This document shows, in pieces, positions 1 to 64,000 of a stretch of DNA of 64,000 nucleotides. The notes under the pieces are model-generated. The model had not been told where the DNA came from. It saw nothing but the letters and a program-made list of their open reading frames with translations, and ran no database searches. Source of the DNA: Vibrio chagasii (GTDB taxonomy: Bacteria > Pseudomonadota > Gammaproteobacteria > Enterobacterales > Vibrionaceae); assembly GCF_024347355.1 (NCBI RefSeq), contig NZ_AP025466.1, positions 1,116,001 through 1,180,000 on the forward strand, read 5' to 3'. The position numbers and the translations under genes are program-made. The first letter of the stretch is position 1. Each line of letters begins with the position of its first letter.

Positions 1-199
1 TGTCCAAAGGCGTGCTGACGCCGAGCTCGGCAAACACGTCTTTGCCCCAAGACGTGTTTAGTGCGCATGAAACCAACATGAGATTTATCTGTACAACAAG
101 CTGCTGCACAATTAGTAAATTGCCTGCTTCATCGAATGTCCAACAGGCTGCTGGACAAACTCCAACCCCAATTTTGCAACAGCCTGTTGCAAAATTCAC
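1..199 (-). CDS. possible 3'-running partial ORF at left window edge
   Basis: An open minus-strand frame enters the window edge without a stop. Its downstream part reads like protein (…SWGKDVFAELGVSTPLD), while the part before about residue 30 is Cys-rich and looks less natural. GTG at 199, GTG at 109 and ATG at 79 are possible starts; none has a clear ribosome binding site. I do not recognise the product. It lies downstream of intIA and could be the end of a neighbouring gene or a remnant. The upstream part overlaps an inverted repeat (171-195), so coding there is doubtful. Confidence 0.2.
   Translation of the reverse strand, partial: MNFATGCCKIGVGVCPAACWTFDEAGNLLIVQQLVVQINLMLVSCALNTSWGKDVFAELGVSTPLD
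171..195. repeat. perfect inverted repeat downstream of intIA
   Basis: Two 12-bp arms (ATTTTGCAACAG at 171-182 and its exact complement at 184-195) flank a single base. The repeat lies about 105 bp beyond the 3' end of intIA. There is no T-run, so a classical terminator is not supported; a protein-binding site or cassette-end remnant is possible. Confidence 0.5.
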
Positions 200-301
200 T
201 ATGAAGCACTTCTGCCCCAAAGCAATTAAGATTGTTTACTCCACTCAAGTATCTGTTCCAAATAAGCCCTAATTTTCCTTATGTTTGGTTCATGGCCAGG
301 A

Positions 302-1258
302 TCATTGGTTTTCCTTATAGTTTTCAATAAAGATTTTATTTTGTGGGCTTACAGTACCCGCAAAATGTTCGCCAATAACATGGTTATAGATTTGTGTCGT
401 CGCTACATCTGAATGTCCTAATAGCTCTTGGACTGTACGAATATCTTGCCCCGAGCGCAGCAGTTCGGTAGCGAAGCTATGACGGAAGGTATGGCATGTT
501 ATTCGTTTATTAAAGATTTTAGCCTGTTGCACCGCTCGTTTGAGAGCCTTTCTTGGTGCAGAATCGTGTAAATGATGCCGACAGATGCTTAAAGAAGGAA
601 AGATAAACATCCAAGCAATTTGTTTAAAAGCGTTCGGGTACTTTTTACCAAGGGCGTGTGGAAGCGAGGGACCGATGCCTTGTTTGATATCTTCTTCTTG
701 TATTTTTGACGCTTTCTGAATTTGCAATTGAAGAGAATCAATTAACGTTGGGCTAAGTAAAGTTACGCGATCTTTTTTTCCTTTCCCATCTCGCACGGTT
801 AAAGATAGGTACTGTAAATCAAGATCTTGAACTCTAATTCTCAAACACTCATTAACTCTAAGTCCAGAACCATACAACAGAGAAAAAATGCTGTGATTAA
901 CACCAGAAAGGTGTGACAGTATCAGTTGGACTTCATTTGGCGTAAGTACGCTCGGAACCTTGCGCTGCTTTTTAGCATAAGTAAAACCTAGATCACCAAG
1001 GTGTCTTTGTAAAAACTGGTTGTAAAGGAACGCAATCGCATTAAGCGCGACTTTTTGAGTGTTGATAGCAACGTGTTGTTCATTAGCAAGATAAGACAGA
1101 TAGGCTGTTACCTCAGTCGTTCCCATATCTTGAGGATGCTTTAGCTTATTAAAGCGAATGAAGTATTTTATCCAGTATATATAGGCCTTTTCTGTTTTGA
1201 GACTATAACCTCGCATTCGCATGTGTCTACGGATTTCTTCAATGAATTTGCTTGCCAT
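302..1258 (-). CDS. intIA: Vibrio chromosomal integron integrase (tyrosine recombinase)
   Basis: Site-specific recombinase that captures and shuffles gene cassettes by joining attC to attI. The 318-aa protein has an N-terminal SAM-like core-binding domain (about 1-95) and a catalytic domain. Active-site residues are visible: Arg in GSGLRVNE, the HTFRHSF box, and the nucleophile Tyr in TTQIYNHV. The segment of roughly 185-215 between the first Arg and the HxxR box fits the extra domain that distinguishes integron integrases from XerCD. ATG at 1258 is used, with a GGAGGTGGG-type ribosome site just upstream. A LexA box in the promoter implies SOS control. Cassettes lie upstream on the opposite strand, the usual layout. 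The gene looks intact. Confidence 0.95.
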   Translation of the reverse strand: MASKFIEEIRRHMRMRGYSLKTEKAYIYWIKYFIRFNKLKHPQDMGTTEVTAYLSYLANEQHVAINTQKVALNAIAFLYNQFLQRHLGDLGFTYAKKQRKVPSVLTPNEVQLILSHLSGVNHSIFSLLYGSGLRVNECLRIRVQDLDLQYLSLTVRDGKGKKDRVTLLSPTLIDSLQLQIQKASKIQEEDIKQGIGPSLPHALGKKYPNAFKQIAWMFIFPSLSICRHHLHDSAPRKALKRAVQQAKIFNKRITCHTFRHSFATELLRSGQDIRTVQELLGHSDVATTQIYNHVIGEHFAGTVSPQNKIFIENYKENQ

Positions 1259-1274
1259 TTCCCACCTCCCAAAA

Positions 1275-1290
1275 CTGTTTTTTTATACAG
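1275..1290 (-). promoter_or_regulatory. LexA (SOS) box in intIA promoter
   Basis: CTGTTTTTTTATACAG matches the CTGT-N8-ACAG LexA operator and lies 17 bp upstream of the intIA start. SOS control of integron integrases through a LexA box is established in Vibrio and class 1 integrons; here the site is seen and its function inferred. Confidence 0.85.
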
Positions 1291-1440
1291 TTTATTGGTG
1301 TTAGAAGGAGTTTGAGTATGAAAAACGGCTTGTTTTATCAAGAGTAGTGGCTCATTTTGTCGGCAGAGCAATTAGTAAGTCGTTGTTAATAGGTAAGTTG
1401 AAGCAAGAACTCCCCAAGATAACATGCCACGTAAAAAGTG

Positions 1441-1566
1441 ATAACAGTCCGGCTCGTTTTTATGTGAAGGTAAAATAATAAAATTTATGTATATTCTATA
1501 TTTTTTAATGGTTTATGGTAGATTGATTGTAAGTTAGGTTGGAGGGAAAACGAGCCGGCCTGTTAT
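1441..1566. repeat. large inverted repeat, attC-like, between attI region and first cassette gene
   Basis: Arms of 20 bp (1441-1460 and 1547-1566) are complementary except at one position and enclose about 86 bp of AT-rich DNA. The outer ends ATAAC…GTTAT resemble the RYYYAAC/GTTRRRY cores of attC. Unlike typical attC sites, the arms carry no obvious extrahelical bases. It may be the attC of a very short or gene-less first cassette; the attI recombination point would lie between here and intIA (about 1370-1400). Confidence 0.5.
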
Positions 1567-1602
1567 TAAGAATGTTATATTTTTGAAATGTATGAGGTAT
1601 AT

Positions 1603-1938
1603 ATGAAGAAATTAAATTTAATCTTATTAGTTTGTCTTTTGCCAAGTTTAACTTTGGCAAGTGAAGCCAATCCGACAAAGATCAAACAAGTTTTGTCTGG
1701 TCCCGAATATGGGAAACAGGTTCTAATTACGGTGGATACTAATCCTTCTGGTTTGCCTGAGTGTCATACAAATCAATGGTATAACTATGTTTTTGATGGA
1801 ACAACGCCTGAGGGACAAATGACGCTAAGTCTTGTTCTAACTGCTTATGCAGCACAAAAACCTGTTTGGGTAGCTGGAACAAATAGCTGTACCATCAGAG
1901 GTGGAGTTGAAAACTTAAAGCACATAGTAGTCAAATAA
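1603..1938 (+). CDS. cassette-encoded small exported protein
   Basis: Predicted 111-aa protein with a signal peptide (MKKLNLILLVCLLPSLTLAS, cleavage near residue 19-21). Start ATG at 1603 is chosen over an earlier in-frame ATG at 1588 because a GAGGT ribosome site lies 6 nt upstream and the signal peptide then starts properly. Two Cys (ECHTNQW and NSCTIRGG) could form a disulfide in the mature domain. It sits between the inverted repeat at 1441-1566 and an attC at 1942, so it is an integron cassette gene. Similar small secreted proteins are common in Vibrio integrons; the function is unknown. Confidence 0.8.
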   Translation: MKKLNLILLVCLLPSLTLASEANPTKIKQVLSGPEYGKQVLITVDTNPSGLPECHTNQWYNYVFDGTTPEGQMTLSLVLTAYAAQKPVWVAGTNSCTIRGGVENLKHIVVK

Positions 1939-1941
1939 ATA

Positions 1942-2063
1942 TAACAAAGCCATCAATACGACCACCAACGCTCGGCATTCTAGGTATTGATTGGCTTTAG
2001 TGTTTTCGGTGGTCTATCAACATTATCGTAATACGTTGTGGCGTATTATGGCAGGCGTTATGT
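1942..2063 (+). repeat. attC recombination site (VCR-like)
   Basis: Begins TAACAAAGCC and ends GGCGTTATG, the R''/R' ends of Vibrio attC sites. The length of about 122 bp and the internal self-complementary segments (for example ACCACC with GGTGGT) fit the VCR class. It lies directly between the stop of the first cassette gene and the GNAT gene. Confidence 0.8.
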
Positions 2064-2081
2064 GGCTCAATTAAAATAATC

Positions 2082-2567
2082 ATGAAAATCATATTTGCTA
2101 ATAAAACACATATTGAACAGATATTGCCTATCTTTATGGAGCTGGAAGAATATTACTTTGGTGGTAAAGCAGCTTCGCTTGAAAGTATTAGGAATTATTT
2201 TCAGAGCAGAGTTTTCTCCGAAATATCTGGGGTTCAGGTTCTTCTCGCTATAGATGAGTCAGATCAAGCGGTAGGTTTAGCAACATTCTCAGTCTTATAT
2301 CCTGCGCCAAGACTTTCTGGTCAAATCTACATGAAAGATCTTTTTACGTCTGCATCATCAAGAGGTACAGGAGTTGGAAAACAGCTTATGCAATTCATTG
2401 CAAATTACGCTCTTGAAAATGGTTGCAATCGACTAGATTGGACAGCAGAAAGTTCAAACCCTGTAGCTGGTGAGTTCTATGCTGCAATTGGTGCAGATCA
2501 AGTTAAAGAAAAGCAGTATTTCAGGTTCGAGGGTTCTGCTCTCAGCAAATTTGCAACCGCCACATAA
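2082..2567 (+). CDS. GNAT-family N-acetyltransferase (integron cassette)
   Basis: Predicted 161-aa acetyl-CoA-dependent N-acyltransferase. The GNAT core is visible: the central strand IYMKDLFTSASSRGTGVGKQL carries the R/Q-x-x-G-x-G/A acetyl-CoA loop (RGTGVG, about residues 95-100). It is followed by a helix and the C-terminal NRLDWTAESSNPVAGEFY segment typical of the fold. The substrate is unknown; cassette GNATs can modify antibiotics, polyamines or toxins. The stop codon overlaps the first bases of the following attC, the usual cassette arrangement. Start ATG at 2082 lies 19 bp after the preceding attC. Confidence 0.85.
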   Translation: MKIIFANKTHIEQILPIFMELEEYYFGGKAASLESIRNYFQSRVFSEISGVQVLLAIDESDQAVGLATFSVLYPAPRLSGQIYMKDLFTSASSRGTGVGKQLMQFIANYALENGCNRLDWTAESSNPVAGEFYAAIGADQVKEKQYFRFEGSALSKFATAT

Positions 2568-2617
2568 CAAAGCCTTCCAGCCGACCGCCTTCGGCGGCGG
2601 CTGAAGGCGGCGTTAGG
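2565..2617 (+). repeat. short attC recombination site
   Basis: TAACAAAG…GGCGTTAGG with a nearly perfect internal stem (CCTTCAGCC-type arms around a GC-rich loop). At about 53 bp it is much shorter than the neighbouring attC sites and resembles the short attC of class 1 integron cassettes. Its difference from the VCR-like site at 1942 suggests the GNAT cassette came from another integron. Confidence 0.75.
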
Positions 2618-2627
2618 AGCTTCTCTA

Positions 2628-3314
2628 TTGGCAATTACAAAACTAATCAAATGCACAATCAAACCCGATAGAAAGGAACAGTTTTACCGAGGACAGCTAG
2701 CTTGGAGTGAGCTAGATAGTTGTGATGGTTTTGAAGGCCAACTCGGTGGTTGGACGAATGATGAGGAAGCTGTAGTTCTTGGTGGATGGAAGTCTGATGA
2801 AGACGTTGTACGTTTTATGGATACAATCCATGACAGTATATTTGAAAAAAGTAAGCAATCAGATACCTTGAGCCATTGCCAAATCCAATACTTTGAAAAC
2901 GTATTGAATATCCCCTCCTTGAGCAACAACGATGCACCTATAGAAGGCTGTATTCTTCGTCTTGCTCAATGTGAAGAAGTACAAGATGTAGATAGATTCA
3001 TGCTCGACCAAACGCGAGTTTGGAACCCAGAAATGCAAAAAGCTGAAGGAATGCTAGGTGGTTTTGTAGCCCGCAGTCTGACGCACAGTAACCACTTTTT
3101 GGTCATTACTCGGTGGGCATCCATTTTGCACCATAAGAATTACAGAGAGAATATATTTCCCAGCTTAAGCCGACAGATAGCGCCAGAGACTTACATAAAT
3201 AAGCTCTCAGGTTACGTTGTGCATGAGATTGATTCGTGGAAGGTCGCTCCTAACAAATGCATTAACGGGACGTTTACTCGTGGCGCATTTTTTCAAAGGA
3301 ACACTGTGATTTAG
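2628..3314 (+). CDS. ABM/DUF4937-like two-domain protein (cassette), reading into its attC
   Basis: Predicted 228-aa protein of two related ferredoxin-like halves (about 1-85 and 105-190), each with the strand-helix-strand pattern of antibiotic-biosynthesis-monooxygenase/YdbC-like domains (GFEGQLGGW in the first, GMLGGFVAR in the second). The start is TTG at 2628, 10 bp after the attC, with GGAG about 9 nt upstream. No catalytic role can be assigned. The frame runs about 60 nt into the attC that begins at 3251, so its last 20 or so residues are encoded by the recombination site. A one-base shift would give a TAA stop exactly at the attC edge. Confidence 0.65.
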   Translation: MAITKLIKCTIKPDRKEQFYRGQLAWSELDSCDGFEGQLGGWTNDEEAVVLGGWKSDEDVVRFMDTIHDSIFEKSKQSDTLSHCQIQYFENVLNIPSLSNNDAPIEGCILRLAQCEEVQDVDRFMLDQTRVWNPEMQKAEGMLGGFVARSLTHSNHFLVITRWASILHHKNYRENIFPSLSRQIAPETYINKLSGYVVHEIDSWKVAPNKCINGTFTRGAFFQRNTVI

Positions 3315-3363
3315 GTGTTTCATTCAATTTTGGCTAGCAAAAGCCCGTTATACTAGACGTTAC
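3251..3363 (+). repeat. attC recombination site
   Basis: Begins TAACAAATGCATTAACGGGAC and ends near ACGTTAC, with a length of about 113 bp and partly complementary ends. It is the last recognisable attC in the window, so the array here is about three cassettes long, small for a Vibrio chromosomal integron. Confidence 0.7.
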
Positions 3364-3593
3364 TTTTCCATACTTGGACTAATTCGTTATATTCTAATTT
3401 AGTAATATAACTGACTCAGTTCTGTCCAATAATGAGTTACGATTAGTTGAAAGTCGGTGTTCTAAACTCTTAAAGAGCACATCAAATATACCGGTACAGT
3501 TAAGCTTCACCTGCCTTGTCGTTGAGAGGCTGTATCTTTTATTTTGATAGTGAAATTACTACGACTAATGCCCAATAACTTCGCGGGTTTTGC

Positions 3594-3764
3594 TTAATTG
3601 TCACGAGTATGCACAATTACGGCTTTAAGAGCTTCATCTTTGACCATCGCCATGACCCAGGAAACGTCGGTATTTTGGGCTTTATCGAGTAACATCGGTT
3701 TAAGATAGATTTGTAAGTGTTTCAGGATAGCCTTGTGGCTAATGACTTTATTATCTTTGTTCAT
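3594..3764 (-). CDS. hypothetical short ORF
   Basis: A 56-aa frame starting MNKDNKVIS and ending AVIVHTRDN, with natural-looking composition (amphipathic KAILKHLQIYLKPMLL). No family is recognised and no good ribosome site precedes the ATG; the frame is open further upstream to 3845, where it would overlap the plus-strand ORF at 3798. It could be the end of a broken gene. The 230 bp between it and the attC show no gene. Confidence 0.3.
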   Translation of the reverse strand: MNKDNKVISHKAILKHLQIYLKPMLLDKAQNTDVSWVMAMVKDEALKAVIVHTRDN

Positions 3765-3797
3765 TGAGTGGGAGTGAGGCTGTTGAAAGATTGAAGT

Positions 3798-4016
3798 ATG
3801 TATATGGATATTTCTAATCGACCTGGGCTCATGCTTATAAAACAAGCATTAATCCTAGAAACGTTACTTTCTGATGAAGCACTTGAGGGGATCCACCTTG
3901 TCTTCGGTTTCAAAATTCATGAGCTAGACAGTGAAATGTTGAACAAGTTAGAAGTGAGTCATTTAGAATCTGTAAGCTTTTGTGATGATAAGGTTATCTA
4001 CTCCACAGCGTCATAA
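3798..4016 (+). CDS. hypothetical short ORF
   Basis: A 72-aa frame (MYMDISNRPGLML…), acidic in its middle part, no recognised domain. A weak GAAG precedes the ATG. It could be a cassette gene or a fragment; no attC follows before the DUF2007 gene at 4089. Confidence 0.3.
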   Translation: MYMDISNRPGLMLIKQALILETLLSDEALEGIHLVFGFKIHELDSEMLNKLEVSHLESVSFCDDKVIYSTAS

Positions 4017-4088
4017 TCGAGAAATGGTGACTGTTAGGACTTTAGCTCATTCGTGGGGGCATTATGTCTATGCCTTGAGGAGAAATTC

Positions 4089-4493
4089 ATGATTGTAGTA
4101 GCAAGGTTTTCTTTTCCACATGAAGCCCATATTGCCAAAGCTAACCTAGAAAGTGCTGGTATTAAAAGCTTCATTGGAGATGAACATACGGTGAATACAC
4201 AATGGCTATATTCGAATGCAATTGGAGGTGTTCGGTTAATGGTTTCAGAAGAAGACTTAGAGGAAGCAACCGAAATTCTTAATAGTGATTTTTCTGAATG
4301 CCTAGAAAGTCACTCTCAAGAAATAGGAGAAAAGCTAGACATTTGCCCTCACTGCGGAAGTAGTGACTTATCTGCCTATACAAAGGGTAAGCGGCCAGCG
4401 TTTCTGGTGTTCATATTGTTAGGCTTTCCTCTGTTTTTCTATAAACAGGGTTATAAGTGCAATCAGTGTGATGAGTTCAGCGAAAAACTTTGA
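4089..4493 (+). CDS. DUF2007-type putative signal-transducing protein with zinc ribbon
   Basis: Predicted 134-aa protein. The N-terminal half (about 1-75) follows the DUF2007 pattern (ARFSFPHEAHIAKANLESAGI … GGVRLMVSEEDLEEA). The C-terminal half has two CxxC pairs, CPHCGSSD and CNQCDEF, which would bind zinc, separated by a hydrophobic stretch (FLVFILLGFPLFFYK) that may touch or span the membrane. ATG at 4089 is chosen because GAGGAG lies 7 nt upstream; an upstream in-frame ATG at 4053 has no such site. Function unknown. Confidence 0.75.
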   Translation: MIVVARFSFPHEAHIAKANLESAGIKSFIGDEHTVNTQWLYSNAIGGVRLMVSEEDLEEATEILNSDFSECLESHSQEIGEKLDICPHCGSSDLSAYTKGKRPAFLVFILLGFPLFFYKQGYKCNQCDEFSEKL

Positions 4494-4692
4494 GTCGTGA
4501 CTTAAATAGAAATGTAAGCAAAGCCATAAAAACAAGAAGAAGCAAGTTAAGTGGTTCAAATACTGATTTTATATCTGTCTTTCTAGCTAATTTAGCCACT
4601 TTCTTTCCAATCGATAAAGACGATAAGTACCGAGCATATTGAATCATGTGAGTTACATTTTGCAACACTGCAAAAGGGCTTTTTTCCCCCAA
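4477..4692 (-). CDS. possible small membrane protein
   Basis: A 71-aa frame with a TTG start and one C-terminal hydrophobic segment (LNLLLLVFMALLTFLF). It overlaps the end of the DUF2007 gene by 17 bp on the other strand. There is no clear ribosome site and no recognised family, so the call is weak. Confidence 0.25.
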   Translation of the reverse strand: MGEKSPFAVLQNVTHMIQYARYLSSLSIGKKVAKLARKTDIKSVFEPLNLLLLVFMALLTFLFKSRLKVFR

Positions 4693-4734
4693 TTAATCGC
4701 AATTATCACCGACCAGATAAATAATTAGTCCACA

Positions 4735-4908
4735 CTCATCATTGGGTCGATTTCTTTTAGATTAACGCTGTCGTGTGTAAGAATATCCAGCTTAGATTGA
4801 ACAGTATCAACTGGATACAGCGCTTGAGATAGTCGAATATGCGAATCGAGAACATTGAACAGTAAATCAATCTCGCTAGAATAATTACACTGAGGAGTAA
4901 AGGTTAAT
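4735..4908 (-). pseudogene. 3' remnant of an unidentified gene
   Basis: Directly upstream of the XRE regulator gene, a minus-strand frame ending in TAA at 4735 reads like normal protein (EIDLLFNVLDSHIRLSQAL … KEIDPMMSVD) for about 55 codons. It has no start codon before an upstream stop inside the regulator gene near 4920. It is best explained as the surviving C-terminal end of a gene whose 5' part was lost. No family is recognised. Confidence 0.3.
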
Positions 4909-5646
4909 ATGTCAGAAAGTCAAGACCTTATCAAAGAACTCAAACGCCAACTCAAGCTGTATGGCTTGCACTATGTCGATGTTGCACAACATTTGGAGTT
5001 AAGCGAGGGCTCCGTAAAGCGCTTATTGGCAGAAGGCAGTCAAATTAGCCTCGATCGATTGGAGCGTATCTGTCAACTAATTGGTTTGGAGATGTCTGAG
5101 CTATTTAAGCGGGCTGCGGCACACAACAAAGGGCTGGAGTCGCTCACGCTAGAACAAGAAAAACAGCTGGTTGATGATAAAGGCTTATTGTTGGTTGCGG
5201 TTTGTGTGGTCAATGGTTATCGCTTCGAGCAAATCATCGAGCAATACACCTTTGATGAGTTAGAGCTGATACAAAAGCTCGCCCAACTCGATCGTCTCAA
5301 TATCATCGACTTGCTGCCAGGCAATAAGATTCGTCTGCGTATTTCCCCGACTTTCCGTTGGCACACAGGTGGCCCTATTCAGTGTTTCTTCCAGCAACAA
5401 GTTCAAGAAGCTTTCTTCCAGAGCTATTTCTCTAGCGAGGGTGAAAAGCTAGTGATGGCAACGGGCTTAATGAGCTTGCCAACTAACAAGAAGATGCAGC
5501 AGAAGCTACAAAAGGTCATTGATGAGTTTTATACGATCTGTCAAAGCGACGATTCACTGGAAATGAACGAGAAGCACGGTACCTCTCTGGTGATTGCGAT
5601 GCGTCGTTGGACGTTCCCGCTGTTTAACCCTTGGGAACGTAAATAG
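4909..5646 (+). CDS. XRE-type helix-turn-helix regulator
   Basis: Predicted 245-aa DNA-binding protein. Residues about 12-70 form an HTH_XRE domain (VDVAQHLELSEGSVKRLLAEG … ISLDRLERICQLIGLEMSEL). The remaining 170 residues are an uncharacterised effector part found in Vibrio homologues of this regulator. Start ATG at 4909 has GAGGAG about 12 nt upstream. It is followed after 9 bp by a small membrane protein gene, and the two are probably co-transcribed. No operator is identifiable. Confidence 0.85.
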   Translation: MSESQDLIKELKRQLKLYGLHYVDVAQHLELSEGSVKRLLAEGSQISLDRLERICQLIGLEMSELFKRAAAHNKGLESLTLEQEKQLVDDKGLLLVAVCVVNGYRFEQIIEQYTFDELELIQKLAQLDRLNIIDLLPGNKIRLRISPTFRWHTGGPIQCFFQQQVQEAFFQSYFSSEGEKLVMATGLMSLPTNKKMQQKLQKVIDEFYTICQSDDSLEMNEKHGTSLVIAMRRWTFPLFNPWERK

Positions 5647-5655
5647 GAAGAACTG

Positions 5656-6015
5656 ATGCTCGATAAACTCAAAAGCCTATCTATCAAGACAAGACCTATT
5701 CTCACTTTGTTTATGTTGGTTGCATTTGCTGGTTTTGCGGTGTTCATTGCCACACTCTTGCAACTTTCTGATGTGGTTGGGGAGTCCTATCTTATTCCGA
5801 GTGGCGTAACGGCGTTGTGGGCGCTTGCCGCTTGGGTGATGATCTCAAGCTTTCAGCATGTTCCTGAACTTACACCAAGCCTCGGTTTTTTCAAACGAAT
5901 GAAAGCTCGCTTGGTGCGTCTGTTCTTTTATCTCATCACCTTGGGCTTTATTGGACTGTCTGGCTTTATCTTGTTCGTTACATTGAGAATGCTCAGCGTC
6001 TGGTTCCGAAATTAA
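5656..6015 (+). CDS. small inner-membrane protein
   Basis: Predicted 119-aa protein with three or four transmembrane segments (PILTLFMLVAFAGFAVFIATLL; LIPSGVTALWALAAWVMIS; LVRLFFYLITLGFIGLSGFILFV) and a basic loop (FKRMKARLVR). Unknown function. The 9-bp gap to the upstream XRE regulator suggests a two-gene operon. GGAAG precedes the ATG. Confidence 0.75.
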   Translation: MLDKLKSLSIKTRPILTLFMLVAFAGFAVFIATLLQLSDVVGESYLIPSGVTALWALAAWVMISSFQHVPELTPSLGFFKRMKARLVRLFFYLITLGFIGLSGFILFVTLRMLSVWFRN

Positions 6016-6197
6016 GCTAATCTCGTAACGTATAAAAGCACCTATCCGTTCAATGTCTCAAGTTAATGAAACCAGAAGTATCGCAAAGTGTTACTTTTGG
6101 TTTCTCATAACGTAACTCTTTTCTTTACGCTGGTTTCCTAAAGATCAGCCATTAAAGTGCTCCCATCTCAACGCGATTTTGCCCCTACGGAGCCAGC

Positions 6198-8054
6198 ATG
6201 TTTTTTACTAAACGATTCTTCCCCTATTTCGTTACTCAGTGCCTTGGTGCACTGAACGACAATATCTACAAAAATATTCTCTTGCTGATGGTGACCTACA
6301 GCCAAATTGATTCACTACCGATGTCGGTCGATCTTTTTGTTAACCTTGCGGCTGGCTTATTTATTCTTCCCTTCTTTCTGTTTTCAGCTCACGCTGGTGC
6401 GATTGCCGACAACATGGACAAAGCTAAGCTAATCCGCCGCTTAAAACTTATTGAATTGGTGATCATGAGTTGTGCTGCGACGGCTATCATGACGCAGAGT
6501 GCTATCCTAATGCTGGTGCTACTCTTCATGACTGGCACTCAATCGGCTTACTTCGGCCCTGTGAAATACGCTCTACTTCCTCAAGCGCTAAAATCGGATG
6601 ATCTAGTGAAAGGTAATGCTTGGGTTGAGATTGGGACTTTCCTTTCTATCCTGATTGGTACATTAAGCGCAGGTCTTCTGCTTGCAGTTCCAAACGGCAT
6701 GATTATCGCCTCTTGCATTGTAATTACGCTTTCACTTCTAGGCTTTTTAAGCAGCGCTAACATCCCTTCTCTGCCAAGTAAGAAAAGTGACAAAGTAAAA
6801 TTAGAACCTATTACTGGTTTGAAGAAAACACTCAAACTGGCACAAAAACAACGCGGTATTTGGATGTCTATTCTCGCGATCAGTTGGTTCTGGTTTATGG
6901 GTGCGACTTACCTAACTCAATTCCCAAATTTTGCTCGTGAACACCTATTTGCAGACAGCACTGTGGTTTCTCTATTGTTGGCTCTGTTCTCAGTGGGTAT
7001 CGCAACAGGTTCATGGTTGTGTGAAAAGCTGTCTTTCAATCAAGTTGAACTGGGTATTCTACCATTTGGTATTTTGGGCTTAACGATTTTCAGTGCCGAC
7101 CTTTTATGGGCAGTGCCTGCAATCGAATCTTTCCCAAGCCAATATTACGATGTACAAAGCTTTGTTGCTCAGTCTTCGCATATTAGAGTGATGATCGACT
7201 TGTTCTTGGTAGGTGTGAGCGGAGGTGTATTTATTGTTCCCCTTTATGCGTTTATCCAATCGCGCTCAGAAGAAGGCGAATGTGCTCAATCTATTGCGGC
7301 AAACAACATCATGAACGCACTGTTTATGGTCGCTTCCGCTGCTGTTTCTATCTTGGTGTTAAGTGTTTTTGAGTTCTCTATTGTTGAGCTATTTGCGATT
7401 TTGGCCGTCGGTAACTTCATCGTAGCCATCTATGTTTACCGTCAAGTACCTGAGTTTACTCAGCGCTTTATTAGCTACTTGCTAAGCCACTGCCTGTACC
7501 GAGTTTCGGTAACCGGTCGTCAGCATATCCCGGAGCAAGGCGCTGCCCTGATTGTGGCAAACCATGTAAGCTATGTGGACGCTTTGATTCTAATGGGTAC
7601 ATCAACCCGCCCTGTTCGATTCGTGATGGACAAGTCAATCAGTGAGCTACCTGTTCTTAAACACGTTTTTCGTCATGCTGGAGTTATCCCAATCTGCTCT
7701 CCACGCAAATGTGCAGAGACTTACAAAAGAGCTTTCGAACAGATTGAGCAAGCGTTTAGTAATGATGAAGTAGTTTGTCTCTTCCCTGAAGGTCGTTTGA
7801 CCTCAAATGGTGAACTGGGCGAGTTCAGACCCGGTGTTGAGAAGATTTTAAAGAGAAAACCTGTACCCGTGATTCCAATGGCGTTAAAGGGCTTATGGGG
7901 CTCTTTCTTCAGCCATAAAAATGGACACGCGTTGACTAAGCGCCCGACTCGTTTTTGGTCTCGTATCGAAGTCAATATTGGTGAGCTATTACAACCAACC
8001 ACGTTAGATCGCCATTTGTTACAAAAAGAAGTGCATGATTTGCTAATTCGCTGA
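6198..8054 (+). CDS. LplT-like MFS transporter fused to PlsC-type acyltransferase
   Basis: Predicted 618-aa inner-membrane fusion. Residues about 1-415 are a 12-helix MFS module like LplT (FFPYFVTQCLGALNDN at the start), which flips lysophospholipids inward. Residues about 430-618 are a glycerophospholipid acyltransferase: HX4D motif NHVSYVDA near 455 and FPEGRLTSNG near 530, the catalytic and substrate-binding signatures of the PlsC/Aas family. Together they would import and re-acylate lysophospholipid. In E. coli LplT and Aas are separate proteins; here the acyl-ACP synthetase domain of Aas is missing, so activated acyl groups must come from elsewhere. It stands alone, 180 bp after the upstream gene. 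Confidence 0.88.
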   Translation: MFFTKRFFPYFVTQCLGALNDNIYKNILLLMVTYSQIDSLPMSVDLFVNLAAGLFILPFFLFSAHAGAIADNMDKAKLIRRLKLIELVIMSCAATAIMTQSAILMLVLLFMTGTQSAYFGPVKYALLPQALKSDDLVKGNAWVEIGTFLSILIGTLSAGLLLAVPNGMIIASCIVITLSLLGFLSSANIPSLPSKKSDKVKLEPITGLKKTLKLAQKQRGIWMSILAISWFWFMGATYLTQFPNFAREHLFADSTVVSLLLALFSVGIATGSWLCEKLSFNQVELGILPFGILGLTIFSADLLWAVPAIESFPSQYYDVQSFVAQSSHIRVMIDLFLVGVSGGVFIVPLYAFIQSRSEEGECAQSIAANNIMNALFMVASAAVSILVLSVFEFSIVELFAILAVGNFIVAIYVYRQVPEFTQRFISYLLSHCLYRVSVTGRQHIPEQGAALIVANHVSYVDALILMGTSTRPVRFVMDKSISELPVLKHVFRHAGVIPICSPRKCAETYKRAFEQIEQAFSNDEVVCLFPEGRLTSNGELGEFRPGVEKILKRKPVPVIPMALKGLWGSFFSHKNGHALTKRPTRFWSRIEVNIGELLQPTTLDRHLLQKEVHDLLIR

Positions 8055-8154
8055 CAGTAGTGCTACGGAGGATTTAGTAGGATAAAATTAACGTCATAAA
8101 TCTAGGAGATATTATGAAAATCATAATCTTAAGCGCTGCAAGGTTTTCTAAACT

Positions 8155-8839
8155 CCGTATTTAAGCTGGCTAATATTCCGCTGGTTTGCCCACACTACAC
8201 CTGTATAAGCCGTCGATCTAAAGATGTTGAGGTTTCATTTAAAACTAAAACCAGAGGTGTGATACAACACCTAGCCATTAATGCCACTGGTCTCAAGGTT
8301 AATGGCGAAGGTGAATGTAAAGTCAAGAAGCATAGAACTGACGGGATACGCAGAGTATGGCGTAAGCTGCACATCGCAGTAGATACAAGCCCCCACGAAA
8401 TAGCACAGCAGAGCTGAGCTTATCTCACGTAACCGATGCCGAAGTGCTCCCCAAGTTACTCATGCAGACACGTCGGAAAATCATCGAGATATCAGACAAT
8501 TGCGCTTATGACACAAGGATTTGCCATGATGCCATACGGATCAAGCGAGCTGTTCCGCTCATCCCGCCAAGAGAAAGGGCAGCCTTCTGAGAACAAGGGC
8601 ATGTTCGAAACTTAGGGGTAGGTTGCCAGAAGCTCTGCGGCTCCAACAAGAAGTGTAAAAAGCGGTATGGCTATCACAAGCGCTCTCTATCCGAGACCGC
8701 AATGTAACGAGTAAAGCAGCTGCTAGGTGAAAAATTAAGCCTGGGGAACTACAATGCTCAGGTGGGTGAAACCTATGCGATTATAAAAACGTTGAACAAG
8801 CTTACTGGATTAGGTGTGCCTAAAACTTTATCGTATTGA
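8155..8839 (+). pseudogene. degenerate IS5-family transposase
   Basis: Translated across several frameshifts and stops, the region gives IS5-type transposase blocks in order: ATGLKVNGEGECKVKKH, RRVWRKLHIAVDT, AELSLSHVTDAEVLPKLL, NCAYDTR, YGYHKRSLSET-like and LLGEKLSLGNYNAQVGE, ending KLTGLGVPKT. The D of the DDE triad is visible in IAVDT/AYDT; the N-terminus is missing. At least three reading-frame breaks make it inactive. It borders the accessory block on the left. Terminal inverted repeats could not be identified. Confidence 0.8.
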
Positions 8840-8875
8840 CTAAGAAATACAAGAAACGGGCGACTCTATCTCTAA

Positions 8876-8992
8876 GCTGAATTACGTAACAAAGCCCGTC
8901 CACATTATTACCTAGTTCGCACCAATGCTCCCCCTAATCACAAAACGAAAAAACTGCACCCGACGGCACAGTATTTTCATGGCATGATTTAG
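8876..8992 (+). pseudogene. short coding remnant after the IS5 relic
   Basis: An open stretch of 38 codons (AELRNKARPHYYLVRTN … HGMI) ends with TAG at 8990 and has no start of its own. Its composition looks protein-like, suggesting the C-terminal end of a gene broken by the IS5 event. Family not recognised. Confidence 0.25.
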
Positions 8993-8994
8993 CG

Positions 8995-9234
8995 TTAATC
9001 ACGACGACCTTTCAATTGGAATTTTTGGTCATGTGAAGCATTCGAACTAAATTTCAAACCGCCATTTGACGCTTTATTTCTTCCTTTAAGAATAAAATCA
9101 ACCTTAACACGCTCTACCTTTACTTGATTGCCTTTGCTCGTTGTCGTATCAATAGTTCCTGTATAAGCCCCATCTGCAGCAAAAACAGTATTCATTGAAG
9201 TAGCCATTAATCCAAGTGCAATTATCTTACGCAT
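8995..9234 (-). CDS. small exported protein
   Basis: Predicted 79-aa protein with a signal peptide (MRKIIALGLMATSMNTVFAA, cleavage after Ala 19-20) and a basic mature part of about 58 residues rich in Lys, Gly and Ser. No cysteines and no recognised domain. AGG lies 7 nt upstream of the ATG. The 90-bp gap to the minus-strand SDR gene upstream leaves room for its own promoter. Confidence 0.6.
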   Translation of the reverse strand: MRKIIALGLMATSMNTVFAADGAYTGTIDTTTSKGNQVKVERVKVDFILKGRNKASNGGLKFSSNASHDQKFQLKGRRD

Positions 9235-9325
9235 ACATTAGCCTTTCTATTTCTAATTTTTATTCGTTTGGTTACAGTATTTCTTTATTGAAACAACTGC
9301 CACATCTTGAAAAGTCGTAAATAAT

Positions 9326-10096
9326 TTAGTTTCGACCCGCCATCACGCCGCCATCGACGTTTAGAATCGTACCCGTTACCCAAGAAGACTTATTCGATAG
9401 TAGGTACTCAATCCCGTCGGCAACATCGTCTGTAGAACCAATTCGACCGATTGGGTGGAAGTCGTTAAAGCCTTGTAATGCAGATTCAATCTCATCTTCA
9501 GCGATGAATGACTTATAAATTGTTGACATCACGACTGCTGGAGCCACTGCGTTTACACGTACACCGTGGTCACCTAGTTCAATGGCCAAGTTTTTTGTTA
9601 GTGCATGTAGTGCCGCTTTCTGCATTGAGTAAGCTGAAGAAGGCGTTGCTTTAATTGCTTGATGTGCCCACATAGAACCGATGTTTACAATTGCACCACC
9701 ACCGTGCTGTTTCATATTTTTCGCAACAGCTTGTGTAATGAAGAAGAAAGCACGGTTCATATCTAACTGAAGGTCGTAATCTTGCTCAGAATGCTCAAGG
9801 AAATCGACAGGTTTGAAGAAACCAGCCGCATTCACCAAGTAGCCAATGTGACGTTTTTCTGCATTTAACTGTTCAATAAAGCTTTGAACAGCAGAAGGGT
9901 CGTATAAATCAACCTGAGCCGTTTCAACATGACCATTCGTGGTTGATTCCAGATCCAATTTTGCTTCAGCAAGATTCTGTTTGTCATGAGAGAGAATCAT
10001 TACAGGCACACCAGACTTAAGCAGTCGCTCTGCTGTTGCTTTACCCATACCAGAAGAACCGCCAACAATTAGTGCAATAGAAGATGTGTTAAACAT
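9326..10096 (-). CDS. short-chain dehydrogenase/reductase
   Basis: Predicted 256-aa classical SDR using NAD(P). The cofactor loop GGSSGMGKA (about 12-20), NAAG (about 88), the catalytic Ser in NIGSMW (about 140) and the YSMQK dyad (about 156-160) are all present, followed by VNAVAPAVV and the C-terminal NVDGG. The substrate is not evident. Its 5' region carries two TACCTA-type palindromes (10121-10142 and 10221-10260) that look like operators of a TetR-type repressor, but no such regulator lies next to it. AAGGGTTTC precedes the ATG. Confidence 0.88.
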   Translation of the reverse strand: MFNTSSIALIVGGSSGMGKATAERLLKSGVPVMILSHDKQNLAEAKLDLESTTNGHVETAQVDLYDPSAVQSFIEQLNAEKRHIGYLVNAAGFFKPVDFLEHSEQDYDLQLDMNRAFFFITQAVAKNMKQHGGGAIVNIGSMWAHQAIKATPSSAYSMQKAALHALTKNLAIELGDHGVRVNAVAPAVVMSTIYKSFIAEDEIESALQGFNDFHPIGRIGSTDDVADGIEYLLSNKSSWVTGTILNVDGGVMAGRN

Positions 10097-10120
10097 AATG
10101 AAACCCTTAATCTAAAAACT

Positions 10121-10142
10121 ACCTACTAGTAGATAGGTAGCT
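10121..10142 (-). promoter_or_regulatory. palindromic operator-like site upstream of the SDR gene
   Basis: CTACCTA and TAGGTAG arms separated by 8 bp lie about 25 bp upstream of the SDR start. The same CTACCTA/TAGGTAG half-sites recur in the palindrome at 10221-10260, so one regulator probably binds both. The spacing and symmetry fit TetR-family operators. Confidence 0.6.
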
Positions 10143-10220
10143 TATTCAAAAAAATGGAGGAGTAGCAGAGACCATCTCCTCGTCAGTGGGTGTACTTTAA
10201 GATCGGATCGGTTTCGCGTC

Positions 10221-10260
10221 AACAACCTTATCTACCTACCAATAGGTAGATAAGGTTGTT
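10221..10260. promoter_or_regulatory. perfect 40-bp palindrome (operator-like)
   Basis: Two perfectly complementary 18-bp arms (10221-10238 and 10243-10260) surround the centre CCAA. The inner part TCTACCTA…TAGGTAGA repeats the half-sites of 10121-10142. It lies in a 393-bp gene-free stretch between the SDR and safD-like genes. The stretch also has a weak hairpin at 10362-10386 and no other gene. Confidence 0.65.
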
Positions 10261-10361
10261 CTCAATAAAAGCCCATTTTTATCATAAACATAGGCTATAA
10301 AATTATTTTTACAAAAATGAGTATCGCTCTCAAAATCGAAGCCTGTGAAGTATTGTCCGAT

Positions 10362-10386
10362 AAGCCCGTTAAAACTTCACGGGCTT
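10362..10386. terminator. hairpin between safD-like gene and SDR region
   Basis: AAGCCCGT and ACGGGCTT arms with a 9-nt loop; the plus side continues TTTAATTT. It lies about 105 bp beyond the stop of the safD-like gene. The T-run is on the plus side, so termination of the minus-strand safE-safD message is only moderately supported. Confidence 0.35.
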
Positions 10387-10489
10387 TAATTTAGAGAAAA
10401 ACGAGTTACCTTTTGCTTAACTTCCCCATAAATGAGTGAAGTTGCGTAATCTAATGTCCAAACTACATCAACACACCATAGATAAATAT

Positions 10490-11860
10490 TTATAACACTA
10501 GCGTTTTAGTAACAGACATTTCTCTTATCGCATACTTTATTCCTTCTCGACCAATACCACTATTCTTCACTCCTCCGAATGGAAAGTGCTCTGCTCTAAA
10601 TCCAGGACCGTCATTCACCGCAAGAGTCCCCACATCTAGCTCATCGAACAACCTATTTATTGTTCTCAAGTCATGAGTAAATACACCAGCCTGAAGACCA
10701 TAATCACTACTATTGATAACAGGAATAATCTCATCGATAGACGCAAACTCACGCAATGGAATAACCGGGCCAAACACTTCCTCTGTCATCACTGGGCTAT
10801 CATCTGGCACATTCTCTAATATGGTCGGAAAAACAATATTGCCTTCTCTTTGTCCACCAAGAACAATGTGGGCACCCATTTTCACACTTTGATCAATCAC
10901 ATCTTGTATTTGAATAGCGGATTGCTCGTTGACAAGCGGCCCGACAAAAGTCGCTTCTTTAGCAGGATCACCTACAACAAGCTCACTGCTCGCGCTCAAC
11001 AGTGAGTCACGAAATTCATTATATATGTCTTGGTGGACAAACAAACGTTTCGCAGCAGTACAGCGCTGACCTGCCGTAGCAAAACGCTGTTGAATAGCAG
11101 CATTAACCGCAGCTTCAAGATCTGCATCAGGCATGACAATGAGTGGATCACTGCCTCCTAATTCAAACAGCATTTTTTTATAACCTGCGTGGGCAGCGAT
11201 AGCTTCAGCCGCTGGATGACCTCCGGTGAAGTTCACCGCATTAACGTCTGGATGACTCACTAGCCCAGCCATTTGATCAATATCTGGCACAAGAAGCTGC
11301 AGCACTTCTTTTGGGATGCCCGCTTCGTAGCAAAGCTCGACCAACTTTGCTGCTGAACCATGGTTAATCGGTGCTGGTTTAAAAATAATCCGGTTGCCTG
11401 CAGCAAAAGCTGGGCCAATTTTGTGCATTGCTATATTAATAGGGAAATTAAAAGGTGTAATACATAGCACGGTACCGATAGGAGTGTAACGAACAACACC
11501 AGTTTTGCCTCTCGCAGGTGCATAGGCATCAGAGTCCAGCACTTCACCTTGGATTTGACGTGCTTCTTCACTGCAAGCAATGGTGGTATTAATAGCACGC
11601 GTCAACTCGATTCGGCTATCTGCGATCGTTTTTCCTGTTTCTTGCGTTATCATTGATGCTAAAGATTCAGCATGGGTTTCTAATAAACCCGCTAATTTAC
11701 GCAAAATATCAGAACGCTGAAAAGCCCTTAGCTTCGACTGTACTTCACGCCCCTCATGAAGGATGGCAAAACAATTTGCAATTTCTTCTTTTGAACTAAA
11801 GTGAAATTGACCAATGCTCTCTTGTGTATAAGGGTTTTTTACCTGATAAGCCAATGTCAT
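10490..11860 (-). CDS. safD: aldehyde dehydrogenase, probable sulfoacetaldehyde dehydrogenase (SafD-like)
   Basis: Predicted 456-aa NAD(P)-dependent aldehyde dehydrogenase, complete. Visible features are TPFNFPINIAMHKIGPA, the Rossmann NFTGG loop, the general base Glu in FELGGSDP (about 230) and the nucleophile Cys in AGQRCTAAKR (about 265), then EEVFGPV and NSGIGREG. Sequence alone would only say ALDH. The assignment rests on context: it follows a TauE/SafE exporter gene by 17 bp in one operon and is divergent from a taurine-type aminotransferase. In Neptuniibacter caesariensis SafD oxidises sulfoacetaldehyde from taurine to sulfoacetate, which SafE exports. A succinate-semialdehyde or other aldehyde substrate is the alternative. 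Confidence 0.7.
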   Translation of the reverse strand: MTLAYQVKNPYTQESIGQFHFSSKEEIANCFAILHEGREVQSKLRAFQRSDILRKLAGLLETHAESLASMITQETGKTIADSRIELTRAINTTIACSEEARQIQGEVLDSDAYAPARGKTGVVRYTPIGTVLCITPFNFPINIAMHKIGPAFAAGNRIIFKPAPINHGSAAKLVELCYEAGIPKEVLQLLVPDIDQMAGLVSHPDVNAVNFTGGHPAAEAIAAHAGYKKMLFELGGSDPLIVMPDADLEAAVNAAIQQRFATAGQRCTAAKRLFVHQDIYNEFRDSLLSASSELVVGDPAKEATFVGPLVNEQSAIQIQDVIDQSVKMGAHIVLGGQREGNIVFPTILENVPDDSPVMTEEVFGPVIPLREFASIDEIIPVINSSDYGLQAGVFTHDLRTINRLFDELDVGTLAVNDGPGFRAEHFPFGGVKNSGIGREGIKYAIREMSVTKTLVL

Positions 11861-11877
11861 AAGTCTTTCCTATTATT

Positions 11878-12633
11878 CTAGTTAAGGTGTATTGTGATAA
11901 TTTGATAGGCCAATTGCCCGCCAGATATTAGCAGTGCCCACCACATCAAACGTAAAAATAAGGCTGTGTTTACCTTAGTCAGTAGAAACACTCCTAGCTT
12001 TGTTGCTAAAAATGCAGCCAGAGCAAAAATTACAATCAGCCCCGCATTGTCAGAGAATGAAAAGCCAAGATAGAGAAATGCCGGTATTTTGGTTAAGTGG
12101 ACAAGAAGCTGCATGATAGACTTGTTGGCAACAATACTTTCCTTTGACAAATCATCACGCATGAAAAATGCCGTAAGCAAAGGGTCAACTGCACCCGCTA
12201 TAATTCCTAAACTTCCTGCTGCCAACCCTACCCAAAAAAAACTCCGATCTTTTATCTTTAACATCGGCAGTTTTTTGGGTTTAAACAATGTATAAGCAAT
12301 CAGTATTAGTAATAGATATAAGGCAAACAAATCACTTACTAGCTCAACCAGCAATCTGGTCGTCAACGCAGCACCGATCAAAGCACCAATACAAAATGGT
12401 ATGCACATTTTGGAAGAAACTTCACGGCGCAATAACCAAGCACGAATGCCATTCCCCACAATCTGAATGGATGCATGAATTGCAATTAATGGCCTCACGG
12501 GAATGAATACACTCATGCCAGTGAACATCAAGATACCACCAGCACTCCCTGTCAAACTCGATAGCACAGAAGCTAAAACCACCACCAAGGTGGTTAAAGC
12601 TAGGGTTGTGGTTGACAGAGAAATAACGTCCAT
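11878..12633 (-). CDS. safE: TauE/SafE-family sulfonate exporter
   Basis: Predicted 251-aa inner-membrane protein with about eight hydrophobic segments and the two related halves of the TauE/SafE (DUF81) family: LASVLSSLTGSAGGILMF near the N-terminus and GLAAGSLGIIAGAVDPLLTAF in the middle, each with the family's Gly-rich motif. It is the first gene of a two-gene minus-strand operon with the safD-like dehydrogenase. Family members export sulfoacetate, sulfolactate or sulfite; the adjacent aldehyde dehydrogenase and taurine-type aminotransferase favour sulfoacetate. Direct repeats at 12730-12761 upstream may bind the MocR regulator. Confidence 0.75.
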   Translation of the reverse strand: MDVISLSTTTLALTTLVVVLASVLSSLTGSAGGILMFTGMSVFIPVRPLIAIHASIQIVGNGIRAWLLRREVSSKMCIPFCIGALIGAALTTRLLVELVSDLFALYLLLILIAYTLFKPKKLPMLKIKDRSFFWVGLAAGSLGIIAGAVDPLLTAFFMRDDLSKESIVANKSIMQLLVHLTKIPAFLYLGFSFSDNAGLIVIFALAAFLATKLGVFLLTKVNTALFLRLMWWALLISGGQLAYQIITIHLN

Positions 12634-12729
12634 TGCTTGTTTTACTACCCAGTCATAAACAGAACCATTAATGTAGGTGACCTAACCCATTGAGCGTAGA
12701 GCCAACAAGCATTTTTTTTGGTACCAGAA

Positions 12730-12761
12730 CTGGACTTAAAACTATCCACATCTGGCTCTAC
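12730..12761 (+). promoter_or_regulatory. candidate TauR direct repeats between safE and tpa
   Basis: CTGGACTTAA (12730-12739) and CTGGCTCTAC (12752-12761) are spaced 22 bp start to start in the divergent promoter region. The first is identical to the CTGGACYTAA repeat described for TauR of Rhodobacter capsulatus, as I recall it. A matching pair at 15795 and 15818 precedes the transporter and regulator genes. Confidence 0.55.
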
Positions 12762-12902
12762 TCAACTCGTCACATTGATCTGTAAACTTTATTCACACGC
12801 ACAACACCTTAACTAAGCAGTGGTGAGTTAACCTGACCTAATGGTTCATTCATCGAGTATCAAAGTTAAGCCGTTATAAAAAGTAGTAATCTTAAGGAGC
12901 TG

Positions 12903-14288
12903 ATGATGAAGGACATGGATATTCAATCACTGGTTGACAGCAACAATGAACACGTCTGGCACCATATGAAGCCACACCAAGCTACGCCTATGATGATCGA
13001 AAAAGGCCAAGGTATGTATGTCTGGGATGTCCACGGCAAACAATACTTAGATGCTGTCTCGGGTGGCGTTTGGTGTGTCAATGTTGGCTACGGCCGCGAA
13101 GAGATCGCGAATGCCGTTAGAGACCAATTAGTGACTATGAACTACTTTGCTCAAACCGCTGGTAACCTGCCCGCTGGGCGCTTTGCCAAAAAGCTCCTTG
13201 AGAAAATGCCCGGACTAAGCCGCGTTTATTACTCAAATTCTGGTTCTGAGGCCAACGAGAAAGCATTTAAACTAGTAAGGCAAATTGCTGCAAAAAAATA
13301 TGGCGGAAAAAAGTACAAGATACTTTATCGCGAGCGCGACTATCATGGCACAACGATTACGTGCTTAAGCGCAACAGGCCAAGAAGAAAGGCGCGATCAA
13401 TACGGGCCATTTACTCCTGGATTTGTTAGCGTACCTCACTGCTGTGAGTATCGTTCTCAATGGGGCGAAATGGAAGATTATGGTCTTAAAGCCGCCGATG
13501 AAATTGAAAAAGTAATACTGAGAGAGGGACCTGATACCGTTGGCGCTATTTGCCTTGAGCCTATTACGGCAGGAGGCGGTGTTATTGAGCCACCAATTGG
13601 CTACTGGCAACGTGTACAAGAAATATGTCACCAATATGATGTACTACTGCACATCGATGAAGTCGTATGTGGCCTTGGCCGAACTGGTAAGTGGTTTGGC
13701 TATCAGCATTACGGCATACAGCCTGATATCGTCACTATGGCTAAAGGTGTTGCATCAGGTTATGCCGCTATCTCATGCACGGTAACCACGGAGCGTATTT
13801 ATCAATTGATCCATGATCAAGATACAACCAGTCGTATGGATTTTTTCCGCGACATTTCTACGTTTGGTGGTTGTACTGCAGGGCCTGTCGCTGCACTAGC
13901 TAATCTAGAGATCATAGAAAGAGAAAGCTTGGTCGAAAATGCACGGATACAAGGCGAATACCTGAAAGAAAAGATGCTTGAGTTACAGAAAAAACACCCC
14001 ATTGTCGGTGATGTACGTGGTAAAGGTCTCTTCGTCGGCCTCGAGATTGTAACAGACAAAGAAACCAAGCAACCTGTTGATGAGAGTATAAGTGCTGCCA
14101 TTGCGGCTAACTGCCTAAAACAAGGCGTTATTATTGGCAGAACGAATCGCTCATTCCAGACACTCAATAACACCTTGTGTTTGAGTCCTGCGCTTATTAC
14201 TCAGCAATACGAGATCGACCTGATAGCACAAGCAATCGACAAAGCACTGACAGAAGTAGAAGAGAAGATACTCACGCCAGCGTTGTAG
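12903..14288 (+). CDS. tpa: taurine:pyruvate aminotransferase (class III, PLP)
   Basis: Predicted 461-aa class III aminotransferase, full length. It has GGVWCVNVGYGREEIANA near the N-terminus, the PLP-phosphate loop SNSGSEANEKAFKL (about 113-126), YHGTT, HIDEVVCGLGRTGKWFG with the pyridine-binding Asp, and the Schiff-base Lys in TMAKGVASG (about 283). The N-terminal region and overall pattern resemble Tpa enzymes, which convert taurine and pyruvate to sulfoacetaldehyde and L-alanine. Neighbours support this: divergent safE-safD and an adjacent MocR/TauR regulator. The substrate could instead be another omega-amino acid. Its 3' end overlaps the convergent regulator gene by 17 bp. AAGGAG sits 6-7 nt before the start. 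Confidence 0.75.
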   Translation: MMKDMDIQSLVDSNNEHVWHHMKPHQATPMMIEKGQGMYVWDVHGKQYLDAVSGGVWCVNVGYGREEIANAVRDQLVTMNYFAQTAGNLPAGRFAKKLLEKMPGLSRVYYSNSGSEANEKAFKLVRQIAAKKYGGKKYKILYRERDYHGTTITCLSATGQEERRDQYGPFTPGFVSVPHCCEYRSQWGEMEDYGLKAADEIEKVILREGPDTVGAICLEPITAGGGVIEPPIGYWQRVQEICHQYDVLLHIDEVVCGLGRTGKWFGYQHYGIQPDIVTMAKGVASGYAAISCTVTTERIYQLIHDQDTTSRMDFFRDISTFGGCTAGPVAALANLEIIERESLVENARIQGEYLKEKMLELQKKHPIVGDVRGKGLFVGLEIVTDKETKQPVDESISAAIAANCLKQGVIIGRTNRSFQTLNNTLCLSPALITQQYEIDLIAQAIDKALTEVEEKILTPAL

Positions 14289-15762
14289 TCGAAAGCACTT
14301 GCTCAACCGCATACGATAAAAGACGGACTCCATCTCGAATACGGTCCGTCTTTATCAGAGAAAACCCCAACCTGAAATATCGGCTTGCCTCATATTCGTT
14401 ATTGGACAGTTGATGAAAGTGCTGTATTCCAGTCTCGATATACACACCATGTTTCAACGCTTCTCTTTGTAAACGGACACAGTCTAAATCTGGAGCTCCT
14501 TTAAGCCAAATCGCACTTCCGCCTAATGATGGTGTTAATTCCACGCTAGGAAGAAACTCTTGTAAGGCTGTTTTTAGCACCTCATAGCGCTCAGAATATC
14601 TAAGCGTCAGTCTGTGTACTAAAGTATCGTGGTACCCGCCAGCTAGAAAAAGTGCTAATGCGCGTTGATTATTCGATGGAGTGTGACGCATCATTAATCG
14701 CCGCAGCGCACGAGCTTCACGTATTAAGGCTTCTGGCCCAACCAAGTAGCCAACTCTCAAGCCCGGAGCAAGTGTTTTTGACAAACTACCTATATAAATG
14801 ACCCGACCTTCATTATCTAGACTCTTCAGTGCCGGAGTTGGCGCTGAATGAAAATTAAGCTCGCATTCGTAATCATCTTCGATAAGCACAAGATCATGGT
14901 CAGCCGCTTTTTGCAACAGCTTAAGGCGACGCTCAAGCGGCATGGTGACAGTTGTAGGTGATTGATGGCTGGGCGTTACAAATACATAGTCACAACCATC
15001 AATCTTTTGGTTCACGACCAACCCACCTTCATCTACGTCCAACTCACGAAGTTGTGTTTGGTTAAGATCAAAAATGTGACGAACATCGGAATAACCGGGA
15101 GTCTCTAACCCGAGACAAGCGTGATCGCCTCCGAGCAATTGACTCAGTAGATATAATGAATGCTGGGTACCCACCGTAAGCAAGATCTCATTTTTGTTAC
15201 AACGAACTCCTCGGCGAGCAAGAATACGAGTCCTAAGTTGATCAATTAATAACGAGTCATCTTCATCGAAACGGTCTTGAAGCCACTCTTTTGCATGCAA
15301 AGTCTGTGCAGCTCGCTGAGAGCACTCGCGCCATTCCCTAACAGGAAAAAAATCAGGGTCAGGTTGCCCATAAATAAATGGGTATTCACACTGTTTCCAA
15401 GCATCCGGTTTATAAAAAAGATGTTGCTCAGACGGCATCAGTTTAAGCTTATTATCCCAATTAACATTCGATCCTCTTGACGGTAAAGAGGAGTGACTTG
15501 CCACTAGATTCTCGTCATAAGTAGAGTGGACGAAGAATCCTTTTCTCTCTTTGGCAATTGCATACCCTTCCTCAATCAGCCTCTCATAAGCAAGAACCAC
15601 AGTATTACGGGAAACTCCAAGCGTTTTTGCTAGCTCTCGACATGAAGGTAATGGTGCACCTGAACTAATGTGACCATCGAGAATGCTGGAGGTGATCATA
15701 TTCTTAATCTGAGTTTGTAGACTGGCACCTTCGTCAAACTCCATGTAAAACAAATGTTTCAT
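14272..15762 (-). CDS. tauR: MocR/TauR-type regulator (GntR HTH + aminotransferase fold)
   Basis: Predicted 496-aa MocR-family regulator. Residues about 10-80 are a GntR winged helix (SSGAPLPSCRELAKTLGVSRNTVVLAYERLIEEGY). Residues about 120-490 are a class I aminotransferase fold that binds PLP through the Lys in IYIGSLSKTLAPGLRVG (about 320). In the TauR/GabR group the amine substrate bound with PLP triggers activation of uptake and transaminase genes. It is divergent from the AGCS symporter and convergent with tpa, so it probably controls both and the safED operon; CTGG-type direct repeats occur in both intergenic regions. Confidence 0.8.
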   Translation of the reverse strand: MKHLFYMEFDEGASLQTQIKNMITSSILDGHISSGAPLPSCRELAKTLGVSRNTVVLAYERLIEEGYAIAKERKGFFVHSTYDENLVASHSSLPSRGSNVNWDNKLKLMPSEQHLFYKPDAWKQCEYPFIYGQPDPDFFPVREWRECSQRAAQTLHAKEWLQDRFDEDDSLLIDQLRTRILARRGVRCNKNEILLTVGTQHSLYLLSQLLGGDHACLGLETPGYSDVRHIFDLNQTQLRELDVDEGGLVVNQKIDGCDYVFVTPSHQSPTTVTMPLERRLKLLQKAADHDLVLIEDDYECELNFHSAPTPALKSLDNEGRVIYIGSLSKTLAPGLRVGYLVGPEALIREARALRRLMMRHTPSNNQRALALFLAGGYHDTLVHRLTLRYSERYEVLKTALQEFLPSVELTPSLGGSAIWLKGAPDLDCVRLQREALKHGVYIETGIQHFHQLSNNEYEASRYFRLGFSLIKTDRIRDGVRLLSYAVEQVLSTTTLA

Positions 15763-15794
15763 TTTATTATAACTATCAACAATTTAGCAACTTA

Positions 15795-15827
15795 CTGGCC
15801 CCATTTTTAACATACTTCTGGCTCTAA
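15795..15827 (+). promoter_or_regulatory. candidate TauR direct repeats between tauR and the AGCS symporter
   Basis: CTGGCCCCAT (15795) and CTGGCTCTAA (15818) are spaced 23 bp start to start, nearly the same spacing as the pair at 12730/12752. The location is the 127-bp divergent promoter of the regulator and symporter genes. Confidence 0.5.
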
Positions 15828-15889
15828 TAGTATTCGGATCTTTTATCTAAGATGAATCCTATGCCGTTAATAACGCAGGACTTTAAGCA

Positions 15890-17497
15890 ATGCATCTACA
15901 TCCACTTAATCAAGCCTTTCGAGTGCTAGCTTGGTTTGTACCATTAAGTTTGTCTTCTCCCGCTTTGGCCACAAACTCTGCTCAAGCACTTAACTTTGAT
16001 CAGCAAGTCAATTCCATCATTTCTCCTATCGCACACCAACTCTCTTCAATCGTTTTCTACAAAATAAACTTATTCGGTTACTCAGTGCCCATCATTGTTC
16101 TCTGGCTAAGCGTTGCCGCTATTTTTTTCACCTTTTATTTGAATTTTGTTAATTTACGTGGTTTGGCAACAGCATTTCGATTAATTAGAGGCGACTACAC
16201 CAACCCAAGAGCAACGGGGGAAATTTCTCACTTTCAAGCTGTTGCCACTGCAATATCAGGGACCGTCGGGATTGGTAATATTGGTGGCGTCGCCGTAGCA
16301 ATCACTATTGGCGGACCAGGCGCAACTTTCTGGCTTATCATGGCTGGCTTTCTCAGTATGTCGACCAAGCTGGTTGAGTGTACTTTGGGTGTAAAGTACC
16401 GAAAAGTAAATCCAGATGGCAGTATTTCAGGTGGCCCTATGTACTACCTTGAGCATTATTTAAAAAGTCGTAACTACCCGACTTTAGGTAAATGTTTAGG
16501 AAGCTTTTATGCACTTGCTCTTGTTATTGGGTGCTTAGGAATTGGCAACATGTTCCAATCAAATCAAGCCTATTCACAGTTACTGGTTATCACAGGAGAA
16601 AGCCAAAGCTTCTTTGCCGATAAAGGTTGGCTGTTTGGTTTGATTATGGCGGTGCTAGTAGCTCTAGTCATTCTTGGAGGTATCAGTTCCATCGCTAAGG
16701 TAACCGCCAAACTTGTTCCGATCATGGCTATTCTCTATGTGATTTCTGCCTGCATTATTCTTATCAAAAGCGTAGAGCACTTACCAAGTGCTGTATCACT
16801 CATATTCTTACACGCTTTTAGCCTAGAAAGTGCCACTGGTGGTGCAATTGGAGCCATCATAGTTGGATTCCAACGGGCCGTATTCTCTAATGAAGCCGGA
16901 ATAGGCTCATCATCCATTGCCCACTCGGCGGTACAAACAGAGGAACCAGCTTCTGAAGGCCTAGTCTCCTTGTTTGAACCACTGATTGACACCGTTGTTA
17001 TTTGTACTCTGAGCGCCCTGGTGGTGATTTCTACTGCTTATCCAGCCGGTCTGATTAATGGTGACCTTGTCGGTATTGAATTAACTTCGGCTGTCTTTGC
17101 ACATCATTTTACTTGGGCCCCTTATCCACTAGCAATTGCAGCTCTGTTATTTGCTTTTTCAACTACCATTGCATGGTCATACTATGGGTTGAAGGGGTGG
17201 ACGTATCTCTTCGGTGAGAAGCGTCACTCAAAATTTTTATTCAAACTTATGTTCTGTTGCTTTGTTGCTCTAGGCAGCATGCTCCATCTCGATGCTGTAC
17301 TGATGTTCTCTGATGCCCTAGTATTTCTAATTGCGTTGCCTAACGTCATCGGTCTTTATTTGTTTGCCCCGTTAGTTAAACACGAAGTCGAAGACTATCT
17401 AAACCGAATTAAGCTTGGAGAGATCATAAATTACCGTCTTCTAGGCAATAGCCTAGATGATCAACCAAGCCATAAAACTATGACATCATCTGACTAA
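15890..17497 (+). CDS. AGCS-family sodium:amino acid symporter
   Basis: Predicted 535-aa inner-membrane Na+/alanine-glycine-type symporter, complete, with about 11 transmembrane segments. Family hallmarks are AISGTVGIGNIGGVAVAITIGGPGATFW (Gly-rich helix, about 120-147), PDGSISGGPMYYLE, and FSNEAGIGSSSIAHS (about 340). The first 28 residues are hydrophobic and end ALATNS, resembling a cleavable signal. In the taurine cluster it may import taurine with sodium, a role usually filled by TauABC or TRAP systems in known pathways, or take up the alanine formed by Tpa. This is inferred from position only. Confidence 0.82.
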   Translation: MHLHPLNQAFRVLAWFVPLSLSSPALATNSAQALNFDQQVNSIISPIAHQLSSIVFYKINLFGYSVPIIVLWLSVAAIFFTFYLNFVNLRGLATAFRLIRGDYTNPRATGEISHFQAVATAISGTVGIGNIGGVAVAITIGGPGATFWLIMAGFLSMSTKLVECTLGVKYRKVNPDGSISGGPMYYLEHYLKSRNYPTLGKCLGSFYALALVIGCLGIGNMFQSNQAYSQLLVITGESQSFFADKGWLFGLIMAVLVALVILGGISSIAKVTAKLVPIMAILYVISACIILIKSVEHLPSAVSLIFLHAFSLESATGGAIGAIIVGFQRAVFSNEAGIGSSSIAHSAVQTEEPASEGLVSLFEPLIDTVVICTLSALVVISTAYPAGLINGDLVGIELTSAVFAHHFTWAPYPLAIAALLFAFSTTIAWSYYGLKGWTYLFGEKRHSKFLFKLMFCCFVALGSMLHLDAVLMFSDALVFLIALPNVIGLYLFAPLVKHEVEDYLNRIKLGEIINYRLLGNSLDDQPSHKTMTSSD

Positions 17498-17507
17498 TCG
17501 CGCTTTG

Positions 17508-17962
17508 AGACAGTAGGGTAAATATCGTCGAGAGGTCGCGACTGACATTAAATCACTTAATCAGCACCGAGCCCGTTACTTTTGATATCTGCGTTGGTGA
17601 GAAAGCAGCATCATACATTTCCTTGAACGTTGCGACGATGTCACGTGTGGCCATGCCCTTTGCGTACAAGCTTAATATATTGTGGTCCATGGATTGAAAG
17701 TGAGTTGGGTGTTTGCGGACGAGTTGAGGCTAAAAACTAGCTTCACGATCGCGAGGATTAACTTACCCTATTAGCCGTTGCGGGAATTGGAACTCACTCT
17801 AAATTCGTGGTTTTGCTATCCAAGGTGCTCATCGAGTTCAGCGTTTAAGGCCGTTTCAACGGTCACCTTGGTTAACAGTTTTCAAGAGTCATCAAGATCA
17901 GATTCTGTCTTAATTGACTTTGCTGCCTCACGAGCAAAAGCTTCAAGTGCTTTCTTAACCAT
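17508..17962 (-). pseudogene. IS256-family transposase relic
   Basis: On the minus strand the start MVKKALEAFAREAAKSIKT is followed, after a stop and frame breaks, by KVTVETALNAELDEHLGYQ, LVRKHPTHFQSMDHNILSLYAKGM, RDIVATFKEMYDAAFSPTQIS and RPLDDIYPTV. These are the N-terminal blocks of IS256/MULE-type transposases. The catalytic C-terminal half is absent. The relic occupies most of the 580-bp space between the AGCS gene and the next SDR gene and marks the right side of the taurine block. Confidence 0.8.
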
Positions 17963-18079
17963 ATTGTCGATCTTTAGCCTTTGAGGCTAAAGTCTAGACA
18001 GCTACACAGAATTCTGGACACTCTCAAAGGAGCCGTTGAAAAGCTACCTCTGAGTCCATACAAGTTTAAAATAATTCAA

Positions 18080-18844
18080 TCAATACGCCTTGTTAAAACC
18101 ACCATCTAACAAAATATTTTGCCCTGTCATATGATTCGCTAATGGACCTAACAAGGCAACTATAGATTCTGTAACATCGTTTACCGTGGCGTACTTTTTC
18201 AGTGGGATATTTGCAACTTCACTAACCATAAATTCTTCAAAGCTGACCCCTTGAGCCTCTGCTTTATCTCGCATCTTTTGAGTGTAACTCTCAGTCATGA
18301 CACCTCCGAGTGAAATAGTGTTCACAGATATGTTCTGAGAGGCTAAATACAACGCCATCGTTTTTGCTTGTCCAACCCAAGCACTTCTCAGACAATTATT
18401 TGTAGAATAATGTGTTAGAGCACTCTTTGAGCTTAGACCGGAAATCAACACGATCTTACACCCACTGTTTAATCGTGAGTGATTAACAAGCTTTTTGATA
18501 AGCCTCAAAGGTAATATAAAATATTTTTCGTACAAGTCTCTCCAAGCCTCATCGTCCGGAAATACACTACTAGAAGGCGGAATCCTTGGAATGATAAAAA
18601 CTAATCCATCCAGCCCACCAAACTCAGTAATGGAGTCTGCACACAGGTCGATAGATCCTTTGTCGAAGAAGTCCAGGTGATGTGCCAGTACACTATGACG
18701 CCCTGATGTGACGACGGTATCGACAATATTGTCCAATTTAGCTGTATCTCGAGCGGCAAGATAAAGCTCGTTGTCTGCAGCCAATCTTTTAGCTAGAGCT
18801 GAGCCAATATTACTGGTAGCACAAGTGATCAATATTTTTTTCAT
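18080..18844 (-). CDS. divergent short-chain dehydrogenase-like protein
   Basis: Predicted 254-aa SDR-fold protein. The N-terminal cofactor region is altered (CATSNIGSALAKRLA instead of TGxxxGIG), and the active site reads LISGLSSKSALTHYSTNN: Ser and Tyr are present, but the Lys of YxxxK is replaced by Asn. NTISLGGVMTE and the C-terminal QNILLDGGF match the family. The missing Lys suggests loss of normal oxidoreductase activity or a non-catalytic role. It is a single minus-strand gene beside the IS256 relic; substrate unknown. AGGTC precedes the ATG by about 5-9 nt. Confidence 0.75.
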   Translation of the reverse strand: MKKILITCATSNIGSALAKRLAADNELYLAARDTAKLDNIVDTVVTSGRHSVLAHHLDFFDKGSIDLCADSITEFGGLDGLVFIIPRIPPSSSVFPDDEAWRDLYEKYFILPLRLIKKLVNHSRLNSGCKIVLISGLSSKSALTHYSTNNCLRSAWVGQAKTMALYLASQNISVNTISLGGVMTESYTQKMRDKAEAQGVSFEEFMVSEVANIPLKKYATVNDVTESIVALLGPLANHMTGQNILLDGGFNKAY

Positions 18845-19399
18845 TTTTTGACCTAATTTAATTATGAAAGAACTTTCAATAATGTGGTTTCTGATTGATG
18901 ACTTACTTCAAGTTCCACTAATTTAGGTTTAACTTAAGGGAAGGTTTGGTATTTCTATTTGTTTTCCTTGGTTTGAATGTCATCAGAGCTATGATGCTGG
19001 CATGGATTATAAAACTCAATTTACATCAATCTGTTATGTGAATCGAAATTTAATTTAGAGATAGAACTTCGGAAGGTTTCAGTATGGACACCTCAAGATA
19101 CGACTTAAATCAATTCGATTTACATCAATGTTCACCAAACGGTAAGTTCATCGGATCTAAAAACTTCAGGACAAAAAGTGAATAGATAACATGGGTCAAC
19201 GAGACTGTCAGTACCATTAAATAAACAGCACACCACACTGGGCACACTTCTAAATCGACAACGATGAAACACAGGATTTCAAGACACTTTGAAAAGCCAT
19301 TAATAAAAACTAATTTTGAGCGAATGCACAGCATAATAAAAGATGTAAGATCGATTGAAACCTAAGCCACAAGCATACAAACTCTTACTAGGATTAAAA
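18845..19399. other. gene-poor 555-bp stretch between SDR and aphA
   Basis: AT-rich. The only credible item is a 33-codon ORF at 19084-19185 (MDTSRYDLNQFDLHQ…), preceded by GGAAGG 8 nt upstream; I rate its coding potential low. A 69-codon minus-strand frame (19125-19334) has no ribosome site. No RNA gene or strong terminator was recognised. Confidence 0.5.
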
Positions 19400-20089
19400 A
19401 TGAAGACGTCTACCATCATTGTACTTAGCTCACTTTTTTCGGTATCAGTACTCGCCAATACTAATGCAACCATAGATATGCATACTCTTTCAAAACAAGC
19501 ACCAACGCATTACTCGGATATCAGTTGGACAACTGTTGACAAGATTGCTTCAGAGCTTCCTGAGCACCCAATTAATGTTGGTTTAGATATTGATGATACT
19601 ATGTTGTTCTCAAGTCCTGTTTTTCATTACGGTAAACAAAAATATTCTCCGGACTCTTTTAATTACCTAAAGAACCAAAATTTTTGGAATGAGGCTTCTA
19701 CGGGTCTTGACCGTTTTTCTATCCCAAAAAAGTCAGCGGTAGAAATAGTATCAATGCACCTAAAACACGGTGATACCATATACTTCATTACTGGCCGCAC
19801 TGCTCCTCAAGGACAAGAAACTATCACCGAAACCTTACGCAATATATTTCCAAAAGAATACAGGGAACAAATTCAACCCGTCATATTCTCTGGCTCTTTA
19901 GATAAGGTAAAACAACTTAAAATGGCAAAAATTGCCCAATACTACGGTGATTCAGACGAAGATATCACCAGCTCTCGTGAAGCAGGCGCAAAAGCTATAC
20001 GCTTTCTAAGAGGCGCACAAACAACCTATACTCCGCTGCCTCAGGCAGGTAGGTATGGCGAAGAAGTTCTAATTGACTCAAACTACTGA
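19400..20089 (+). CDS. aphA: class B acid phosphatase AphA
   Basis: Predicted 229-aa periplasmic, metal-dependent non-specific phosphatase and phosphotransferase of the HAD/DDDD superfamily. It has a signal peptide (MKTSTIIVLSSLFSVSVLAN), the nucleophile motif VGLDIDDTMLFSSP (about 60-73), FITGRTA (motif 2) and YYGDSDEDITSSREAG (motif 4 acidic residues). The length fits the family (about 237 aa in E. coli). ATG at 19400 is chosen because the signal peptide starts there and AGGA is close; an upstream start at 19355 would add 15 residues before the signal. It converges on the HU gene; the shared terminator was split by an IS. Confidence 0.92.
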   Translation: MKTSTIIVLSSLFSVSVLANTNATIDMHTLSKQAPTHYSDISWTTVDKIASELPEHPINVGLDIDDTMLFSSPVFHYGKQKYSPDSFNYLKNQNFWNEASTGLDRFSIPKKSAVEIVSMHLKHGDTIYFITGRTAPQGQETITETLRNIFPKEYREQIQPVIFSGSLDKVKQLKMAKIAQYYGDSDEDITSSREAGAKAIRFLRGAQTTYTPLPQAGRYGEEVLIDSNY

Positions 20090-20329
20090 AGTGGGTGTGA
20101 CGTCTCTTAGACTGAATTCAAATCACGCGTCATAGCGAGTGCTTTCTGATCATAGCAATGGCTTCGTTTGATTATGAACAAAAGAAGGTTATGGGAAACC
20201 CAAGTAAGATAAGTAAGCATGGATGATCAAAAGTATACAGACCGTTGCTTACATGATTGTCCTACGTTGAAGATCAGGTAAGTGTTAATAATAATTGGAC
20301 TCGTTAAACTAAAAAGGCTGCCTTTTGAC

Positions 20330-21832
20330 CTGTCTCTTGATCACAAGTCTGGTTAATCAAGAGACTTGGCGAGTTCATACCCTTCAAGGATGGTTTGTAA
20401 CCTAAGCCATCCTTGCCATAACGTCTTTATAGAAGCGCGACCTGTTCGCTTGGTATTCTTCCAACCACCTAACCGAGCAATACCGTTGTAAGCCCATGAT
20501 ATATTAGGCGCTTCTTTCGGTAGTTTTTTGCTCTCCAACTTGAGCCACATTAACTTCCACGCTTTGCCTTTTAATACCTGCTCACAACTGCTCTTAGATA
20601 ACTCGTCTGATTCATTCATAAACCTCAACTGGAGTAACCGAGTCGCGATAAAAGCCAAAACGACGCTGAGCCTTTCTAAGTTATCCTTACTTTGCATTCT
20701 CAGTTGCTCAACTTCAGTCCCTTCACTTTTCCAGACTTTATGAAAATCTTCTATCAGCCAGCGCCGCTCATAATAACTGACGATTTTGAGTGCCTCTTCC
20801 TTGCTCGTTATCGGCTCTGAAGTCAGTAAGTGCCATGCGAGCTTATTACCACTCTCTCCTTGTTCTATACATCCCACGTAGTAAAGCGGAATGTTATCGA
20901 ACTCTTTCTTGTTAGCAGGAGACTTGAGTGTCACGGGGGCATATTTGATATCTAAATGAGCCTTGCGAGCTTTACGACCGCCTTTTTGCGGTATTTCGAG
21001 CACTTTCTCTCCGGCTGATAACAGGGTAGAAGCATAGCTATAAAGACGATTATCGTGCTCTTCAATACAGCGGCTTTGCATTGAGCGAACGAGGAACCTT
21101 TGTTGTTGCTCTCGCTTGTAAGTGAGGTATTCAAATAGGTCGGCTTCTCTATCGCACACAGAAATGACATCCGAAATTTTATCGCCAAGTCGCTCAGCGA
21201 CATGGCGAGAGGCTTGTTCCCACTTATAACTTTCTTTCTCTTTGTATGGTCGAGTCGCATGCTGGTGCCTTTGACCTCGCTTTTCTATATCACGAGTCCA
21301 GCGCTGTTGTTCAATTAAACCAATAACAGATTGAGTGTCGGGAGCAAAAAGTAAGGTTGAGTGTACAAACATGGCGCGATGTCGATTGCCTTGATTAGAG
21401 TGCCCGAGTTCATCTCGAATGCTGCGATGGGAGTAACTGAGAGAAGTGGTGTCTTCTAAGGCAAGAAGTGTTTGTTGCTCTAATGCTTCTTGTGCGGTGA
21501 CATAAAAACCCGCTTCTGCGATATCTTCTGCTTTGATTTGCTCATTACGGATGAAGCGATAAGCCCCTTCCATTTCAGCAGGGGATATAATGAGTTTCGA
21601 GACGGGTACGCCAGGCTGCTCGGCCAGTGAGGCTGCGAGAGCAACGAGTCTTTGAGTGCGTCTAGGGTCATTAAGGTGGGCTTGACCGAACTGTTTTTGT
21701 GCCCAAAGGGTTGGCTCTATATAGGTCATGATAATCATCCTTGTCATTGCTTAGATGATCAGATCATGAAACCTAAAAATAGTTCAAAAAAAATCCCCAA
21801 GCGTGGCTTAGGGATTTGTGTATAAGAGACAG
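20330..21832 (-). mobile_element. IS50/Tn5-like insertion sequence (IS4 superfamily), intact
   Basis: A 1503-bp element. The left end CTGTCTCTTGATCACAAGT (20330-20348) and right end CTGTCTCTTATACACAAAT (21814-21832, complement) are 19-bp imperfect inverted repeats, close to the IS50 inside end and Tn5 outside end respectively. Identical flanks GCCTTTTGAC at 20320-20329 and 21833-21842 form a 9-10 bp target duplication, so the insertion is recent. It carries one complete transposase gene. Confidence 0.93.
20353..21729 (-). CDS. tnp: IS4-family (Tn5-type) transposase
   Basis: Predicted 458-aa DDE transposase. Like Tn5 transposase it starts with an end-binding domain (WAQKQFGQAHLNDPRRTQRL), has the first Asp in ALEDTTSLSYS (about 90), the second in SVCDREADLFEY (about 185), and the YREK signature YERRWLIEDFHKVWK with the catalytic Glu (about 315). 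ATG at 21729 aligns with family N-termini and has AAGGA 9 nt upstream; an ATG 18 nt earlier lacks a ribosome site. No frameshift is seen, so transposition competence is likely. Confidence 0.93.
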   Translation of the reverse strand: MTYIEPTLWAQKQFGQAHLNDPRRTQRLVALAASLAEQPGVPVSKLIISPAEMEGAYRFIRNEQIKAEDIAEAGFYVTAQEALEQQTLLALEDTTSLSYSHRSIRDELGHSNQGNRHRAMFVHSTLLFAPDTQSVIGLIEQQRWTRDIEKRGQRHQHATRPYKEKESYKWEQASRHVAERLGDKISDVISVCDREADLFEYLTYKREQQQRFLVRSMQSRCIEEHDNRLYSYASTLLSAGEKVLEIPQKGGRKARKAHLDIKYAPVTLKSPANKKEFDNIPLYYVGCIEQGESGNKLAWHLLTSEPITSKEEALKIVSYYERRWLIEDFHKVWKSEGTEVEQLRMQSKDNLERLSVVLAFIATRLLQLRFMNESDELSKSSCEQVLKGKAWKLMWLKLESKKLPKEAPNISWAYNGIARLGGWKNTKRTGRASIKTLWQGWLRLQTILEGYELAKSLD

Positions 21833-21899
21833 GCCTTTTGACAGCCTTTTCTCTATGTATGTTTTTACTAGCTGAAGTTAGAATTTAGGTAAACCGCAT

Positions 21900-22175
21900 T
21901 TAAGCGTTGCATTCCGCCTTCAGTTTTGTTCCAGCTTTAAATGTCGGAACTTTTGCCGCCGCAATCGTTATTTCTTCACCTGTTTTCGGATTACGCCCTT
22001 TACGTTCAGCACGCTCGTTAACTCTAAATGTACCAAATCCGACCAGCGCAACTTCATTACCATTAGAGAGCGCATGGCTCACACTTTCCATAACAGCTTT
22101 CAAAGCCTTTTCAGCCTTCGTTTTTGATATATCCGCTGACAGCGCAATTTGATCAACTAGTTGAGACTTATTCAT
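21900..22175 (-). CDS. HU-family DNA-binding protein
   Basis: Predicted 91-aa histone-like protein. It begins [18 protein letters not shown], has the [23 protein letters not shown] arm region, and ends [15 protein letters not shown], all typical of HU; the Pro at the tip of the arm (RNPKTG) is the DNA-intercalating residue. HU bends and compacts DNA and assists replication initiation. AAGGAAAAAT precedes the ATG. Its terminator was split by the IS50-like element about 50 bp beyond the stop, so read-through from and into the IS is possible. Confidence 0.93.
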
Positions 22176-22177
22176 AT

Positions 22178-22813
22178 GCTATTTTTCCTTAAATAGTGGT
22201 TTCACTACTTATTGTTTAGTATCTGCTGACAATTAATGCAAGAACAAAAATGGAAATTTCTAAATATAGCCCAACACTCGATCTGTATGTTTTATATACA
22301 ATTTGTATTATAAAAGTGCCAAACATAAAATGTAGTTCTATGATATTTTTGGCCTATTGTGAGTTTGTCTTTTATATAACAACCTAACCTTACAGTTAGC
22401 CCTGGTATAGAAATCAGGAAAGGTATGAAGTCAATATTTTCTTTGCACCAGTAGAAATCACTCTATCAGTGTAGAGAGTAAATTTCCGGTAAGATGACAA
22501 CCGTCTCGATAGAACATTCTGCAACTACTTATGCTATTTTAAAAGTGCGGCGTATTTCACACCAATTTGCTAAATAGCGGCAAATTACACATGGCAGAAT
22601 GTTATGTCGTAATTATATAATGACTTTAACAAACCAAGACGGCTTCGCTTGCACGTTCTGGAATAAGGCTAGACTTCGGGGGGAGGCTAGCCTTTCTTAT
22701 GTCCGTAGTTCAGCGATCTTTGCCACCTGTTCCATCAACTTCATCGATCCTTTTGTTTTTTTCTTGGCGTTTTTTTCTTAAAATGCGCGCAATATTCTTT
22801 CTAGAGATCAACC
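22178..22813. other. 636-bp intergenic stretch with a spaced inverted repeat
   Basis: No convincing gene; a 60-codon frame at 22599-22781 has poor composition. It contains inverted repeats AACATTCTGC (22513-22522) and GCAGAATGTT (22594-22603) enclosing about 71 bp, with an inner AATTTGC/GCAAATT pair, so about 90 nt could fold as one branched structure. Promoters of the HU and DUF445 genes must lie here. Confidence 0.5.
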
Positions 22814-23521
22814 ATGAACAAAAGTGTCTTAACTAACGTTATCGCGTTAGCACTGCTTGCTGGCGGCTATGCGACAACAAATCAATACCTACTTTACGCG
22901 GGACTATTCGCCTTTTCTGGTGCCATCACCAACTGGCTTGCGATTCACATGTTGTTCGAGAAAGTACCCGGCTTATACGGCTCTGGCGTTATTCCAGCGC
23001 GATTTGAAGAGTTCAAAGCAGCCATCAAACAACTGATGATGGAGCAATTCTTTACTGAGCGTAACATCGACCGCTTCCTAAGCAGCGAAATGAGCGGTGG
23101 CCAATCACTGAACCTAGAGCCTGTGATTAAGAAAATCGATTTCAACCCTGCATTCGATTCGCTGGTTAACGTTATCGAAAACTCACAGTTTGGCGGCATG
23201 CTAGCAATGTTTGGTGGTACGGAAGCATTAGAGCCAATGAAAGCGCCATTTGTTGAGAAGATGCAAGAATCTGTCATCGAAATCAGCAAGAGTGATTCAG
23301 TGAAGAATGCCATCAAGGAAGAACTGGAATCACCAGCAATTATGGATGAAATCAAAGAGAACATCGAAGCCATCATCGACCAGCGTTTGAATGAACTGAC
23401 ACCGAAACTGGTAAAAGAGATGGTTCAAACCATGATCAAGAAACACCTTGGCTGGCTTGTCGTGTGGGGTGGTGTATTCGGTGGTGTGATTGGTCTTATT
23501 TCAGCGGCGATTACACTGTAA
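22814..23521 (+). CDS. DUF445 membrane protein
   Basis: Predicted 235-aa protein with N-terminal transmembrane segments (VIALALLAGGYATTNQYLLYAGLFAFSGAITNWLAIHMLFE; the NWLAIHMLF block is the DUF445 signature), a long soluble helical middle (about 60-205), and a C-terminal hairpin (GWLVVWGGVFGGVIGLISAAI). Family members lie in the inner membrane; the role is not established. Single gene with its own terminator at 23570-23599. Confidence 0.85.
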   Translation: MNKSVLTNVIALALLAGGYATTNQYLLYAGLFAFSGAITNWLAIHMLFEKVPGLYGSGVIPARFEEFKAAIKQLMMEQFFTERNIDRFLSSEMSGGQSLNLEPVIKKIDFNPAFDSLVNVIENSQFGGMLAMFGGTEALEPMKAPFVEKMQESVIEISKSDSVKNAIKEELESPAIMDEIKENIEAIIDQRLNELTPKLVKEMVQTMIKKHLGWLVVWGGVFGGVIGLISAAITL

Positions 23522-23569
23522 ATCGTCTATAACCATACTTATCTGATTGCTCCTTTCTGGCAGTCAAAA

Positions 23570-23599
23570 AAAATGGAAGCTCATTGGCTTCCATTTTTT
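23570..23599. terminator. bidirectional terminator between DUF445 and Lrp-type genes
   Basis: ATGGAAGC and GCTTCCAT form the stem around a short loop (TCATTG), with an A-run before and a T-run after, serving both convergent genes. Confidence 0.85.
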
Positions 23600-23633
23600 A
23601 TATCTATCAAAACTGGCTCAAGTTAGAAGCGCG

Positions 23634-24122
23634 CTAAGTTAAAGTCGCTAACAGCTCAGGGTTCACACCAAAGCCCTTTTTATGCTCTTCAATCACCACT
23701 TCACTGCGCGTCTGAATCACACCAGGCAAGGTCCCTAACTTGGTGGCCATAAACGCTTGGTATGCCTTCATGTCTTTCACTCGAACCTTGATCATGGTGT
23801 CAAAGTCTCCCGACAACGAATAACACTCTTCCACCTCAGGCATCATTTCCACAGCTTGGGCAAATTTATCAAAGATTGAAAAGCTGGTTTGGTCGAGACG
23901 AATATGGATAAAGACTTGAACATCGAGCCCCAACTTCTCGGAACACAGCTCTGCGTGGTAACCCGTGATGTAACCCTCTTTTTCTAATCGCTTCAATCTA
24001 TCAGAACAAGGAGAAGTCGTTAGGTTAACCTGCTTGGCCAGCTCAACCACAGGCAAGCGCCCCTTCATGTGCAGAATTCTTAGTATCTCTTTATCGATAC
24101 GATCAAGCTGATGCTGAGACAT
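23634..24122 (-). CDS. Lrp/AsnC-family transcription regulator
   Basis: Predicted 162-aa regulator. Residues about 1-60 are the AsnC-type HTH (LDRIDKEILRILHMKGRLPVVELAKQVNLTTSPCSDRLKRLEKEGYI). Residues about 65-150 are the RAM ligand-binding domain (FAQAVEMMPEVEECYSLSGDFD). ATG at 24122 is preferred over an ATG 42 nt upstream because AAGGAA lies 5 nt before it and it matches family N-termini. Nearest neighbours give no target; such proteins usually sense an amino acid. Confidence 0.88.
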   Translation of the reverse strand: MSQHQLDRIDKEILRILHMKGRLPVVELAKQVNLTTSPCSDRLKRLEKEGYITGYHAELCSEKLGLDVQVFIHIRLDQTSFSIFDKFAQAVEMMPEVEECYSLSGDFDTMIKVRVKDMKAYQAFMATKLGTLPGVIQTRSEVVIEEHKKGFGVNPELLATLT

Positions 24123-24400
24123 AACATTCCTTAAACATTCTAAATTCGGCTCAGTATATTCCATACCTAGAGCGATCGAAGAAAACCCCGCTCACACATT
24201 TAAAAACTAAACGCACAAGTCGCATTCACACCAAATATAAATTCATACAAATGGATAACAATCGTTACAAATCAAACCCTGGTTATTAACAAATTATTAT
24301 AGAAATGACCCGATAAACAAATAAGTTGAGCCAGAAACGAAAGAAAGGATATATGGCAAAGTGAATAATAGAATTATCAAAGAGAAAGGATGACTCTATT

Positions 24401-24571
24401 ATGAAAACACAAGAACTCGCATATAAACCCTACGGTATCGGCTCATGGACACACGTAACCGTGTCAAAAGATGTGGCTCAAGCACTCGCTAATGAATACT
24501 CAAACTACGGATGGGAAGTAAAAATTGATGGTAACGCCATTAGCAGCGAGATCGCGCTTAAAGCGGCTTAA
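24401..24571 (+). CDS. 56-aa hypothetical protein
   Basis: A short gene (MKTQELAYKPYGIGSWTHV … ALKAA) preceded by AAAGGA about 10 nt before the ATG and followed within 6 bp by a strong terminator (24578-24603), so it is a monocistronic unit. No signal peptide or membrane segment. Codon use and tight flanking signals support a real gene; family not recognised. Confidence 0.65.
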   Translation: MKTQELAYKPYGIGSWTHVTVSKDVAQALANEYSNYGWEVKIDGNAISSEIALKAA

Positions 24572-24577
24572 ATGACA

Positions 24578-24603
24578 AAAACCTCCCAAACGGAGGTTTT
24601 TTT
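24578..24603 (+). terminator. intrinsic terminator of the 56-aa gene
   Basis: AAAACCTCC-CAAAC-GGAGGTTTTTTT: perfect 9-bp stem plus T-run just after the stop codon. Confidence 0.9.
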
Positions 24604-24632
24604 GATATCGGTTAGTAAGCACTTACCATCAG

Positions 24633-24857
24633 CTAAGCTAGGCCAAATTGAGGAACTGAGCTTCCCGTTTCACAACGACAATTGCATGTACGACAAAAGT
24701 GCTGCGTTTCCATATCGTAATATAAGTTGCCACTAAATAGCTTTGAGGTCCATTGCAACACACGGCCAGAGGCTGTCTCGGGCTCTGATTCACAACGTTT
24801 CATTATAGACTTATGTAGTGTTGTTTTTTTACATCCTTTGCAATAGAGATCAGGCAT
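24633..24857 (-). CDS. small zinc-ribbon-like protein
   Basis: Predicted 74-aa protein with an N-terminal CKGCKK and a C-terminal CRTCNCRCE, plus a lone Cys in KRCESEP; the two CxxC pairs could bind one zinc ion. AGGACAAAGGT precedes the ATG. Hypothetical, soluble, function unknown. Confidence 0.6.
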   Translation of the reverse strand: MPDLYCKGCKKTTLHKSIMKRCESEPETASGRVLQWTSKLFSGNLYYDMETQHFCRTCNCRCETGSSVPQFGLA

Positions 24858-25278
24858 ACCTTTGTCCTATAGGTCTTTAGTGGTTACTGACAATTGACAC
24901 ATCATGTCCAATTCGGTTCCACAATTCATCGAGCTAATAACAAAAGTGAGCGCCAAGTTCAAAAAATCGCCACTTTTCTGTTTCATTTTTTGACATCACA
25001 CGCCATTGAGTAAGTTGATCTTTCCCTTCTCACACAAGATCCAACCGCTTCGATTTACATTGTAAAACCCCACCAACCGTTCGATCACGCCTGATTCCAC
25101 CCCGATCTTAAGTACGACAAACGTCGCACCTCACTAACAAAATACCGATATCATAGGCTGCTCAAATTGCCGAATCAAAACCCATCACCTATACACCTTT
25201 ATACGACGCGATTAGAATACTTGGCTATCAATTAAACATGCCTGTTTAATTCACGCGCTCGCAACCAATGAGGTAGAA
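24858..25278. other. 420-bp intergenic stretch holding a parS2 site
   Basis: No gene-like frame. It contains the parS2 palindrome at 25054-25066 and, near 25273, the ribosome site of the following MerR-type gene. Confidence 0.5.
25054..25066. promoter_or_regulatory. parS2 site
   Basis: TTTACATTGTAAA matches the chromosome-2 ParB2 consensus TTTACANTGTAAA established for Vibrio cholerae. One of seven perfect matches in the window. Confidence 0.85.
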
Positions 25279-25800
25279 ATACTCACCGTTACTCAAATTG
25301 CCAAGGCCTACAACATATCTCGTACCACCATTCTCTACTACGAGCGTGCCGGGCTGCTGCTTCCTCACAGTCGCTCCGATAATGGCTATCGTTGGTATGG
25401 CAAAAAAGAGCAAGCTCGGTTAGAGAGTATTATCTCTTACCGATCGTTTGGTTTGTCTATACAGGAGATAAGCGCCCTGCTTGATCGCACAGACGATGTG
25501 AAACAAGAGCAGACACTAGTGAATCAGTTCAACGCCTTGGAAAAGGAAATTCAGAGCCTGCGTCAACAGCAGAAGGCGATCGTGGTGTTACTTGAGCAAC
25601 CTGAGTTGCTAGAGCAGAAGATGCTGACAAAAGAGCGCTGGGTACGGGTGATGGAGAATGCTGGGTTTGACGAAAAGGATATGAAGAACTGGCACAAGCA
25701 GTTTGAAAAGATGGAGCCTACCGCTCACCAAGAGTTTTTGGAGTCATTGAATATCGATGAGCAAGAAGTCGCGAGCATTAGAGAGTGGTCAAAAAAATAG
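25279..25800 (+). CDS. MerR-family regulator with apparent ATA start
   Basis: Predicted 173-aa MerR-type activator: winged-helix HTH at 1-70 (LTVTQIAKAYNISRTTILYYERAG … GYRWYG) and a coiled-coil dimerisation helix (QFNALEKEIQSLRQQQKAIVV). No effector Cys signature. The reading frame has no ATG, GTG or TTG in the right place: the codon that aligns with the usual family start is ATA at 25279, with a good GAGG site 4-5 nt upstream. The next ATG (25453) would remove the DNA-binding domain. Either ATA is used inefficiently or the start codon was recently mutated, silencing the gene. Confidence 0.75.
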   Translation: MLTVTQIAKAYNISRTTILYYERAGLLLPHSRSDNGYRWYGKKEQARLESIISYRSFGLSIQEISALLDRTDDVKQEQTLVNQFNALEKEIQSLRQQQKAIVVLLEQPELLEQKMLTKERWVRVMENAGFDEKDMKNWHKQFEKMEPTAHQEFLESLNIDEQEVASIREWSKK

Positions 25801-25828
25801 AGCCACCGAAGTGACTCTATTGTTCTTA
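25796..25828 (+). terminator. terminator of the MerR-type gene
   Basis: AATAGAG…CTCTATT stem, extended by CAC/GTG around a CGAA loop, followed by TGTTCTT; the stem overlaps the stop codon. Confidence 0.6.
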
Positions 25829-25858
25829 ACTAATATCTTTTTCTAATTCATTTGTATT

Positions 25859-25871
25859 TTTACAATGTAAA
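25859..25871. promoter_or_regulatory. parS2 site next to putP
   Basis: TTTACAATGTAAA, perfect match to the ParB2 consensus, ends one base before the putP stop codon on the plus-strand map. Confidence 0.85.
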
Positions 25872-27365
25872 TTAGTCTAGCTCAACGAGGTTCTTCTCGA
25901 ACTCAGCGTGTTGCTTCTTAACTTCGTCTTCTGGCTCGCCAGTGATTAGGCTCACGATAACGATAGAGATAGTTGATAAGATGATTCCCGGTACGATTTC
26001 GTAAACATCGAACCAACCGCCCGTGAACTGTTTCCAAAGTACGATAGTCACACCACCAACCACGATACCCGCTAGAGCACCGTTGCGGTTCATACGAGAC
26101 CAGTAAAGGCTCATCACGATAGCTGGACCAAATGCCGCACCAAAACCAGCCCAAGCGTAAGACACAAGGCCAAGTACAGAGCTGTCTGGCGTCATCGCTA
26201 GGAATAGCGCGATAAGAGAAATAATGATTACTGCAAAGCGACCCACACGAACGATCTCTTCAGATGTCGCATCTTTCTTAAGTACTTGCTTGTAAAGGTC
26301 TTCTGCCATTGCAGATGAAGATACAAGAAGTTGTGAATCCGCAGTACTCATGATTGCCGCAAGGATAGCAGCTAGTAGGATACCAGCGATTACTGGGTGG
26401 AACATCGCGTTAACAAGAAGCATGAAGATCTTCTCACCATCGTCTAGCTTAGGCGCACCAGAGTTAGTCACGTAAATAAGACCAACCAGACCCACTAGCA
26501 TTGCACCAACCATAGACAGAGCTGTCCATACCACCGCGATACGACGCGCTGTTGCTAGGTCTTTATTAGTACGTGTTGCTTTAAAACGAGCAAGGATGTG
26601 CGGCTGACCGAAGTAACCAAGACCCCAAGCCGCTAGCGAGATGATCGCGATAGCAGATAGCGGTTCACCTTTCGCATCATTCCATAGCGTTAGCAGCTCT
26701 GGGTTGATGTTGTGAAGATCAGTCGATAGCTGACCAAGACCACCGTTCATCGCTGCGATTGGTACAATCAATAGCGCAGCAGACATCAGTAGACCTTGAA
26801 CCAAATCCGTCCAAGATACCGCAAGGAAACCACCAAATAGCGTGTAAGAAACCACACATACTGTACCGATGATTACCGCTGTTGTGTAATCTAGACCGAA
26901 TACCGTTTCAAACAATTTACCACCCGCTACCAAGCCAGAACTTGTGTAGAAAAGGAAGAATAAAAGGATAAAGAAAGCAGAAATTGTTTGGATCAGCTTC
27001 GAATTATCATTGAAACGACGAGATAGGAACTCAGGTAGCGTCAGTGACTCTGTTGTAATGCTGTAAGTACGCAGACGCTTAGCACTGATTAACCAGTTCG
27101 CCCAAGTACCAACTAGCAGGCCACCAGCAAGCCAGAATGCTTCAAAGCCAGCAGCGTATGCGTAACCCGGTAGACCAAGTAGTAGCCAACCACTCATGTC
27201 TGATGCACCAGCAGAAAGTGCAGCAGGCCATGGGCCTAGCGAACGACCACCAAGGAAGTAGTCTGTCGAGCTAGAAGTACGTTTGTAAGCAATAACACCG
27301 ATTGCCAGCATCATAATTAGATACGCAATGAACGTCGTCGTTATTGCAAAACTGTTTTCTATCAT
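25872..27365 (-). CDS. putP: sodium/proline symporter PutP
   Basis: Predicted 497-aa SSS-family Na+/proline symporter with 13 transmembrane segments. Recognisable blocks are YKRTSSSTDYFLGGRSLGPWPAALSAGASDMSGWLLLGLPG (about 28-68, Na+ and proline site region), KRLRTYSITTESLTLPEFLS, WGLGYFGQPHILARF and ILAAIMSTADSQLLVSSSA (about 335-353). Length matches E. coli PutP (502). It is the last gene of the minus-strand put cluster, 180 bp after the detached ALDH-like gene, so it may have its own promoter too. Confidence 0.95.
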   Translation of the reverse strand: MIENSFAITTTFIAYLIMMLAIGVIAYKRTSSSTDYFLGGRSLGPWPAALSAGASDMSGWLLLGLPGYAYAAGFEAFWLAGGLLVGTWANWLISAKRLRTYSITTESLTLPEFLSRRFNDNSKLIQTISAFFILLFFLFYTSSGLVAGGKLFETVFGLDYTTAVIIGTVCVVSYTLFGGFLAVSWTDLVQGLLMSAALLIVPIAAMNGGLGQLSTDLHNINPELLTLWNDAKGEPLSAIAIISLAAWGLGYFGQPHILARFKATRTNKDLATARRIAVVWTALSMVGAMLVGLVGLIYVTNSGAPKLDDGEKIFMLLVNAMFHPVIAGILLAAILAAIMSTADSQLLVSSSAMAEDLYKQVLKKDATSEEIVRVGRFAVIIISLIALFLAMTPDSSVLGLVSYAWAGFGAAFGPAIVMSLYWSRMNRNGALAGIVVGGVTIVLWKQFTGGWFDVYEIVPGIILSTISIVIVSLITGEPEDEVKKQHAEFEKNLVELD

Positions 27366-27545
27366 TTGATAGTCCTCATTTGTAAAAAGCCTTCCATGCC
27401 TAATTCAATGCAAGACACTCACCGTAAAGGCAAGCGAGTGCATTGAGTTAGGTATTGAGGCTCCAAGGCACTATGAGTTAAATCCAAAGATGGTGAAACC
27501 AACAATGGAGAAAACAAAAGTGCTTAGAGCCAATGTTACTGAAGG

Positions 27546-28250
27546 TTAGTGAGCTTCGCTTCCAAGTTCGAGCAAGGTCGCGTTACCGCCCACGGCTGTT
27601 ATATTTATAGTTCGCGTACGCTCGGTAATGAAACGCAGCGATAGGTGTGGATCGTGAGCAACATGCATTGCTGTCAGATCCGTTTCAGCTACTAAACTGA
27701 CGATGGCACCGTCACGCTTAGCAAGTTGTAAATTGATAGCTTGAGCCGTTTGTGAGTTACCTACGTAACCTGCGCTACGTACATCGCAAGACAGCAGCTG
27801 TTGAGCCGCGTCGTACGAAGCAACCTGCACCAAGTTCGTCGGTAAATTCGCTTGTTTCGCTGCATCAGCGATCAAGGTGTTGAATTGCACGTCATCACTG
27901 CACAATTGCACGCTGTTACCCGCTAATAGTGCTGCGGTAATCATCGCGGTTGCTGTTTGCAGTGCTGGCTCTTTGTCTTGGCAATCATCAACAATCACCA
28001 AAGCCACACCGCGTCCTGCAGCATACAGCTCGTTTGTTTCACCAGTCGGGCCAGCCATTAGGTGCTGCTCAGAAAGCAGCGTAGAGGCCTGCTCTAGGTG
28101 ATAAGTTGCCACTACCGCCAAAGACGTAGATTGGCTTTCGATCTCTGATTTGAATGCAAGTACCTGAGCACTCTTATGATCAAAATCGGTAAGATTCCAT
28201 TGTTCCCACGCCAAGAAAGCATCAGAAAAACCTGTCACTTGATGAACCAT
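27546..28250 (-). CDS. detached ALDH-superfamily domain protein of the put operon
   Basis: Predicted 234-aa protein. Segments match the Rossmann part of the P5C dehydrogenase half of PutA in the next gene: ITAALLAGNSVQL (PutA: ITAALVAGNTVVA) and GNSQTAQAINLQLAKRDGAIVSLVAET (PutA: GSTPTAQRINVSLASRN … FIAET). The catalytic AGQRC Cys region is absent, so it cannot be an active dehydrogenase. Long (type B/C) PutA proteins carry an inactive C-terminal ALDH-like domain thought to close the active-site tunnel; this PutA (1051 aa) lacks it, and this gene, starting 11 bp after putA, may supply it in trans. That role is inferred. Confidence 0.7.
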   Translation of the reverse strand: MVHQVTGFSDAFLAWEQWNLTDFDHKSAQVLAFKSEIESQSTSLAVVATYHLEQASTLLSEQHLMAGPTGETNELYAAGRGVALVIVDDCQDKEPALQTATAMITAALLAGNSVQLCSDDVQFNTLIADAAKQANLPTNLVQVASYDAAQQLLSCDVRSAGYVGNSQTAQAINLQLAKRDGAIVSLVAETDLTAMHVAHDPHLSLRFITERTRTINITAVGGNATLLELGSEAH

Positions 28251-28261
28251 GATACCGCTCC

Positions 28262-31200
28262 TTATGCCTTGTCTTGTGATTGAGAGAAATGAACATCAGT
28301 AAAGCGGTATAGGTAGTGAGGACCACCCGCTTTAGGGCCAGTACCAGACAAGCCTTGACCACCAAATGGTTGCACACCAACAACAGCGCCGACCTGGTCA
28401 CGGTTGATGTAACAGTTACCCACACGAACGTGTTTTTCGATCCAACGGTAAGTTGTCTCGTTACGACTGTGGATACCCATAGTTAAGCCAAAACCGGTTT
28501 GGTTAATTTGGTCTACCACTTGCGCCAGTTCACTCGCTTTGAAGCGAACGATATGCAGTACAGGACCAAACTGCTCTTCTTTCAAACAGCTAATGTCATC
28601 GATTTCAAATGCACTTGGTGGAACAAAGTCACCATGTTCACAATCCGCTCCTAGAGAAAGTTGAGCTACTTTCTTCTGGGTCTTGGTCATGTTTTCTAGG
28701 TGCGTCATCAACTTCTGCTTCGCGTTTTGGTCAATAACTGGGCCCACATCCGTTTTATGAAGATGTGGAATACCAACGCTTAGCTCATCCATCGCACCGT
28801 GAATTAGTCCAATCACGCGATCTGCAATGTCTTCTTGAATGTAAAGCACACGTAGCGCAGAACAACGTTGACCTGCTGAAGCAAAGGCAGAACGAATAAC
28901 ATCACGAACCACTTGTTCAGGCAGTGCAGTACTGTCGACAATCATCGCGTTCTGACCACCGGTTTCCGCAATAAACGGCACAGGCTTAGCGTTGCGGCTT
29001 GCCAATGACACGTTGATGCGTTGTGCAGTTGGGGTTGACCCCGTGAAGGCAACGCCTGCAATCGCATCGTGGCTAGTTAGCGCACTGCCGATCTCTGCAC
29101 CACGACCAGGTAGAAGTTGAATCGTGCCAGCAGGGAAGCCCGCTTCATTCATCAGTTCAACCGCGCGAGCCGCAATCAAGCTAGTTTGCTCTGCAGGTTT
29201 CGCCACAACCGTGTTACCCGCCACTAGTGCAGCTGTAATTTGGCCAAGGAAGATCGCCAATGGGAAGTTCCAAGGGCTGATACAAACGAACACACCACGA
29301 CCTTGTCGCGAAGCTATTCGAGTTAGACCATCAAAGCCTTTAAGCTCAAAACCTTGCAGGTTGTTCGCTTGTTTTGCGTAGTAACGACAGAAGTCGACCG
29401 CTTCACGTACTTCATCAATGCTGTCGTGAATTGTCTTACCCGCTTCTTGATGACAAATTGCCACCAGCTCAGCCAGGTTCTCTTCCATCAGATCAGCTAG
29501 CTTCTCAAGCGCTGCGGCTTTGGTTTCAACCGATGTCGCATTCCAATCAGCAAATGCGGCGTCTGCACCACTTATCGCTGCGGAAACATGATCAAGGTTT
29601 GCAAAAGCCACCTGACCCACGTTAATACGACGATCGTAAGGTGCTGTTACTTGTTCAACATTCTGATCAGCCTTGATCATGCTTTCGGCAAGAGATTCGC
29701 CGTTGATCACAGGTCCAGCAGTCCATTGATTGTTCAAAAAGCCTTTTACTTGCTCTTCAAACTGATGCGCTTCGCTCTCGATATCAATGTTCACACCGTA
29801 TGAGTTCTTACGCTCAGGGAATACCGCTGGCGGCAGAGGAATCTTAGTGTTGTTCAATGTATCGAATGCCAAAAGCATGTCGACTGGATGCTGTGTTAGC
29901 TCTGCCACAGGGCAACGAGCATCAACCAAACGGTGTACAAACGAGCTGTTTGCACCATTCTCTAACAGGCGACGTACTAGGTATGGCAGTAGATCTTTAT
30001 GGCTACCAACTGGCGCGTAAATACGTACCGACTGTTGGTAAGCTTCCATTGCATGGTTGTAAAGTGAATCACCCATGCCGTGTAAGCGTTGGAATTCAAA
30101 GTCTTTATGGTCTGTCATCACTGCAATAGCAGAAACCGTATGAGCATTGTGGCTCGCAAACTGCGGGAAGATATTGCCACGAACACTTGGGCTCAATAGA
30201 TAACGCGCACACGCTAGGTAAGCTACATCAGTCGCTTCTTTGCGAGTGTAAACAGGGTAGTTATCGAAACCAGCTTGTTGTGACCATTTGATCTCACTAT
30301 CCCAGTAAGCACCTTTAACTAGGCGAAGTGGGATTAAGTCACCCTGCTCTTTTGCTAGGCGGTTTAGCCAAACTAGAACTGGTAACGCACGCTTTGAATA
30401 CGCTTGAATAACCAGACCAAACTTGCCCCAGCCTTTCACTAGCTCGCTGCGATACAGTTTTTCGAATAACTTAAGCGAAAGCTCTAGGCGATCCGCTTCT
30501 TCTGCATCAATCGTGATCGCAACATCAAGCTCAATCGCACGGCGCAGTAACTGCTCTAGCGTATCGCATAGCTCAGTCAGTACGCGGTCTTCGTTCGCCA
30601 CTTCGTAACGAGGATGAAGTGCAGAAAGCTTGATAGACACAGATGGCGCTGGGCTAGATTTTGAAGAGACCTTTGATTGTGGAGAAACATAGTTGTCTCG
30701 ACCTACGGCTTCAATCGCCATTAGGTAATCTTTAAAGTACTTATTTGCGTCAGCTGTAGTCAGTGCCGCTTCACCTAGCATGTCGTAAGAGTAGGTAAAG
30801 CCTTTGTCGCGCATCGACTTACCGTTCTTTTGCGCTTCAGCAATGCTGCGACCAAGAACAAATTGGTGACCCATCACTTTCATCGCTTGGTGCATCGCTT
30901 TACGAATCACTGGCTCAGAAAGCTTGTTCACTAAACGGTTAACCGCTTGTCCAGCACTCTGCTCATTCGATGAAAGTCCAACCACCTTGCCTGTTAGCAT
31001 TAAGCCCCAAGTCGAAGCGTTAACAAAAACCGAATCAGAATTCTTTAGGTGAGACTTCCAATCCGCAACGCTTAGCTTGTCGCGAATCAGTGCATCAGCC
31101 GTTGCTGAATCAGGAATACGCATCAAGGCTTCCGCCAGACACATCAGCAAGATGCCCTCTTGAGTATCTAAGCTGTATTCAAGCAACAGCGCATCGATCA

Positions 31201-31417
31201 TCTGGATAGAAGTCTTATCCGCACGGATAGCTTCGATCAAAGAAGTCGTTTTGTCTGTGATTTGCTGCTTTTCAGACTCAGAAGGGGTAGCTAGTGGCAG
31301 AAGTTGCTCTAGCCATTGGGTTTCATCCACCATATATAATGGTGAGATAAGCGACCATAGATCATCAAGCGACTGCTCGTTGAATTCTGGCTTTAACACA
31401 TCAGTAGCTGTAAACAT
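28262..31417 (-). CDS. putA: bifunctional proline dehydrogenase / P5C dehydrogenase PutA
   Basis: Predicted 1051-aa enzyme oxidising proline to glutamate in two steps. The N-terminal half holds the FAD-dependent PRODH barrel (about 180-530; LRLVKGAYWDSEIK, YLVRRLLENGANSSFVH). The C-terminal half is an NAD-dependent P5C dehydrogenase (about 600-1040; SPWNFPLAIF, AFTGST, IAETGGQNAMIVD, catalytic Cys in AGQRCSALR near 865, EEQFGPVLH). There is no N-terminal ribbon-helix-helix, so it is not an autorepressor; regulation likely comes from the adjacent AraC-type gene. It is shorter than E. coli PutA (1320 aa). Confidence 0.95.
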   Translation of the reverse strand: MFTATDVLKPEFNEQSLDDLWSLISPLYMVDETQWLEQLLPLATPSESEKQQITDKTTSLIEAIRADKTSIQMIDALLLEYSLDTQEGILLMCLAEALMRIPDSATADALIRDKLSVADWKSHLKNSDSVFVNASTWGLMLTGKVVGLSSNEQSAGQAVNRLVNKLSEPVIRKAMHQAMKVMGHQFVLGRSIAEAQKNGKSMRDKGFTYSYDMLGEAALTTADANKYFKDYLMAIEAVGRDNYVSPQSKVSSKSSPAPSVSIKLSALHPRYEVANEDRVLTELCDTLEQLLRRAIELDVAITIDAEEADRLELSLKLFEKLYRSELVKGWGKFGLVIQAYSKRALPVLVWLNRLAKEQGDLIPLRLVKGAYWDSEIKWSQQAGFDNYPVYTRKEATDVAYLACARYLLSPSVRGNIFPQFASHNAHTVSAIAVMTDHKDFEFQRLHGMGDSLYNHAMEAYQQSVRIYAPVGSHKDLLPYLVRRLLENGANSSFVHRLVDARCPVAELTQHPVDMLLAFDTLNNTKIPLPPAVFPERKNSYGVNIDIESEAHQFEEQVKGFLNNQWTAGPVINGESLAESMIKADQNVEQVTAPYDRRINVGQVAFANLDHVSAAISGADAAFADWNATSVETKAAALEKLADLMEENLAELVAICHQEAGKTIHDSIDEVREAVDFCRYYAKQANNLQGFELKGFDGLTRIASRQGRGVFVCISPWNFPLAIFLGQITAALVAGNTVVAKPAEQTSLIAARAVELMNEAGFPAGTIQLLPGRGAEIGSALTSHDAIAGVAFTGSTPTAQRINVSLASRNAKPVPFIAETGGQNAMIVDSTALPEQVVRDVIRSAFASAGQRCSALRVLYIQEDIADRVIGLIHGAMDELSVGIPHLHKTDVGPVIDQNAKQKLMTHLENMTKTQKKVAQLSLGADCEHGDFVPPSAFEIDDISCLKEEQFGPVLHIVRFKASELAQVVDQINQTGFGLTMGIHSRNETTYRWIEKHVRVGNCYINRDQVGAVVGVQPFGGQGLSGTGPKAGGPHYLYRFTDVHFSQSQDKA

Positions 31418-31598
31418 GCGTTTTCCTTAATCTCACACCCGGAATTAGCCCGGGATCTCTACAATGGCTGCAGTGTATTTAGAGTATATAAGGAATACTT
31501 GTCAAAAACTCCGAGTTTTTTGCTAAAAACTCGCTTTATTAACAAAACAAACACAATGTCACATATGAAACTTTAATATAATATGCCGTTTCGTTTCA

Positions 31599-32423
31599 CT
31601 ATTTAACAGAAATTTGCTTTTTGTATTGAGATGGTGACATGCCTTGAAGGCGTGAAAATGTGTGGGTAAAAGAGGATTGACCGGAGAATCCAGCAAGTTC
31701 TGCGACCTGACCAAGGCTTAAATTCCCTTGTTCAATAAGACGTCGAGCACGGTCGATTCGCTTACCTAGTACATACTGGTGAGGAGTAATGCCCATTTGC
31801 TCTTTAAACAACATATGGAATTGGCTTTCGCCTAAGAACACGCTACCTGCAAGTTGCGCGACTGAAATCTTACTTGCTAAATGTTGCTCGATGTAACGAT
31901 CAAGCGCTTCAAGATCGAAGCGCGAATCCTTCACTGACGTTTCAAATGCCGAAATGTGCCTTTGCATTAAGGCGATAACCGTATCATTACACGCTCGGCT
32001 TAATAAGAGATCATCAGGACTCGCCTGCATCTCTTGCACTAACATATGGATAAGCTTCTGAATTTGCGCATCTAATTGAAAATAGACGTTCGAAGATTCG
32101 AGCTGGTTAATCTTCTCTAACATCAGTGGGTCGTCGTCACTCGGCACGGGCATGTTAAGCACCAAAATGTCGGACTGACCGACCACACCACCGAAAGCAT
32201 GATCAGAGCTCGCTGTCACCACACAACCTTGTCCTGGGCCAACAAGATTCCCCTTACCACTCACTTCAAATTCCGCCTGACCTTTTAAACCAATCACCAC
32301 CTGAGAATAATGGTGATCGTGGCAATCCATATGCGATGGCAAAGTGATAATCTCAGCAGGACGAGGGCCAGTAAGGCCTAGCGGAGAAAGGTCTAGGTTA
32401 GGAAAGGGTAAAGGTTTAGACAT
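31599..32423 (-). CDS. putR: AraC-family regulator of proline utilisation
   Basis: Predicted 274-aa regulator. An N-terminal cupin-like sensor (about 1-120; HMDCHDHHYSQVVIGLKGQAEFEVSG) is followed by the AraC/XylS double HTH (about 175-270; ASKISVAQLAGSVFLGESQFHMLFKEQMGITPHQYVLGKRIDRARRL and SLGQVAELAGFSGQSSFTHTFSR). Located immediately upstream of putA on the same strand with a 180-bp gap; in Vibrio vulnificus the AraC-type PutR activates the put genes. The orthology is inferred from position. Confidence 0.82.
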   Translation of the reverse strand: MSKPLPFPNLDLSPLGLTGPRPAEIITLPSHMDCHDHHYSQVVIGLKGQAEFEVSGKGNLVGPGQGCVVTASSDHAFGGVVGQSDILVLNMPVPSDDDPLMLEKINQLESSNVYFQLDAQIQKLIHMLVQEMQASPDDLLLSRACNDTVIALMQRHISAFETSVKDSRFDLEALDRYIEQHLASKISVAQLAGSVFLGESQFHMLFKEQMGITPHQYVLGKRIDRARRLIEQGNLSLGQVAELAGFSGQSSFTHTFSRLQGMSPSQYKKQISVK

Positions 32424-32905
32424 GACAGAAAAATACTCGGGTCAACATAGTAAGAATAATACTCTTAAATGCGCATAAGATGAATTTGTAAATGCTCATG
32501 ACAGTTATTTGCTCGCGAGAAGGAAAAGATCATTATCGCGATCATCTTGATCATGCCTCCGGAAGGATGATCAAGAGTGTACAAACTACGGCTTATGTAA
32601 AATCAATATTTTCGGTGCTTTTTTATAAATCTCAACCTCACGATTCACTCAACCAAGATGACTCATAAATGAGAAATTAATCATCAGAGCATCACTAAAA
32701 CATTTGCTTATATAGCTCAAACAATTCGCATAAAACTTATAAAAAGTGTATCCAAAGTACCGAAACGCGGCATTTGAGTAGATTGAAATACAATAAAACG
32801 GTATAAAGACGGATACTGTGTTAATTGCTAATAACTAGTGACTCACAACTAGGAAGCAGACACATTATCAATGAGCTAATTTCAATCTATAAGTTGCAGG
32901 GACCT
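32424..32905. other. intergenic stretch with divergent promoters and RctB-like palindrome
   Basis: About 480 bp between putR and the first PEGA gene. There is no gene-like frame. It contains the near-palindromic pair of RctB-type sites at 32546-32575 and promoters for both flanking genes. Confidence 0.5.
32546..32575. repeat. palindromic pair of RctB 12-mer-like sites away from the origin
   Basis: CTTGATCATGCCTCCGG on the plus strand and CTTGATCATCCTTCCGG on the minus strand share a central TCCGGA. The same CTTGATCATNNTTCCGG pattern occurs beside the chromosome-2 origin (56607-56623, 56884-56898) and near 60104. Confidence 0.5.
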
Positions 32906-34009
32906 ATGACTAACTTTCGAATTTCAGCGCTTTTACTTGCGCTATCCCCACTTTGGGTATCTGCATCGGTATCAGCTGAAGAACTGAATCAAGTCGATCC
33001 CGTTTCAGCCATCGATGCAAAAATAACAGAGAAAAACTCAGATATTGAGCGTATTTCAGCAACCAAAGTATCGGCGACTGAGAACCTAAAACAACTACAA
33101 AACACAAACAGTAAGTTGTTGCGCGAAGGTGAAGAACTTAAGGCAAAACGTAACAGAGCCAAGTCTGTACTAGACAAACAGTACAGTCGTCTACTTGAAG
33201 ACCCAGAAACGGACCTGGTCTCTTTTCAAAAAAGTTACCAAGATGCATGGGCTGCAGTTAAAGAAAATCAATCGGCTCAGCTAGACAATCAACAAGCGAT
33301 GAATGAGGGTGAGATTCACCTTTCTCAGATCAAACAGAAGCAAGCTCGAATGAACAATGAGCTGGCAAGCCTGAGAGAGTCAAAAGTTGAAGCTCGCGTA
33401 AAACGTATCGCAACAGAACTGCGTGAAAGTGCAGTTTTGGAAACCAGCTACACCACCACATGTGAATCCACAATGACCCTTGGTGAGTGTACAGCTCAGG
33501 GTAAATACCTAACGAACCAAAAAGCGGTGCAAACGTTCAAGAGCCAGTTACTTGAGCAGCTCACAGAAAGCACTCTGGCGAAGCAGAACTTGCAAGGCGT
33601 TCAGTTGAACATCCACGTTCAGGACAGCCAGCCAATCAAGAGCGGTTTCTCTGGCAACAACTCTTACTTCATGCAGATGCAAGCTCAACTGCAAGCAAAA
33701 CCTGAAGCGGTTGCCGCATGTAACCTATTGAACGTTTCAACACGCTACTGTTTAACTGGCAGCGATGCGGCTGCAGTTAAAAAGAGCGACAAGAAATGGG
33801 CAAACGTAACCGTGCGTTCTGACCAATACAACGACTCTGTGATCATCAACGGTATTAAGTATGGCAGCACACCTCTTGAGGTAGCGCTACCAAGTGGTCG
33901 TCATCAAGTAACTATCTCTAAACAAGGTTACGAGTCATACAACCGCACAGTTACCATCAACGGCAGCGACACTATCTGGGTTAAGCTTCTTCCTAGCAAA
34001 GAAAGCTAA
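32906..34009 (+). CDS. exported PEGA-domain protein
   Basis: Predicted 367-aa periplasmic protein. The signal peptide runs to AEE (FRISALLLALSPLWVSASVSA), then there is a long coiled coil (about 35-170), a Cys pair (CESTMTLGEC), and a C-terminal PEGA domain (VTVRSDQYNDSVIINGIKYGSTPLEV … YESYNRTV). PEGA domains usually face the envelope surface. It is paralogous to the first 390 residues of the next gene but lacks its FGE-like domain. ATG at 32906 is chosen because AGGGA and the signal peptide start there; an upstream TTG at 32825 is unlikely. Confidence 0.82.
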   Translation: MTNFRISALLLALSPLWVSASVSAEELNQVDPVSAIDAKITEKNSDIERISATKVSATENLKQLQNTNSKLLREGEELKAKRNRAKSVLDKQYSRLLEDPETDLVSFQKSYQDAWAAVKENQSAQLDNQQAMNEGEIHLSQIKQKQARMNNELASLRESKVEARVKRIATELRESAVLETSYTTTCESTMTLGECTAQGKYLTNQKAVQTFKSQLLEQLTESTLAKQNLQGVQLNIHVQDSQPIKSGFSGNNSYFMQMQAQLQAKPEAVAACNLLNVSTRYCLTGSDAAAVKKSDKKWANVTVRSDQYNDSVIINGIKYGSTPLEVALPSGRHQVTISKQGYESYNRTVTINGSDTIWVKLLPSKES

Positions 34010-34194
34010 TTCCCTCAGTAGAAGATCGCTATACCGATTTCACAAAGCTGAATGAACACGCGCCATTTTGTTGATAGTTATAAACTGTTGATCGTTATAA
34101 ACTTATACGGTCATGATAAACAATAACTGCAGACGAAATGGCGTTATCGTTTAGAATAGTCGATTAACCTAAATTACGATTGAAGTAGCCCATC

Positions 34195-36027
34195 ATGCGC
34201 CAAGGTTTTCCCACTCTATTATTTGCACTTGCTCCCTGCTTAATGACACCTGCTGTTTTCGCTGAAGCAACACCACCAGCAATCACGGCCGCCTCTGTTA
34301 CTGATCTTGAAAGTTCGCTTTTCGAAAAGCACGCCGAGTTAACGGCTATCGAAACGAAAGTCGCGGACAAACAAAATCAAGTCGATAACCAAGCACAGCA
34401 AACGGCACGTCTTGCTAAACTCTCTGTAGAAGCAGAACAAAAACTTGCAGCGGCCAAAGAAAGCCTAGAGCAAGATTACACGCGCATGATTGATGAGCCA
34501 GACTTCGATATCTCGACTGCTCAAAATCACTTCCAAGACGCATGGAAAACCGTGAAAGAAGGCAAACTTGCGATTTCTGACTCAGAGCAGAAGCAGCAAG
34601 GTTTGGCTATGGAACTGGAAGCTATCCAAGCCGAGAAAAGAGCGACAGAAACAGCCATCGCGCAGCTAGAGCAAGACAAGCTAAGAGCAAGAGCCGATCG
34701 ACTCAGAAACGAGATCACCCAAACACAAGAGCAGACGGTCAGCTTTACCAACCGCTGCAGCAGCGACATGACATTGGCGCAATGTTCTGATCAAACGGTA
34801 ACACTAGCGCTTCAAAAAGCAGTAAAACAGTTCCAACACAGCCTCGTTGATAACACGACAGAATCGAAAACTGTCAAACAACACTTGGCATCGACATCAC
34901 TGAATATCCACGTGCTACAACACAAGGTGACTTCCTCTGGTTTCTCAGAAGATAACCGATACAGAGCTGTGATTGCTGCGAATCTAGAAACTCGCCCGGA
35001 TAAGAACACACCTTGCCGCCTACTTGGTATTCAATCGTATAACTGTTTCACGCAAACCGATCAACAAGCCAACGACCAACAAAAAGAGGTCGCTTGGGTC
35101 AACTTAGTGGTTCGCTCAAATCAGTACAACGACAAAGTGTTAATCAACGGCGTTAACTACGGCAGCACCCCTGTTGAAATCATGTTACCAACCGGCCCAC
35201 ACATGGTGACGATCGAGAAAGAAGGTTACCTTTCTTTCCACCAAGAGCTAAAAATAACTCGCGATCACAACCTAAGAGCGGTATTACAAGCCAAACAAAA
35301 CACGTTAAACGTCGGTACCAAGTTTGCGGACCCGATGGAAGATAATACTCAGAGCCCTGAAATGATTGTGGTCGGCTCTGGTCGCTACCTGCTGGGTGAG
35401 AACAGTGCCAAGCAAGTGACAATAAAACAGCCATTTGCATTAGCCGCGACCCCGACACGTGTGCAAGATTTTAGAGCGTTCGTTAAGAGTACTGGCTATC
35501 AGACAGATGCTGAGCTAATGAACACCTGCGACACCTTCGCTAATGCCGAGATTACTTCAGTCTCCGACAATGACTGGCAAAAACCGGGCTTCAAGCAAGC
35601 TGACAACTCACCAGTAGTTTGTGTCAGTCAGAATGATGCGATAGCCTACACTCGTTGGTTATCTGAGAGCACTGGCTTCACGTATCGCCTTCCTACACCA
35701 CAAGAGTGGGAGGCCGCAGCAAGAGCAGGTCAAGACACCAACTTCTGGTGGGGTAACGAATTCCGCACAGGTAAAGCGAATACAGGCTGGGCTGGTACAC
35801 CTTGGTCAAACGTCAGTACGTCTCCTGTTAAATCATTCATGCCAACACCAACAGGCTTCTACGACATGGTCGGCAATGTATGGGAGTGGACAACCGTTCA
35901 AAAAGGCCTAGCCAAAGGTGGCGCGTGGAGCTTCTCTCCTGAAGAGGCCAAAGCATTTAACGAGCTATACGTTGCGCCTTCAACAGCAGCCAACTACCTC
36001 GGCTTTAGAGTGTTACGAGAGCTGTAA
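34195..36027 (+). CDS. exported coiled-coil/PEGA/FGE-like (SUMF1) protein
   Basis: Predicted 610-aa protein. It has a signal peptide (ALAPCLMTPAVFAEA), coiled coil (about 45-190), Cys pair (CSSDMTLAQC), PEGA domain (about 300-365) and a C-terminal FGE-sulfatase/SUMF1 domain (about 390-610; VGSGRYLLG, FRLPTPQEWEAAARAG-like, GFYDMVGNVWEWT, GGAWSF, NYLGFRVLREL). The FGE active-site Cys pair, expected just before the LGFR motif, is absent, so formylglycine formation is unlikely; a lectin-like or structural role fits better. It follows its shorter paralogue by 185 bp and precedes the vqmR promoter. Confidence 0.85.
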   Translation: MRQGFPTLLFALAPCLMTPAVFAEATPPAITAASVTDLESSLFEKHAELTAIETKVADKQNQVDNQAQQTARLAKLSVEAEQKLAAAKESLEQDYTRMIDEPDFDISTAQNHFQDAWKTVKEGKLAISDSEQKQQGLAMELEAIQAEKRATETAIAQLEQDKLRARADRLRNEITQTQEQTVSFTNRCSSDMTLAQCSDQTVTLALQKAVKQFQHSLVDNTTESKTVKQHLASTSLNIHVLQHKVTSSGFSEDNRYRAVIAANLETRPDKNTPCRLLGIQSYNCFTQTDQQANDQQKEVAWVNLVVRSNQYNDKVLINGVNYGSTPVEIMLPTGPHMVTIEKEGYLSFHQELKITRDHNLRAVLQAKQNTLNVGTKFADPMEDNTQSPEMIVVGSGRYLLGENSAKQVTIKQPFALAATPTRVQDFRAFVKSTGYQTDAELMNTCDTFANAEITSVSDNDWQKPGFKQADNSPVVCVSQNDAIAYTRWLSESTGFTYRLPTPQEWEAAARAGQDTNFWWGNEFRTGKANTGWAGTPWSNVSTSPVKSFMPTPTGFYDMVGNVWEWTTVQKGLAKGGAWSFSPEEAKAFNELYVAPSTAANYLGFRVLREL

Positions 36028-36099
36028 GCTCTCGATAGCTCACCCAGACTTTAAAATATTTACTCTAGGCTCTCATTTATCGCATTGAATCGTGTTTAT

Positions 36100-36115
36100 A
36101 GGGGAATTCCCCCCT
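36100..36115 (+). promoter_or_regulatory. VqmA-binding palindrome of the vqmR promoter
   Basis: AGGGGAATTCCCCCCT contains the perfect palindrome GGGGAATTCCCC and closely resembles the GGGG-N-CCCC VqmA box of the V. cholerae vqmR promoter. It lies about 28 bp before the predicted RNA start. Confidence 0.8.
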
Positions 36116-36127
36116 TATGTATAGGTA

Positions 36128-36291
36128 CGCCTAGGAGTAAATTCGTCGATAGAGTAGTAAGTCACTCTGGGTATCTAACTGATGCCTCAGCTTAATTTAC
36201 CTGACCCTCGTAAATTAAGCTGAAAATCTTCTACATGTCGACAAGGCATAACTTGTCTTTGGCCAGCCCCTCTTCAGGCTGGCTTTTTTTT
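36128..36291 (+). ncRNA. vqmR: VqmR small RNA
   Basis: An Hfq-type sRNA that represses mRNAs including biofilm regulator vpsT in V. cholerae, activated by VqmA with the autoinducer DPO. Here it is recognised by position directly upstream of vqmA, by the VqmA box, and by structure. A perfect 13-bp stem (CAGCTTAATTTAC … GTAAATTAAGCTG, about 36188-36222) precedes a terminator hairpin GCCAGCC…GGCTGGC with eight T (36262-36291). A TATGTA -10 at 36116-36121 sets the 5' end near 36128, giving about 164 nt against about 140 nt in V. cholerae; the start could be 10-20 nt later. Confidence 0.8.
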
Positions 36292-36465
36292 GCCTATTGA
36301 ACACGCAGTTCGCCGACCTATCATCCGTGAATCACGCAGTTATTCAGCACTTTGATTAACGAAAACTCACCCAGCCTTTTCTACACGTACTCCAACCTGT
36401 AATTGCCATTGCAGCGCAATAGTAAACTGATATCATTGCAACATCGCAATACACGAGATAAAACT

Positions 36466-37185
36466 TTGCCAGAATCACTAAACCCCATACATCGTTCTTT
36501 ATTCGAACAACTTCCAGGCTGCTGGGGCTGTAAAGATACTGACTCTGTTTTCGTATACGCAAACCTCGCTTACAACAAATTGATCGGTTTGAAGCCGGGC
36601 GAGAGTTGTACCGGCTTGACGGACTTCGATATGCCGAGCCAAACCATCGAATGCGCACAAGACTTTAGAGCGCAAGACAAGCATGTTATGGAAACGCGCT
36701 CGACGCTTAAAATCCTTGATATTCACCCCTACCCCGATGGACGCTGGCACGCCCATATCTTCACCAAAACGCCTTGGCTTGATGACAACGATAACGTACA
36801 AGGCACCATCTTCTATGGGCAAGAACTCACAGACACAGCGATTTTAGAAGTGGGTCACTGGGTGTGTCAGGCAACTTGCGCCAAAGACAATCAAGCATCA
36901 ATCGCAGGCTCAACTCCGCGAGTGTCTAAACTGCAAAAGAAACTGACCTCACGTGAATCAGAAGTCCTATTTTTACTGCTTTTCGGTAAGAAGCCTCAAT
37001 ACATTGCATTGACGTTGAACATCTCAATCAAGACGGTCGAGGGGCATGTCGCTAGACTAAAGCAAAAGTTCGATGCACGTAGTAAGAGTCAGTTAATCGA
37101 GTATGCATTGGATTCAGGATTAGGCTCTGTGATTCCTGAAACCTTACTTAAGAAACAGATCTCAGTGGTTCTACACAGCGACTGA
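36466..37185 (+). CDS. vqmA: quorum-sensing receptor/transcription factor VqmA
   Basis: Predicted 239-aa cytoplasmic DPO receptor. The N-terminal PAS domain (about 10-130) contains LPGCWGCKDTDSVFVYAN and DIHPYPDGRWHAHIFTKTPW, nearly identical to V. cholerae VqmA. The C-terminal LuxR/FixJ HTH (about 160-225) is LTSRESEVLFLLLFGKKPQYIALTL…KTVEGH. TTG at 36466 is taken as the start: it gives MPESLNPIHRSLFEQLPGCW, the same length before LPG as the V. cholerae protein, with GAG about 9 nt upstream. An upstream frame extends to 36403. It activates vqmR through the palindrome at 36100. Confidence 0.92.
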   Translation: MPESLNPIHRSLFEQLPGCWGCKDTDSVFVYANLAYNKLIGLKPGESCTGLTDFDMPSQTIECAQDFRAQDKHVMETRSTLKILDIHPYPDGRWHAHIFTKTPWLDDNDNVQGTIFYGQELTDTAILEVGHWVCQATCAKDNQASIAGSTPRVSKLQKKLTSRESEVLFLLLFGKKPQYIALTLNISIKTVEGHVARLKQKFDARSKSQLIEYALDSGLGSVIPETLLKKQISVVLHSD

Positions 37186-37223
37186 TTAACGACTCCTAGC
37201 GCCCATAAAGATAAAAAGACAGA

Positions 37224-37267
37224 CAAAAAAATACCGTTGATGTGGATGAACACAAGATCAACGGTAT
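37224..37267 (-). terminator. terminator of pdxH
   Basis: ATACCGTTGAT/ATCAACGGTAT 11-bp stem; on the minus strand it is followed by TTTTTTT. It lies 46 bp past the pdxH stop; vqmA ends on its other side. Confidence 0.85.
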
Positions 37268-37312
37268 CTTCCTAATTTTACTGTCTTTACTGCTGAGTCC
37301 AGCAGACTCAAA

Positions 37313-37948
37313 CTATGGCGCTAGGCGATCAATGTCCCAGCTGTTGTCTTGGCGTGAGAACAAGAAGCGATCATGCAGGCGGTGCTCACCACCTTGCCAA
37401 AATTCAATGCTATCGACGCGCACTCGGAAGCCACCCCAGAAAGAAGGAACCGGAATCTCGCCTTTCGCAAACTTCTGTTTAAGCTCTAGATACTTGCCTT
37501 CTAAGATGCCACGTGCAGAGATACGGCTACTTTGCTTACTTGCGATAGCTGCCAATTGGCTCTCTTTTGGACGAGACGAGAAGTACTTCATGTTTTCCAT
37601 CGCCGTCAGCTTTTCAGCCGTACCAGTAATATGAACTTGTCGCTCTAACGGATGCCAAGGGAAGTGCAAACTGATCTTGCTGTTGTGCTCAAGTTGCTGC
37701 GCTTTGCGGCTACCTAGGTTGGTGTAAAAAACGAAACCATCTTTATCAACATTCTTCAGCAAAACAATACGTTGGAATGGCTGTCCATTTTCATCAACCG
37801 TCGCCACTGTCATTGCCGTCGGATCCATCAACTTAGCTTCAATCGCTTGCTCTAACCAAAGGTTAAATTGGTCAATTGGGTCTGTGGCTAAGTCTTTACG
37901 TCTCAATCCACCCTGAGCGTATTCACGACGAATGTCTGTCAGTTCCAT
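37313..37948 (-). CDS. pdxH: pyridoxamine/pyridoxine 5'-phosphate oxidase
   Basis: Predicted 211-aa FMN enzyme making the cofactor pyridoxal 5'-phosphate. Family signatures are [15 protein letters not shown] at the N-terminus, [18 protein letters not shown] (FMN/substrate), [26 protein letters not shown], and the C-terminal [21 protein letters not shown] … [13 protein letters not shown] at 37948 is chosen (AGGAGC 6-11 nt upstream, family length about 211-218); an upstream frame extends 18 codons. vqmA next to pdxH matches the V. cholerae order. Convergent with vqmA. Confidence 0.95.
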
Positions 37949-38115
37949 TTGGTTGCTCCTTTTAATTTTTTTGTGATTCTGCGCCGTAATCCTTTGAAAC
38001 ACAAGTCTAAGCCTTGGTTTTGTCTCATTGAAGGTGCTCTGTGTTAACGAGATCTCGGTACGCTAACCGTCATATTGATAGTCTATATGTAAACTGATTG
38101 TAACTTGAGTTTCTC

Positions 38116-39996
38116 GTGTCTAAAAAACTGTCTAACCTGATCACGCCTTTTATATTTTTCTCATTGATACTGGGAACGGCAGGGCTAACTGCTACTCACT
38201 TTTTGGCAGGTCAATACCAAGAGCAAGTTGTCACACAACAACTCAATGAAGCGGCGAACAAAGCCAACCTCCAGATCGATTCTGAATTGGATAAGTTCAA
38301 ACAAATACCTGACTTGCTCAGCCACGACCCGCGCTTGCTGTCTTACTTCGATGAGTCGCCACAGGCGGATAACATCTCCACAGCTGAACTCAACACCTTG
38401 TTATTCGAGTGGTCGGGGCAAAGCCAAGCCGATACCATCTATATCCACGATCCGAGCGGCACAGTGGTTGCGTCAAGTAACTATCGAAAGCCTCGAACTT
38501 TCGTTGGCGAAAACTTCGCGTTTCGCCCCTACTTTGCCTCTGCAATAAAAGGCCATAAAACCCAATATGTCGCACTCGGCGCTCGCTCTGATGTGCGAGG
38601 CTATTTCTTATCTTCACCACTTTATATCGACGATGACATCGTAGGCGTCATCACGGTGAAAGTAAGCTTAGAAAACCTAGAAAACATTCTAACTAGCGAC
38701 GAATTTGAGATTGTGGTGCTTGATTCCAACCAAGTGGTATTTCTCTCTAGTCAGACACCTTGGCTTTATCACTCATTGCTACCATTAACGGATCAACAGC
38801 AGCAAGATATCGCAGCGCAACGCCAATACGGTCAAAACAAAATTTCGATCATTGATGCGTTTAACTCTTCGAGCCAAACAACCGATGCAAGCAAAGCGCT
38901 TACTGCAAACCAGTTATTTAAACTTGGAAATTTTAACCTTTACCCTGCCGCTACCAGTGACAACCAGTACCAAGTTGTGGCTATCAAGGACACAAGATCC
39001 GAACTGCTCAAGGTGCTGCAGCTCGACGTTATCTTCATTGTGATTTACAGCTTAGTCATGCTGATTGCTTGGTCGTGGCGCCAAACCTACCTCGCGAAAG
39101 TAGCACTTACTGAACTCAATCAGAACCTAGAGCAAACCGTAGATAAGCGAACTCAATATCTGAAGCAATCCAATCAACAACTTCAACAGACACTCTTTCA
39201 ATATCAAGAGTCTCAAGTGAAGTTAAAACAGACAGAGAAAGAGCTAACGCAAACCGCTAAGTTAGCCGTACTGGGTGAGCTGTCAGCCAGTATTAATCAT
39301 GAAATTAATCAACCACTTGCTGCGCTTAGAACCTATAGCGAAAACAGCGTCAAGCTGCTTGAGATGGGACGTTCAGACTTAGTAAAAAGTAATCTGGATA
39401 AAATGATCGTGCTAAACACCTCGATTACCGAGATCATTGCACGCCTTAAGGTATTTACGCGCAAGGTAACCAAGCAAGAACATCATGTAGCGAACCTACA
39501 TCAAGCGATCAACAATGCCACCAGCATTCTCAGCGCGCTGATGCTCAAACAAGGCATCACCCTAAGGTTAAGTACCGTGCCAGATGACATTAACATCGCG
39601 ATTCACCCAACCGAACTTGAGCAAGTGTTGGTTAATCTGATGCACAATGCGACACAAGCGCTTTCGCAACAAGCCACACAACAAGTAGCACTTCAAAACG
39701 ACTTGGAAACTCAAGAAGGGAAGCAACCGACCATTCCTCAAATTGGCGTAGAGTGGCAGCTTAATAATGATGCCTGCCAACTGATCATTTGGGATAACGG
39801 GATTGGTATCGCCAGCGATAAACTGGAACATTTGTTCGACCCGTTTTTTACCACTAAGCCTGAAGGATTAGGGCTCGGGCTTTCGATATCGAAGCGAATC
39901 ATTGAAGCCTATCACGGCACGATCAGCGCAAGCCAGCTCGAGCCTTCAGGCATGGTATTCTCTCTGAATATTCCACTGTACCAAGAAAAATGCTAA
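38116..39996 (+). CDS. DctB-like sensor histidine kinase
   Basis: Predicted 626-aa inner-membrane kinase. TM1 (about 10-30), a periplasmic double-Cache-type sensor (about 32-305), TM2 (LQLDVIFIVIYSLVMLIAWSW), a coiled coil (about 325-380), HisKA with the phosphorylated His in ASINHEINQPLAALRTY (about 395), then HATPase: LMHNATQAL, DNGIGIASDK, PFFTTKPEGLGLGLSI. This architecture is that of DctB, which senses C4-dicarboxylates, but no dicarboxylate transporter is nearby. GTG start at 38116. The response regulator gene follows after 44 bp; two-gene operon. Confidence 0.85.
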   Translation: MSKKLSNLITPFIFFSLILGTAGLTATHFLAGQYQEQVVTQQLNEAANKANLQIDSELDKFKQIPDLLSHDPRLLSYFDESPQADNISTAELNTLLFEWSGQSQADTIYIHDPSGTVVASSNYRKPRTFVGENFAFRPYFASAIKGHKTQYVALGARSDVRGYFLSSPLYIDDDIVGVITVKVSLENLENILTSDEFEIVVLDSNQVVFLSSQTPWLYHSLLPLTDQQQQDIAAQRQYGQNKISIIDAFNSSSQTTDASKALTANQLFKLGNFNLYPAATSDNQYQVVAIKDTRSELLKVLQLDVIFIVIYSLVMLIAWSWRQTYLAKVALTELNQNLEQTVDKRTQYLKQSNQQLQQTLFQYQESQVKLKQTEKELTQTAKLAVLGELSASINHEINQPLAALRTYSENSVKLLEMGRSDLVKSNLDKMIVLNTSITEIIARLKVFTRKVTKQEHHVANLHQAINNATSILSALMLKQGITLRLSTVPDDINIAIHPTELEQVLVNLMHNATQALSQQATQQVALQNDLETQEGKQPTIPQIGVEWQLNNDACQLIIWDNGIGIASDKLEHLFDPFFTTKPEGLGLGLSISKRIIEAYHGTISASQLEPSGMVFSLNIPLYQEKC

Positions 39997-40040
39997 ATGA
40001 TTGTTATTAATAGCTTTATTCAACATTAAGGACTCAACAC

Positions 40041-41363
40041 TTGCACTCTATGCCTAAACTCTACTTTGTCGATGATGAACCCGCGATTCGTGACTCGGTA
40101 GAACAAGCCATGCTCATTGAAGGTATCGACATTGTCTGCTTTCCTAATGCGATCGAGGCTCTCAAGCAGATTAATATCACGCAAGCAGGCATTGTGATCA
40201 CTGACATTCACATGCCAGTGATGGATGGTATTCAATTTACACAGAAACTATTGAGTCAAAATCCGAATTTTCAAATCATCGTACTGACTGGACACGGTGA
40301 TGTGCAAACCGCCGTTTCAGCGATGAAGTCCGGTGCTTATGATTTTCTAGAAAAACCATTTGTGGTTGATGCCCTGCTTACCGCAGTAAGAAAAGCAGCA
40401 GATAAGCTCGCCTTGGTTGAAGAAAACAACCTACTTAGAAAAGAGCTCGCGATGCAAAATCAGGTTGGCCCTAAGCTGATTGGTCAGTCTCAATCAATGC
40501 AGACATTGCGCCGCGAATTGATCACCTTAGATTGCAAACAGAACCCGCTATTACTGTTTGTTGGTGATATAGGAACAGGCAAACGCATCACTGCGCAGTA
40601 CACCCACGATTTACACAGCCAACCAACAGCGGAGCTTTGTCCGATTGCTGCATTTAATTTACCGCGCAATGACGAATCGACATTTCACCAATTCGTGCTT
40701 CAATTATTTCAAAAGCATCAAGGTGGAACGCTCTATATTCATGAAACAGAAGCATTAACTTCACAACAATGGCAGTGGTTAGCGGCTCTAAAACCGACTC
40801 TACTTCGTGAAAACTCATGCAAGACTTATGCAACTTGTGTCATTATCGCAACTACAGTAGTACCGACTACAATTACAAATGAGCTGCGTCGATTTAATCT
40901 ATTACCATTAGCACAAAGAACGGAAGATATCGGGTCTTTGTTCAAACACTTTGCTCGAGGTGCAGCAAGTCGTTATCAGTTGCCTCCGCCGGTAATCACA
41001 GAAAAAGAGATTCAACGCTTGATAGCCACTCACTGGGGCGAAAACATTCGCCAGCTTCGTCAACATGCCGAGCTGCGCGTGCTAACTCAGGTGAAGCAAC
41101 CAGCACTCGACAATCAAGAGTCAGGTCAAGCAGACAGTCCAGAACAAGCGGATGACGGTTCGCTAGACGTCAATATTGAAGAACAACAACAGTCATTAAG
41201 CCAACGTACCGACAGCTTTGAACAAATCCTCTTGATAGAAGCACTGCATCGCCATCAAGGGCGCTTAAAAGACGTACAACAAGAGCTGCAAGTGTCGAGG
41301 AAAACCCTCTATGACAAGCTAAGAAAGCACCAACTCGACAAAACAGATTTCAAAAACAGATAA
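40041..41363 (+). CDS. DctD-like response regulator with degenerate sigma-54 activation domain
   Basis: Predicted 440-aa regulator. Receiver domain (about 5-125) with phospho-Asp in ITDIHMPVMDG and LTGHGDVQTAVSAMKSGAYDFLEKPF, just like DctD/NtrC. The AAA+ domain (about 145-340) keeps a Walker A-like VGDIGTGKRITAQ but lacks the GAFTGA loop, and its Walker B reads GGTLYIHETEA instead of GGTLFLDEI. The C-terminal Fis-type HTH (QQELQVSRKTLYDKLRKH) is intact. It therefore probably binds DNA without remodelling sigma-54 polymerase. TTG at 40041 (AAGGA 8 nt upstream) is preferred to ATG at 40050. Confidence 0.8.
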   Translation: MHSMPKLYFVDDEPAIRDSVEQAMLIEGIDIVCFPNAIEALKQINITQAGIVITDIHMPVMDGIQFTQKLLSQNPNFQIIVLTGHGDVQTAVSAMKSGAYDFLEKPFVVDALLTAVRKAADKLALVEENNLLRKELAMQNQVGPKLIGQSQSMQTLRRELITLDCKQNPLLLFVGDIGTGKRITAQYTHDLHSQPTAELCPIAAFNLPRNDESTFHQFVLQLFQKHQGGTLYIHETEALTSQQWQWLAALKPTLLRENSCKTYATCVIIATTVVPTTITNELRRFNLLPLAQRTEDIGSLFKHFARGAASRYQLPPPVITEKEIQRLIATHWGENIRQLRQHAELRVLTQVKQPALDNQESGQADSPEQADDGSLDVNIEEQQQSLSQRTDSFEQILLIEALHRHQGRLKDVQQELQVSRKTLYDKLRKHQLDKTDFKNR

Positions 41364-41475
41364 GAGTTAAAAAATATATAGATTCAAATATTTAAAGGAG
41401 CAATTTCTTAACATTTATCAAAAGTAAGAATACACTCAATAGGCTTGCACTTTTATTCAGCAAACAAGGACTGTT

Positions 41476-42867
41476 ATGAGCCAGAAGAATTTCAGCAAAT
41501 TGAACGAAACCGAACTTGAGTACGTCGACGATAAAACCGCGGCACTACTACTCAATACGCCGACCAGTGCGCGTATCATGTTGTGGATGATCGTTCTGTT
41601 CTTTATTGCTGCTATTGGGTGGTCCGCTTGGGCGGAAATCGACAAGGTTACTGTCGGGCAGGGCAAAGTGATCCCCTCTTCCCAGATCCAAGTTGTGCAA
41701 AACCTTGAAGGTGGCCTAGTTAAAGAGATCTTAGTTAAAGAAGGTCAACAGGTTCAAAAAGGCCAACAACTGCTATTGATCGATGACACTCGATTCCGCT
41801 CTGACTTCCGTGAACGTGAACAGCAAGTTGCCAACTTAACTGCCAACGTATTGATGCTTTCCGCATCGTTAACCAGCGTAGTAATCAATGAAGACTTTAA
41901 CGAAAAAGAGTGGAAGAAAAGTGTCACTCTCGATTATGGAAAACTCGCTTTCCCACCTAAGTTCTACGAGGTTCAACCTGAGCTGGTTAATCGTCAAAAA
42001 GCAGAATACCGCCAAGATTTAAACAACCTTAAAAACCAACTTTCCGTTTTTGATCAACAAGTTGAACAGAAACAACAAGACCTTGTCGAGATAAAAGCGC
42101 GTGTGCGAAACCTAAAGCAGAGTTACCAATTTGCTCGCCAAGAACTGGACATCACCAAACCGCTTGCCGACGAAGGCGTGGTACCAAGAATTGAATTGCT
42201 TAAGCTGCAACGACAAGTCAACGATACTCGCCGAGAAATGACCTCAAGTGAGCTTAAAATCCCTCTGCTACGCTCTGCAATCAAAGAAGCCATGCTCAGC
42301 CGTATCGATGCGGCGCTCAACTTCCGCTCTGAACAACAAGAAAAGCTCAACCAAGCACAAGATAAACTCTCGGCACTGACTGAATCTGCGGTTGGCCTCG
42401 AAGACAGAGTAAACCGTACAGTTGTCGTTTCTCCAGTAACCGGCACCGTTAAAACGTTAGGTATCAATACCGTGGGTGGTGTAATCCAGCCAGGTATGGA
42501 CATCGTTGAGATTGTACCGACCGAAGACTCCTTGCTGGTTGAAGCAAAAATTGCCCCACAAGACATCGCATTCCTGCGCCCAGAACTGACCGCCATTGTT
42601 AAGTTCAGTGCTTATGACTTCACTAAATATGGTGGCTTAGAAGGCGTGTTGGAACACATCAGCGCCGATACGACACAAGATGAAGAAGGCAACAGCTTTT
42701 ACATCGTGCGTGTACGTACCGAGAAACATAATTTTGGACAAAACGAAGAGCTGCCAATCATTCCAGGTATGACAGCCTCGGTCGATATCATCACGGGTAA
42801 AAGAACCGTACTTGAGTACATGTTAAAACCTATCCTCAGTGCACAAAACAACGCACTGAAAGAGTAA
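41476..42867 (+). CDS. lapC: HlyD-family type I secretion adaptor (LapC)
   Basis: Predicted 463-aa periplasmic adaptor linking the inner-membrane ABC exporter to an outer-membrane channel. It has a single N-terminal TM (IMLWMIVLFFIAAIGWSAWAEI), lipoyl half-motifs (VVQNLEGGLVKEILVKEGQQVQKGQ and VVSPVTGTVKTLGINTVGGVIQPGM), a long alpha-hairpin (about 110-310) and the C-terminal HlyD barrel (IPGMTASVDIITGKRTVLEYMLKPI). It heads the lap cluster; 112 bp separate it from the upstream regulator gene. The substrate adhesin and TolC partner are not in the window. Confidence 0.9.
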   Translation: MSQKNFSKLNETELEYVDDKTAALLLNTPTSARIMLWMIVLFFIAAIGWSAWAEIDKVTVGQGKVIPSSQIQVVQNLEGGLVKEILVKEGQQVQKGQQLLLIDDTRFRSDFREREQQVANLTANVLMLSASLTSVVINEDFNEKEWKKSVTLDYGKLAFPPKFYEVQPELVNRQKAEYRQDLNNLKNQLSVFDQQVEQKQQDLVEIKARVRNLKQSYQFARQELDITKPLADEGVVPRIELLKLQRQVNDTRREMTSSELKIPLLRSAIKEAMLSRIDAALNFRSEQQEKLNQAQDKLSALTESAVGLEDRVNRTVVVSPVTGTVKTLGINTVGGVIQPGMDIVEIVPTEDSLLVEAKIAPQDIAFLRPELTAIVKFSAYDFTKYGGLEGVLEHISADTTQDEEGNSFYIVRVRTEKHNFGQNEELPIIPGMTASVDIITGKRTVLEYMLKPILSAQNNALKE

Positions 42868-42926
42868 GGACGTTTGATGGTTAACAATGCCTTTCAATAC
42901 ATAGTGAACCAACAAGAGCTGAGGCT

Positions 42927-43595
42927 ATGAAGTCTCGAATATCGCTGTTACTGCTCGTCCTCACCTCTTTTACTTCTGTCGCTCTCAATAAGAACGACCA
43001 AAGGTGGATCGATGCGGTCACGCAGACCTACGGCGAGAGAGCCGGAAAACGCGTGGCAACCTGGCGTTCAAATATGACGTCATACGATGGTTTAAGCGAA
43101 AAAGAAAAGCTCACGTCAGTTAATCAGTTCTTCAATCAGATGTACTTTGTCGACGACAGCATTCTGTGGGGAAAAAACGACTACTGGGCGACCCCGCTGG
43201 AATTTTTAGGCAGTAACGCAGGCGACTGTGAAGACTTCACCATTGCCAAATACTTCTCTCTGCTTGAACTAGGCGTTCCAGATAAGAAATTGCGATTAGT
43301 GTACGTAAAAGCACTGGAGCTAAACCAATTCCACATGGTGTTGGCTTACTACTCCACACCGAGTGCAGAACCACTAATTTTGGATAACTTAAACCCTGAG
43401 ATAAAGCGCGGTTCTAAGCGCCCTGACCTACGACCAATTTACAGTTTCAACGGTAAAAACCTTTGGTTAATCAAGTCGGCAGCAGGCAGCGGCAAGCTAG
43501 CAGGGAAATCTTCAAGATTGAGCTTATGGAACGACTTACGTTCCCGTGAGCGCTCTCTAAAATTAAACAAACCCATTATCAATTACGATGAGTAG
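42927..43595 (+). CDS. lapG: LapG periplasmic cysteine protease
   Basis: Predicted 222-aa bacterial transglutaminase-like cysteine protease that cuts LapA-type adhesins to release cells. Signal peptide (SLLLLVLTSFTSVAL), then the catalytic Cys in SNAGDCEDFTIAKYF (about 110), His in LNQFHMVLAYY and Asp in LILDNLNPEI, in the C-H-D order of LapG; Asp/Glu near the Cys are calcium ligands in homologues. It lies 6 bp before lapD, whose product sequesters it when c-di-GMP is high. Confidence 0.93.
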   Translation: MKSRISLLLLVLTSFTSVALNKNDQRWIDAVTQTYGERAGKRVATWRSNMTSYDGLSEKEKLTSVNQFFNQMYFVDDSILWGKNDYWATPLEFLGSNAGDCEDFTIAKYFSLLELGVPDKKLRLVYVKALELNQFHMVLAYYSTPSAEPLILDNLNPEIKRGSKRPDLRPIYSFNGKNLWLIKSAAGSGKLAGKSSRLSLWNDLRSRERSLKLNKPIINYDE

Positions 43596-43600
43596 GTACA

Positions 43601-45511
43601 ATGACTTTATATAAACAGCTTGTGGTCGGGATGGTTGCGGTGTTCATATTACTGATGACGTCAGTCTTTATGATCGAATTCAATACTACTCGTGGATACT
43701 TAGAGGAGCAGCAACGCTCTGAGGTAAGTAATACCATTAATACTGTTGGACTGGCTCTTGCCCCTTACCTTGAAGAAAAGGACAAGGTATCGGTAGAGTC
43801 TGTTATCAACGCTCTGTTTGATGGCAGTTCTTACTCGGTCGTACGATTGATTTTTCTCGACAGCGGTGAAGACATCATCCGTTCATACCCTGTAAAACCT
43901 TCGGGCGTACCCCATTGGTTTACCAATCTCAACCTATTTGAACCCGTTCATGACCGCCGAGTGATCACCAGCGGTTGGATGCAGCTTGCAGAAGTAGAGA
44001 TCGTCAGCCATCCAGGCCCGGCCTATGATCAACTGTGGCAAGCCTTTACCCGCTTATTAAGCATCTTTGGTGTGATCTTCTTACTCGGCTTGATCTCGAT
44101 TTCATGGATCCTTAAGCGAGCACTACGCCCACTATCGATGATCATCACCAAAATGGATCAGATCGCTAAGAACCAATTCGGTGAGCCATTAACACGTCCT
44201 AAAACAAAAGATCTGATCTTGGTGGTTGATGGCATCAATCACATGTCGACTCAAGTTGAACAAGCCTTTAAAAACCAAGCAAAAGAAGCTCAAAAGCTAC
44301 GTGAAAGAGCGTACATTGACCCAGTTTCTCAGCTGGGTAATCGCGCTTACTACATGTCGCAATTAAATCAGTGGCTAGAAGAATCGAGCTTAGGTGGCCT
44401 TGCAGTACTGAAAGCGGAATTTATCAGTGAAGAGTACGACGAGAAAGGTTACCAAGAAGGTGATACGTTAGTGCATCAATTGGCAGAACAACTGCAAGCT
44501 TCCATCTCATCGCCAGATATCACCATCGCACGTATTTCTAGTGACGAGTTTGGTTTCATTATGCCGAACATTGATGAAAGCGAACTTAAACTGGTTGCAA
44601 GCAGCATCGTAAACTGTATTCAAAGCCTAGGCTCAGATCCAACAGGCATGGCAAACCCACACATTGCATTGGGTGTAACACACAGCAACAAACGTAAAAC
44701 CAGCACCGAAATCATGTCACTGGTCGATAACGCGCTCTCTAGTGCTAAAGCGAATCGTGAACTCGCTTACGGCTACGTCACAGCTGATGACCATGGCGCT
44801 GTAATGGGTAAACAGCAATGGCGTATGTTGGTTGAAGAGGCGATCATCAATGACCTTGTGACATTCCGCCTACAAGCTGCGAACAACGCGTTTGGTAAAA
44901 CCTATCACCAAGAGGTGTTCTCTGCGATTGAGAAAGATGGCATTCGTTACGGTGCCAACCAGTACCTATACGCACTGGAGCAGCTTGAAATGAGCCACAT
45001 TCTCGACCAATACGTTATCGAGAAGATGATTGAGAAGCTAACAGCAAAAGAGGTGACCAGCCCAATCGCAATCAATATCTCACCAAGCAGTATTTCTCAG
45101 CCAAGCTTTATCCGTTGGATTGGCAAAACACTTGAGCAAAACGCTTCAGTTGCTCACCTGCTGCACTTTGAGATCCCAGAAAACTGTTTCATCAACGTTC
45201 CGCACTATACGGCACTATTGTGTAACACCATTCGTAATGCTGAAGCGATGTTTGGTGTCGATAACTACGGACGTAACTTCCAATCACTGGACTACATCAA
45301 CGAGTACCGTCCTAGCTACGTGAAGCTAGATTACCTGTTCACGCATAACTTGGACGATGAGAAGCAGAAATTCACGCTCACGTCGATTTCACGAACGGCT
45401 CATAACCTTGGTGTCACCACCATCGCATCTCGAATAGAAACTCAGACCCAGTTAGATATCTTGTCTGATAACTACGTAGAAGTGTTCCAAGGCTTCATTG
45501 TTGATAAATAG
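43601..45511 (+). CDS. lapD: LapD c-di-GMP receptor
   Basis: Predicted 636-aa inner-membrane receptor: TM1, periplasmic output domain (about 28-150), TM2, HAMP (RALRPLSMIITKMDQIAKNQF), degenerate GGDEF and degenerate EAL. GGDEF reads RISSDEFGF, so no cyclase activity is expected. The EAL signature reads LHFEIPENCF, lacking the Glu-Val/Ile-Leu catalytic form, consistent with binding but not hydrolysing c-di-GMP. Family knowledge: ligand binding makes the periplasmic domain hold LapG, preserving surface adhesin. GGTAC spacing to lapG is 5 bp, indicating co-transcription. Confidence 0.93.
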   Translation: MTLYKQLVVGMVAVFILLMTSVFMIEFNTTRGYLEEQQRSEVSNTINTVGLALAPYLEEKDKVSVESVINALFDGSSYSVVRLIFLDSGEDIIRSYPVKPSGVPHWFTNLNLFEPVHDRRVITSGWMQLAEVEIVSHPGPAYDQLWQAFTRLLSIFGVIFLLGLISISWILKRALRPLSMIITKMDQIAKNQFGEPLTRPKTKDLILVVDGINHMSTQVEQAFKNQAKEAQKLRERAYIDPVSQLGNRAYYMSQLNQWLEESSLGGLAVLKAEFISEEYDEKGYQEGDTLVHQLAEQLQASISSPDITIARISSDEFGFIMPNIDESELKLVASSIVNCIQSLGSDPTGMANPHIALGVTHSNKRKTSTEIMSLVDNALSSAKANRELAYGYVTADDHGAVMGKQQWRMLVEEAIINDLVTFRLQAANNAFGKTYHQEVFSAIEKDGIRYGANQYLYALEQLEMSHILDQYVIEKMIEKLTAKEVTSPIAINISPSSISQPSFIRWIGKTLEQNASVAHLLHFEIPENCFINVPHYTALLCNTIRNAEAMFGVDNYGRNFQSLDYINEYRPSYVKLDYLFTHNLDDEKQKFTLTSISRTAHNLGVTTIASRIETQTQLDILSDNYVEVFQGFIVDK

Positions 45512-45529
45512 TTGTAAGGGTTATATCGC

Positions 45530-47644
45530 ATGCAAGATCCACTATTGAACTCATTGATCTACGTTAGCCGATATTACGGATTAGCGAACTCGCCTGAGGC
45601 GTTGGTCAATGGGTTGCCACTATCAGACGGAAAGCTAACCCCTTTCCTGTTCCCACGTTCGGCAGAACGTGCGGGGCTAGTGGCAAAAGAAAACCGTTCC
45701 GACTTAGATAACATCCCACACCTAATTTTGCCGGCGGTATTATTGCTAAAGCAGGGCGAAGCGTGTGTGCTCAACAGCATCGACCTTGAAAAACAAGAAG
45801 CTGAAATCATCACAGCTGAGAGTGGAATGGTGCCAATAATCATTCCTGTTGCCGAACTTAAAGAGCAGTTCATTGGCCGCTACTTCTTAGTTAAAAAGCA
45901 GTTCCGCTATGACGAGCGCTCACCAGAAGTCCTGAAAACACGGAAAGGTCACTGGTTTTGGAGCACCATTTGGGAATCGAAAAACATCTATCGTGATGTT
46001 TTGATCGCATCAATTCTTATCAATATTTTCGCGATTGCCGCGCCGATGTTTACGCGTTTGGTATATGACAAAGTAGTACCCAACCTCGCATTTGAAACCT
46101 TGTGGGTGTTAGCGAGCGGTATCTTCGTGGTATTCCTGTTCGATCTGCTCTTAAAGTTGATGCGTAGCTACTTCATCGACGTCGCGGGGAAAAAATCCGA
46201 TATCCTGATTTCATCTAAATTGTTCAGCAAGGTGCTTGGCATTCGTATGGAAGCAAAACCAGCTTCAGTTGGTGCCTTCGCGAAGAACTTGCAAGAGTTT
46301 GAGTCAATTCGAGAGTTCTTTACCTCAGCTACGATTGGTTCTCTGATCGATTTACCTTTCGCGCTTATGTTCCTAGCCTTAATTTGGTTAATGGCGGGCA
46401 ACTTAGTGTTTGTTCCAGTCGCTGGTGTGGTGATACTGATCATCTACGCGTTGCTGATTCAAGGTCCACTGCGTCGCACCATTGAAGAAGGTTCGCGCCT
46501 AGCCTCTCAGAAATACGCAAACTTGATTGAGAGTTTGGCAGGCCTAGAAACCGTTAAGTTATTCAGCGCACAGAGCCAGTTCCAATTCCGTTGGGAAGAA
46601 GCTGTTGCTCACATGGCGAACTGGAACATTAAAAGCCGTCGCATTACCGACAGCATCCAAAACACCGCTGGCTTTGTTCAGCAAAGTACCAATGTCGGGA
46701 TGATCATTTTTGGTGTGTATCTAATTGCGGAAGGCGAACTGACGATGGGTGGTTTGATCGCTGCAACCATGTTGAGTGGCCGTGCGATCGGTCCTCTCGT
46801 TCAATTGTCGCTGCTTTCTACACGTTACAACCAAGCCAAATCTTCAATGACGTTGATTGAACAAGTGATGTCGATGCCTGACGAGCAAGAAGAAGGTAAG
46901 CGTTACATTCACCGACCAATCATCCAAGGTCATATTGCGCTGGATAAAGTGACGTTCCACTATCCTGATTCGCCCGTCGCTTCAGTACGAGATCTCAGCC
47001 TAACCATAGCACCCGGCGAGAAGGTGGCCATCATCGGTCGTATTGGTTCAGGTAAAACAACCCTAGAACGCCTGATTATGGGCCTGTACAAGCCCACAGA
47101 AGGCCATGTACGCATTGATGATACCGATATGGAGCAACTTCACCATGTCGACGTACGACGCAATATAGGCTGTGTACCGCAAGACAGTAACCTATTCTAT
47201 GGCTCAGTCAGAGATAACATTACTCTAGGTCGCCCTTTGGTGGACGATCGTGATGTGATGGATGCTGCGAACCGTGCCGGTGTAACAGCCTTTACTCAAC
47301 AAGATCCTGCTGGCCTAGAACGTCAAGTAGGTGAAGGTGGTGGTTTGCTTTCAGGTGGTCAACGCCAGTCAATTGCGATTGCCAGAGCTTTCTTAGGCCG
47401 TCCTCCGGTATTGCTAATGGATGAGCCGACCAGTGCAATGGATAACCGTTCAGAAATGCACATTAAGCACCAGCTTAGTCAACTGTTACCAAGTGAAACG
47501 CTGATCCTTATCACTCACAAAACCTCGATGTTAGATGTTGTAGACCGAGTCATCGTAATGGAGAAAGGCAGCATAATTGCTGATGGCCCGAAAGCGAAGG
47601 TTCTGTCCGACCTTAAACAAGGTCGTGTAAGAGCAGTTAGCTAA
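45530..47644 (+). CDS. lapB: type I secretion ABC transporter (LapB)
   Basis: Predicted 704-aa exporter ATPase. An N-terminal C39-like domain (about 1-130) lacks an obvious catalytic Cys, as in RTX exporters. Five or six TM helices (about 150-430) precede an ABC ATPase: Walker A IIGRIGSGKTTLERL (about 503), signature LSGGQRQSIAIARAF, Walker B VLLMDEPTSAMD, switch His in ITHKTS. Exports the large LapA-type adhesin. Last gene of the lapC-lapG-lapD-lapB run, followed by a strong terminator at 47668-47695. Confidence 0.92.
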   Translation: MQDPLLNSLIYVSRYYGLANSPEALVNGLPLSDGKLTPFLFPRSAERAGLVAKENRSDLDNIPHLILPAVLLLKQGEACVLNSIDLEKQEAEIITAESGMVPIIIPVAELKEQFIGRYFLVKKQFRYDERSPEVLKTRKGHWFWSTIWESKNIYRDVLIASILINIFAIAAPMFTRLVYDKVVPNLAFETLWVLASGIFVVFLFDLLLKLMRSYFIDVAGKKSDILISSKLFSKVLGIRMEAKPASVGAFAKNLQEFESIREFFTSATIGSLIDLPFALMFLALIWLMAGNLVFVPVAGVVILIIYALLIQGPLRRTIEEGSRLASQKYANLIESLAGLETVKLFSAQSQFQFRWEEAVAHMANWNIKSRRITDSIQNTAGFVQQSTNVGMIIFGVYLIAEGELTMGGLIAATMLSGRAIGPLVQLSLLSTRYNQAKSSMTLIEQVMSMPDEQEEGKRYIHRPIIQGHIALDKVTFHYPDSPVASVRDLSLTIAPGEKVAIIGRIGSGKTTLERLIMGLYKPTEGHVRIDDTDMEQLHHVDVRRNIGCVPQDSNLFYGSVRDNITLGRPLVDDRDVMDAANRAGVTAFTQQDPAGLERQVGEGGGLLSGGQRQSIAIARAFLGRPPVLLMDEPTSAMDNRSEMHIKHQLSQLLPSETLILITHKTSMLDVVDRVIVMEKGSIIADGPKAKVLSDLKQGRVRAVS

Positions 47645-47667
47645 AGCCTGTCATCAACACAATCACC

Positions 47668-47695
47668 AAAGGGGAGCGAATGCTCCCCTTTTTTA
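47668..47695 (+). terminator. terminator after lapB
   Basis: AAAGGGGAGC-GAAT-GCTCCCCTTTTTTA: 10-bp stem, tetraloop and T-run 24 bp past the lapB stop. Confidence 0.92.
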
Positions 47696-47802
47696 TTCCC
47701 TTAAACCGTGGCAAAAGGGGAACAAAGTAACTGAACATTTTCTTATTTTCTCGAAGTTAAGTTGAGTAAAATACCAGGCTATCCATTAACAAAGGGCTCT
47801 TG

Positions 47803-49551
47803 GTGTCTAATCTCAACCTGCTTAGGTATTATCAGCGAATCGCACCCATGGGTGTCGGCAGCGAAATGAAAACCACAGTACAGGAAGTGGCTGATTTACT
47901 GTGTACTTCTCCTCGACATGCTCGCAACCTGTTATCACAAATGCAAGAGCTAGCGTGGTTAACCTGGCTACCTAAAGCCGGTCGAAACCAACGATCTTCG
48001 CTACTGTTAAATATCGAATTAGGCGCACTCAAAGAGAGCCTTGCTCTAGAGAGAATCCAACAAGGCAAGTATGAGAAAGCTTTGGCTATTGTGGATGAAG
48101 ACGAAGCAACGTTTGGCCGCCTGCTGAAAACCACCTCAGGGGCTTCTGTTCAGGAAGGCCGTGTCAGTATCCAACTCACATACAAGCGAATGTTTGAACG
48201 CATTGTGCCACACCAATTACACCGCTGTAGCGAGCGCTTCTTCTTGCGTCAGGTGTATTGCTGCTTGGTATCCAGCCATGACAATGGCGTTATCAAACCA
48301 GAACTCGCTCACCACTGGCGCTATGACGAAGCGAGCTATCAATGGACATTCCACCTTCGTCCCGGGCTTACGTTCCACAACGACGAGTCAATTGACGCTG
48401 ATACCATTGTGAGCCTCTTTGCTAAACTCAGTGCCCTTCCCTATTATCAAAAAGAGCTCGCGCATGTCAGCGACATCAGCGCCCCACATCCACTGAAAGT
48501 GGTATTTACACTAAGCAAACCAGATCAAGGGTTCGCAGGGCTTGTGTCTGGTGTCAAATACGGTATTCAGCCAGCAAACCAAGTTAATGTTGCAAACAAC
48601 AATGCAGTGATTGGCAGTGGCCCATTTACAGTGGTCGAACACGACAAAAACAGACTTAAACTGCAAGCGTTCGATGGCTACTATTCGTGTCGTGTATTAG
48701 TCGACTTAGTCACGATTTGGAGCGTCAACGACGAGAAAATGGAGAACCCGTCGCTTTCCAGTAATACACCGATCCAAGTATCTGAAACGACAAGCGGTAT
48801 TGAAGTCTCAATACAAACGCCTAATGCGACTCACTCGAGTCAACACAGTCGCACTGAAGACGGCTGCTTGTTCGCGTTATTCAACCATCATGCTAAGCAC
48901 CCGTTAACACGTGCCCAACGTTGTTACATTACAGAATTAATTCAGCCGCAGCGACTACTCGAAGTATTTCGCAAAGAGAAGATTCATTACGGCAGTGTCG
49001 TTGCCAACAACTTATTACCTGTTTGGAAGCCCGTTTTACGCCCATTTGGTGAATTCAGCGCGCTACCAAAAACCATTACCATTGCTGGATACAACTATAC
49101 AGCGCTGCGTCGATGCGCTCGGGCTATTTCTTCAGTACTTGCCGAGCACAACTGTGTGGTTGAAATGGTGATGTATTCCTATCGCGAGTTGAATGAAAAA
49201 GCGAACAACGGCACACTCGATGAGACACTGATCTTAACGAATATCAATTTAGACGATAACCGTCATGCTTCAGCGTTTTCTAATTTCTACTGTAATAACG
49301 TGCTGTACCACACTCTAGGACAGACAAATGCCAACTGGCTTGATCAACAATTGGAAAATCTACGAGCATGCACTCCGTTAGAAGATTACCTAACAGCGCT
49401 AGAACCGATCGCTTCAACGTTAGTCAGTGAGTACTGGATAGCGCCAATGTTTCATCACACGCAAACATTACGATTTCAAGGTGTCTTAGAAGATGTCGCA
49501 CTCACTAATTGGGGATGGCCAGATATTCGTTCGGTGTGGTCTTCTGATTAA
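47803..49551 (+). CDS. SgrR-family regulator (HTH + solute-binding domain)
   Basis: Predicted 582-aa cytoplasmic regulator. An N-terminal winged helix (about 20-100; TTVQEVADLLCTSPRHARNLLSQMQELAWLTWLPKAGRNQRS) is fused to a periplasmic-binding-protein-type SBP_bac_5 domain (about 165-575; LAHHWRYDEASYQWTFHLRPGLTFH), the SgrR design. E. coli SgrR senses sugar-phosphate stress; the ligand here is unknown and no SgrS-like RNA was seen. GTG at 47803, with AAGGG 6 nt upstream, is preferred over TTG at 47800. Confidence 0.85.
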   Translation: MSNLNLLRYYQRIAPMGVGSEMKTTVQEVADLLCTSPRHARNLLSQMQELAWLTWLPKAGRNQRSSLLLNIELGALKESLALERIQQGKYEKALAIVDEDEATFGRLLKTTSGASVQEGRVSIQLTYKRMFERIVPHQLHRCSERFFLRQVYCCLVSSHDNGVIKPELAHHWRYDEASYQWTFHLRPGLTFHNDESIDADTIVSLFAKLSALPYYQKELAHVSDISAPHPLKVVFTLSKPDQGFAGLVSGVKYGIQPANQVNVANNNAVIGSGPFTVVEHDKNRLKLQAFDGYYSCRVLVDLVTIWSVNDEKMENPSLSSNTPIQVSETTSGIEVSIQTPNATHSSQHSRTEDGCLFALFNHHAKHPLTRAQRCYITELIQPQRLLEVFRKEKIHYGSVVANNLLPVWKPVLRPFGEFSALPKTITIAGYNYTALRRCARAISSVLAEHNCVVEMVMYSYRELNEKANNGTLDETLILTNINLDDNRHASAFSNFYCNNVLYHTLGQTNANWLDQQLENLRACTPLEDYLTALEPIASTLVSEYWIAPMFHHTQTLRFQGVLEDVALTNWGWPDIRSVWSSD

Positions 49552-49603
49552 AGAACTGTTGCGATGAGGATGTTTTGATAGAGGCGCCGCACACTGACGC
49601 CCT

Positions 49604-51274
49604 TTATAGTGAAATGTCTTCTTGTTCCATCTTAAAGGAACATTGAATCTCGTATTGATTGAAGGAAAACACACTTCCCCCATGGGTGCGCTTGGTCGTC
49701 ACAGTTTCATCACCAAACTGCACGGTGACTCGTGTATAAACCTTTTCGTGTGCTTCGACTGTGCACTCCGCAAGGTTCGTTTCAAATTCCGCTTCCAGAG
49801 TATCCAACTTTTGTTTAGTGCTTTCTATGGCATGATTGTTCTTCTCGCGCTGCTGCTCTATTTGTAACGCTTGTTCTTCGCTTCGCTCTGCTTTAGGTAG
49901 TTTCTTAAACTCGAGCTCTTGGCGAATCACGTCCATAGTCTGTTCTTGCGCGTGTCTGTAGATTTCCTTGAGTTCAGCAATCTTCTGTCGGTAACCATCA
50001 TAACGAGCAAAACCATGAACCTTAGTTGCAGTATCTCCTTCAACACCTAAGAAAACGCACTCCACCTTGCCACCCACTTTCGCTTCACCGCCACTGAGTG
50101 TGCCGTGCTTCTTGAGTGAGTCCATCACAATAAGGTTGTTACCACAGCGTATTTCGTTACTCATGCTGTGCACGCCAAAACGTATATCGCCCGCCGTCTG
50201 TAATTCGGCGTTTTGAGCATAGCTTGCCGTGATAGACCCTTTGCTAAATACCTTACAGCTTTTCGGTTCTCCCTCTTTGGTTGTATGTCCGATGATTCCT
50301 TTCGCGACTTTGATATCGCCTTGCGCCTGAACTTCAGCCGATTCAATAAAACCGCCGACGGTAATACTCCCTGTGGCTTTCACAACCATGCCTGGTTCAA
50401 TGTTGCCAGAGACAAACACATTACCTTTAAACTTGACGTGTCCAGTAGAGACATCGACATTGCTAACACACAATGCGTCATCCACTTCGATGGTTTGATC
50501 TTTAATGATGGGCAAGCCAGGGTGGGAAGCGAGCAATAGATTAGGATCATCAGGAGAAATGTACGTGCCTTTACCAGGCTTGATTAAGCGGTCTTGTCCA
50601 GGGATTGGCGGGATGACTCGACCTTGAACCGTAAAGCCAGCGACACCTTTAGTCGCGGGTGTGCGCTTCATCAATTGGTCATTCAATCCAACGGTGATGG
50701 TTTCTCCCAAATCCCGCATATCAATCTTGCCTTCGTCTTTACTTCGGGGCTTTAGAACTTGGCGCGTAATGTCTTCCACAAGCGCTGCAAACTTAGCGTC
50801 TTTCCCCCTGATCGGCTGAGTGCCTTTAGCGACAGGCTGAGTAAACTTTTCTCCCGGCCTAAGCTTACTACTCATCATTAATACTTTTCTGAGGGCTAAC
50901 TTATTAATCCCTTTAGTGATGTGAGCTTGGGCTAGACAATGAATGATGTCACTACCGCGCAGAGGGTTTCCGTTGTATGGACCAGTAACAACAAGACTCG
51001 CTAACATCTCATCATCGGATAGTTGCACCTCTACACTGGCGTCACGAACTTCAGCAATCAAAATACCTTCGTAAGCTTCTCCTTTGCCTTCTTTAGCAAG
51101 AGAGACAAAACGCAGCACTTCTTCTTCAAAAAGAAAATAGCTTGATGCGTCTATTGCTTCCAAGGCTGGTGGCAGTGTCTTGTTATCAAAGCTTGCATCA
51201 ACCACAAACCCTGACGGCAGACATGCCATCACTTGTTGCTTATCTTCCGACAGTGTAACGATGTTATCCCACAT
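49604..51274 (-). CDS. FapA/DUF342 polymer-forming protein
   Basis: Predicted 556-aa cytoplasmic protein of the FapA (DUF342) family. It has an N-terminal domain (about 90-250), then a right-handed beta-helix of short repeats (VKATGSITVGGFIESAEVQAQGDIKVAKGIIGH … SKGSITASYAQNAELQTAGDIRFG), and a C-terminal coiled coil (about 420-510). Family members are linked to motility, chemotaxis or stress; no specific role can be assigned. Single minus-strand gene; 353 bp of gene-free DNA upstream hold two parS2 sites. Confidence 0.85.
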   Translation of the reverse strand: MWDNIVTLSEDKQQVMACLPSGFVVDASFDNKTLPPALEAIDASSYFLFEEEVLRFVSLAKEGKGEAYEGILIAEVRDASVEVQLSDDEMLASLVVTGPYNGNPLRGSDIIHCLAQAHITKGINKLALRKVLMMSSKLRPGEKFTQPVAKGTQPIRGKDAKFAALVEDITRQVLKPRSKDEGKIDMRDLGETITVGLNDQLMKRTPATKGVAGFTVQGRVIPPIPGQDRLIKPGKGTYISPDDPNLLLASHPGLPIIKDQTIEVDDALCVSNVDVSTGHVKFKGNVFVSGNIEPGMVVKATGSITVGGFIESAEVQAQGDIKVAKGIIGHTTKEGEPKSCKVFSKGSITASYAQNAELQTAGDIRFGVHSMSNEIRCGNNLIVMDSLKKHGTLSGGEAKVGGKVECVFLGVEGDTATKVHGFARYDGYRQKIAELKEIYRHAQEQTMDVIRQELEFKKLPKAERSEEQALQIEQQREKNNHAIESTKQKLDTLEAEFETNLAECTVEAHEKVYTRVTVQFGDETVTTKRTHGGSVFSFNQYEIQCSFKMEQEDISL

Positions 51275-51566
51275 TCGAATTGAGTATCCCTAATGACTCA
51301 GTTGTTATTCAGTCTATATAAATCAATCTGAGCTTAGAATCGTCACATTATAATAATCAGCGTCACATCACTTACTTTCGTGGCTGCAAAGATGACTCAT
51401 AATTAAGACGTACTCATTTTATGATTTGCCTCACCTTTACAAAGACAAAGCGACAATTCTCACACGGTTTGATTTGAAGTTTCACTGTCCTGTGATGTGG
51501 TGAGTTAAATAAGAAATTGAGGGAGTGGAATCGAAATGAGGCAGAAGGCTTGGGATTAAGGGACAG

Positions 51567-51643
51567 TTTACAGTGTAAATTCAACATTCTAATTTACACT
51601 GTAAATCACATTTGAAATTGGCTGTCGCTATTTACACTGTAAA
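51567..51643. promoter_or_regulatory. cluster of three parS2 sites
   Basis: Perfect ParB2 sites at 51567-51579 (TTTACAGTGTAAA), 51593-51605 and 51631-51643 (both TTTACACTGTAAA), spaced 26 and 38 bp. The last lies inside the 3' end of tmcA. The tightest parS group in the window, about 2.3 kb from parB2; the rest of 51275-51627 shows no gene. Confidence 0.9.
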
Positions 51644-53754
51644 TTCACCAATAAGGCTTCTACATCTTTTCGGAATTGAGCCTCAGCTTGCTTACGCCCA
51701 ACAAAGTTAAATTGTTCAACACAGCTCCCCCACCCTTTCTGTTGAACAACTTTGGCAAGCAACAAATCAGAAACGGAAGAATGAACGACATTCGTAGAAT
51801 CGAGGGGGACTACCTGAGCTTGACGTGCATTACTAATAAGCACCAACTTCAACACACTGTAGCCAATGCTGTCGTAACTATTCCCTCCTTCAACATAGTT
51901 CTTGATAAGTTGGGCTTCAAGCTCGCAGATTGATTCACAATAAGTTGGCAGCAGTGCACGCACCATATCGACTTCAAGAGAGGCTAGTGAACCCGAAACG
52001 ACAAAACAAAAGCTGCGCTCAAAATGTTGCAGAAGTTGGCTGACCCAACTTTCAGAATTGGCATTAAGAGGCTTAACCATTAGCACAGAGTGGCAACCAC
52101 TTGCCTGATCACGCTGATGGCCAATATGTACTGGAGCAAAATCGTTGTTACGCCAGAATGCAATCAAATCACTGGTCGCGCCAAAACTCGTCGCTAAGTA
52201 GTCGGCTTGTTCGATATGTTGCGACAACTTATCCAACATCCAACTGCCAATACCAAAACCTTGATGACGTGTTGATACAGCAATACGCATCACTCTGATA
52301 CAGTGGTTCGTTGCTGCTTGTGTGGCTCCAAGTTGATTAGCTAACAACACAGGAGCAAGATGACCTTGTGGTCTGCGTTTTCCAATTTGAATCTGGGAAA
52401 TCAATTCACTGTCTAACCCACCCTCTTGCGTGACCAACATACAACCCAAACACTCTTCTTGCTGCCACACGGCGTACAATTGAATCGCAGAGTTGCTTAG
52501 GAACTGCATCAGGTCATTTGGAGATGTTTGATAATGAGCATCAACCAGCAGAGAGAAACATTGATGGAGCTTACTTGGGTTAGCTAAACAATCTTGCTTG
52601 GATAACTCGACCAAACTTAGTGAGTTGAGTTTCTCATTAGAAAGCACTTCAACTTTGTGCTCTGCCGTATCAATTGATGAGGCTGCACCAAGTAAGAAAC
52701 AATCAAACAACCAAGCTTCAAGCGGGTCGTTATTATTCCAACGGATAGGCTGTTCAAGTCTGTATCCTTTCCAGCCCGGACGATACTTAGAAAGCCATGC
52801 TTCGAATTTGATTCCGAAACCTCGACCACTGCCTTCATAGCCGTGCACTGTGGTTGAAAAAACCATGCGGTGATAATTGTCGACCATAGATTTCAACATT
52901 GGGATAGGAATCGCCGCCGCTTCATCAACCAATAATAAATCGCACTCGGGCTTTGATTTTAGTAGTTCGTCTGGCGCAACAAATCTAAGGCTGCCACCTT
53001 GATAACAAACATGAGTAGCATTCACGACTTCACAATCATCGAGACGTTGCTTCGCATGTGAAAAAACAGGCTCAGTGGCTTTAACAGATGGAGCTGTCAC
53101 AACAATGTTGAATCCAGGACGTTCAACCAAAAGCTGCGCTGCTGCAATACCTAACGTCGAGCTTTTACCACGGCCTCTATCAGCCGTTAAAATCAAAGGA
53201 CGCTTTCGATGGCCAAACACCACTTTTTTGACTAACTCAATGGCGACATTCTGCTGCGCAAATCGATCTAGATGTTTGGGATCGTTATTCTTTTGTGGAA
53301 GCAAATCAAAGCTGTGCTCCAATCCTGAAGCTTCATCACCTTGAGACACGGAAATAAGCTTTTCGAAATGCGTATGTAACCAACGTTGGCCAAACACTAA
53401 ACCTTCGGTATTTTCGATATCAGGCGGTAACACCAACAACAGTCCGCCACCAATCAAGGCACCGAGTGCTGCACTAAAGCCATTCGCATCAAACTGCTCT
53501 CTAAAATCACAAACAAGCACTTGGCATTCGCGACCAAGAAGTTGCTGACCTTTCTTTGCAGGGGCATGTATAACGCCGCCAAATGGAGTCCCACCAATTT
53601 GGAAAACGGTTTGTGTGTTGTTCTCTTTGAGGTAACTAGAGATAGCAGAGTTTTGCCATGTCGCATCGCCATTAAACACCACGCCGTAACGGTGATCATT
53701 ATGTTGGGCGATATCGGAAAGTGTATGCAGAAACGTGTTGATTGGGCTTGTCAT
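51628..53754 (-). CDS. tmcA: tRNA(Met) cytidine acetyltransferase TmcA
   Basis: Predicted 708-aa enzyme that acetylates the wobble C34 of elongator tRNA-Met using acetyl-CoA and ATP. It has an N-terminal domain (about 1-150), a helicase-like NTPase (Walker A LTADRGRGKSSTLG near 200; LLLVDEAAAIPIPML near 280), a GNAT domain (AVSTRHQGFGIGSWML near 500), and a C-terminal tRNA-binding part. Length is close to E. coli TmcA (671). It lies downstream of parB2 on the same strand, separated by the parB2 terminator. The last codons include a parS2 palindrome. Confidence 0.92.
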   Translation of the reverse strand: MTSPINTFLHTLSDIAQHNDHRYGVVFNGDATWQNSAISSYLKENNTQTVFQIGGTPFGGVIHAPAKKGQQLLGRECQVLVCDFREQFDANGFSAALGALIGGGLLLVLPPDIENTEGLVFGQRWLHTHFEKLISVSQGDEASGLEHSFDLLPQKNNDPKHLDRFAQQNVAIELVKKVVFGHRKRPLILTADRGRGKSSTLGIAAAQLLVERPGFNIVVTAPSVKATEPVFSHAKQRLDDCEVVNATHVCYQGGSLRFVAPDELLKSKPECDLLLVDEAAAIPIPMLKSMVDNYHRMVFSTTVHGYEGSGRGFGIKFEAWLSKYRPGWKGYRLEQPIRWNNNDPLEAWLFDCFLLGAASSIDTAEHKVEVLSNEKLNSLSLVELSKQDCLANPSKLHQCFSLLVDAHYQTSPNDLMQFLSNSAIQLYAVWQQEECLGCMLVTQEGGLDSELISQIQIGKRRPQGHLAPVLLANQLGATQAATNHCIRVMRIAVSTRHQGFGIGSWMLDKLSQHIEQADYLATSFGATSDLIAFWRNNDFAPVHIGHQRDQASGCHSVLMVKPLNANSESWVSQLLQHFERSFCFVVSGSLASLEVDMVRALLPTYCESICELEAQLIKNYVEGGNSYDSIGYSVLKLVLISNARQAQVVPLDSTNVVHSSVSDLLLAKVVQQKGWGSCVEQFNFVGRKQAEAQFRKDVEALLVNLQCK

Positions 53755-53795
53755 AATTCGTGTCCAGATTCATCTAAACACAGTTTATCACAGCC

Positions 53796-53822
53796 AAATA
53801 AAAAGCCGCATAAAGCGGCTTT
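53796..53822 (-). terminator. terminator of parAB2
   Basis: AAAGCCGC/GCGGCTTT stem with a 5-nt loop; the minus-strand T-run follows. It lies 26 bp past the parB2 stop. Confidence 0.85.
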
Positions 53823-53847
53823 AGAGAAGTTTTGGAAAGTAAACGAC

Positions 53848-54822
53848 TTAGTCGAGTTTCGATTGCACGAACGCTAGGATTTCTTGCATTGTTGCATCAT
53901 CAACTTTCTTCAGGTTTAACGCTAGGTTTGAACCCTTACGGCTGTATGAAGCACGACCTTTGATAAGCTCAACTTTTGGTGACGCCTTTTTCGCTGGCGC
54001 AGGAGCCAACTCAAGAATCCAACCTTCTAGCGTTTCCGTTACGTCTTTAGTTAGACGAGTCACACCTTGTGCTTCACTGCGCTGCCATACAAAACCTTCA
54101 GACGCATCACACTTAGTGAGCAATGTTTGCTGCTGGTCTTCAGTCAGACCACTGAATTGCTTATGCAGTTTAACAATCGTTGGACGACCAAGGTCGCTCA
54201 CATTTGGGTAAGCTTGAAGTAGTTCAAGTGGCAGAGCCGCTGCTTTCAAAGCACCACTCACTAGCGCTTCGCTGCATTGGAACATTTTTGCTAGTGCTTT
54301 TTGGTCTTCAGCTTCGCCTTTATCAAGCTTGGCTTGCATCTCTTTACCCTTCTCGTACAGAGAAAGCGGTTTATGAGCGTTCGCTACATCAGATAAGAAC
54401 TTAGCGTGTTCGCCGTTAATGTTTTCAGCAACATAGATTAGGAACTCTTTGTCAGCCAAAATACATGACATACGACGACGGCTACCATCAAGAACTTCAA
54501 TCTTACCGTCTTTGTTTTTACGACCTACTGCCGGGTATTGCTGGCCGCGTTCTTTCAATGTTGTAAGAACATCAGAAAGAGCATGTTCGTTTAGGAAAGA
54601 TTGCTCACGAGCATTCTCTTCAAAAACAACGGTGCGAGTTGCTACTTCAGAAGCAGGAATTCGGACCAATTCAAATGAAACTAAATCTTCGCCAGCAACA
54701 GAAAGCTCGATCACTTGAGCCTGTTCTTTGGCAGCAGTTTGCGCTTCTTGGGGCGTAGCAACACGACGTTTGTTTGCCTTACCAAATAGCTTTGCATTTA
54801 AGTCAGATGTTTTAATTGCCAT
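53848..54822 (-). CDS. parB2: chromosome-2 partition protein ParB2
   Basis: Predicted 324-aa centromere-binding protein. The ParB N-terminal (CTPase-type) region (about 55-170; LVRIPASEV, ENAREQ, DGSRRRMSCI) carries the GSRR box, followed by a KorB-like HTH (about 165-220; DQKALAKMFQCSEALVSGALKAAALP). It binds TTTACANTGTAAA sites, seven of which are in this window, and works with ParA2. It lies 5 bp after parA2 in one operon and has its own terminator downstream. Confidence 0.93.
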   Translation of the reverse strand: MAIKTSDLNAKLFGKANKRRVATPQEAQTAAKEQAQVIELSVAGEDLVSFELVRIPASEVATRTVVFEENAREQSFLNEHALSDVLTTLKERGQQYPAVGRKNKDGKIEVLDGSRRRMSCILADKEFLIYVAENINGEHAKFLSDVANAHKPLSLYEKGKEMQAKLDKGEAEDQKALAKMFQCSEALVSGALKAAALPLELLQAYPNVSDLGRPTIVKLHKQFSGLTEDQQQTLLTKCDASEGFVWQRSEAQGVTRLTKDVTETLEGWILELAPAPAKKASPKVELIKGRASYSRKGSNLALNLKKVDDATMQEILAFVQSKLD

Positions 54823-54827
54823 TCTTG

Positions 54828-56045
54828 TTATCCCTGATTAAGTGAAGGCCAGTTGCTATGTAATACTCGCTCTAATTCTAGAGCACTTTTTTGTACCGCG
54901 TCTTGAGCGACAGCCAGAGTCTTCTTACCGCCTTCAAAATCACTCACAGTAAGGTCGAAAACTGTGCTGTAAGTATCTGCACAAGTCTCGAATGCGCGGC
55001 TTCTTGGAATCGTTGCCATCATTACTTGGTCATTCAACAGGTAGTTCATTTCAGTCAGTACTGATACTTGTTTCTTGTTATCGTCTTCAAACATGGTTGG
55101 CATCAGACGAACAAACTCAAGCCCTTTCCAATCGTCCGGGAACATTTCGTACACGGTTGGTAAGTGTTGGAAGAAGTTAACCGTTGAAGCCCAATCCAAA
55201 CGCTTCGCCGCACATGGAATCAAAAGTGCGTTAGACGCGTACATTGCATTCCATACCAGCGGGTCTACGTGCGGGCCGGTATCAATCATAATCACGTCAA
55301 AATCATCCGCGATTTTATCGATAAGCTTCTCTTTTAAAAGACGTACAATATCTAAAGACTGATCTTGAGAAAGGCTTTGCCACGCTTCAGCATTAAACAT
55401 TGCATCTTCTGGGAACGCAGAAATCGTCTTTAGGTTTGGATATTGTGTTGGCAACAATACATTTTTGCGCAGAAATTCTTGGTCAACCTCTTGGCCTTCA
55501 GGCACGTTGTCCAGCATGATATCAACAGCAGAATAAATGCTATCGTGCTCAGCACCACTAATTTGTGGGTTTAGGAACAAACGCAGTGAGCCTTGTGGAT
55601 CTAAATCGATCAGACAGATGCGGTAACGCTTATCAAGATTCAAAGATAAGCATGCCGCTAAATGAACCGCTGTCATTGATTTACCCGTACCACCCTTTTG
55701 GTTCTGTACGTTGATAATCCATGGCTTATTGCCCGCATGCTGTTTACGTTGGTGGAACTTTGGCACTTCAGCCGCGTCCATTAGCATGTGAGCTTCGGTC
55801 AATGAAATCGAGTAATGGTTGGCATTATTCTTCGTAAACTGATGGCCTTCCGCCTCAAGCTTAGTGATAGCTTCATCCAATTTACGACGAGTTAAACCAG
55901 AACGAGTCTCCATCATGGCCTTAGACATAGGCGGAAAATGCTCATCACTTCGCTCTTCCAAAATAATCTCAATTCGGTCAGCCTGAACTTGTTGAGTTTG
56001 TTCGGCTAGCTGATAGAGCTTATCAATCGTTTGTTCTCTTTTCAT
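54828..56045 (-). CDS. parA2: chromosome-2 partition ATPase ParA2
   Basis: Predicted 405-aa type Ia ParA ATPase. It has an N-terminal winged-HTH region (about 1-100; RSGLTRRKLDEAITKLEAEG) typical of plasmid-like autoregulating ParAs, then Walker A QNQKGGTGKSMTAVHLA (about 114-130), LIDLDPQGSLRLF, and switch MIDTGPHVDP. Segregates the chromosome-2 origin region with ParB2. Larger than chromosome-1 ParA, supporting the plasmid ancestry of chromosome 2. A parS2 site lies 220 bp upstream (56266). Confidence 0.94.
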   Translation of the reverse strand: MKREQTIDKLYQLAEQTQQVQADRIEIILEERSDEHFPPMSKAMMETRSGLTRRKLDEAITKLEAEGHQFTKNNANHYSISLTEAHMLMDAAEVPKFHQRKQHAGNKPWIINVQNQKGGTGKSMTAVHLAACLSLNLDKRYRICLIDLDPQGSLRLFLNPQISGAEHDSIYSAVDIMLDNVPEGQEVDQEFLRKNVLLPTQYPNLKTISAFPEDAMFNAEAWQSLSQDQSLDIVRLLKEKLIDKIADDFDVIMIDTGPHVDPLVWNAMYASNALLIPCAAKRLDWASTVNFFQHLPTVYEMFPDDWKGLEFVRLMPTMFEDDNKKQVSVLTEMNYLLNDQVMMATIPRSRAFETCADTYSTVFDLTVSDFEGGKKTLAVAQDAVQKSALELERVLHSNWPSLNQG

Positions 56046-56265
56046 TGCCAGTTTCCGTAATGATTAACCAAGTACAAATTGTACAGCGATTAACAATAAA
56101 AACAACAAAAACATGAACATACATTTATGAGTAAAATCACATAAAATAGACTGAATTTTTACAGTTTGATGAAATAGTATCTAAAACGAATACAAATTTG
56201 ACCATTTTCATAGTGTATAACGAGCCTAATTTCTCCTTAGATTTTAAATGTTACATCATCACTTA

Positions 56266-56278
56266 TTTACAATGTAAA
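56266..56278. promoter_or_regulatory. parS2 site upstream of parA2
   Basis: TTTACAATGTAAA, perfect ParB2 consensus, between parA2 and the origin; may allow ParB2 to influence the parAB2 promoter or the nearby origin. Confidence 0.88.
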
Positions 56279-56970
56279 TGAGAATATGAAGAAAAACCTT
56301 CGGAACGATTGAAATACAACCATAGATTACGGTAGATGTGATTTGTATTCGAATATTGATTGTGAAACAGGTGATGAACATACACGTTCAATAACAGAGT
56401 TGATTGATGCTAGATAAATAACTCGCAGACCTAAAATTTAGTCGTCAGTTGGCCAAACGAACAATCGTGTCGCCGACGACGACGGAAGAATGATCATGGG
56501 TTTCATCACATATGCTTGGATTGATAAGCACATATTATGAAGCATGATCAAGGCTTATGGTCCCCAATATTGATCCACTAAAATGCGCGCTCCAAATGAT
56601 CAATCTCCGGAAAAATGATCAAGCAGATATCGTTCCGGAAGCATATATTTTCAGGGCTAACTTACGGACGAATGCTTTTGGAATGGGGATTCAAGGCTCA
56701 TAAGGCTTAAACACTAGGAAATTCAATCGACACGAGCTGAGAATACGTAAACATGACAATTTCATGATCATGCTTCCTATATTTAGCGGGTTCTCTTTCC
56801 GGAGCTCCAAATCAGTAATGAGTAATCAATATTGAGTGGATTTTGTACGACAGGAGGTAGGAACGATAAAAATACCGACTCACTTGATCATCGTTCCGAT
56901 ACATTGATAATCAAAAATATCCACATTGCCAGCAAATAAGTACTTCGAAACAAAGTAGACAAAGATCGGC

Positions 56971-56979
56971 TGTGGATAA
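56971..56979 (-). promoter_or_regulatory. DnaA box
   Basis: TGTGGATAA is the exact complement of the consensus DnaA box TTATCCACA. It is next to the iteron array; DnaA is also required at ori2 in V. cholerae. Confidence 0.85.
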
Positions 56980-56993
56980 GCTGTATAACCATA

Positions 56994-57121
56994 ATGATCA
57001 TGCTTTCGAATCAATAATGATCATGCTTACAATGACTTAATGATCATCGTTCTGACTCGCTGTGATCATGCTTTCTTCTGTTTTATGATCATCGTTTCGA
57101 GTAACTTATGATCATGCTTTC
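56994..57121 (+). repeat. array of six RctB iterons
   Basis: Six units ATGATCAT(GC/CG)TTYC start at 56994, 57017, 57040, 57062, 57085 and 57108: spacing 23, 23, 22, 23, 23 bp, two helical turns. The fourth begins GTGATCAT. All are on the same strand and contain GATC. This matches the six 12-mer array of the V. cholerae chromosome-2 origin. Confidence 0.93.
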
Positions 57122-57259
57122 CAAGCGAATTTTATTTAACAGTTTAAATTCAGCAACTTAAAAGCAAACTTACAGCCAGATCATTAGATCACTTAATCAT
57201 TTAAGATCATATTAATCAAAAAGATCAGTTATTTAAAAGCCAATAAATTCTCTTTATTT

Positions 57260-57273
57260 ATGATCATTCTTTC
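57260..57273 (+). promoter_or_regulatory. RctB site in the rctB promoter
   Basis: ATGATCATTCTTTC, the iteron consensus, lies 54 bp before the rctB start; it fits autorepression of rctB by its product. Confidence 0.75.
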
Positions 57274-57326
57274 TTTATCATTCAGGAACTATAGTGAAAT
57301 TACGGTTAGTGTGATACGGATCAAAA

Positions 57327-59306
57327 ATGAAACCAGAAGAGAAATTGTTAATTAAGGCACGAAGCCATAAAGATGGTCATTTATTTGAGGTATCTGAAAC
57401 AGCCGTTGAATGGATAGAACAATATCAACACTTCAAAGGTGTCACCAAAAGCATAGTTGAGCTTCTTAACCTAATTTCACTTCGTGGGTTTAGTAGCAAA
57501 GACGGGTACGTCTCCACCACTGAGATTATCGAATCAACCGATGGTCAAGTCACTCGCGCGGCCTTACAGCAAAGGCTGAGAGCAGCAGTCAATATTGGAT
57601 TGTTCAAACAAATCCCCGTTCGCTTTGAAGAAGGCCTTGCTGGTAAAACCATGTTGCATCGCTTTGTGAACCCAAACCAACTGATTTCGGTACTGGGTGC
57701 CACAAGCTTAGTAACAGAAAGCGTGAAACAAAATGAAAAGCAAAAGCGCTCTAAAGCCCTAGCTCAAACCAAAGTAAACAAGCGCTTACTGAATGAACAT
57801 GGACTGAATACCCCACCAACGATGAAAGATGAAGCGGATCAATTCATTGTTTCGCCAACCAATTGGGCGGGGATTATTGATCAAGCGTTAGCGCCGCCTA
57901 GAACTCGTAAGAGCTACCAGAAATCCATGGTTTCGATCTCTGGCACTCGAGCGGTGATCGAGACACGATCTTCTAAAAATATCATGACGGTTGACGATCT
58001 GATGACGCTATTCGCGTTATTTACGCTCACCGTTCAATATCATGATCATCACCAAGATGATTACCACCTAGACGCTAAACACACACCGAACAAAACACCA
58101 CTCTACATCACTGATATTTTGTCTTTGCGTGGCAAGAAAGACAGCGGCCCAGCACGTGATTCGATCCGCGACAGTATTGATCGTATTGAATTCACTGATT
58201 TCCAACTGCATGAGCTTACAGGCCGCTGGCTTAGTGAGAACATGCCAGAAGGTTTTAAGAGTGATCGTTTCCGATTCTTAGCTAGAACCATTACCGCATC
58301 GGAAGAAGCGCCTACAGAGGGCTCTGACGGCGAAATTCGCATTAAACCGAACCTATACATCTTGGTTTGGGAACCTTCGTTCTACGAAGAGCTGCTGACG
58401 CGTGATTATTTCTTCCTATTTCCGCCAGAAATTCTGAAGCAACATACCTTGGTCTTCCAAATGTATTCGTACTTTAGAAGCCGCATGGCACGTCGTCATT
58501 CAGATTGTATGTTGCTCAGTGAGCTCAACCAGAAATTGGCGCGTAACATTGATTGGCGTCGGTTCTCGATGGATCTGATCCGTGAACTCAGAAAGTTGGG
58601 CGAAGTAGGGGATCATGAAGATACCTTCCTGGTTAACCTTTGGGGTTATCACTTGACGATCACCGCGTTGATCGAAAAAGGCAAAACGACGGATTATCAA
58701 GTAGATATCAAGTGTAACGTGGAAGAAGTACTACGTTACTCAAGAGCACGAACTACCAACGCCGGTAAACGTAATATGGCGCCGACGCTACCGAACCCGC
58801 TTCGTAACGAAATGGTTTCCAAGCAGAAGCTGGAAGAGCTGTCTGAAATCATTGATGGTGAGTTCGAGCCAATCCAACGTAAAGCACCATCACCAAGAGG
58901 CAAGTTAGGACGTCGCGTTAAACAACGTAAGCACTCTGTAGAGATTAACGCTGATGAGATCATGATAACGCTCTCTAAATATACCTCTGCAGAGGCTCTA
59001 GAACGCAGTATAACGGCTTTATCTGCTATGACAGGGCTCTCGCATGCCTCAATCAAAGAAGAGTGTTCAGAGCTTATTGAGAAGCTTGATTGGCTGAGAG
59101 TAGGGGATGAGATCATTCCTTACGAAACACTAAGTAAGTTAATTGAGCTATATAACGATCGCGATAGTAACAGTAATCGCCACCTTTCGATTGAACGTCT
59201 TATCTCAGGCTTAGCGGTGCGTCGTAAGGTTTGTAAGCAAGTTCACGAAGGGCATTTGGATGAAAATGTATTCCTAGCGTTGGATGAAATGGCGATAGGT
59301 CATTAA
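57327..59306 (+). CDS. rctB: chromosome-2 replication initiator RctB
   Basis: Predicted 659-aa initiator unique to Vibrionaceae chromosome 2 (about 658 aa in V. cholerae). The N-terminus (HKDGHLFEVSETAVEWIEQYQHFKGVTKSIVELLNLISLRG) is almost the same as the known RctB. Central winged-helix domains (about 150-480) bind iterons, and the C-terminal region (about 500-659) is basic (KRNMAPTLPNP, GKLGRRVKQRKH). Start ATG at 57327, with the autoregulatory site at 57260. Followed by a 200-bp stretch with no gene and a strong terminator at 59507. Confidence 0.97.
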   Translation: MKPEEKLLIKARSHKDGHLFEVSETAVEWIEQYQHFKGVTKSIVELLNLISLRGFSSKDGYVSTTEIIESTDGQVTRAALQQRLRAAVNIGLFKQIPVRFEEGLAGKTMLHRFVNPNQLISVLGATSLVTESVKQNEKQKRSKALAQTKVNKRLLNEHGLNTPPTMKDEADQFIVSPTNWAGIIDQALAPPRTRKSYQKSMVSISGTRAVIETRSSKNIMTVDDLMTLFALFTLTVQYHDHHQDDYHLDAKHTPNKTPLYITDILSLRGKKDSGPARDSIRDSIDRIEFTDFQLHELTGRWLSENMPEGFKSDRFRFLARTITASEEAPTEGSDGEIRIKPNLYILVWEPSFYEELLTRDYFFLFPPEILKQHTLVFQMYSYFRSRMARRHSDCMLLSELNQKLARNIDWRRFSMDLIRELRKLGEVGDHEDTFLVNLWGYHLTITALIEKGKTTDYQVDIKCNVEEVLRYSRARTTNAGKRNMAPTLPNPLRNEMVSKQKLEELSEIIDGEFEPIQRKAPSPRGKLGRRVKQRKHSVEINADEIMITLSKYTSAEALERSITALSAMTGLSHASIKEECSELIEKLDWLRVGDEIIPYETLSKLIELYNDRDSNSNRHLSIERLISGLAVRRKVCKQVHEGHLDENVFLALDEMAIGH

Positions 59307-59506
59307 TTCTGTGCCAGTTTTCAGTGCTATGAATGGGTCTTTGAAACACATTAGGTGTTGATAAGAACCGCACCTAACGCTGACAAAGTGATGACAAAGT
59401 AGCGCACTCGGTTGATTATTATTTATCCCGAATAGACAACCTTTTGTCCTTTCTTATGATTAATAGATTGGCTCATATTTTGTTACATCATACTGAATAG
59501 ATTTTT

Positions 59507-59538
59507 GCGAGTTCCCCCAAGGGACTCGCTTTTTTTTT
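59507..59538 (+). terminator. terminator downstream of rctB
   Basis: GCGAGTTCCC-CCAA-GGGACTCGC followed by nine T, 200 bp after rctB. The intervening 59307-59506 has no ORF; an rctB 3' UTR or small RNA ending here are both possible. Confidence 0.85.
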
Positions 59539-59590
59539 GTCTAAAATCCGCCTAACTATTAAAAATCAACAGCTTAAGATATTCTTTACC

Positions 59591-59622
59591 GAAGCATGAT
59601 CAAGGCTAGATCATGCTTTCAT
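59591..59622. repeat. RctB-like sites downstream of rctB
   Basis: GAAGCATGATCAAGG (59591-59605, minus) and AGATCATGCTTTC (59610-59622, plus) face each other between the rctB terminator and the next gene. Confidence 0.55.
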
Positions 59623-59686
59623 GGATCCAACTCATCGCTACCGATGAAAACTTTTACGAAAAAGTATCAGATCAATAACTCGGTGA

Positions 59687-60169
59687 TCAGTGAATCTGAT
59701 GTTTTACATTGCCTTGATCATCGTTTCGGGGATGGCTGGCCATAAAGCGGACATGCGACTCGATCAACTTCTCTGATTCTGCTTGCCAGCGCGGCTCCTG
59801 CTGTTGATTGGCAAACTCTAGAGCCAGTACACACAGATGCTGAACTCGTTGAGTACACCACTCTTGCAAGTCTGGCTCCGCTTTGGGGTCACAAGACACC
59901 GCTTGCAGCTTGCCGTAAGCAAACATTAGGTATTGGTAAGCCTTTTCTTGATGGTGTGCATTTTCGTTCGGCTGTCGATAGAAGGTAAAGATTCTCAGGC
60001 AGCCATCTAACCAACATGCGATGCCTTTGCTTTGTTCATCCGTGATCAACGGCCCCCAGAGTGCATCTGGAGGCGTTAAGAGCAAAGGTTCTAACCGTTC
60101 CACTTGATCATGCTTTCGGGCTTTGTACCAATCTCCGATCCGCTCTAACCAAGTGTCTAGTTCATTCAT
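59687..60169 (-). CDS. hypothetical protein carrying two RctB-type sites in its coding DNA
   Basis: Predicted 160-aa, Trp/Gln/His-rich soluble protein (MNELDTWLERIGDWYKARKHDQVERLEPLLLTPPDALWGPLITDEQSKGIACWLDG…), predicted mostly helical; family not recognised. Its ATG overlaps the stop of the upstream ABC ATPase gene (ATGA), so it is the last gene of that operon. Plus-strand iteron matches TTGATCATGCTTTCGG (60104-60119) and TTGATCATCGTTTCGG (59714-59729) lie within it, encoding ARKHDQ near the N-terminus and PRNDDQ near the C-terminus; the protein may have adapted to keep replication sites. Confidence 0.75.
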   Translation of the reverse strand: MNELDTWLERIGDWYKARKHDQVERLEPLLLTPPDALWGPLITDEQSKGIACWLDGCLRIFTFYRQPNENAHHQEKAYQYLMFAYGKLQAVSCDPKAEPDLQEWCTQRVQHLCVLALEFANQQQEPRWQAESEKLIESHVRFMASHPRNDDQGNVKHQIH

Positions 60170-61098
60170 GCAACATTATCCCATTGTTTTACAAAGTGAT
60201 TATCAGCAACTTGCTTAACGTTATGCTGTATTTCACTGCTTTGTTCTCGAATACGATCTGCGTCTATTGAATAGTTTGGTTCATTTTTAACGAGTTCGCC
60301 AAATGGCAGATCAGGATCTGGCACCGCAGAGCTCAATAGCTTGGTGTATGGGTGTTGAGGATTGGTCAAGATCGACTGAGTGGATCCCCATTCGACGATC
60401 TGTCCTTTGTACATAACTGCTGTTTCTTCTGCTATGTAATGTGCGGTCGCGAGATCATGGGTTATGTACAAAAAGCCAATCCCGAGTTCTTTCTTCATTC
60501 GTTGCATTAGGTTGAGCACGCCAAGTCGAATTGAAACATCCAGCATGGAGGTGGGTTCGTCGGCAAGAATAACCTCAGCGCCAACAGCCAGTGCTCTTGC
60601 TAGGTTAACCCTTTGTCTTTGGCCTCCACTGAGCTCGTGAGGGTACTTAGCCAGTGTTTCAATGGGTAACTCCACCAGCGTTAATAACTCTTCCAGACGC
60701 TCTGCTAGCGCTTTTTTATTAGCGACTTGCTTATGAATCTTGAGAGGGCGCGTTAAATGGTGCTCTATAGTATGTGTCGGATTCAACGAGCCAAACGGGT
60801 CTTGGAACACCATTTGCACTCTGCTGCGGTAGTCCAAGATCTCTTTGCGGCTGTTGAGGGTTGAGATGTCTTTGCCATTGAACAGGATCTCGCCTTCTGT
60901 CGGTGGGTAAACCTTGGTCATTAGCCTCGCGCAGGTACTTTTTCCGCAGCCTGATTCGCCAACGAGAGCTAACGTTCTTCCTGCGTATAAGTCAAAACTC
61001 ACGCCATGCAGGGCTCTAAATATCTCCTCTTTGCCAAATCCGCCACCAACGGTGAACTCTTTAACGAGGTTTTTTACTTGCATAATTGGTTGTGACAT
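60166..61098 (-). CDS. peptide/siderophore-type ABC transporter ATPase (DppF-like)
   Basis: Predicted 310-aa ABC ATPase with Walker A LVGESGCGKSTCARLM (about 46-61), Q-loop MVFQDPFGSLNP, signature LSGGQRQRVNLARAL, Walker B VILADEPTSMLD, and the oligopeptide-type C-terminus (LLSSAVPDPDL) that often holds an Fe-S or peptide-dependent motif. ATG at 61098 is chosen for its AGGAGC site; an upstream start at 61113 would overlap the previous gene. It pairs with the ATPase encoded just upstream. No permease or binding protein gene of the pair is in the window. Confidence 0.87.
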   Translation of the reverse strand: MSQPIMQVKNLVKEFTVGGGFGKEEIFRALHGVSFDLYAGRTLALVGESGCGKSTCARLMTKVYPPTEGEILFNGKDISTLNSRKEILDYRSRVQMVFQDPFGSLNPTHTIEHHLTRPLKIHKQVANKKALAERLEELLTLVELPIETLAKYPHELSGGQRQRVNLARALAVGAEVILADEPTSMLDVSIRLGVLNLMQRMKKELGIGFLYITHDLATAHYIAEETAVMYKGQIVEWGSTQSILTNPQHPYTKLLSSAVPDPDLPFGELVKNEPNYSIDADRIREQSSEIQHNVKQVADNHFVKQWDNVA

Positions 61099-61106
61099 TG
61101 AAGCTC

Positions 61107-61925
61107 CTAGCACGCTGTGGCGTGAGCATGTTCGTGAATATTAGGGAATGAACTCCACAGCTTTTGGGTGTAGGAGTGTTGAGGGTTATTGCGAATCTCA
61201 TAGGCTTGATTGACTTCAACTATCTTGCCATGACGCATAATGGCAATGCGGTCACACAGCTGGCTCATCAGGGCCAAATCGTGGGTGATAAAGAGGATTG
61301 AGAAGCCGAACTCTTCTCTGAGTTGGTGTATCTGTTGCAATATTTCTCGTTGAACGACGACATCCAATGCCGTGGTTGGCTCATCCATGATGATCAGTTT
61401 GGGATTGAGCGCGAGAGCAATCGCAATCACTAATCGTTGACGCATACCGCCACTAAATTGGTGAGGATATTCGGTCAGGCGATGACGAGGGATATTCACT
61501 AGGTCGAGCAGCTTTTCTGCGCGATCCTTGGCTTGTTCATCACTCATCCCTTTGTGGTGGCGTAACACATCGGCAAACTGTTCTTCAATGGTTAACACTG
61601 GGTTGAGTGAGTTCATGGCACTCTGAAACACCATGGCGATCTCACTCCAGCGTAATGTATTAAGCTGGCTGTCAGATAGTCTCAGTAGGTCTTGCCCACC
61701 AAAAAGTATTTGACCGCCAGAGATGAATGCGGGCGGCTTATGAAGTCGGTTAATGGCAAATGCGATGGTGCTCTTGCCACAGCCTGACTCGCCAGCCAGG
61801 CCAAAGATTTCTCCTTGTCCTATGCTAAAGCTGACGGACTTTACCGCGTTGAAGTCTCCGTCATCGGTGATGTAGTCGACACATAGGTTCTTCACTTCGA
61901 GAAGAGGTGTATCTGGATTTTCCAT
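61107..61925 (-). CDS. peptide/siderophore-type ABC transporter ATPase (DppD-like)
   Basis: Predicted 272-aa ABC ATPase: Walker A LAGESGCGKSTIAFAI, MVFQSAMNSLNPVLT, signature FSGGMRQRLVIAIAL, Walker B LIIMDEPTTALD, switch His in FITHDLALM, and the C-terminal RNNPQHSYTQKLWSS of DppD/OppD proteins. First gene of a three-gene minus-strand operon. A near-perfect Fur box lies 29-43 bp upstream of the start, so the transporter is likely iron-repressed, and its substrate may be an iron chelate rather than a peptide. Confidence 0.87.
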   Translation of the reverse strand: MENPDTPLLEVKNLCVDYITDDGDFNAVKSVSFSIGQGEIFGLAGESGCGKSTIAFAINRLHKPPAFISGGQILFGGQDLLRLSDSQLNTLRWSEIAMVFQSAMNSLNPVLTIEEQFADVLRHHKGMSDEQAKDRAEKLLDLVNIPRHRLTEYPHQFSGGMRQRLVIAIALALNPKLIIMDEPTTALDVVVQREILQQIHQLREEFGFSILFITHDLALMSQLCDRIAIMRHGKIVEVNQAYEIRNNPQHSYTQKLWSSFPNIHEHAHATAC

Positions 61926-61953
61926 AGATATGATAGATACTCAGTTATGATAT

Positions 61954-61968
61954 TGATAACTATTATCA
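61954..61968 (-). promoter_or_regulatory. Fur box upstream of the ABC ATPase operon
   Basis: TGATAACTATTATCA differs from the 7-1-7 Fur motif TGATAATNATTATCA at one base of a half-site and extends with TTGATAAC/ATTATCATT. Position just upstream of the start fits promoter repression under iron-replete conditions. Confidence 0.75.
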
Positions 61969-62293
61969 TTAACATGTGTTGGATTTAGTGAAAGCGATCA
62001 GCACAAAAACAATGAAGTGCCTCGAAATTTATCTTGGGGTATTTCAGGAATTTTCAGTGGGAAACGCGAAAACTAAGGGAGGAAAGTGAGAGTTGGATCA
62101 AACCACATTTCTTATGGGGAATTTTTTAAATGTAATTGCAGAAAATGGCTTTGGCAAAGTTTAAATGAGCTATTTATTAATTAGCTTTATGAAGCGTCGG
62201 AATCATCACATTTCAGTGCAGAATTTCTTAACAAGCGAAATAGCATTTGCTACAGATTACCTGTCCATTACATGGTGCTTTTCGGAGGAAAAC

Positions 62294-62488
62294 ATGTCCA
62301 TTAATTCTATCAACCATGATGAAATGACAAACATTGCAAACAAGTGGGATGCTGAAGAAGAAGTATCTTTCAAGCCAGAAAAGAAAATGAAGTCCGCTGA
62401 AGCTCGTCGTCGTATCGAGGCGCTAAGAGAAATTAGAGAAAGCGGTTTGAGTCTGGAAGAAGCGAGGGAGCTGGGTCTTATTCACTAA
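62294..62488 (+). CDS. 64-aa conserved-looking hypothetical protein
   Basis: A 64-aa basic/acidic helical protein (MSINSINHDEMTNIANKWD … ARRRIEALREIRESGLSLEEARELGLIH). ATG at 62294 has an ideal GGAGG site 5-9 nt upstream; a longer frame reaching back to 62165 has none. No signal or membrane segment. Function unknown. Confidence 0.75.
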   Translation: MSINSINHDEMTNIANKWDAEEEVSFKPEKKMKSAEARRRIEALREIRESGLSLEEARELGLIH

Positions 62489-62752
62489 TATCCCCGATTG
62501 CATTTAATAGGGTGGCTCAGTGCCACCCTTTGATTTATAAGCACTTTATTCATCTCTCTTTCGATTCTCATCTGTAATTTCACCTTCTGGACACAAAGTT
62601 CACTCACACAAATTTTCTCAGTGGTCTCTACTTTTCGTTTAAAAGCAGGCTGACGGCATACTCTTGAACTAAGTTGTTTGACAGCAATATGTGACGCCAC
62701 TAATTTTAAAGGCAAAGCAAAAATATGCGATGTCGTTGGTAGGGAGAAGGCT

Positions 62753-63238
62753 ATGTCCAATTCTGTGGCTCAAGCTGAAGAAGTGTTGTTTTATGAACCA
62801 GAAGATCCGAACGGATACCTTTCAAATTTTGCTGCTTGCCCGATCAAGGTAGATGGGCAAGTGTGGGCAACCAGTGAGCACTATTATCAGGCAATGAAGT
62901 TTTCTTCACCGTCGCTGAGAAACATGATTCTTGAAGCCTGCACACCTGCTGAAGCATTCGCTTTGAGCCGCCAATACGAAGAGCAGGTTCGAGAGGACTG
63001 GTACGATATTCGTGTAGAGGTAATGCGATTCATTGTGACCGAGAAATTCACACAGAACCCGCAGTTTGCTTTGTTTTTAACGAGCACGGGTGATTCGGTG
63101 ATCAAAGAGCACTCTCATAAAGACCATTTTTGGGGAGATGGGGGAGATGGAACCGGTGAGAATCACTTAGGGAAAATTTTGATGGCAGTGCGCCAACAAC
63201 TTCGTAGTCAGCAACTGCATTTGATCACATCACATTAA
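62753..63238 (+). CDS. NADAR-family protein (YbiA-like)
   Basis: Predicted 161-aa protein of the NADAR superfamily, whose YbiA member is an N-glycosidase acting on damaged early riboflavin intermediates and which is linked to ADP-ribose chemistry. Signatures: YEPEDPNGYLSNFA (about 14-27), the catalytic-region WATSEHYYQAMKF (about 38-50), WYDIRVEVM, and DHFWGDGGDGTGENHLGKILM. ATG at 62753 has AGGGAGAAGG upstream and the family length; an upstream in-frame start at 62678 is not used. Single gene with a strong terminator. Confidence 0.88.
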   Translation: MSNSVAQAEEVLFYEPEDPNGYLSNFAACPIKVDGQVWATSEHYYQAMKFSSPSLRNMILEACTPAEAFALSRQYEEQVREDWYDIRVEVMRFIVTEKFTQNPQFALFLTSTGDSVIKEHSHKDHFWGDGGDGTGENHLGKILMAVRQQLRSQQLHLITSH

Positions 63239-63247
63239 TTACATATT

Positions 63248-63296
63248 AAAAAGGCCGCTCTGGTTAGCTTGTACGCTAAAAACAGAGCGGCCTTTT
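63248..63296 (+). terminator. bidirectional terminator after the NADAR gene
   Basis: AAAAAGGCCGCTCTG and CAGAGCGGCCTTTT arms with a 20-nt loop and T/A tails on both sides; serves the NADAR gene and probably the convergent solute-binding-protein gene. Confidence 0.85.
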
Positions 63297-63363
63297 GTAT
63301 TTCTGTAGTTCCGGTATCCGAAGTCGCTAGAGTGCGCTAACGAGCCATAGAATGACGTTAGAA

Positions 63364-64000
63364 CTATAAGTAACTTTGGACGATGTCATCAAGCTGTCCA
63401 TCGTCTTTCATTTGGTCTAAACGTTGGTTAATAAAAGTTTCGAGCTTGGGATCCATTTCTGGGTCGAAAGCCAAATGAATTGGGTAGTTACTGATGACTG
63501 AACCGAAGTCCTGCATTTGGTAATCATCGATATTGAGTTTCTGATCGTTTAGGTTGTATTTGATTCGTGATTCCATTTCTACAAATACGGTATCACCAGG
63601 TGCACGTTTAATAACGCGGAATGCGGCTGTATAATCTTTTACTCGGATCTCATTAAGCTTGCCTTGCTTGATGTACGGCTCTAAGTTTGGATATTCAAAT
63701 CCCACGAGCAATACCACTGCCTTGCCATCTAAATCGTCAATGGTATTGAACTCGAACGGTTTCTTACCGCTACTCAGCAATACGTGTTTTACATTGTAAA
63801 TTGGCTCTTCAGACAGGTTTACTGATTGGATGTTCCCCCAGCTAGGGCTGCCGTAGGTAACCCAATTTGGGTTCTCTCTCGCATCTAGCTTGTCAATCAT
63901 TCGATTAAAAGGGTAAGTGTGGTAGTTAATCTCGTACTGGCTATCGTCAAACACGGCTTCAACAATATCAGAAACGATTCCTCTGTGGGATGACCCGTCA
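63364..64000 (-). CDS. substrate-binding protein, SBP_bac_3-like (partial, 5' end beyond window)
   Basis: The frame is open past the right edge (…HRGIVSDIVEAVFDDSQYEINYH…), so the N-terminus, including any signal peptide, is missing; about 212 residues are visible. GIVSDIVEAVF, YPFNRMIDKLDA and the C-terminal FINQRLDQMKDDGQLDDIVQSY fit family 3 extracellular binding domains (polar amino acid type). A parS2 palindrome (63788-63800) lies inside the coding DNA. A GTG at 63954 is not the real start because upstream coding continues. Confidence 0.8.
   Translation of the reverse strand, partial: DGSSHRGIVSDIVEAVFDDSQYEINYHTYPFNRMIDKLDARENPNWVTYGSPSWGNIQSVNLSEEPIYNVKHVLLSSGKKPFEFNTIDDLDGKAVVLLVGFEYPNLEPYIKQGKLNEIRVKDYTAAFRVIKRAPGDTVFVEMESRIKYNLNDQKLNIDDYQMQDFGSVISNYPIHLAFDPEMDPKLETFINQRLDQMKDDGQLDDIVQSYL
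63788..63800. promoter_or_regulatory. parS2 site inside the solute-binding protein gene
   Basis: TTTACATTGTAAA, perfect ParB2 consensus, on the far side of the origin from the other sites (about 6.6 kb from the iterons). Confidence 0.85.

What the first reader, a model, noticed from the sequence alone, without database searches (positions are those of the whole stretch)
10490..17497. Candidate taurine-nitrogen island: Tpa, SafD, SafE, TauR and an AGCS symporter
Sequence shows a class III aminotransferase, a MocR regulator, an ALDH plus TauE/SafE exporter operon and an AGCS Na+ symporter in one block. In Neptuniibacter caesariensis Tpa, SafD and SafE release nitrogen from taurine and excrete sulfoacetate. 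Here the known TauABC/TRAP importer seems replaced by AGCS, a new combination as far as I know. Taurine use by the whole set is inferred.
Basis: partly seen in the sequence, partly recalled or inferred. Interest (0 to 1): 0.8.

Follow-up and report, generated by a model that had tools for sequence, protein, structure and literature searches.

The report
Taurine-nitrogen gene module with symporter
A five-gene block in a marine Vibrio looks like a compact, conserved kit for taking nitrogen from taurine and excreting the leftover as sulfoacetate, with an unusual sodium-driven importer in place of the usual taurine transporter.

Summary
At 10490-17497 lie intact genes for SafD (NCBIfam equivalog, 816 bits, cut-off 700), a TauE/SafE-family exporter in operon with it, a class III aminotransferase, a MocR regulator and an AGCS symporter. 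In a tree the aminotransferase joins Tpas encoded beside xsc or tauABC (clade support 100/100); 11 other class III rows fall outside. The block is a discrete module: 8 of 227 genus genomes carry SafD, the same 8 carry this AGCS at 76% identity or more, and all 8 keep the gene order (one lacks safE) in about three chromosomal settings. A TauR-like paired box stands before tpa and before agcS; its distal half is nearly unchanged across the genus at both. Elsewhere AGCS adjoins safD-tpa-ald in a Cellvibrionaceae strain, safD in strain NOR5-3, and tauR-tpa in another order. TauA is not found above cut-off in the nearest genome. Best reading: Na+-coupled taurine import by AGCS, then Tpa, SafD, and sulfoacetate export by SafE, under TauR. 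Enzymes and regulation are well supported; AGCS substrate and exporter cargo are inferred. A new variant of the Neptuniibacter pathway.

The parts
10490..11860 (-). safD: sulfoacetaldehyde dehydrogenase (456 aa)
   Evidence: NCBIfam NF047626 SafD, 815.9 bits, cut-off 700. N138, E233 and C267 are invariant in 20 SafD rows; that these are the ALDH catalytic positions is recalled.
11878..12633 (-). safE: TauE/SafE-family exporter (251 aa), 17 bp upstream of safD, same strand
   Evidence: Pfam PF01925 68.6 bits, cut-off 32.6. A TauE/SafE gene lies directly upstream of safD in 9 of 13 named SafD loci (L019-L025, L028, L030; in L022 cut by the contig end), not in L018, L026, L027, L029.
12697..12727 (-). 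TauR-like paired box pointing toward safE (CTGGTACCAA and TTGGCTCTA, starts 22 bp apart)
   Evidence: TAGAGCCA (reverse complement of the second box) identical in 9 of 9 aligned rows
12730..12760 (+). TauR-like paired box pointing toward tpa (CTGGACTTAA, N12, CTGGCTCTA)
   Evidence: Exact match to the published consensus CTGGACYTAA; CTGGACTTA in 9 of 9 rows, CTGGCTCTA in 8 of 9
12903..14288 (+). tpa: taurine--pyruvate aminotransferase (461 aa)
   Evidence: Clade with xsc-linked and tauABC-linked Tpas, 100/100; 64% identical to the Tpa beside xsc on a Paracoccus denitrificans plasmid
14272..15762 (-). tauR: MocR/GntR regulator (496 aa), convergent with tpa, divergent from agcS
   Evidence: GntR plus aminotransferase I/II domains; 35-47% identical to unbroken MocRs next to tpa, tauABC or xsc in other lineages
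15795..15826 (+). TauR-like paired box pointing toward agcS (CTGGCCCCAT, N13, CTGGCTCTA)
   Evidence: One of two exact hits of the paired pattern in the window; CTGGCTCTAA in 9 of 9 rows, first CTGG in only 3 of 9
15890..17497 (+). agcS: AGCS-family Na+ symporter (535 aa), proposed taurine importer
   Evidence: TIGR00835 381.3 bits; aligns to MmAgcS 6cse/6csf, E 5.9e-79; found at 76% identity or more in exactly the 8 SafD-bearing genomes of 227

Best explanation
The block is a self-contained taurine-nitrogen module. AgcS brings taurine in with Na+ (inferred). Tpa moves its amino group to pyruvate, giving alanine as usable nitrogen plus sulfoacetaldehyde (by family and tree). SafD oxidises sulfoacetaldehyde to sulfoacetate with NAD(P) (by equivalog model). 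SafE exports sulfoacetate (by family and operon position; cargo inferred). TauR activates the promoters of safED, tpa and agcS through paired CTGG boxes (by conserved sites; binding not shown). The carbon and sulfur of taurine are discarded; only nitrogen is kept.
For: SafD equivalog 815.9/700. Tpa clade with xsc- and tauABC-linked Tpas, 100/100. SafD in 8 of 227 genus genomes and agcS at 76% or more in exactly those 8, the next AGCS listed there being 55%; all 8 keep the order agcS-tauR-tpa-(safE)-safD in about three flanking settings. Exact paired box twice in 64 kb, before tpa and agcS, none in 100 shuffles (pattern written after seeing the sites); distal box conserved across the genus. Under a looser pair pattern, pairs stand before tpa in Oceanospirillum, O. 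beijerinckii, Amphritea, G030, G173 and Tritonibacter, before xsc in Tritonibacter and before tauA in G008 and G009, against 7 hits in 1.18 Mb of background loci (gene positions). AGCS beside safD or tpa in other lineages: AOL6 safE-safD-tpa-agcS-amidohydrolase-ald on one strand (L022), NOR5-3 (L018), G173 agcS-tauR-tpa. TauA below cut-off in G001 (24.3 of 304.25 bits) but above in G008 and G014. G001 has two further AGCS paralogues (about 48% and 37%), so an ordinary alanine carrier need not be this one.
Against: I found no experiment showing taurine transport by an AGCS protein. Residues in five AGCS motifs do not separate taurine-linked from unlinked members. AGCS is not the rule: of 13 named SafD loci at 48% identity or more it lies near in 3 (L018, L022, L028), several loci having short flanks; L018 shows neither tpa nor safE within its 10-kb flanks. 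The first agcS half-site is degenerate in 6 of 9 rows. The looser pair scan found nothing in 12 of 30 taurine-type loci, among them L018, L022 and the xsc-bearing P. denitrificans locus L099, and it has a stray hit in the window at 6814 inside another gene. The MocR passes the PdxR model, and no TauR model was among its hits. One genome lacks safE. Absence of TauA was tested in a neighbour genome, not the window's own; other importers and xsc were not searched there. The 8 Vibrio genomes share one inherited cassette, so they are not independent trials.
Confidence: 0.62

Rival explanations
1. The enzymes and exporter work on taurine as proposed, but AgcS is an alanine carrier that recaptures or balances the alanine made by Tpa, and taurine enters by another transporter encoded elsewhere.
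For: The only solved AGCS relative found is a sodium/alanine symporter; alanine is the product of Tpa; in AOL6 agcS lies between tpa and ald. A TRAP system is the likely taurine importer in Taurinivorans muris (PMC10507020, passage), so a non-TauABC importer elsewhere is possible.
Against: G001 already has two other AGCS paralogues; no other importer lies in the module; TauA is below cut-off in the nearest genome; within the genus this AGCS is found only with safD.
Confidence: 0.2
2. The physiological substrate is hypotaurine, beta-alanine, homotaurine or another omega-amino acid, and SafD oxidises the matching aldehyde.
For: Annotated plasmid relatives, 64-67% identical (H1, H2, H3, H5, H11), bear the name 'hypotaurine--pyruvate aminotransferase Tpa'; class III aminotransferases are often promiscuous (recalled).
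Against: SafD passes an equivalog model for sulfoacetaldehyde; the Tpa clade holds xsc-linked members, and Xsc acts on sulfoacetaldehyde; the two rows encoded beside methylmalonate-semialdehyde dehydrogenase fall outside it; a TauE/SafE-family exporter gene sits in operon.
Confidence: 0.1
3. Sulfoacetaldehyde is desulfonated elsewhere in the cell (Xsc), taurine serving as carbon and sulfur source, and the TauE-type protein exports sulfite.
For: TauE of Cupriavidus is a sulfite exporter in C2-sulfonate metabolism (title of Weinitschke 2007 in a reference list).
Against: No Xsc match in the 64 kb window; safE sits in operon with safD, not xsc. Xsc elsewhere in the genome was not searched.
Confidence: 0.06

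Closest known systems
Neptuniibacter caesariensis taurine-nitrogen pathway (Tpa-SafD-SafE; Krejcik et al. 2008, not read; seen as cited in PMC5289682, PMC12625764 and PMC6647121)
Isethionate-forming taurine-nitrogen clusters (Klebsiella, Chromohalobacter: TauABC, aminotransferase, IsfD, IsfE; passages of PMC6616044)
   Same: Same logic: deaminate taurine, convert the aldehyde, export the C2 sulfonate. Vibrio relatives G008, G009, G014 and genome G030 of the same order have tauABC-tpa-tauR with an SDR and a TauE-like gene; the G014 SDR is closest to YdfG but below that model's cut-off, so IsfD there is a guess
   Different: The window oxidises (SafD) rather than reduces the aldehyde, and has AGCS rather than TauABC
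TauR/Tpa/Xsc taurine dissimilation (Paracoccus denitrificans L099, Tritonibacter L101)
   Same: Homologous Tpa (63-64%) and MocR (35-40%); a similar operator in L101, none found in L099
   Different: No Xsc in the window; no desulfonation step in the module
AGCS family, MmAgcS 6cse/6csf
   Same: Family and conserved motifs
   Different: Distinct subclade; proposed substrate taurine instead of alanine/glycine

Membership tests
SafD sulfoacetaldehyde dehydrogenase | Passes NCBIfam equivalog NF047626 cut-off (700 bits) | tested here: met
   815.9 bits, whole length
SafD sulfoacetaldehyde dehydrogenase | Oxidises sulfoacetaldehyde to sulfoacetate | not testable with these tools
   needs enzyme assay
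Tpa taurine--pyruvate aminotransferase | Clusters with Tpas of known taurine clusters, apart from other omega-aminotransferases | tested here: met
   23-row clade 100/100 incl. two xsc-linked rows. Limits: the 11 outgroup rows were chosen from my hits; no assayed GABA or beta-alanine enzyme was included; the program warns of long branches
Tpa taurine--pyruvate aminotransferase | Curated equivalog HMM | tested here: inconclusive
   Only the broad subfamily PRK07678 passed (491.2/488); no Tpa model among the 25 of 69 shown
TauR | MocR architecture (GntR + aminotransferase-like) | tested here: met
   PF00392 and PF00155
TauR | Operator of CTGGACYTAA direct repeats before taurine genes | tested here: met
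   Exact copy at 12730, companion box 22 bp on, conserved. The companion departs from the consensus by 3 letters, and site and regulator were not shown to bind
PdxR (rival family for the regulator) | Passes NF052282 cut-off (320 bits) | tested here: met
   353.9 bits; but 6 of the 6 correctly read MocRs near tpa or tauABC also pass (334.8-370.0; the seventh query was a wrong-strand ORF), so the model does not discriminate
SafE | PF01925 protein in operon with safD | tested here: met
   68.6/32.6 bits; 17 bp spacing
SafE | Exports sulfoacetate | not testable with these tools
   needs transport or mutant data
AGCS symporter | TIGR00835 and PF01235 above cut-off | tested here: met
   381.3 and 393.6 bits
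AGCS symporter | Carries taurine | not testable with these tools
   genome context only
TauABC taurine importer | TauA (TIGR01729) present in the organism | tested here: not met
   nearest genome G001: 24.3 bits vs 304.25; G008 and G014 above cut-off; no match of a Vibrio TauA protein in G001. Own assembly not held

The most novel reading that the evidence does not exclude
A group of AGCS symporters are Na+-coupled taurine importers dedicated to sulfoacetate-forming nitrogen scavenging. They have joined tpa/safD modules in several marine gammaproteobacterial lineages, so surveys that count tauABC miss both these taurine users and a biological source of sulfoacetate.
Probability: 0.5. Interest if true: 0.66.

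Novelty: new variant of a known kind. Interest (0 to 1): 0.52.

Why it matters
One study gauged potential taurine uptake across the ocean from tauA, tauB and tauC counts (PMC6647121, methods passage). An AGCS-type importer would be invisible to that. A 2025 sponge-symbiont study reports clusters that consume sulfoacetate, says it is unclear how sulfoacetate arises in the holobiont, and did not find the safD pathway in its bins (PMC12625764, passages). A Vibrio module that makes and exports sulfoacetate gives a concrete, testable producer for such cross-feeding. The single-gene importer also makes the module compact enough to test gene by gene.

Tried and rejected
PdxR as the regulator's identity: rejected as non-discriminating, because MocRs near tpa/tauABC score the same. 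One of the seven queries there, and one query (L099:9398-10885:-), was an ORF on the wrong strand; the real MocR of L099 is on the + strand.

A first Tpa tree held six outgroup rows read on the wrong strand (13-28 stops each); it was discarded and rebuilt with correct strands.

AGCS motif comparison to find taurine-specific residues: no residue in the five motifs separated linked from unlinked members. The MmAgcS structure paper is not held.

Attempts to reach Halieaceae genomes for more AGCS contexts, by order searches around G173, G255, G175 and G056, found no SafD (0 of 109 and 0 of 5) and one AGCS at 58% (1 of 48) or none at E 1e-165 (0 of 85). None of these searches held a genome known to be positive for SafD, so they show no absence. 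The one AGCS (L148) had no tpa or safD in 19.5 kb. The context of the Halieaceae-like AGCS homologues at about 70% therefore stays unknown. Three AGCS loci at 50-53% (L143-L145) had no tpa or safD near; two more (L140, L141) lie on contigs too short to tell.

The other 67, at 36-43%, were treated as other aldehyde dehydrogenases by identity alone and left out of the neighbourhood count, save L031 and L032, printed with no partner genes. No record titled Neptuniibacter was among the 80.

Co-contig inferences from equal contig lengths (17592: SafD, AGCS, Tpa; 354141: AGCS, Tpa; 19683: SafD, AGCS) were used only as hints. No structure prediction was run, because a fold would not settle the substrate.
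Full report
What is there. One search lists five intact genes: safD 10490-11860(-), safE 11878-12633(-), tpa 12903-14288(+), a MocR gene 14272-15762(-) and agcS 15890-17497(+). safE and safD are 17 bp apart on one strand; safE and tpa diverge; tpa and the MocR gene converge with a 17-bp overlap; the MocR gene and agcS diverge. NCBIfam gives SafD 815.9 bits (cut-off 700), PRK07678 aminotransferase 491.2 (cut-off 488), PdxR-type MocR 353.9 (cut-off 320) and AGCS 381.3 (cut-off 272.65). Pfam gives TauE/SafE 68.6 (cut-off 32.6).

Host. The window's own assembly is not held; G001 is nearest (36% of sampled 31-letter words) and carries the same block at 98.8-99.8% protein identity. Other species names (V. 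sagamiensis, V. hepatarius, V. pectenicida for G521, G460, G501) are inferred likewise from equal contig lengths.

A discrete module. SafD over the cut-off was found in 1 of 369 class genomes, that one being G001, and in 8 of 227 genus genomes. All 8 hold agcS, tauR, tpa and safD in the same order; safE is between tpa and safD in 7 of 8 and missing in L124. AGCS at 76% identity or more occurs in exactly those 8 of 227; the next AGCS proteins listed in the genus are 55%. Flanking genes fall into about three settings: window, G001 and G538; four genomes (L125-L128) sharing another, with L123 sharing only its safD side; and L124 alone. In the 12 of 15 gene comparisons with finite dS, dN/dS is 0.02-0.10; dS exceeds 1 in 7 of those 12, so the ratios are rough. 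The cassette is probably inherited as one unit, so the 8 genomes are not independent trials.

Aminotransferase. In a 34-row tree the window enzyme lies in a 23-row clade (100/100) with Tpas from tauABC clusters, SafD clusters and plasmids, among them Paracoccus denitrificans (next to xsc: TIGR03457 928.4 bits, cut-off 676.4) and Tritonibacter (tpa, tauR and xsc within 8 kb). Eleven other class III rows fall outside, including two encoded beside methylmalonate-semialdehyde dehydrogenase. Identity to the xsc-linked rows is 63-64% (listing, valid for those rows). No biochemically assayed GABA or beta-alanine enzyme was in the tree, and the program warns that long branches meet between the outgroup and this clade.

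Regulation. The published TauR site is a direct repeat of CTGGACYTAA (PMC5320631: abstract, passages and taurine section seen). The only exact copy in 64 kb is at 12730, in the safE-tpa intergenic region; with two mismatches allowed the pattern is no more common than chance (94 against 88.6 expected), so only the exact copy and its conservation count. A companion CTGGCTCTA lies 22 bp on. The exact paired pattern occurs twice in the window, before tpa (12730-12760) and before agcS (15795-15826), with no hit in any of 100 shuffles; the pattern was written after seeing these sites, so that figure is not a fair p-value. Conservation is the better test: over 9 rows (window and 8 genomes) CTGGACTTA is kept in 9, CTGGCTCTA before tpa in 8, TAGAGCCA (toward safE) in 9, and CTGGCTCTAA before agcS in 9; the first half at agcS is CTGG in only 3 of 9. 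A looser pair scan of 30 taurine-type loci (gene positions) hit before tpa in Oceanospirillum, O. beijerinckii, Amphritea, G030, G173 and Tritonibacter, before xsc in Tritonibacter, before tauA in G008 and G009, and before the SDR gene in G014. It also hit inside genes (window 6814 and its G001 counterpart, L015 15103, L030 10069) and found nothing in 12 of the 30: L018, L020-L023, L025-L027, L098-L100 and L103. Background was 7 hits in 1.18 Mb of 80 other loci, which include the tpa-bearing L102.

Importer. Relatives without SafD carry tauABC beside tpa (TauA 345.6 bits). In G001 TauA scores 24.3 bits against a cut-off of 304.25, while G008 and G014 pass. AGCS recurs next to taurine genes outside Vibrio: safE-safD-tpa-agcS-amidohydrolase-ald on one strand in Cellvibrionaceae AOL6 (L022; safE cut by the contig end), agcS divergent from safD in NOR5-3 (L018, with neither tpa nor safE in the 10-kb flanks), and agcS-tauR-tpa without safD in G173 of another order (L142). 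Of the 13 named SafD loci of 48% identity or more, tpa is near in 6, a TauE/SafE gene in 9, AGCS in 3, and a TauB/TauC-like pair in 2 (L019, L020); several flanks are short. In an AGCS tree the Vibrio proteins group with P0130 (97/97), from a contig of the same length as one holding a SafD and a Tpa, inside a 19-row clade (100/99) that includes NOR5-3; the AOL6 and G173 proteins fall outside that clade, so recruitment may have happened more than once. Motif residues do not tell the substrate.

Function. The best-supported chain is taurine in (AgcS, inferred), transamination to alanine and sulfoacetaldehyde (Tpa, by clade), oxidation to sulfoacetate (SafD, by equivalog), export (SafE, inferred), under TauR (by conserved operator). 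The main rival keeps the enzymes but makes AgcS an alanine carrier.

Literature. Ten searches were run, nine on taurine and one on AgcS. Three gave no paper. Of the others I saw the listed part only: 20 of 11,912, 20 of 41, 16 of 16, 3 of 3, 20 of 84, 1 of 1 and 8 of 63. No title or abstract start there names AGCS as a taurine importer; the single paper lists a sodium:alanine symporter gene among responding transporters, not tied to taurine in the passages shown. The library holds open-licence papers only, so this does not show that nothing is in print. Passages only were seen of PMC5289682, PMC8667426, PMC10507020, PMC6616044, PMC9870897, PMC12625764 and PMC6647121. The Neptuniibacter paper itself was not read.

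Verdict. It is a new variant of a known pathway.

Noticed in passing
L124 (G521, inferred V. sagamiensis) 7428-7769: The block lacks safE; safD is directly divergent from tpa, and no TauE/SafE match was found in the 17 kb fetched. How sulfoacetate leaves this strain is open.
   Followed up: partly
L022:4713-6512: In Cellvibrionaceae AOL6 an Amidohydro_3 protein lies between agcS and ald on the same strand; it might release taurine from an N-acyl form (speculation).
   Followed up: partly
L025, L026, L029: SafD-like genes at 48-54% identity in MAGs labelled Kofleriaceae, Bacteriovoracaceae and Actinomycetota; L025 also has a TauE/SafE gene (37%) just upstream.
   Followed up: no
window 20353-21747: Transposase gene with a Tnp_DNA_bind domain, about 3 kb beyond the block.
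   Followed up: no
L024 18521-20031: The MocR gene beside tpa in Oceanospirillum beijerinckii matches as two separate pieces, as if frameshifted.
   Followed up: no
window 21712, 23229, 25798, 27525, 59819: Five further TGGCTCTA copies; 8 in all against 1.6 expected in shuffles. Unexplained.
   Followed up: no
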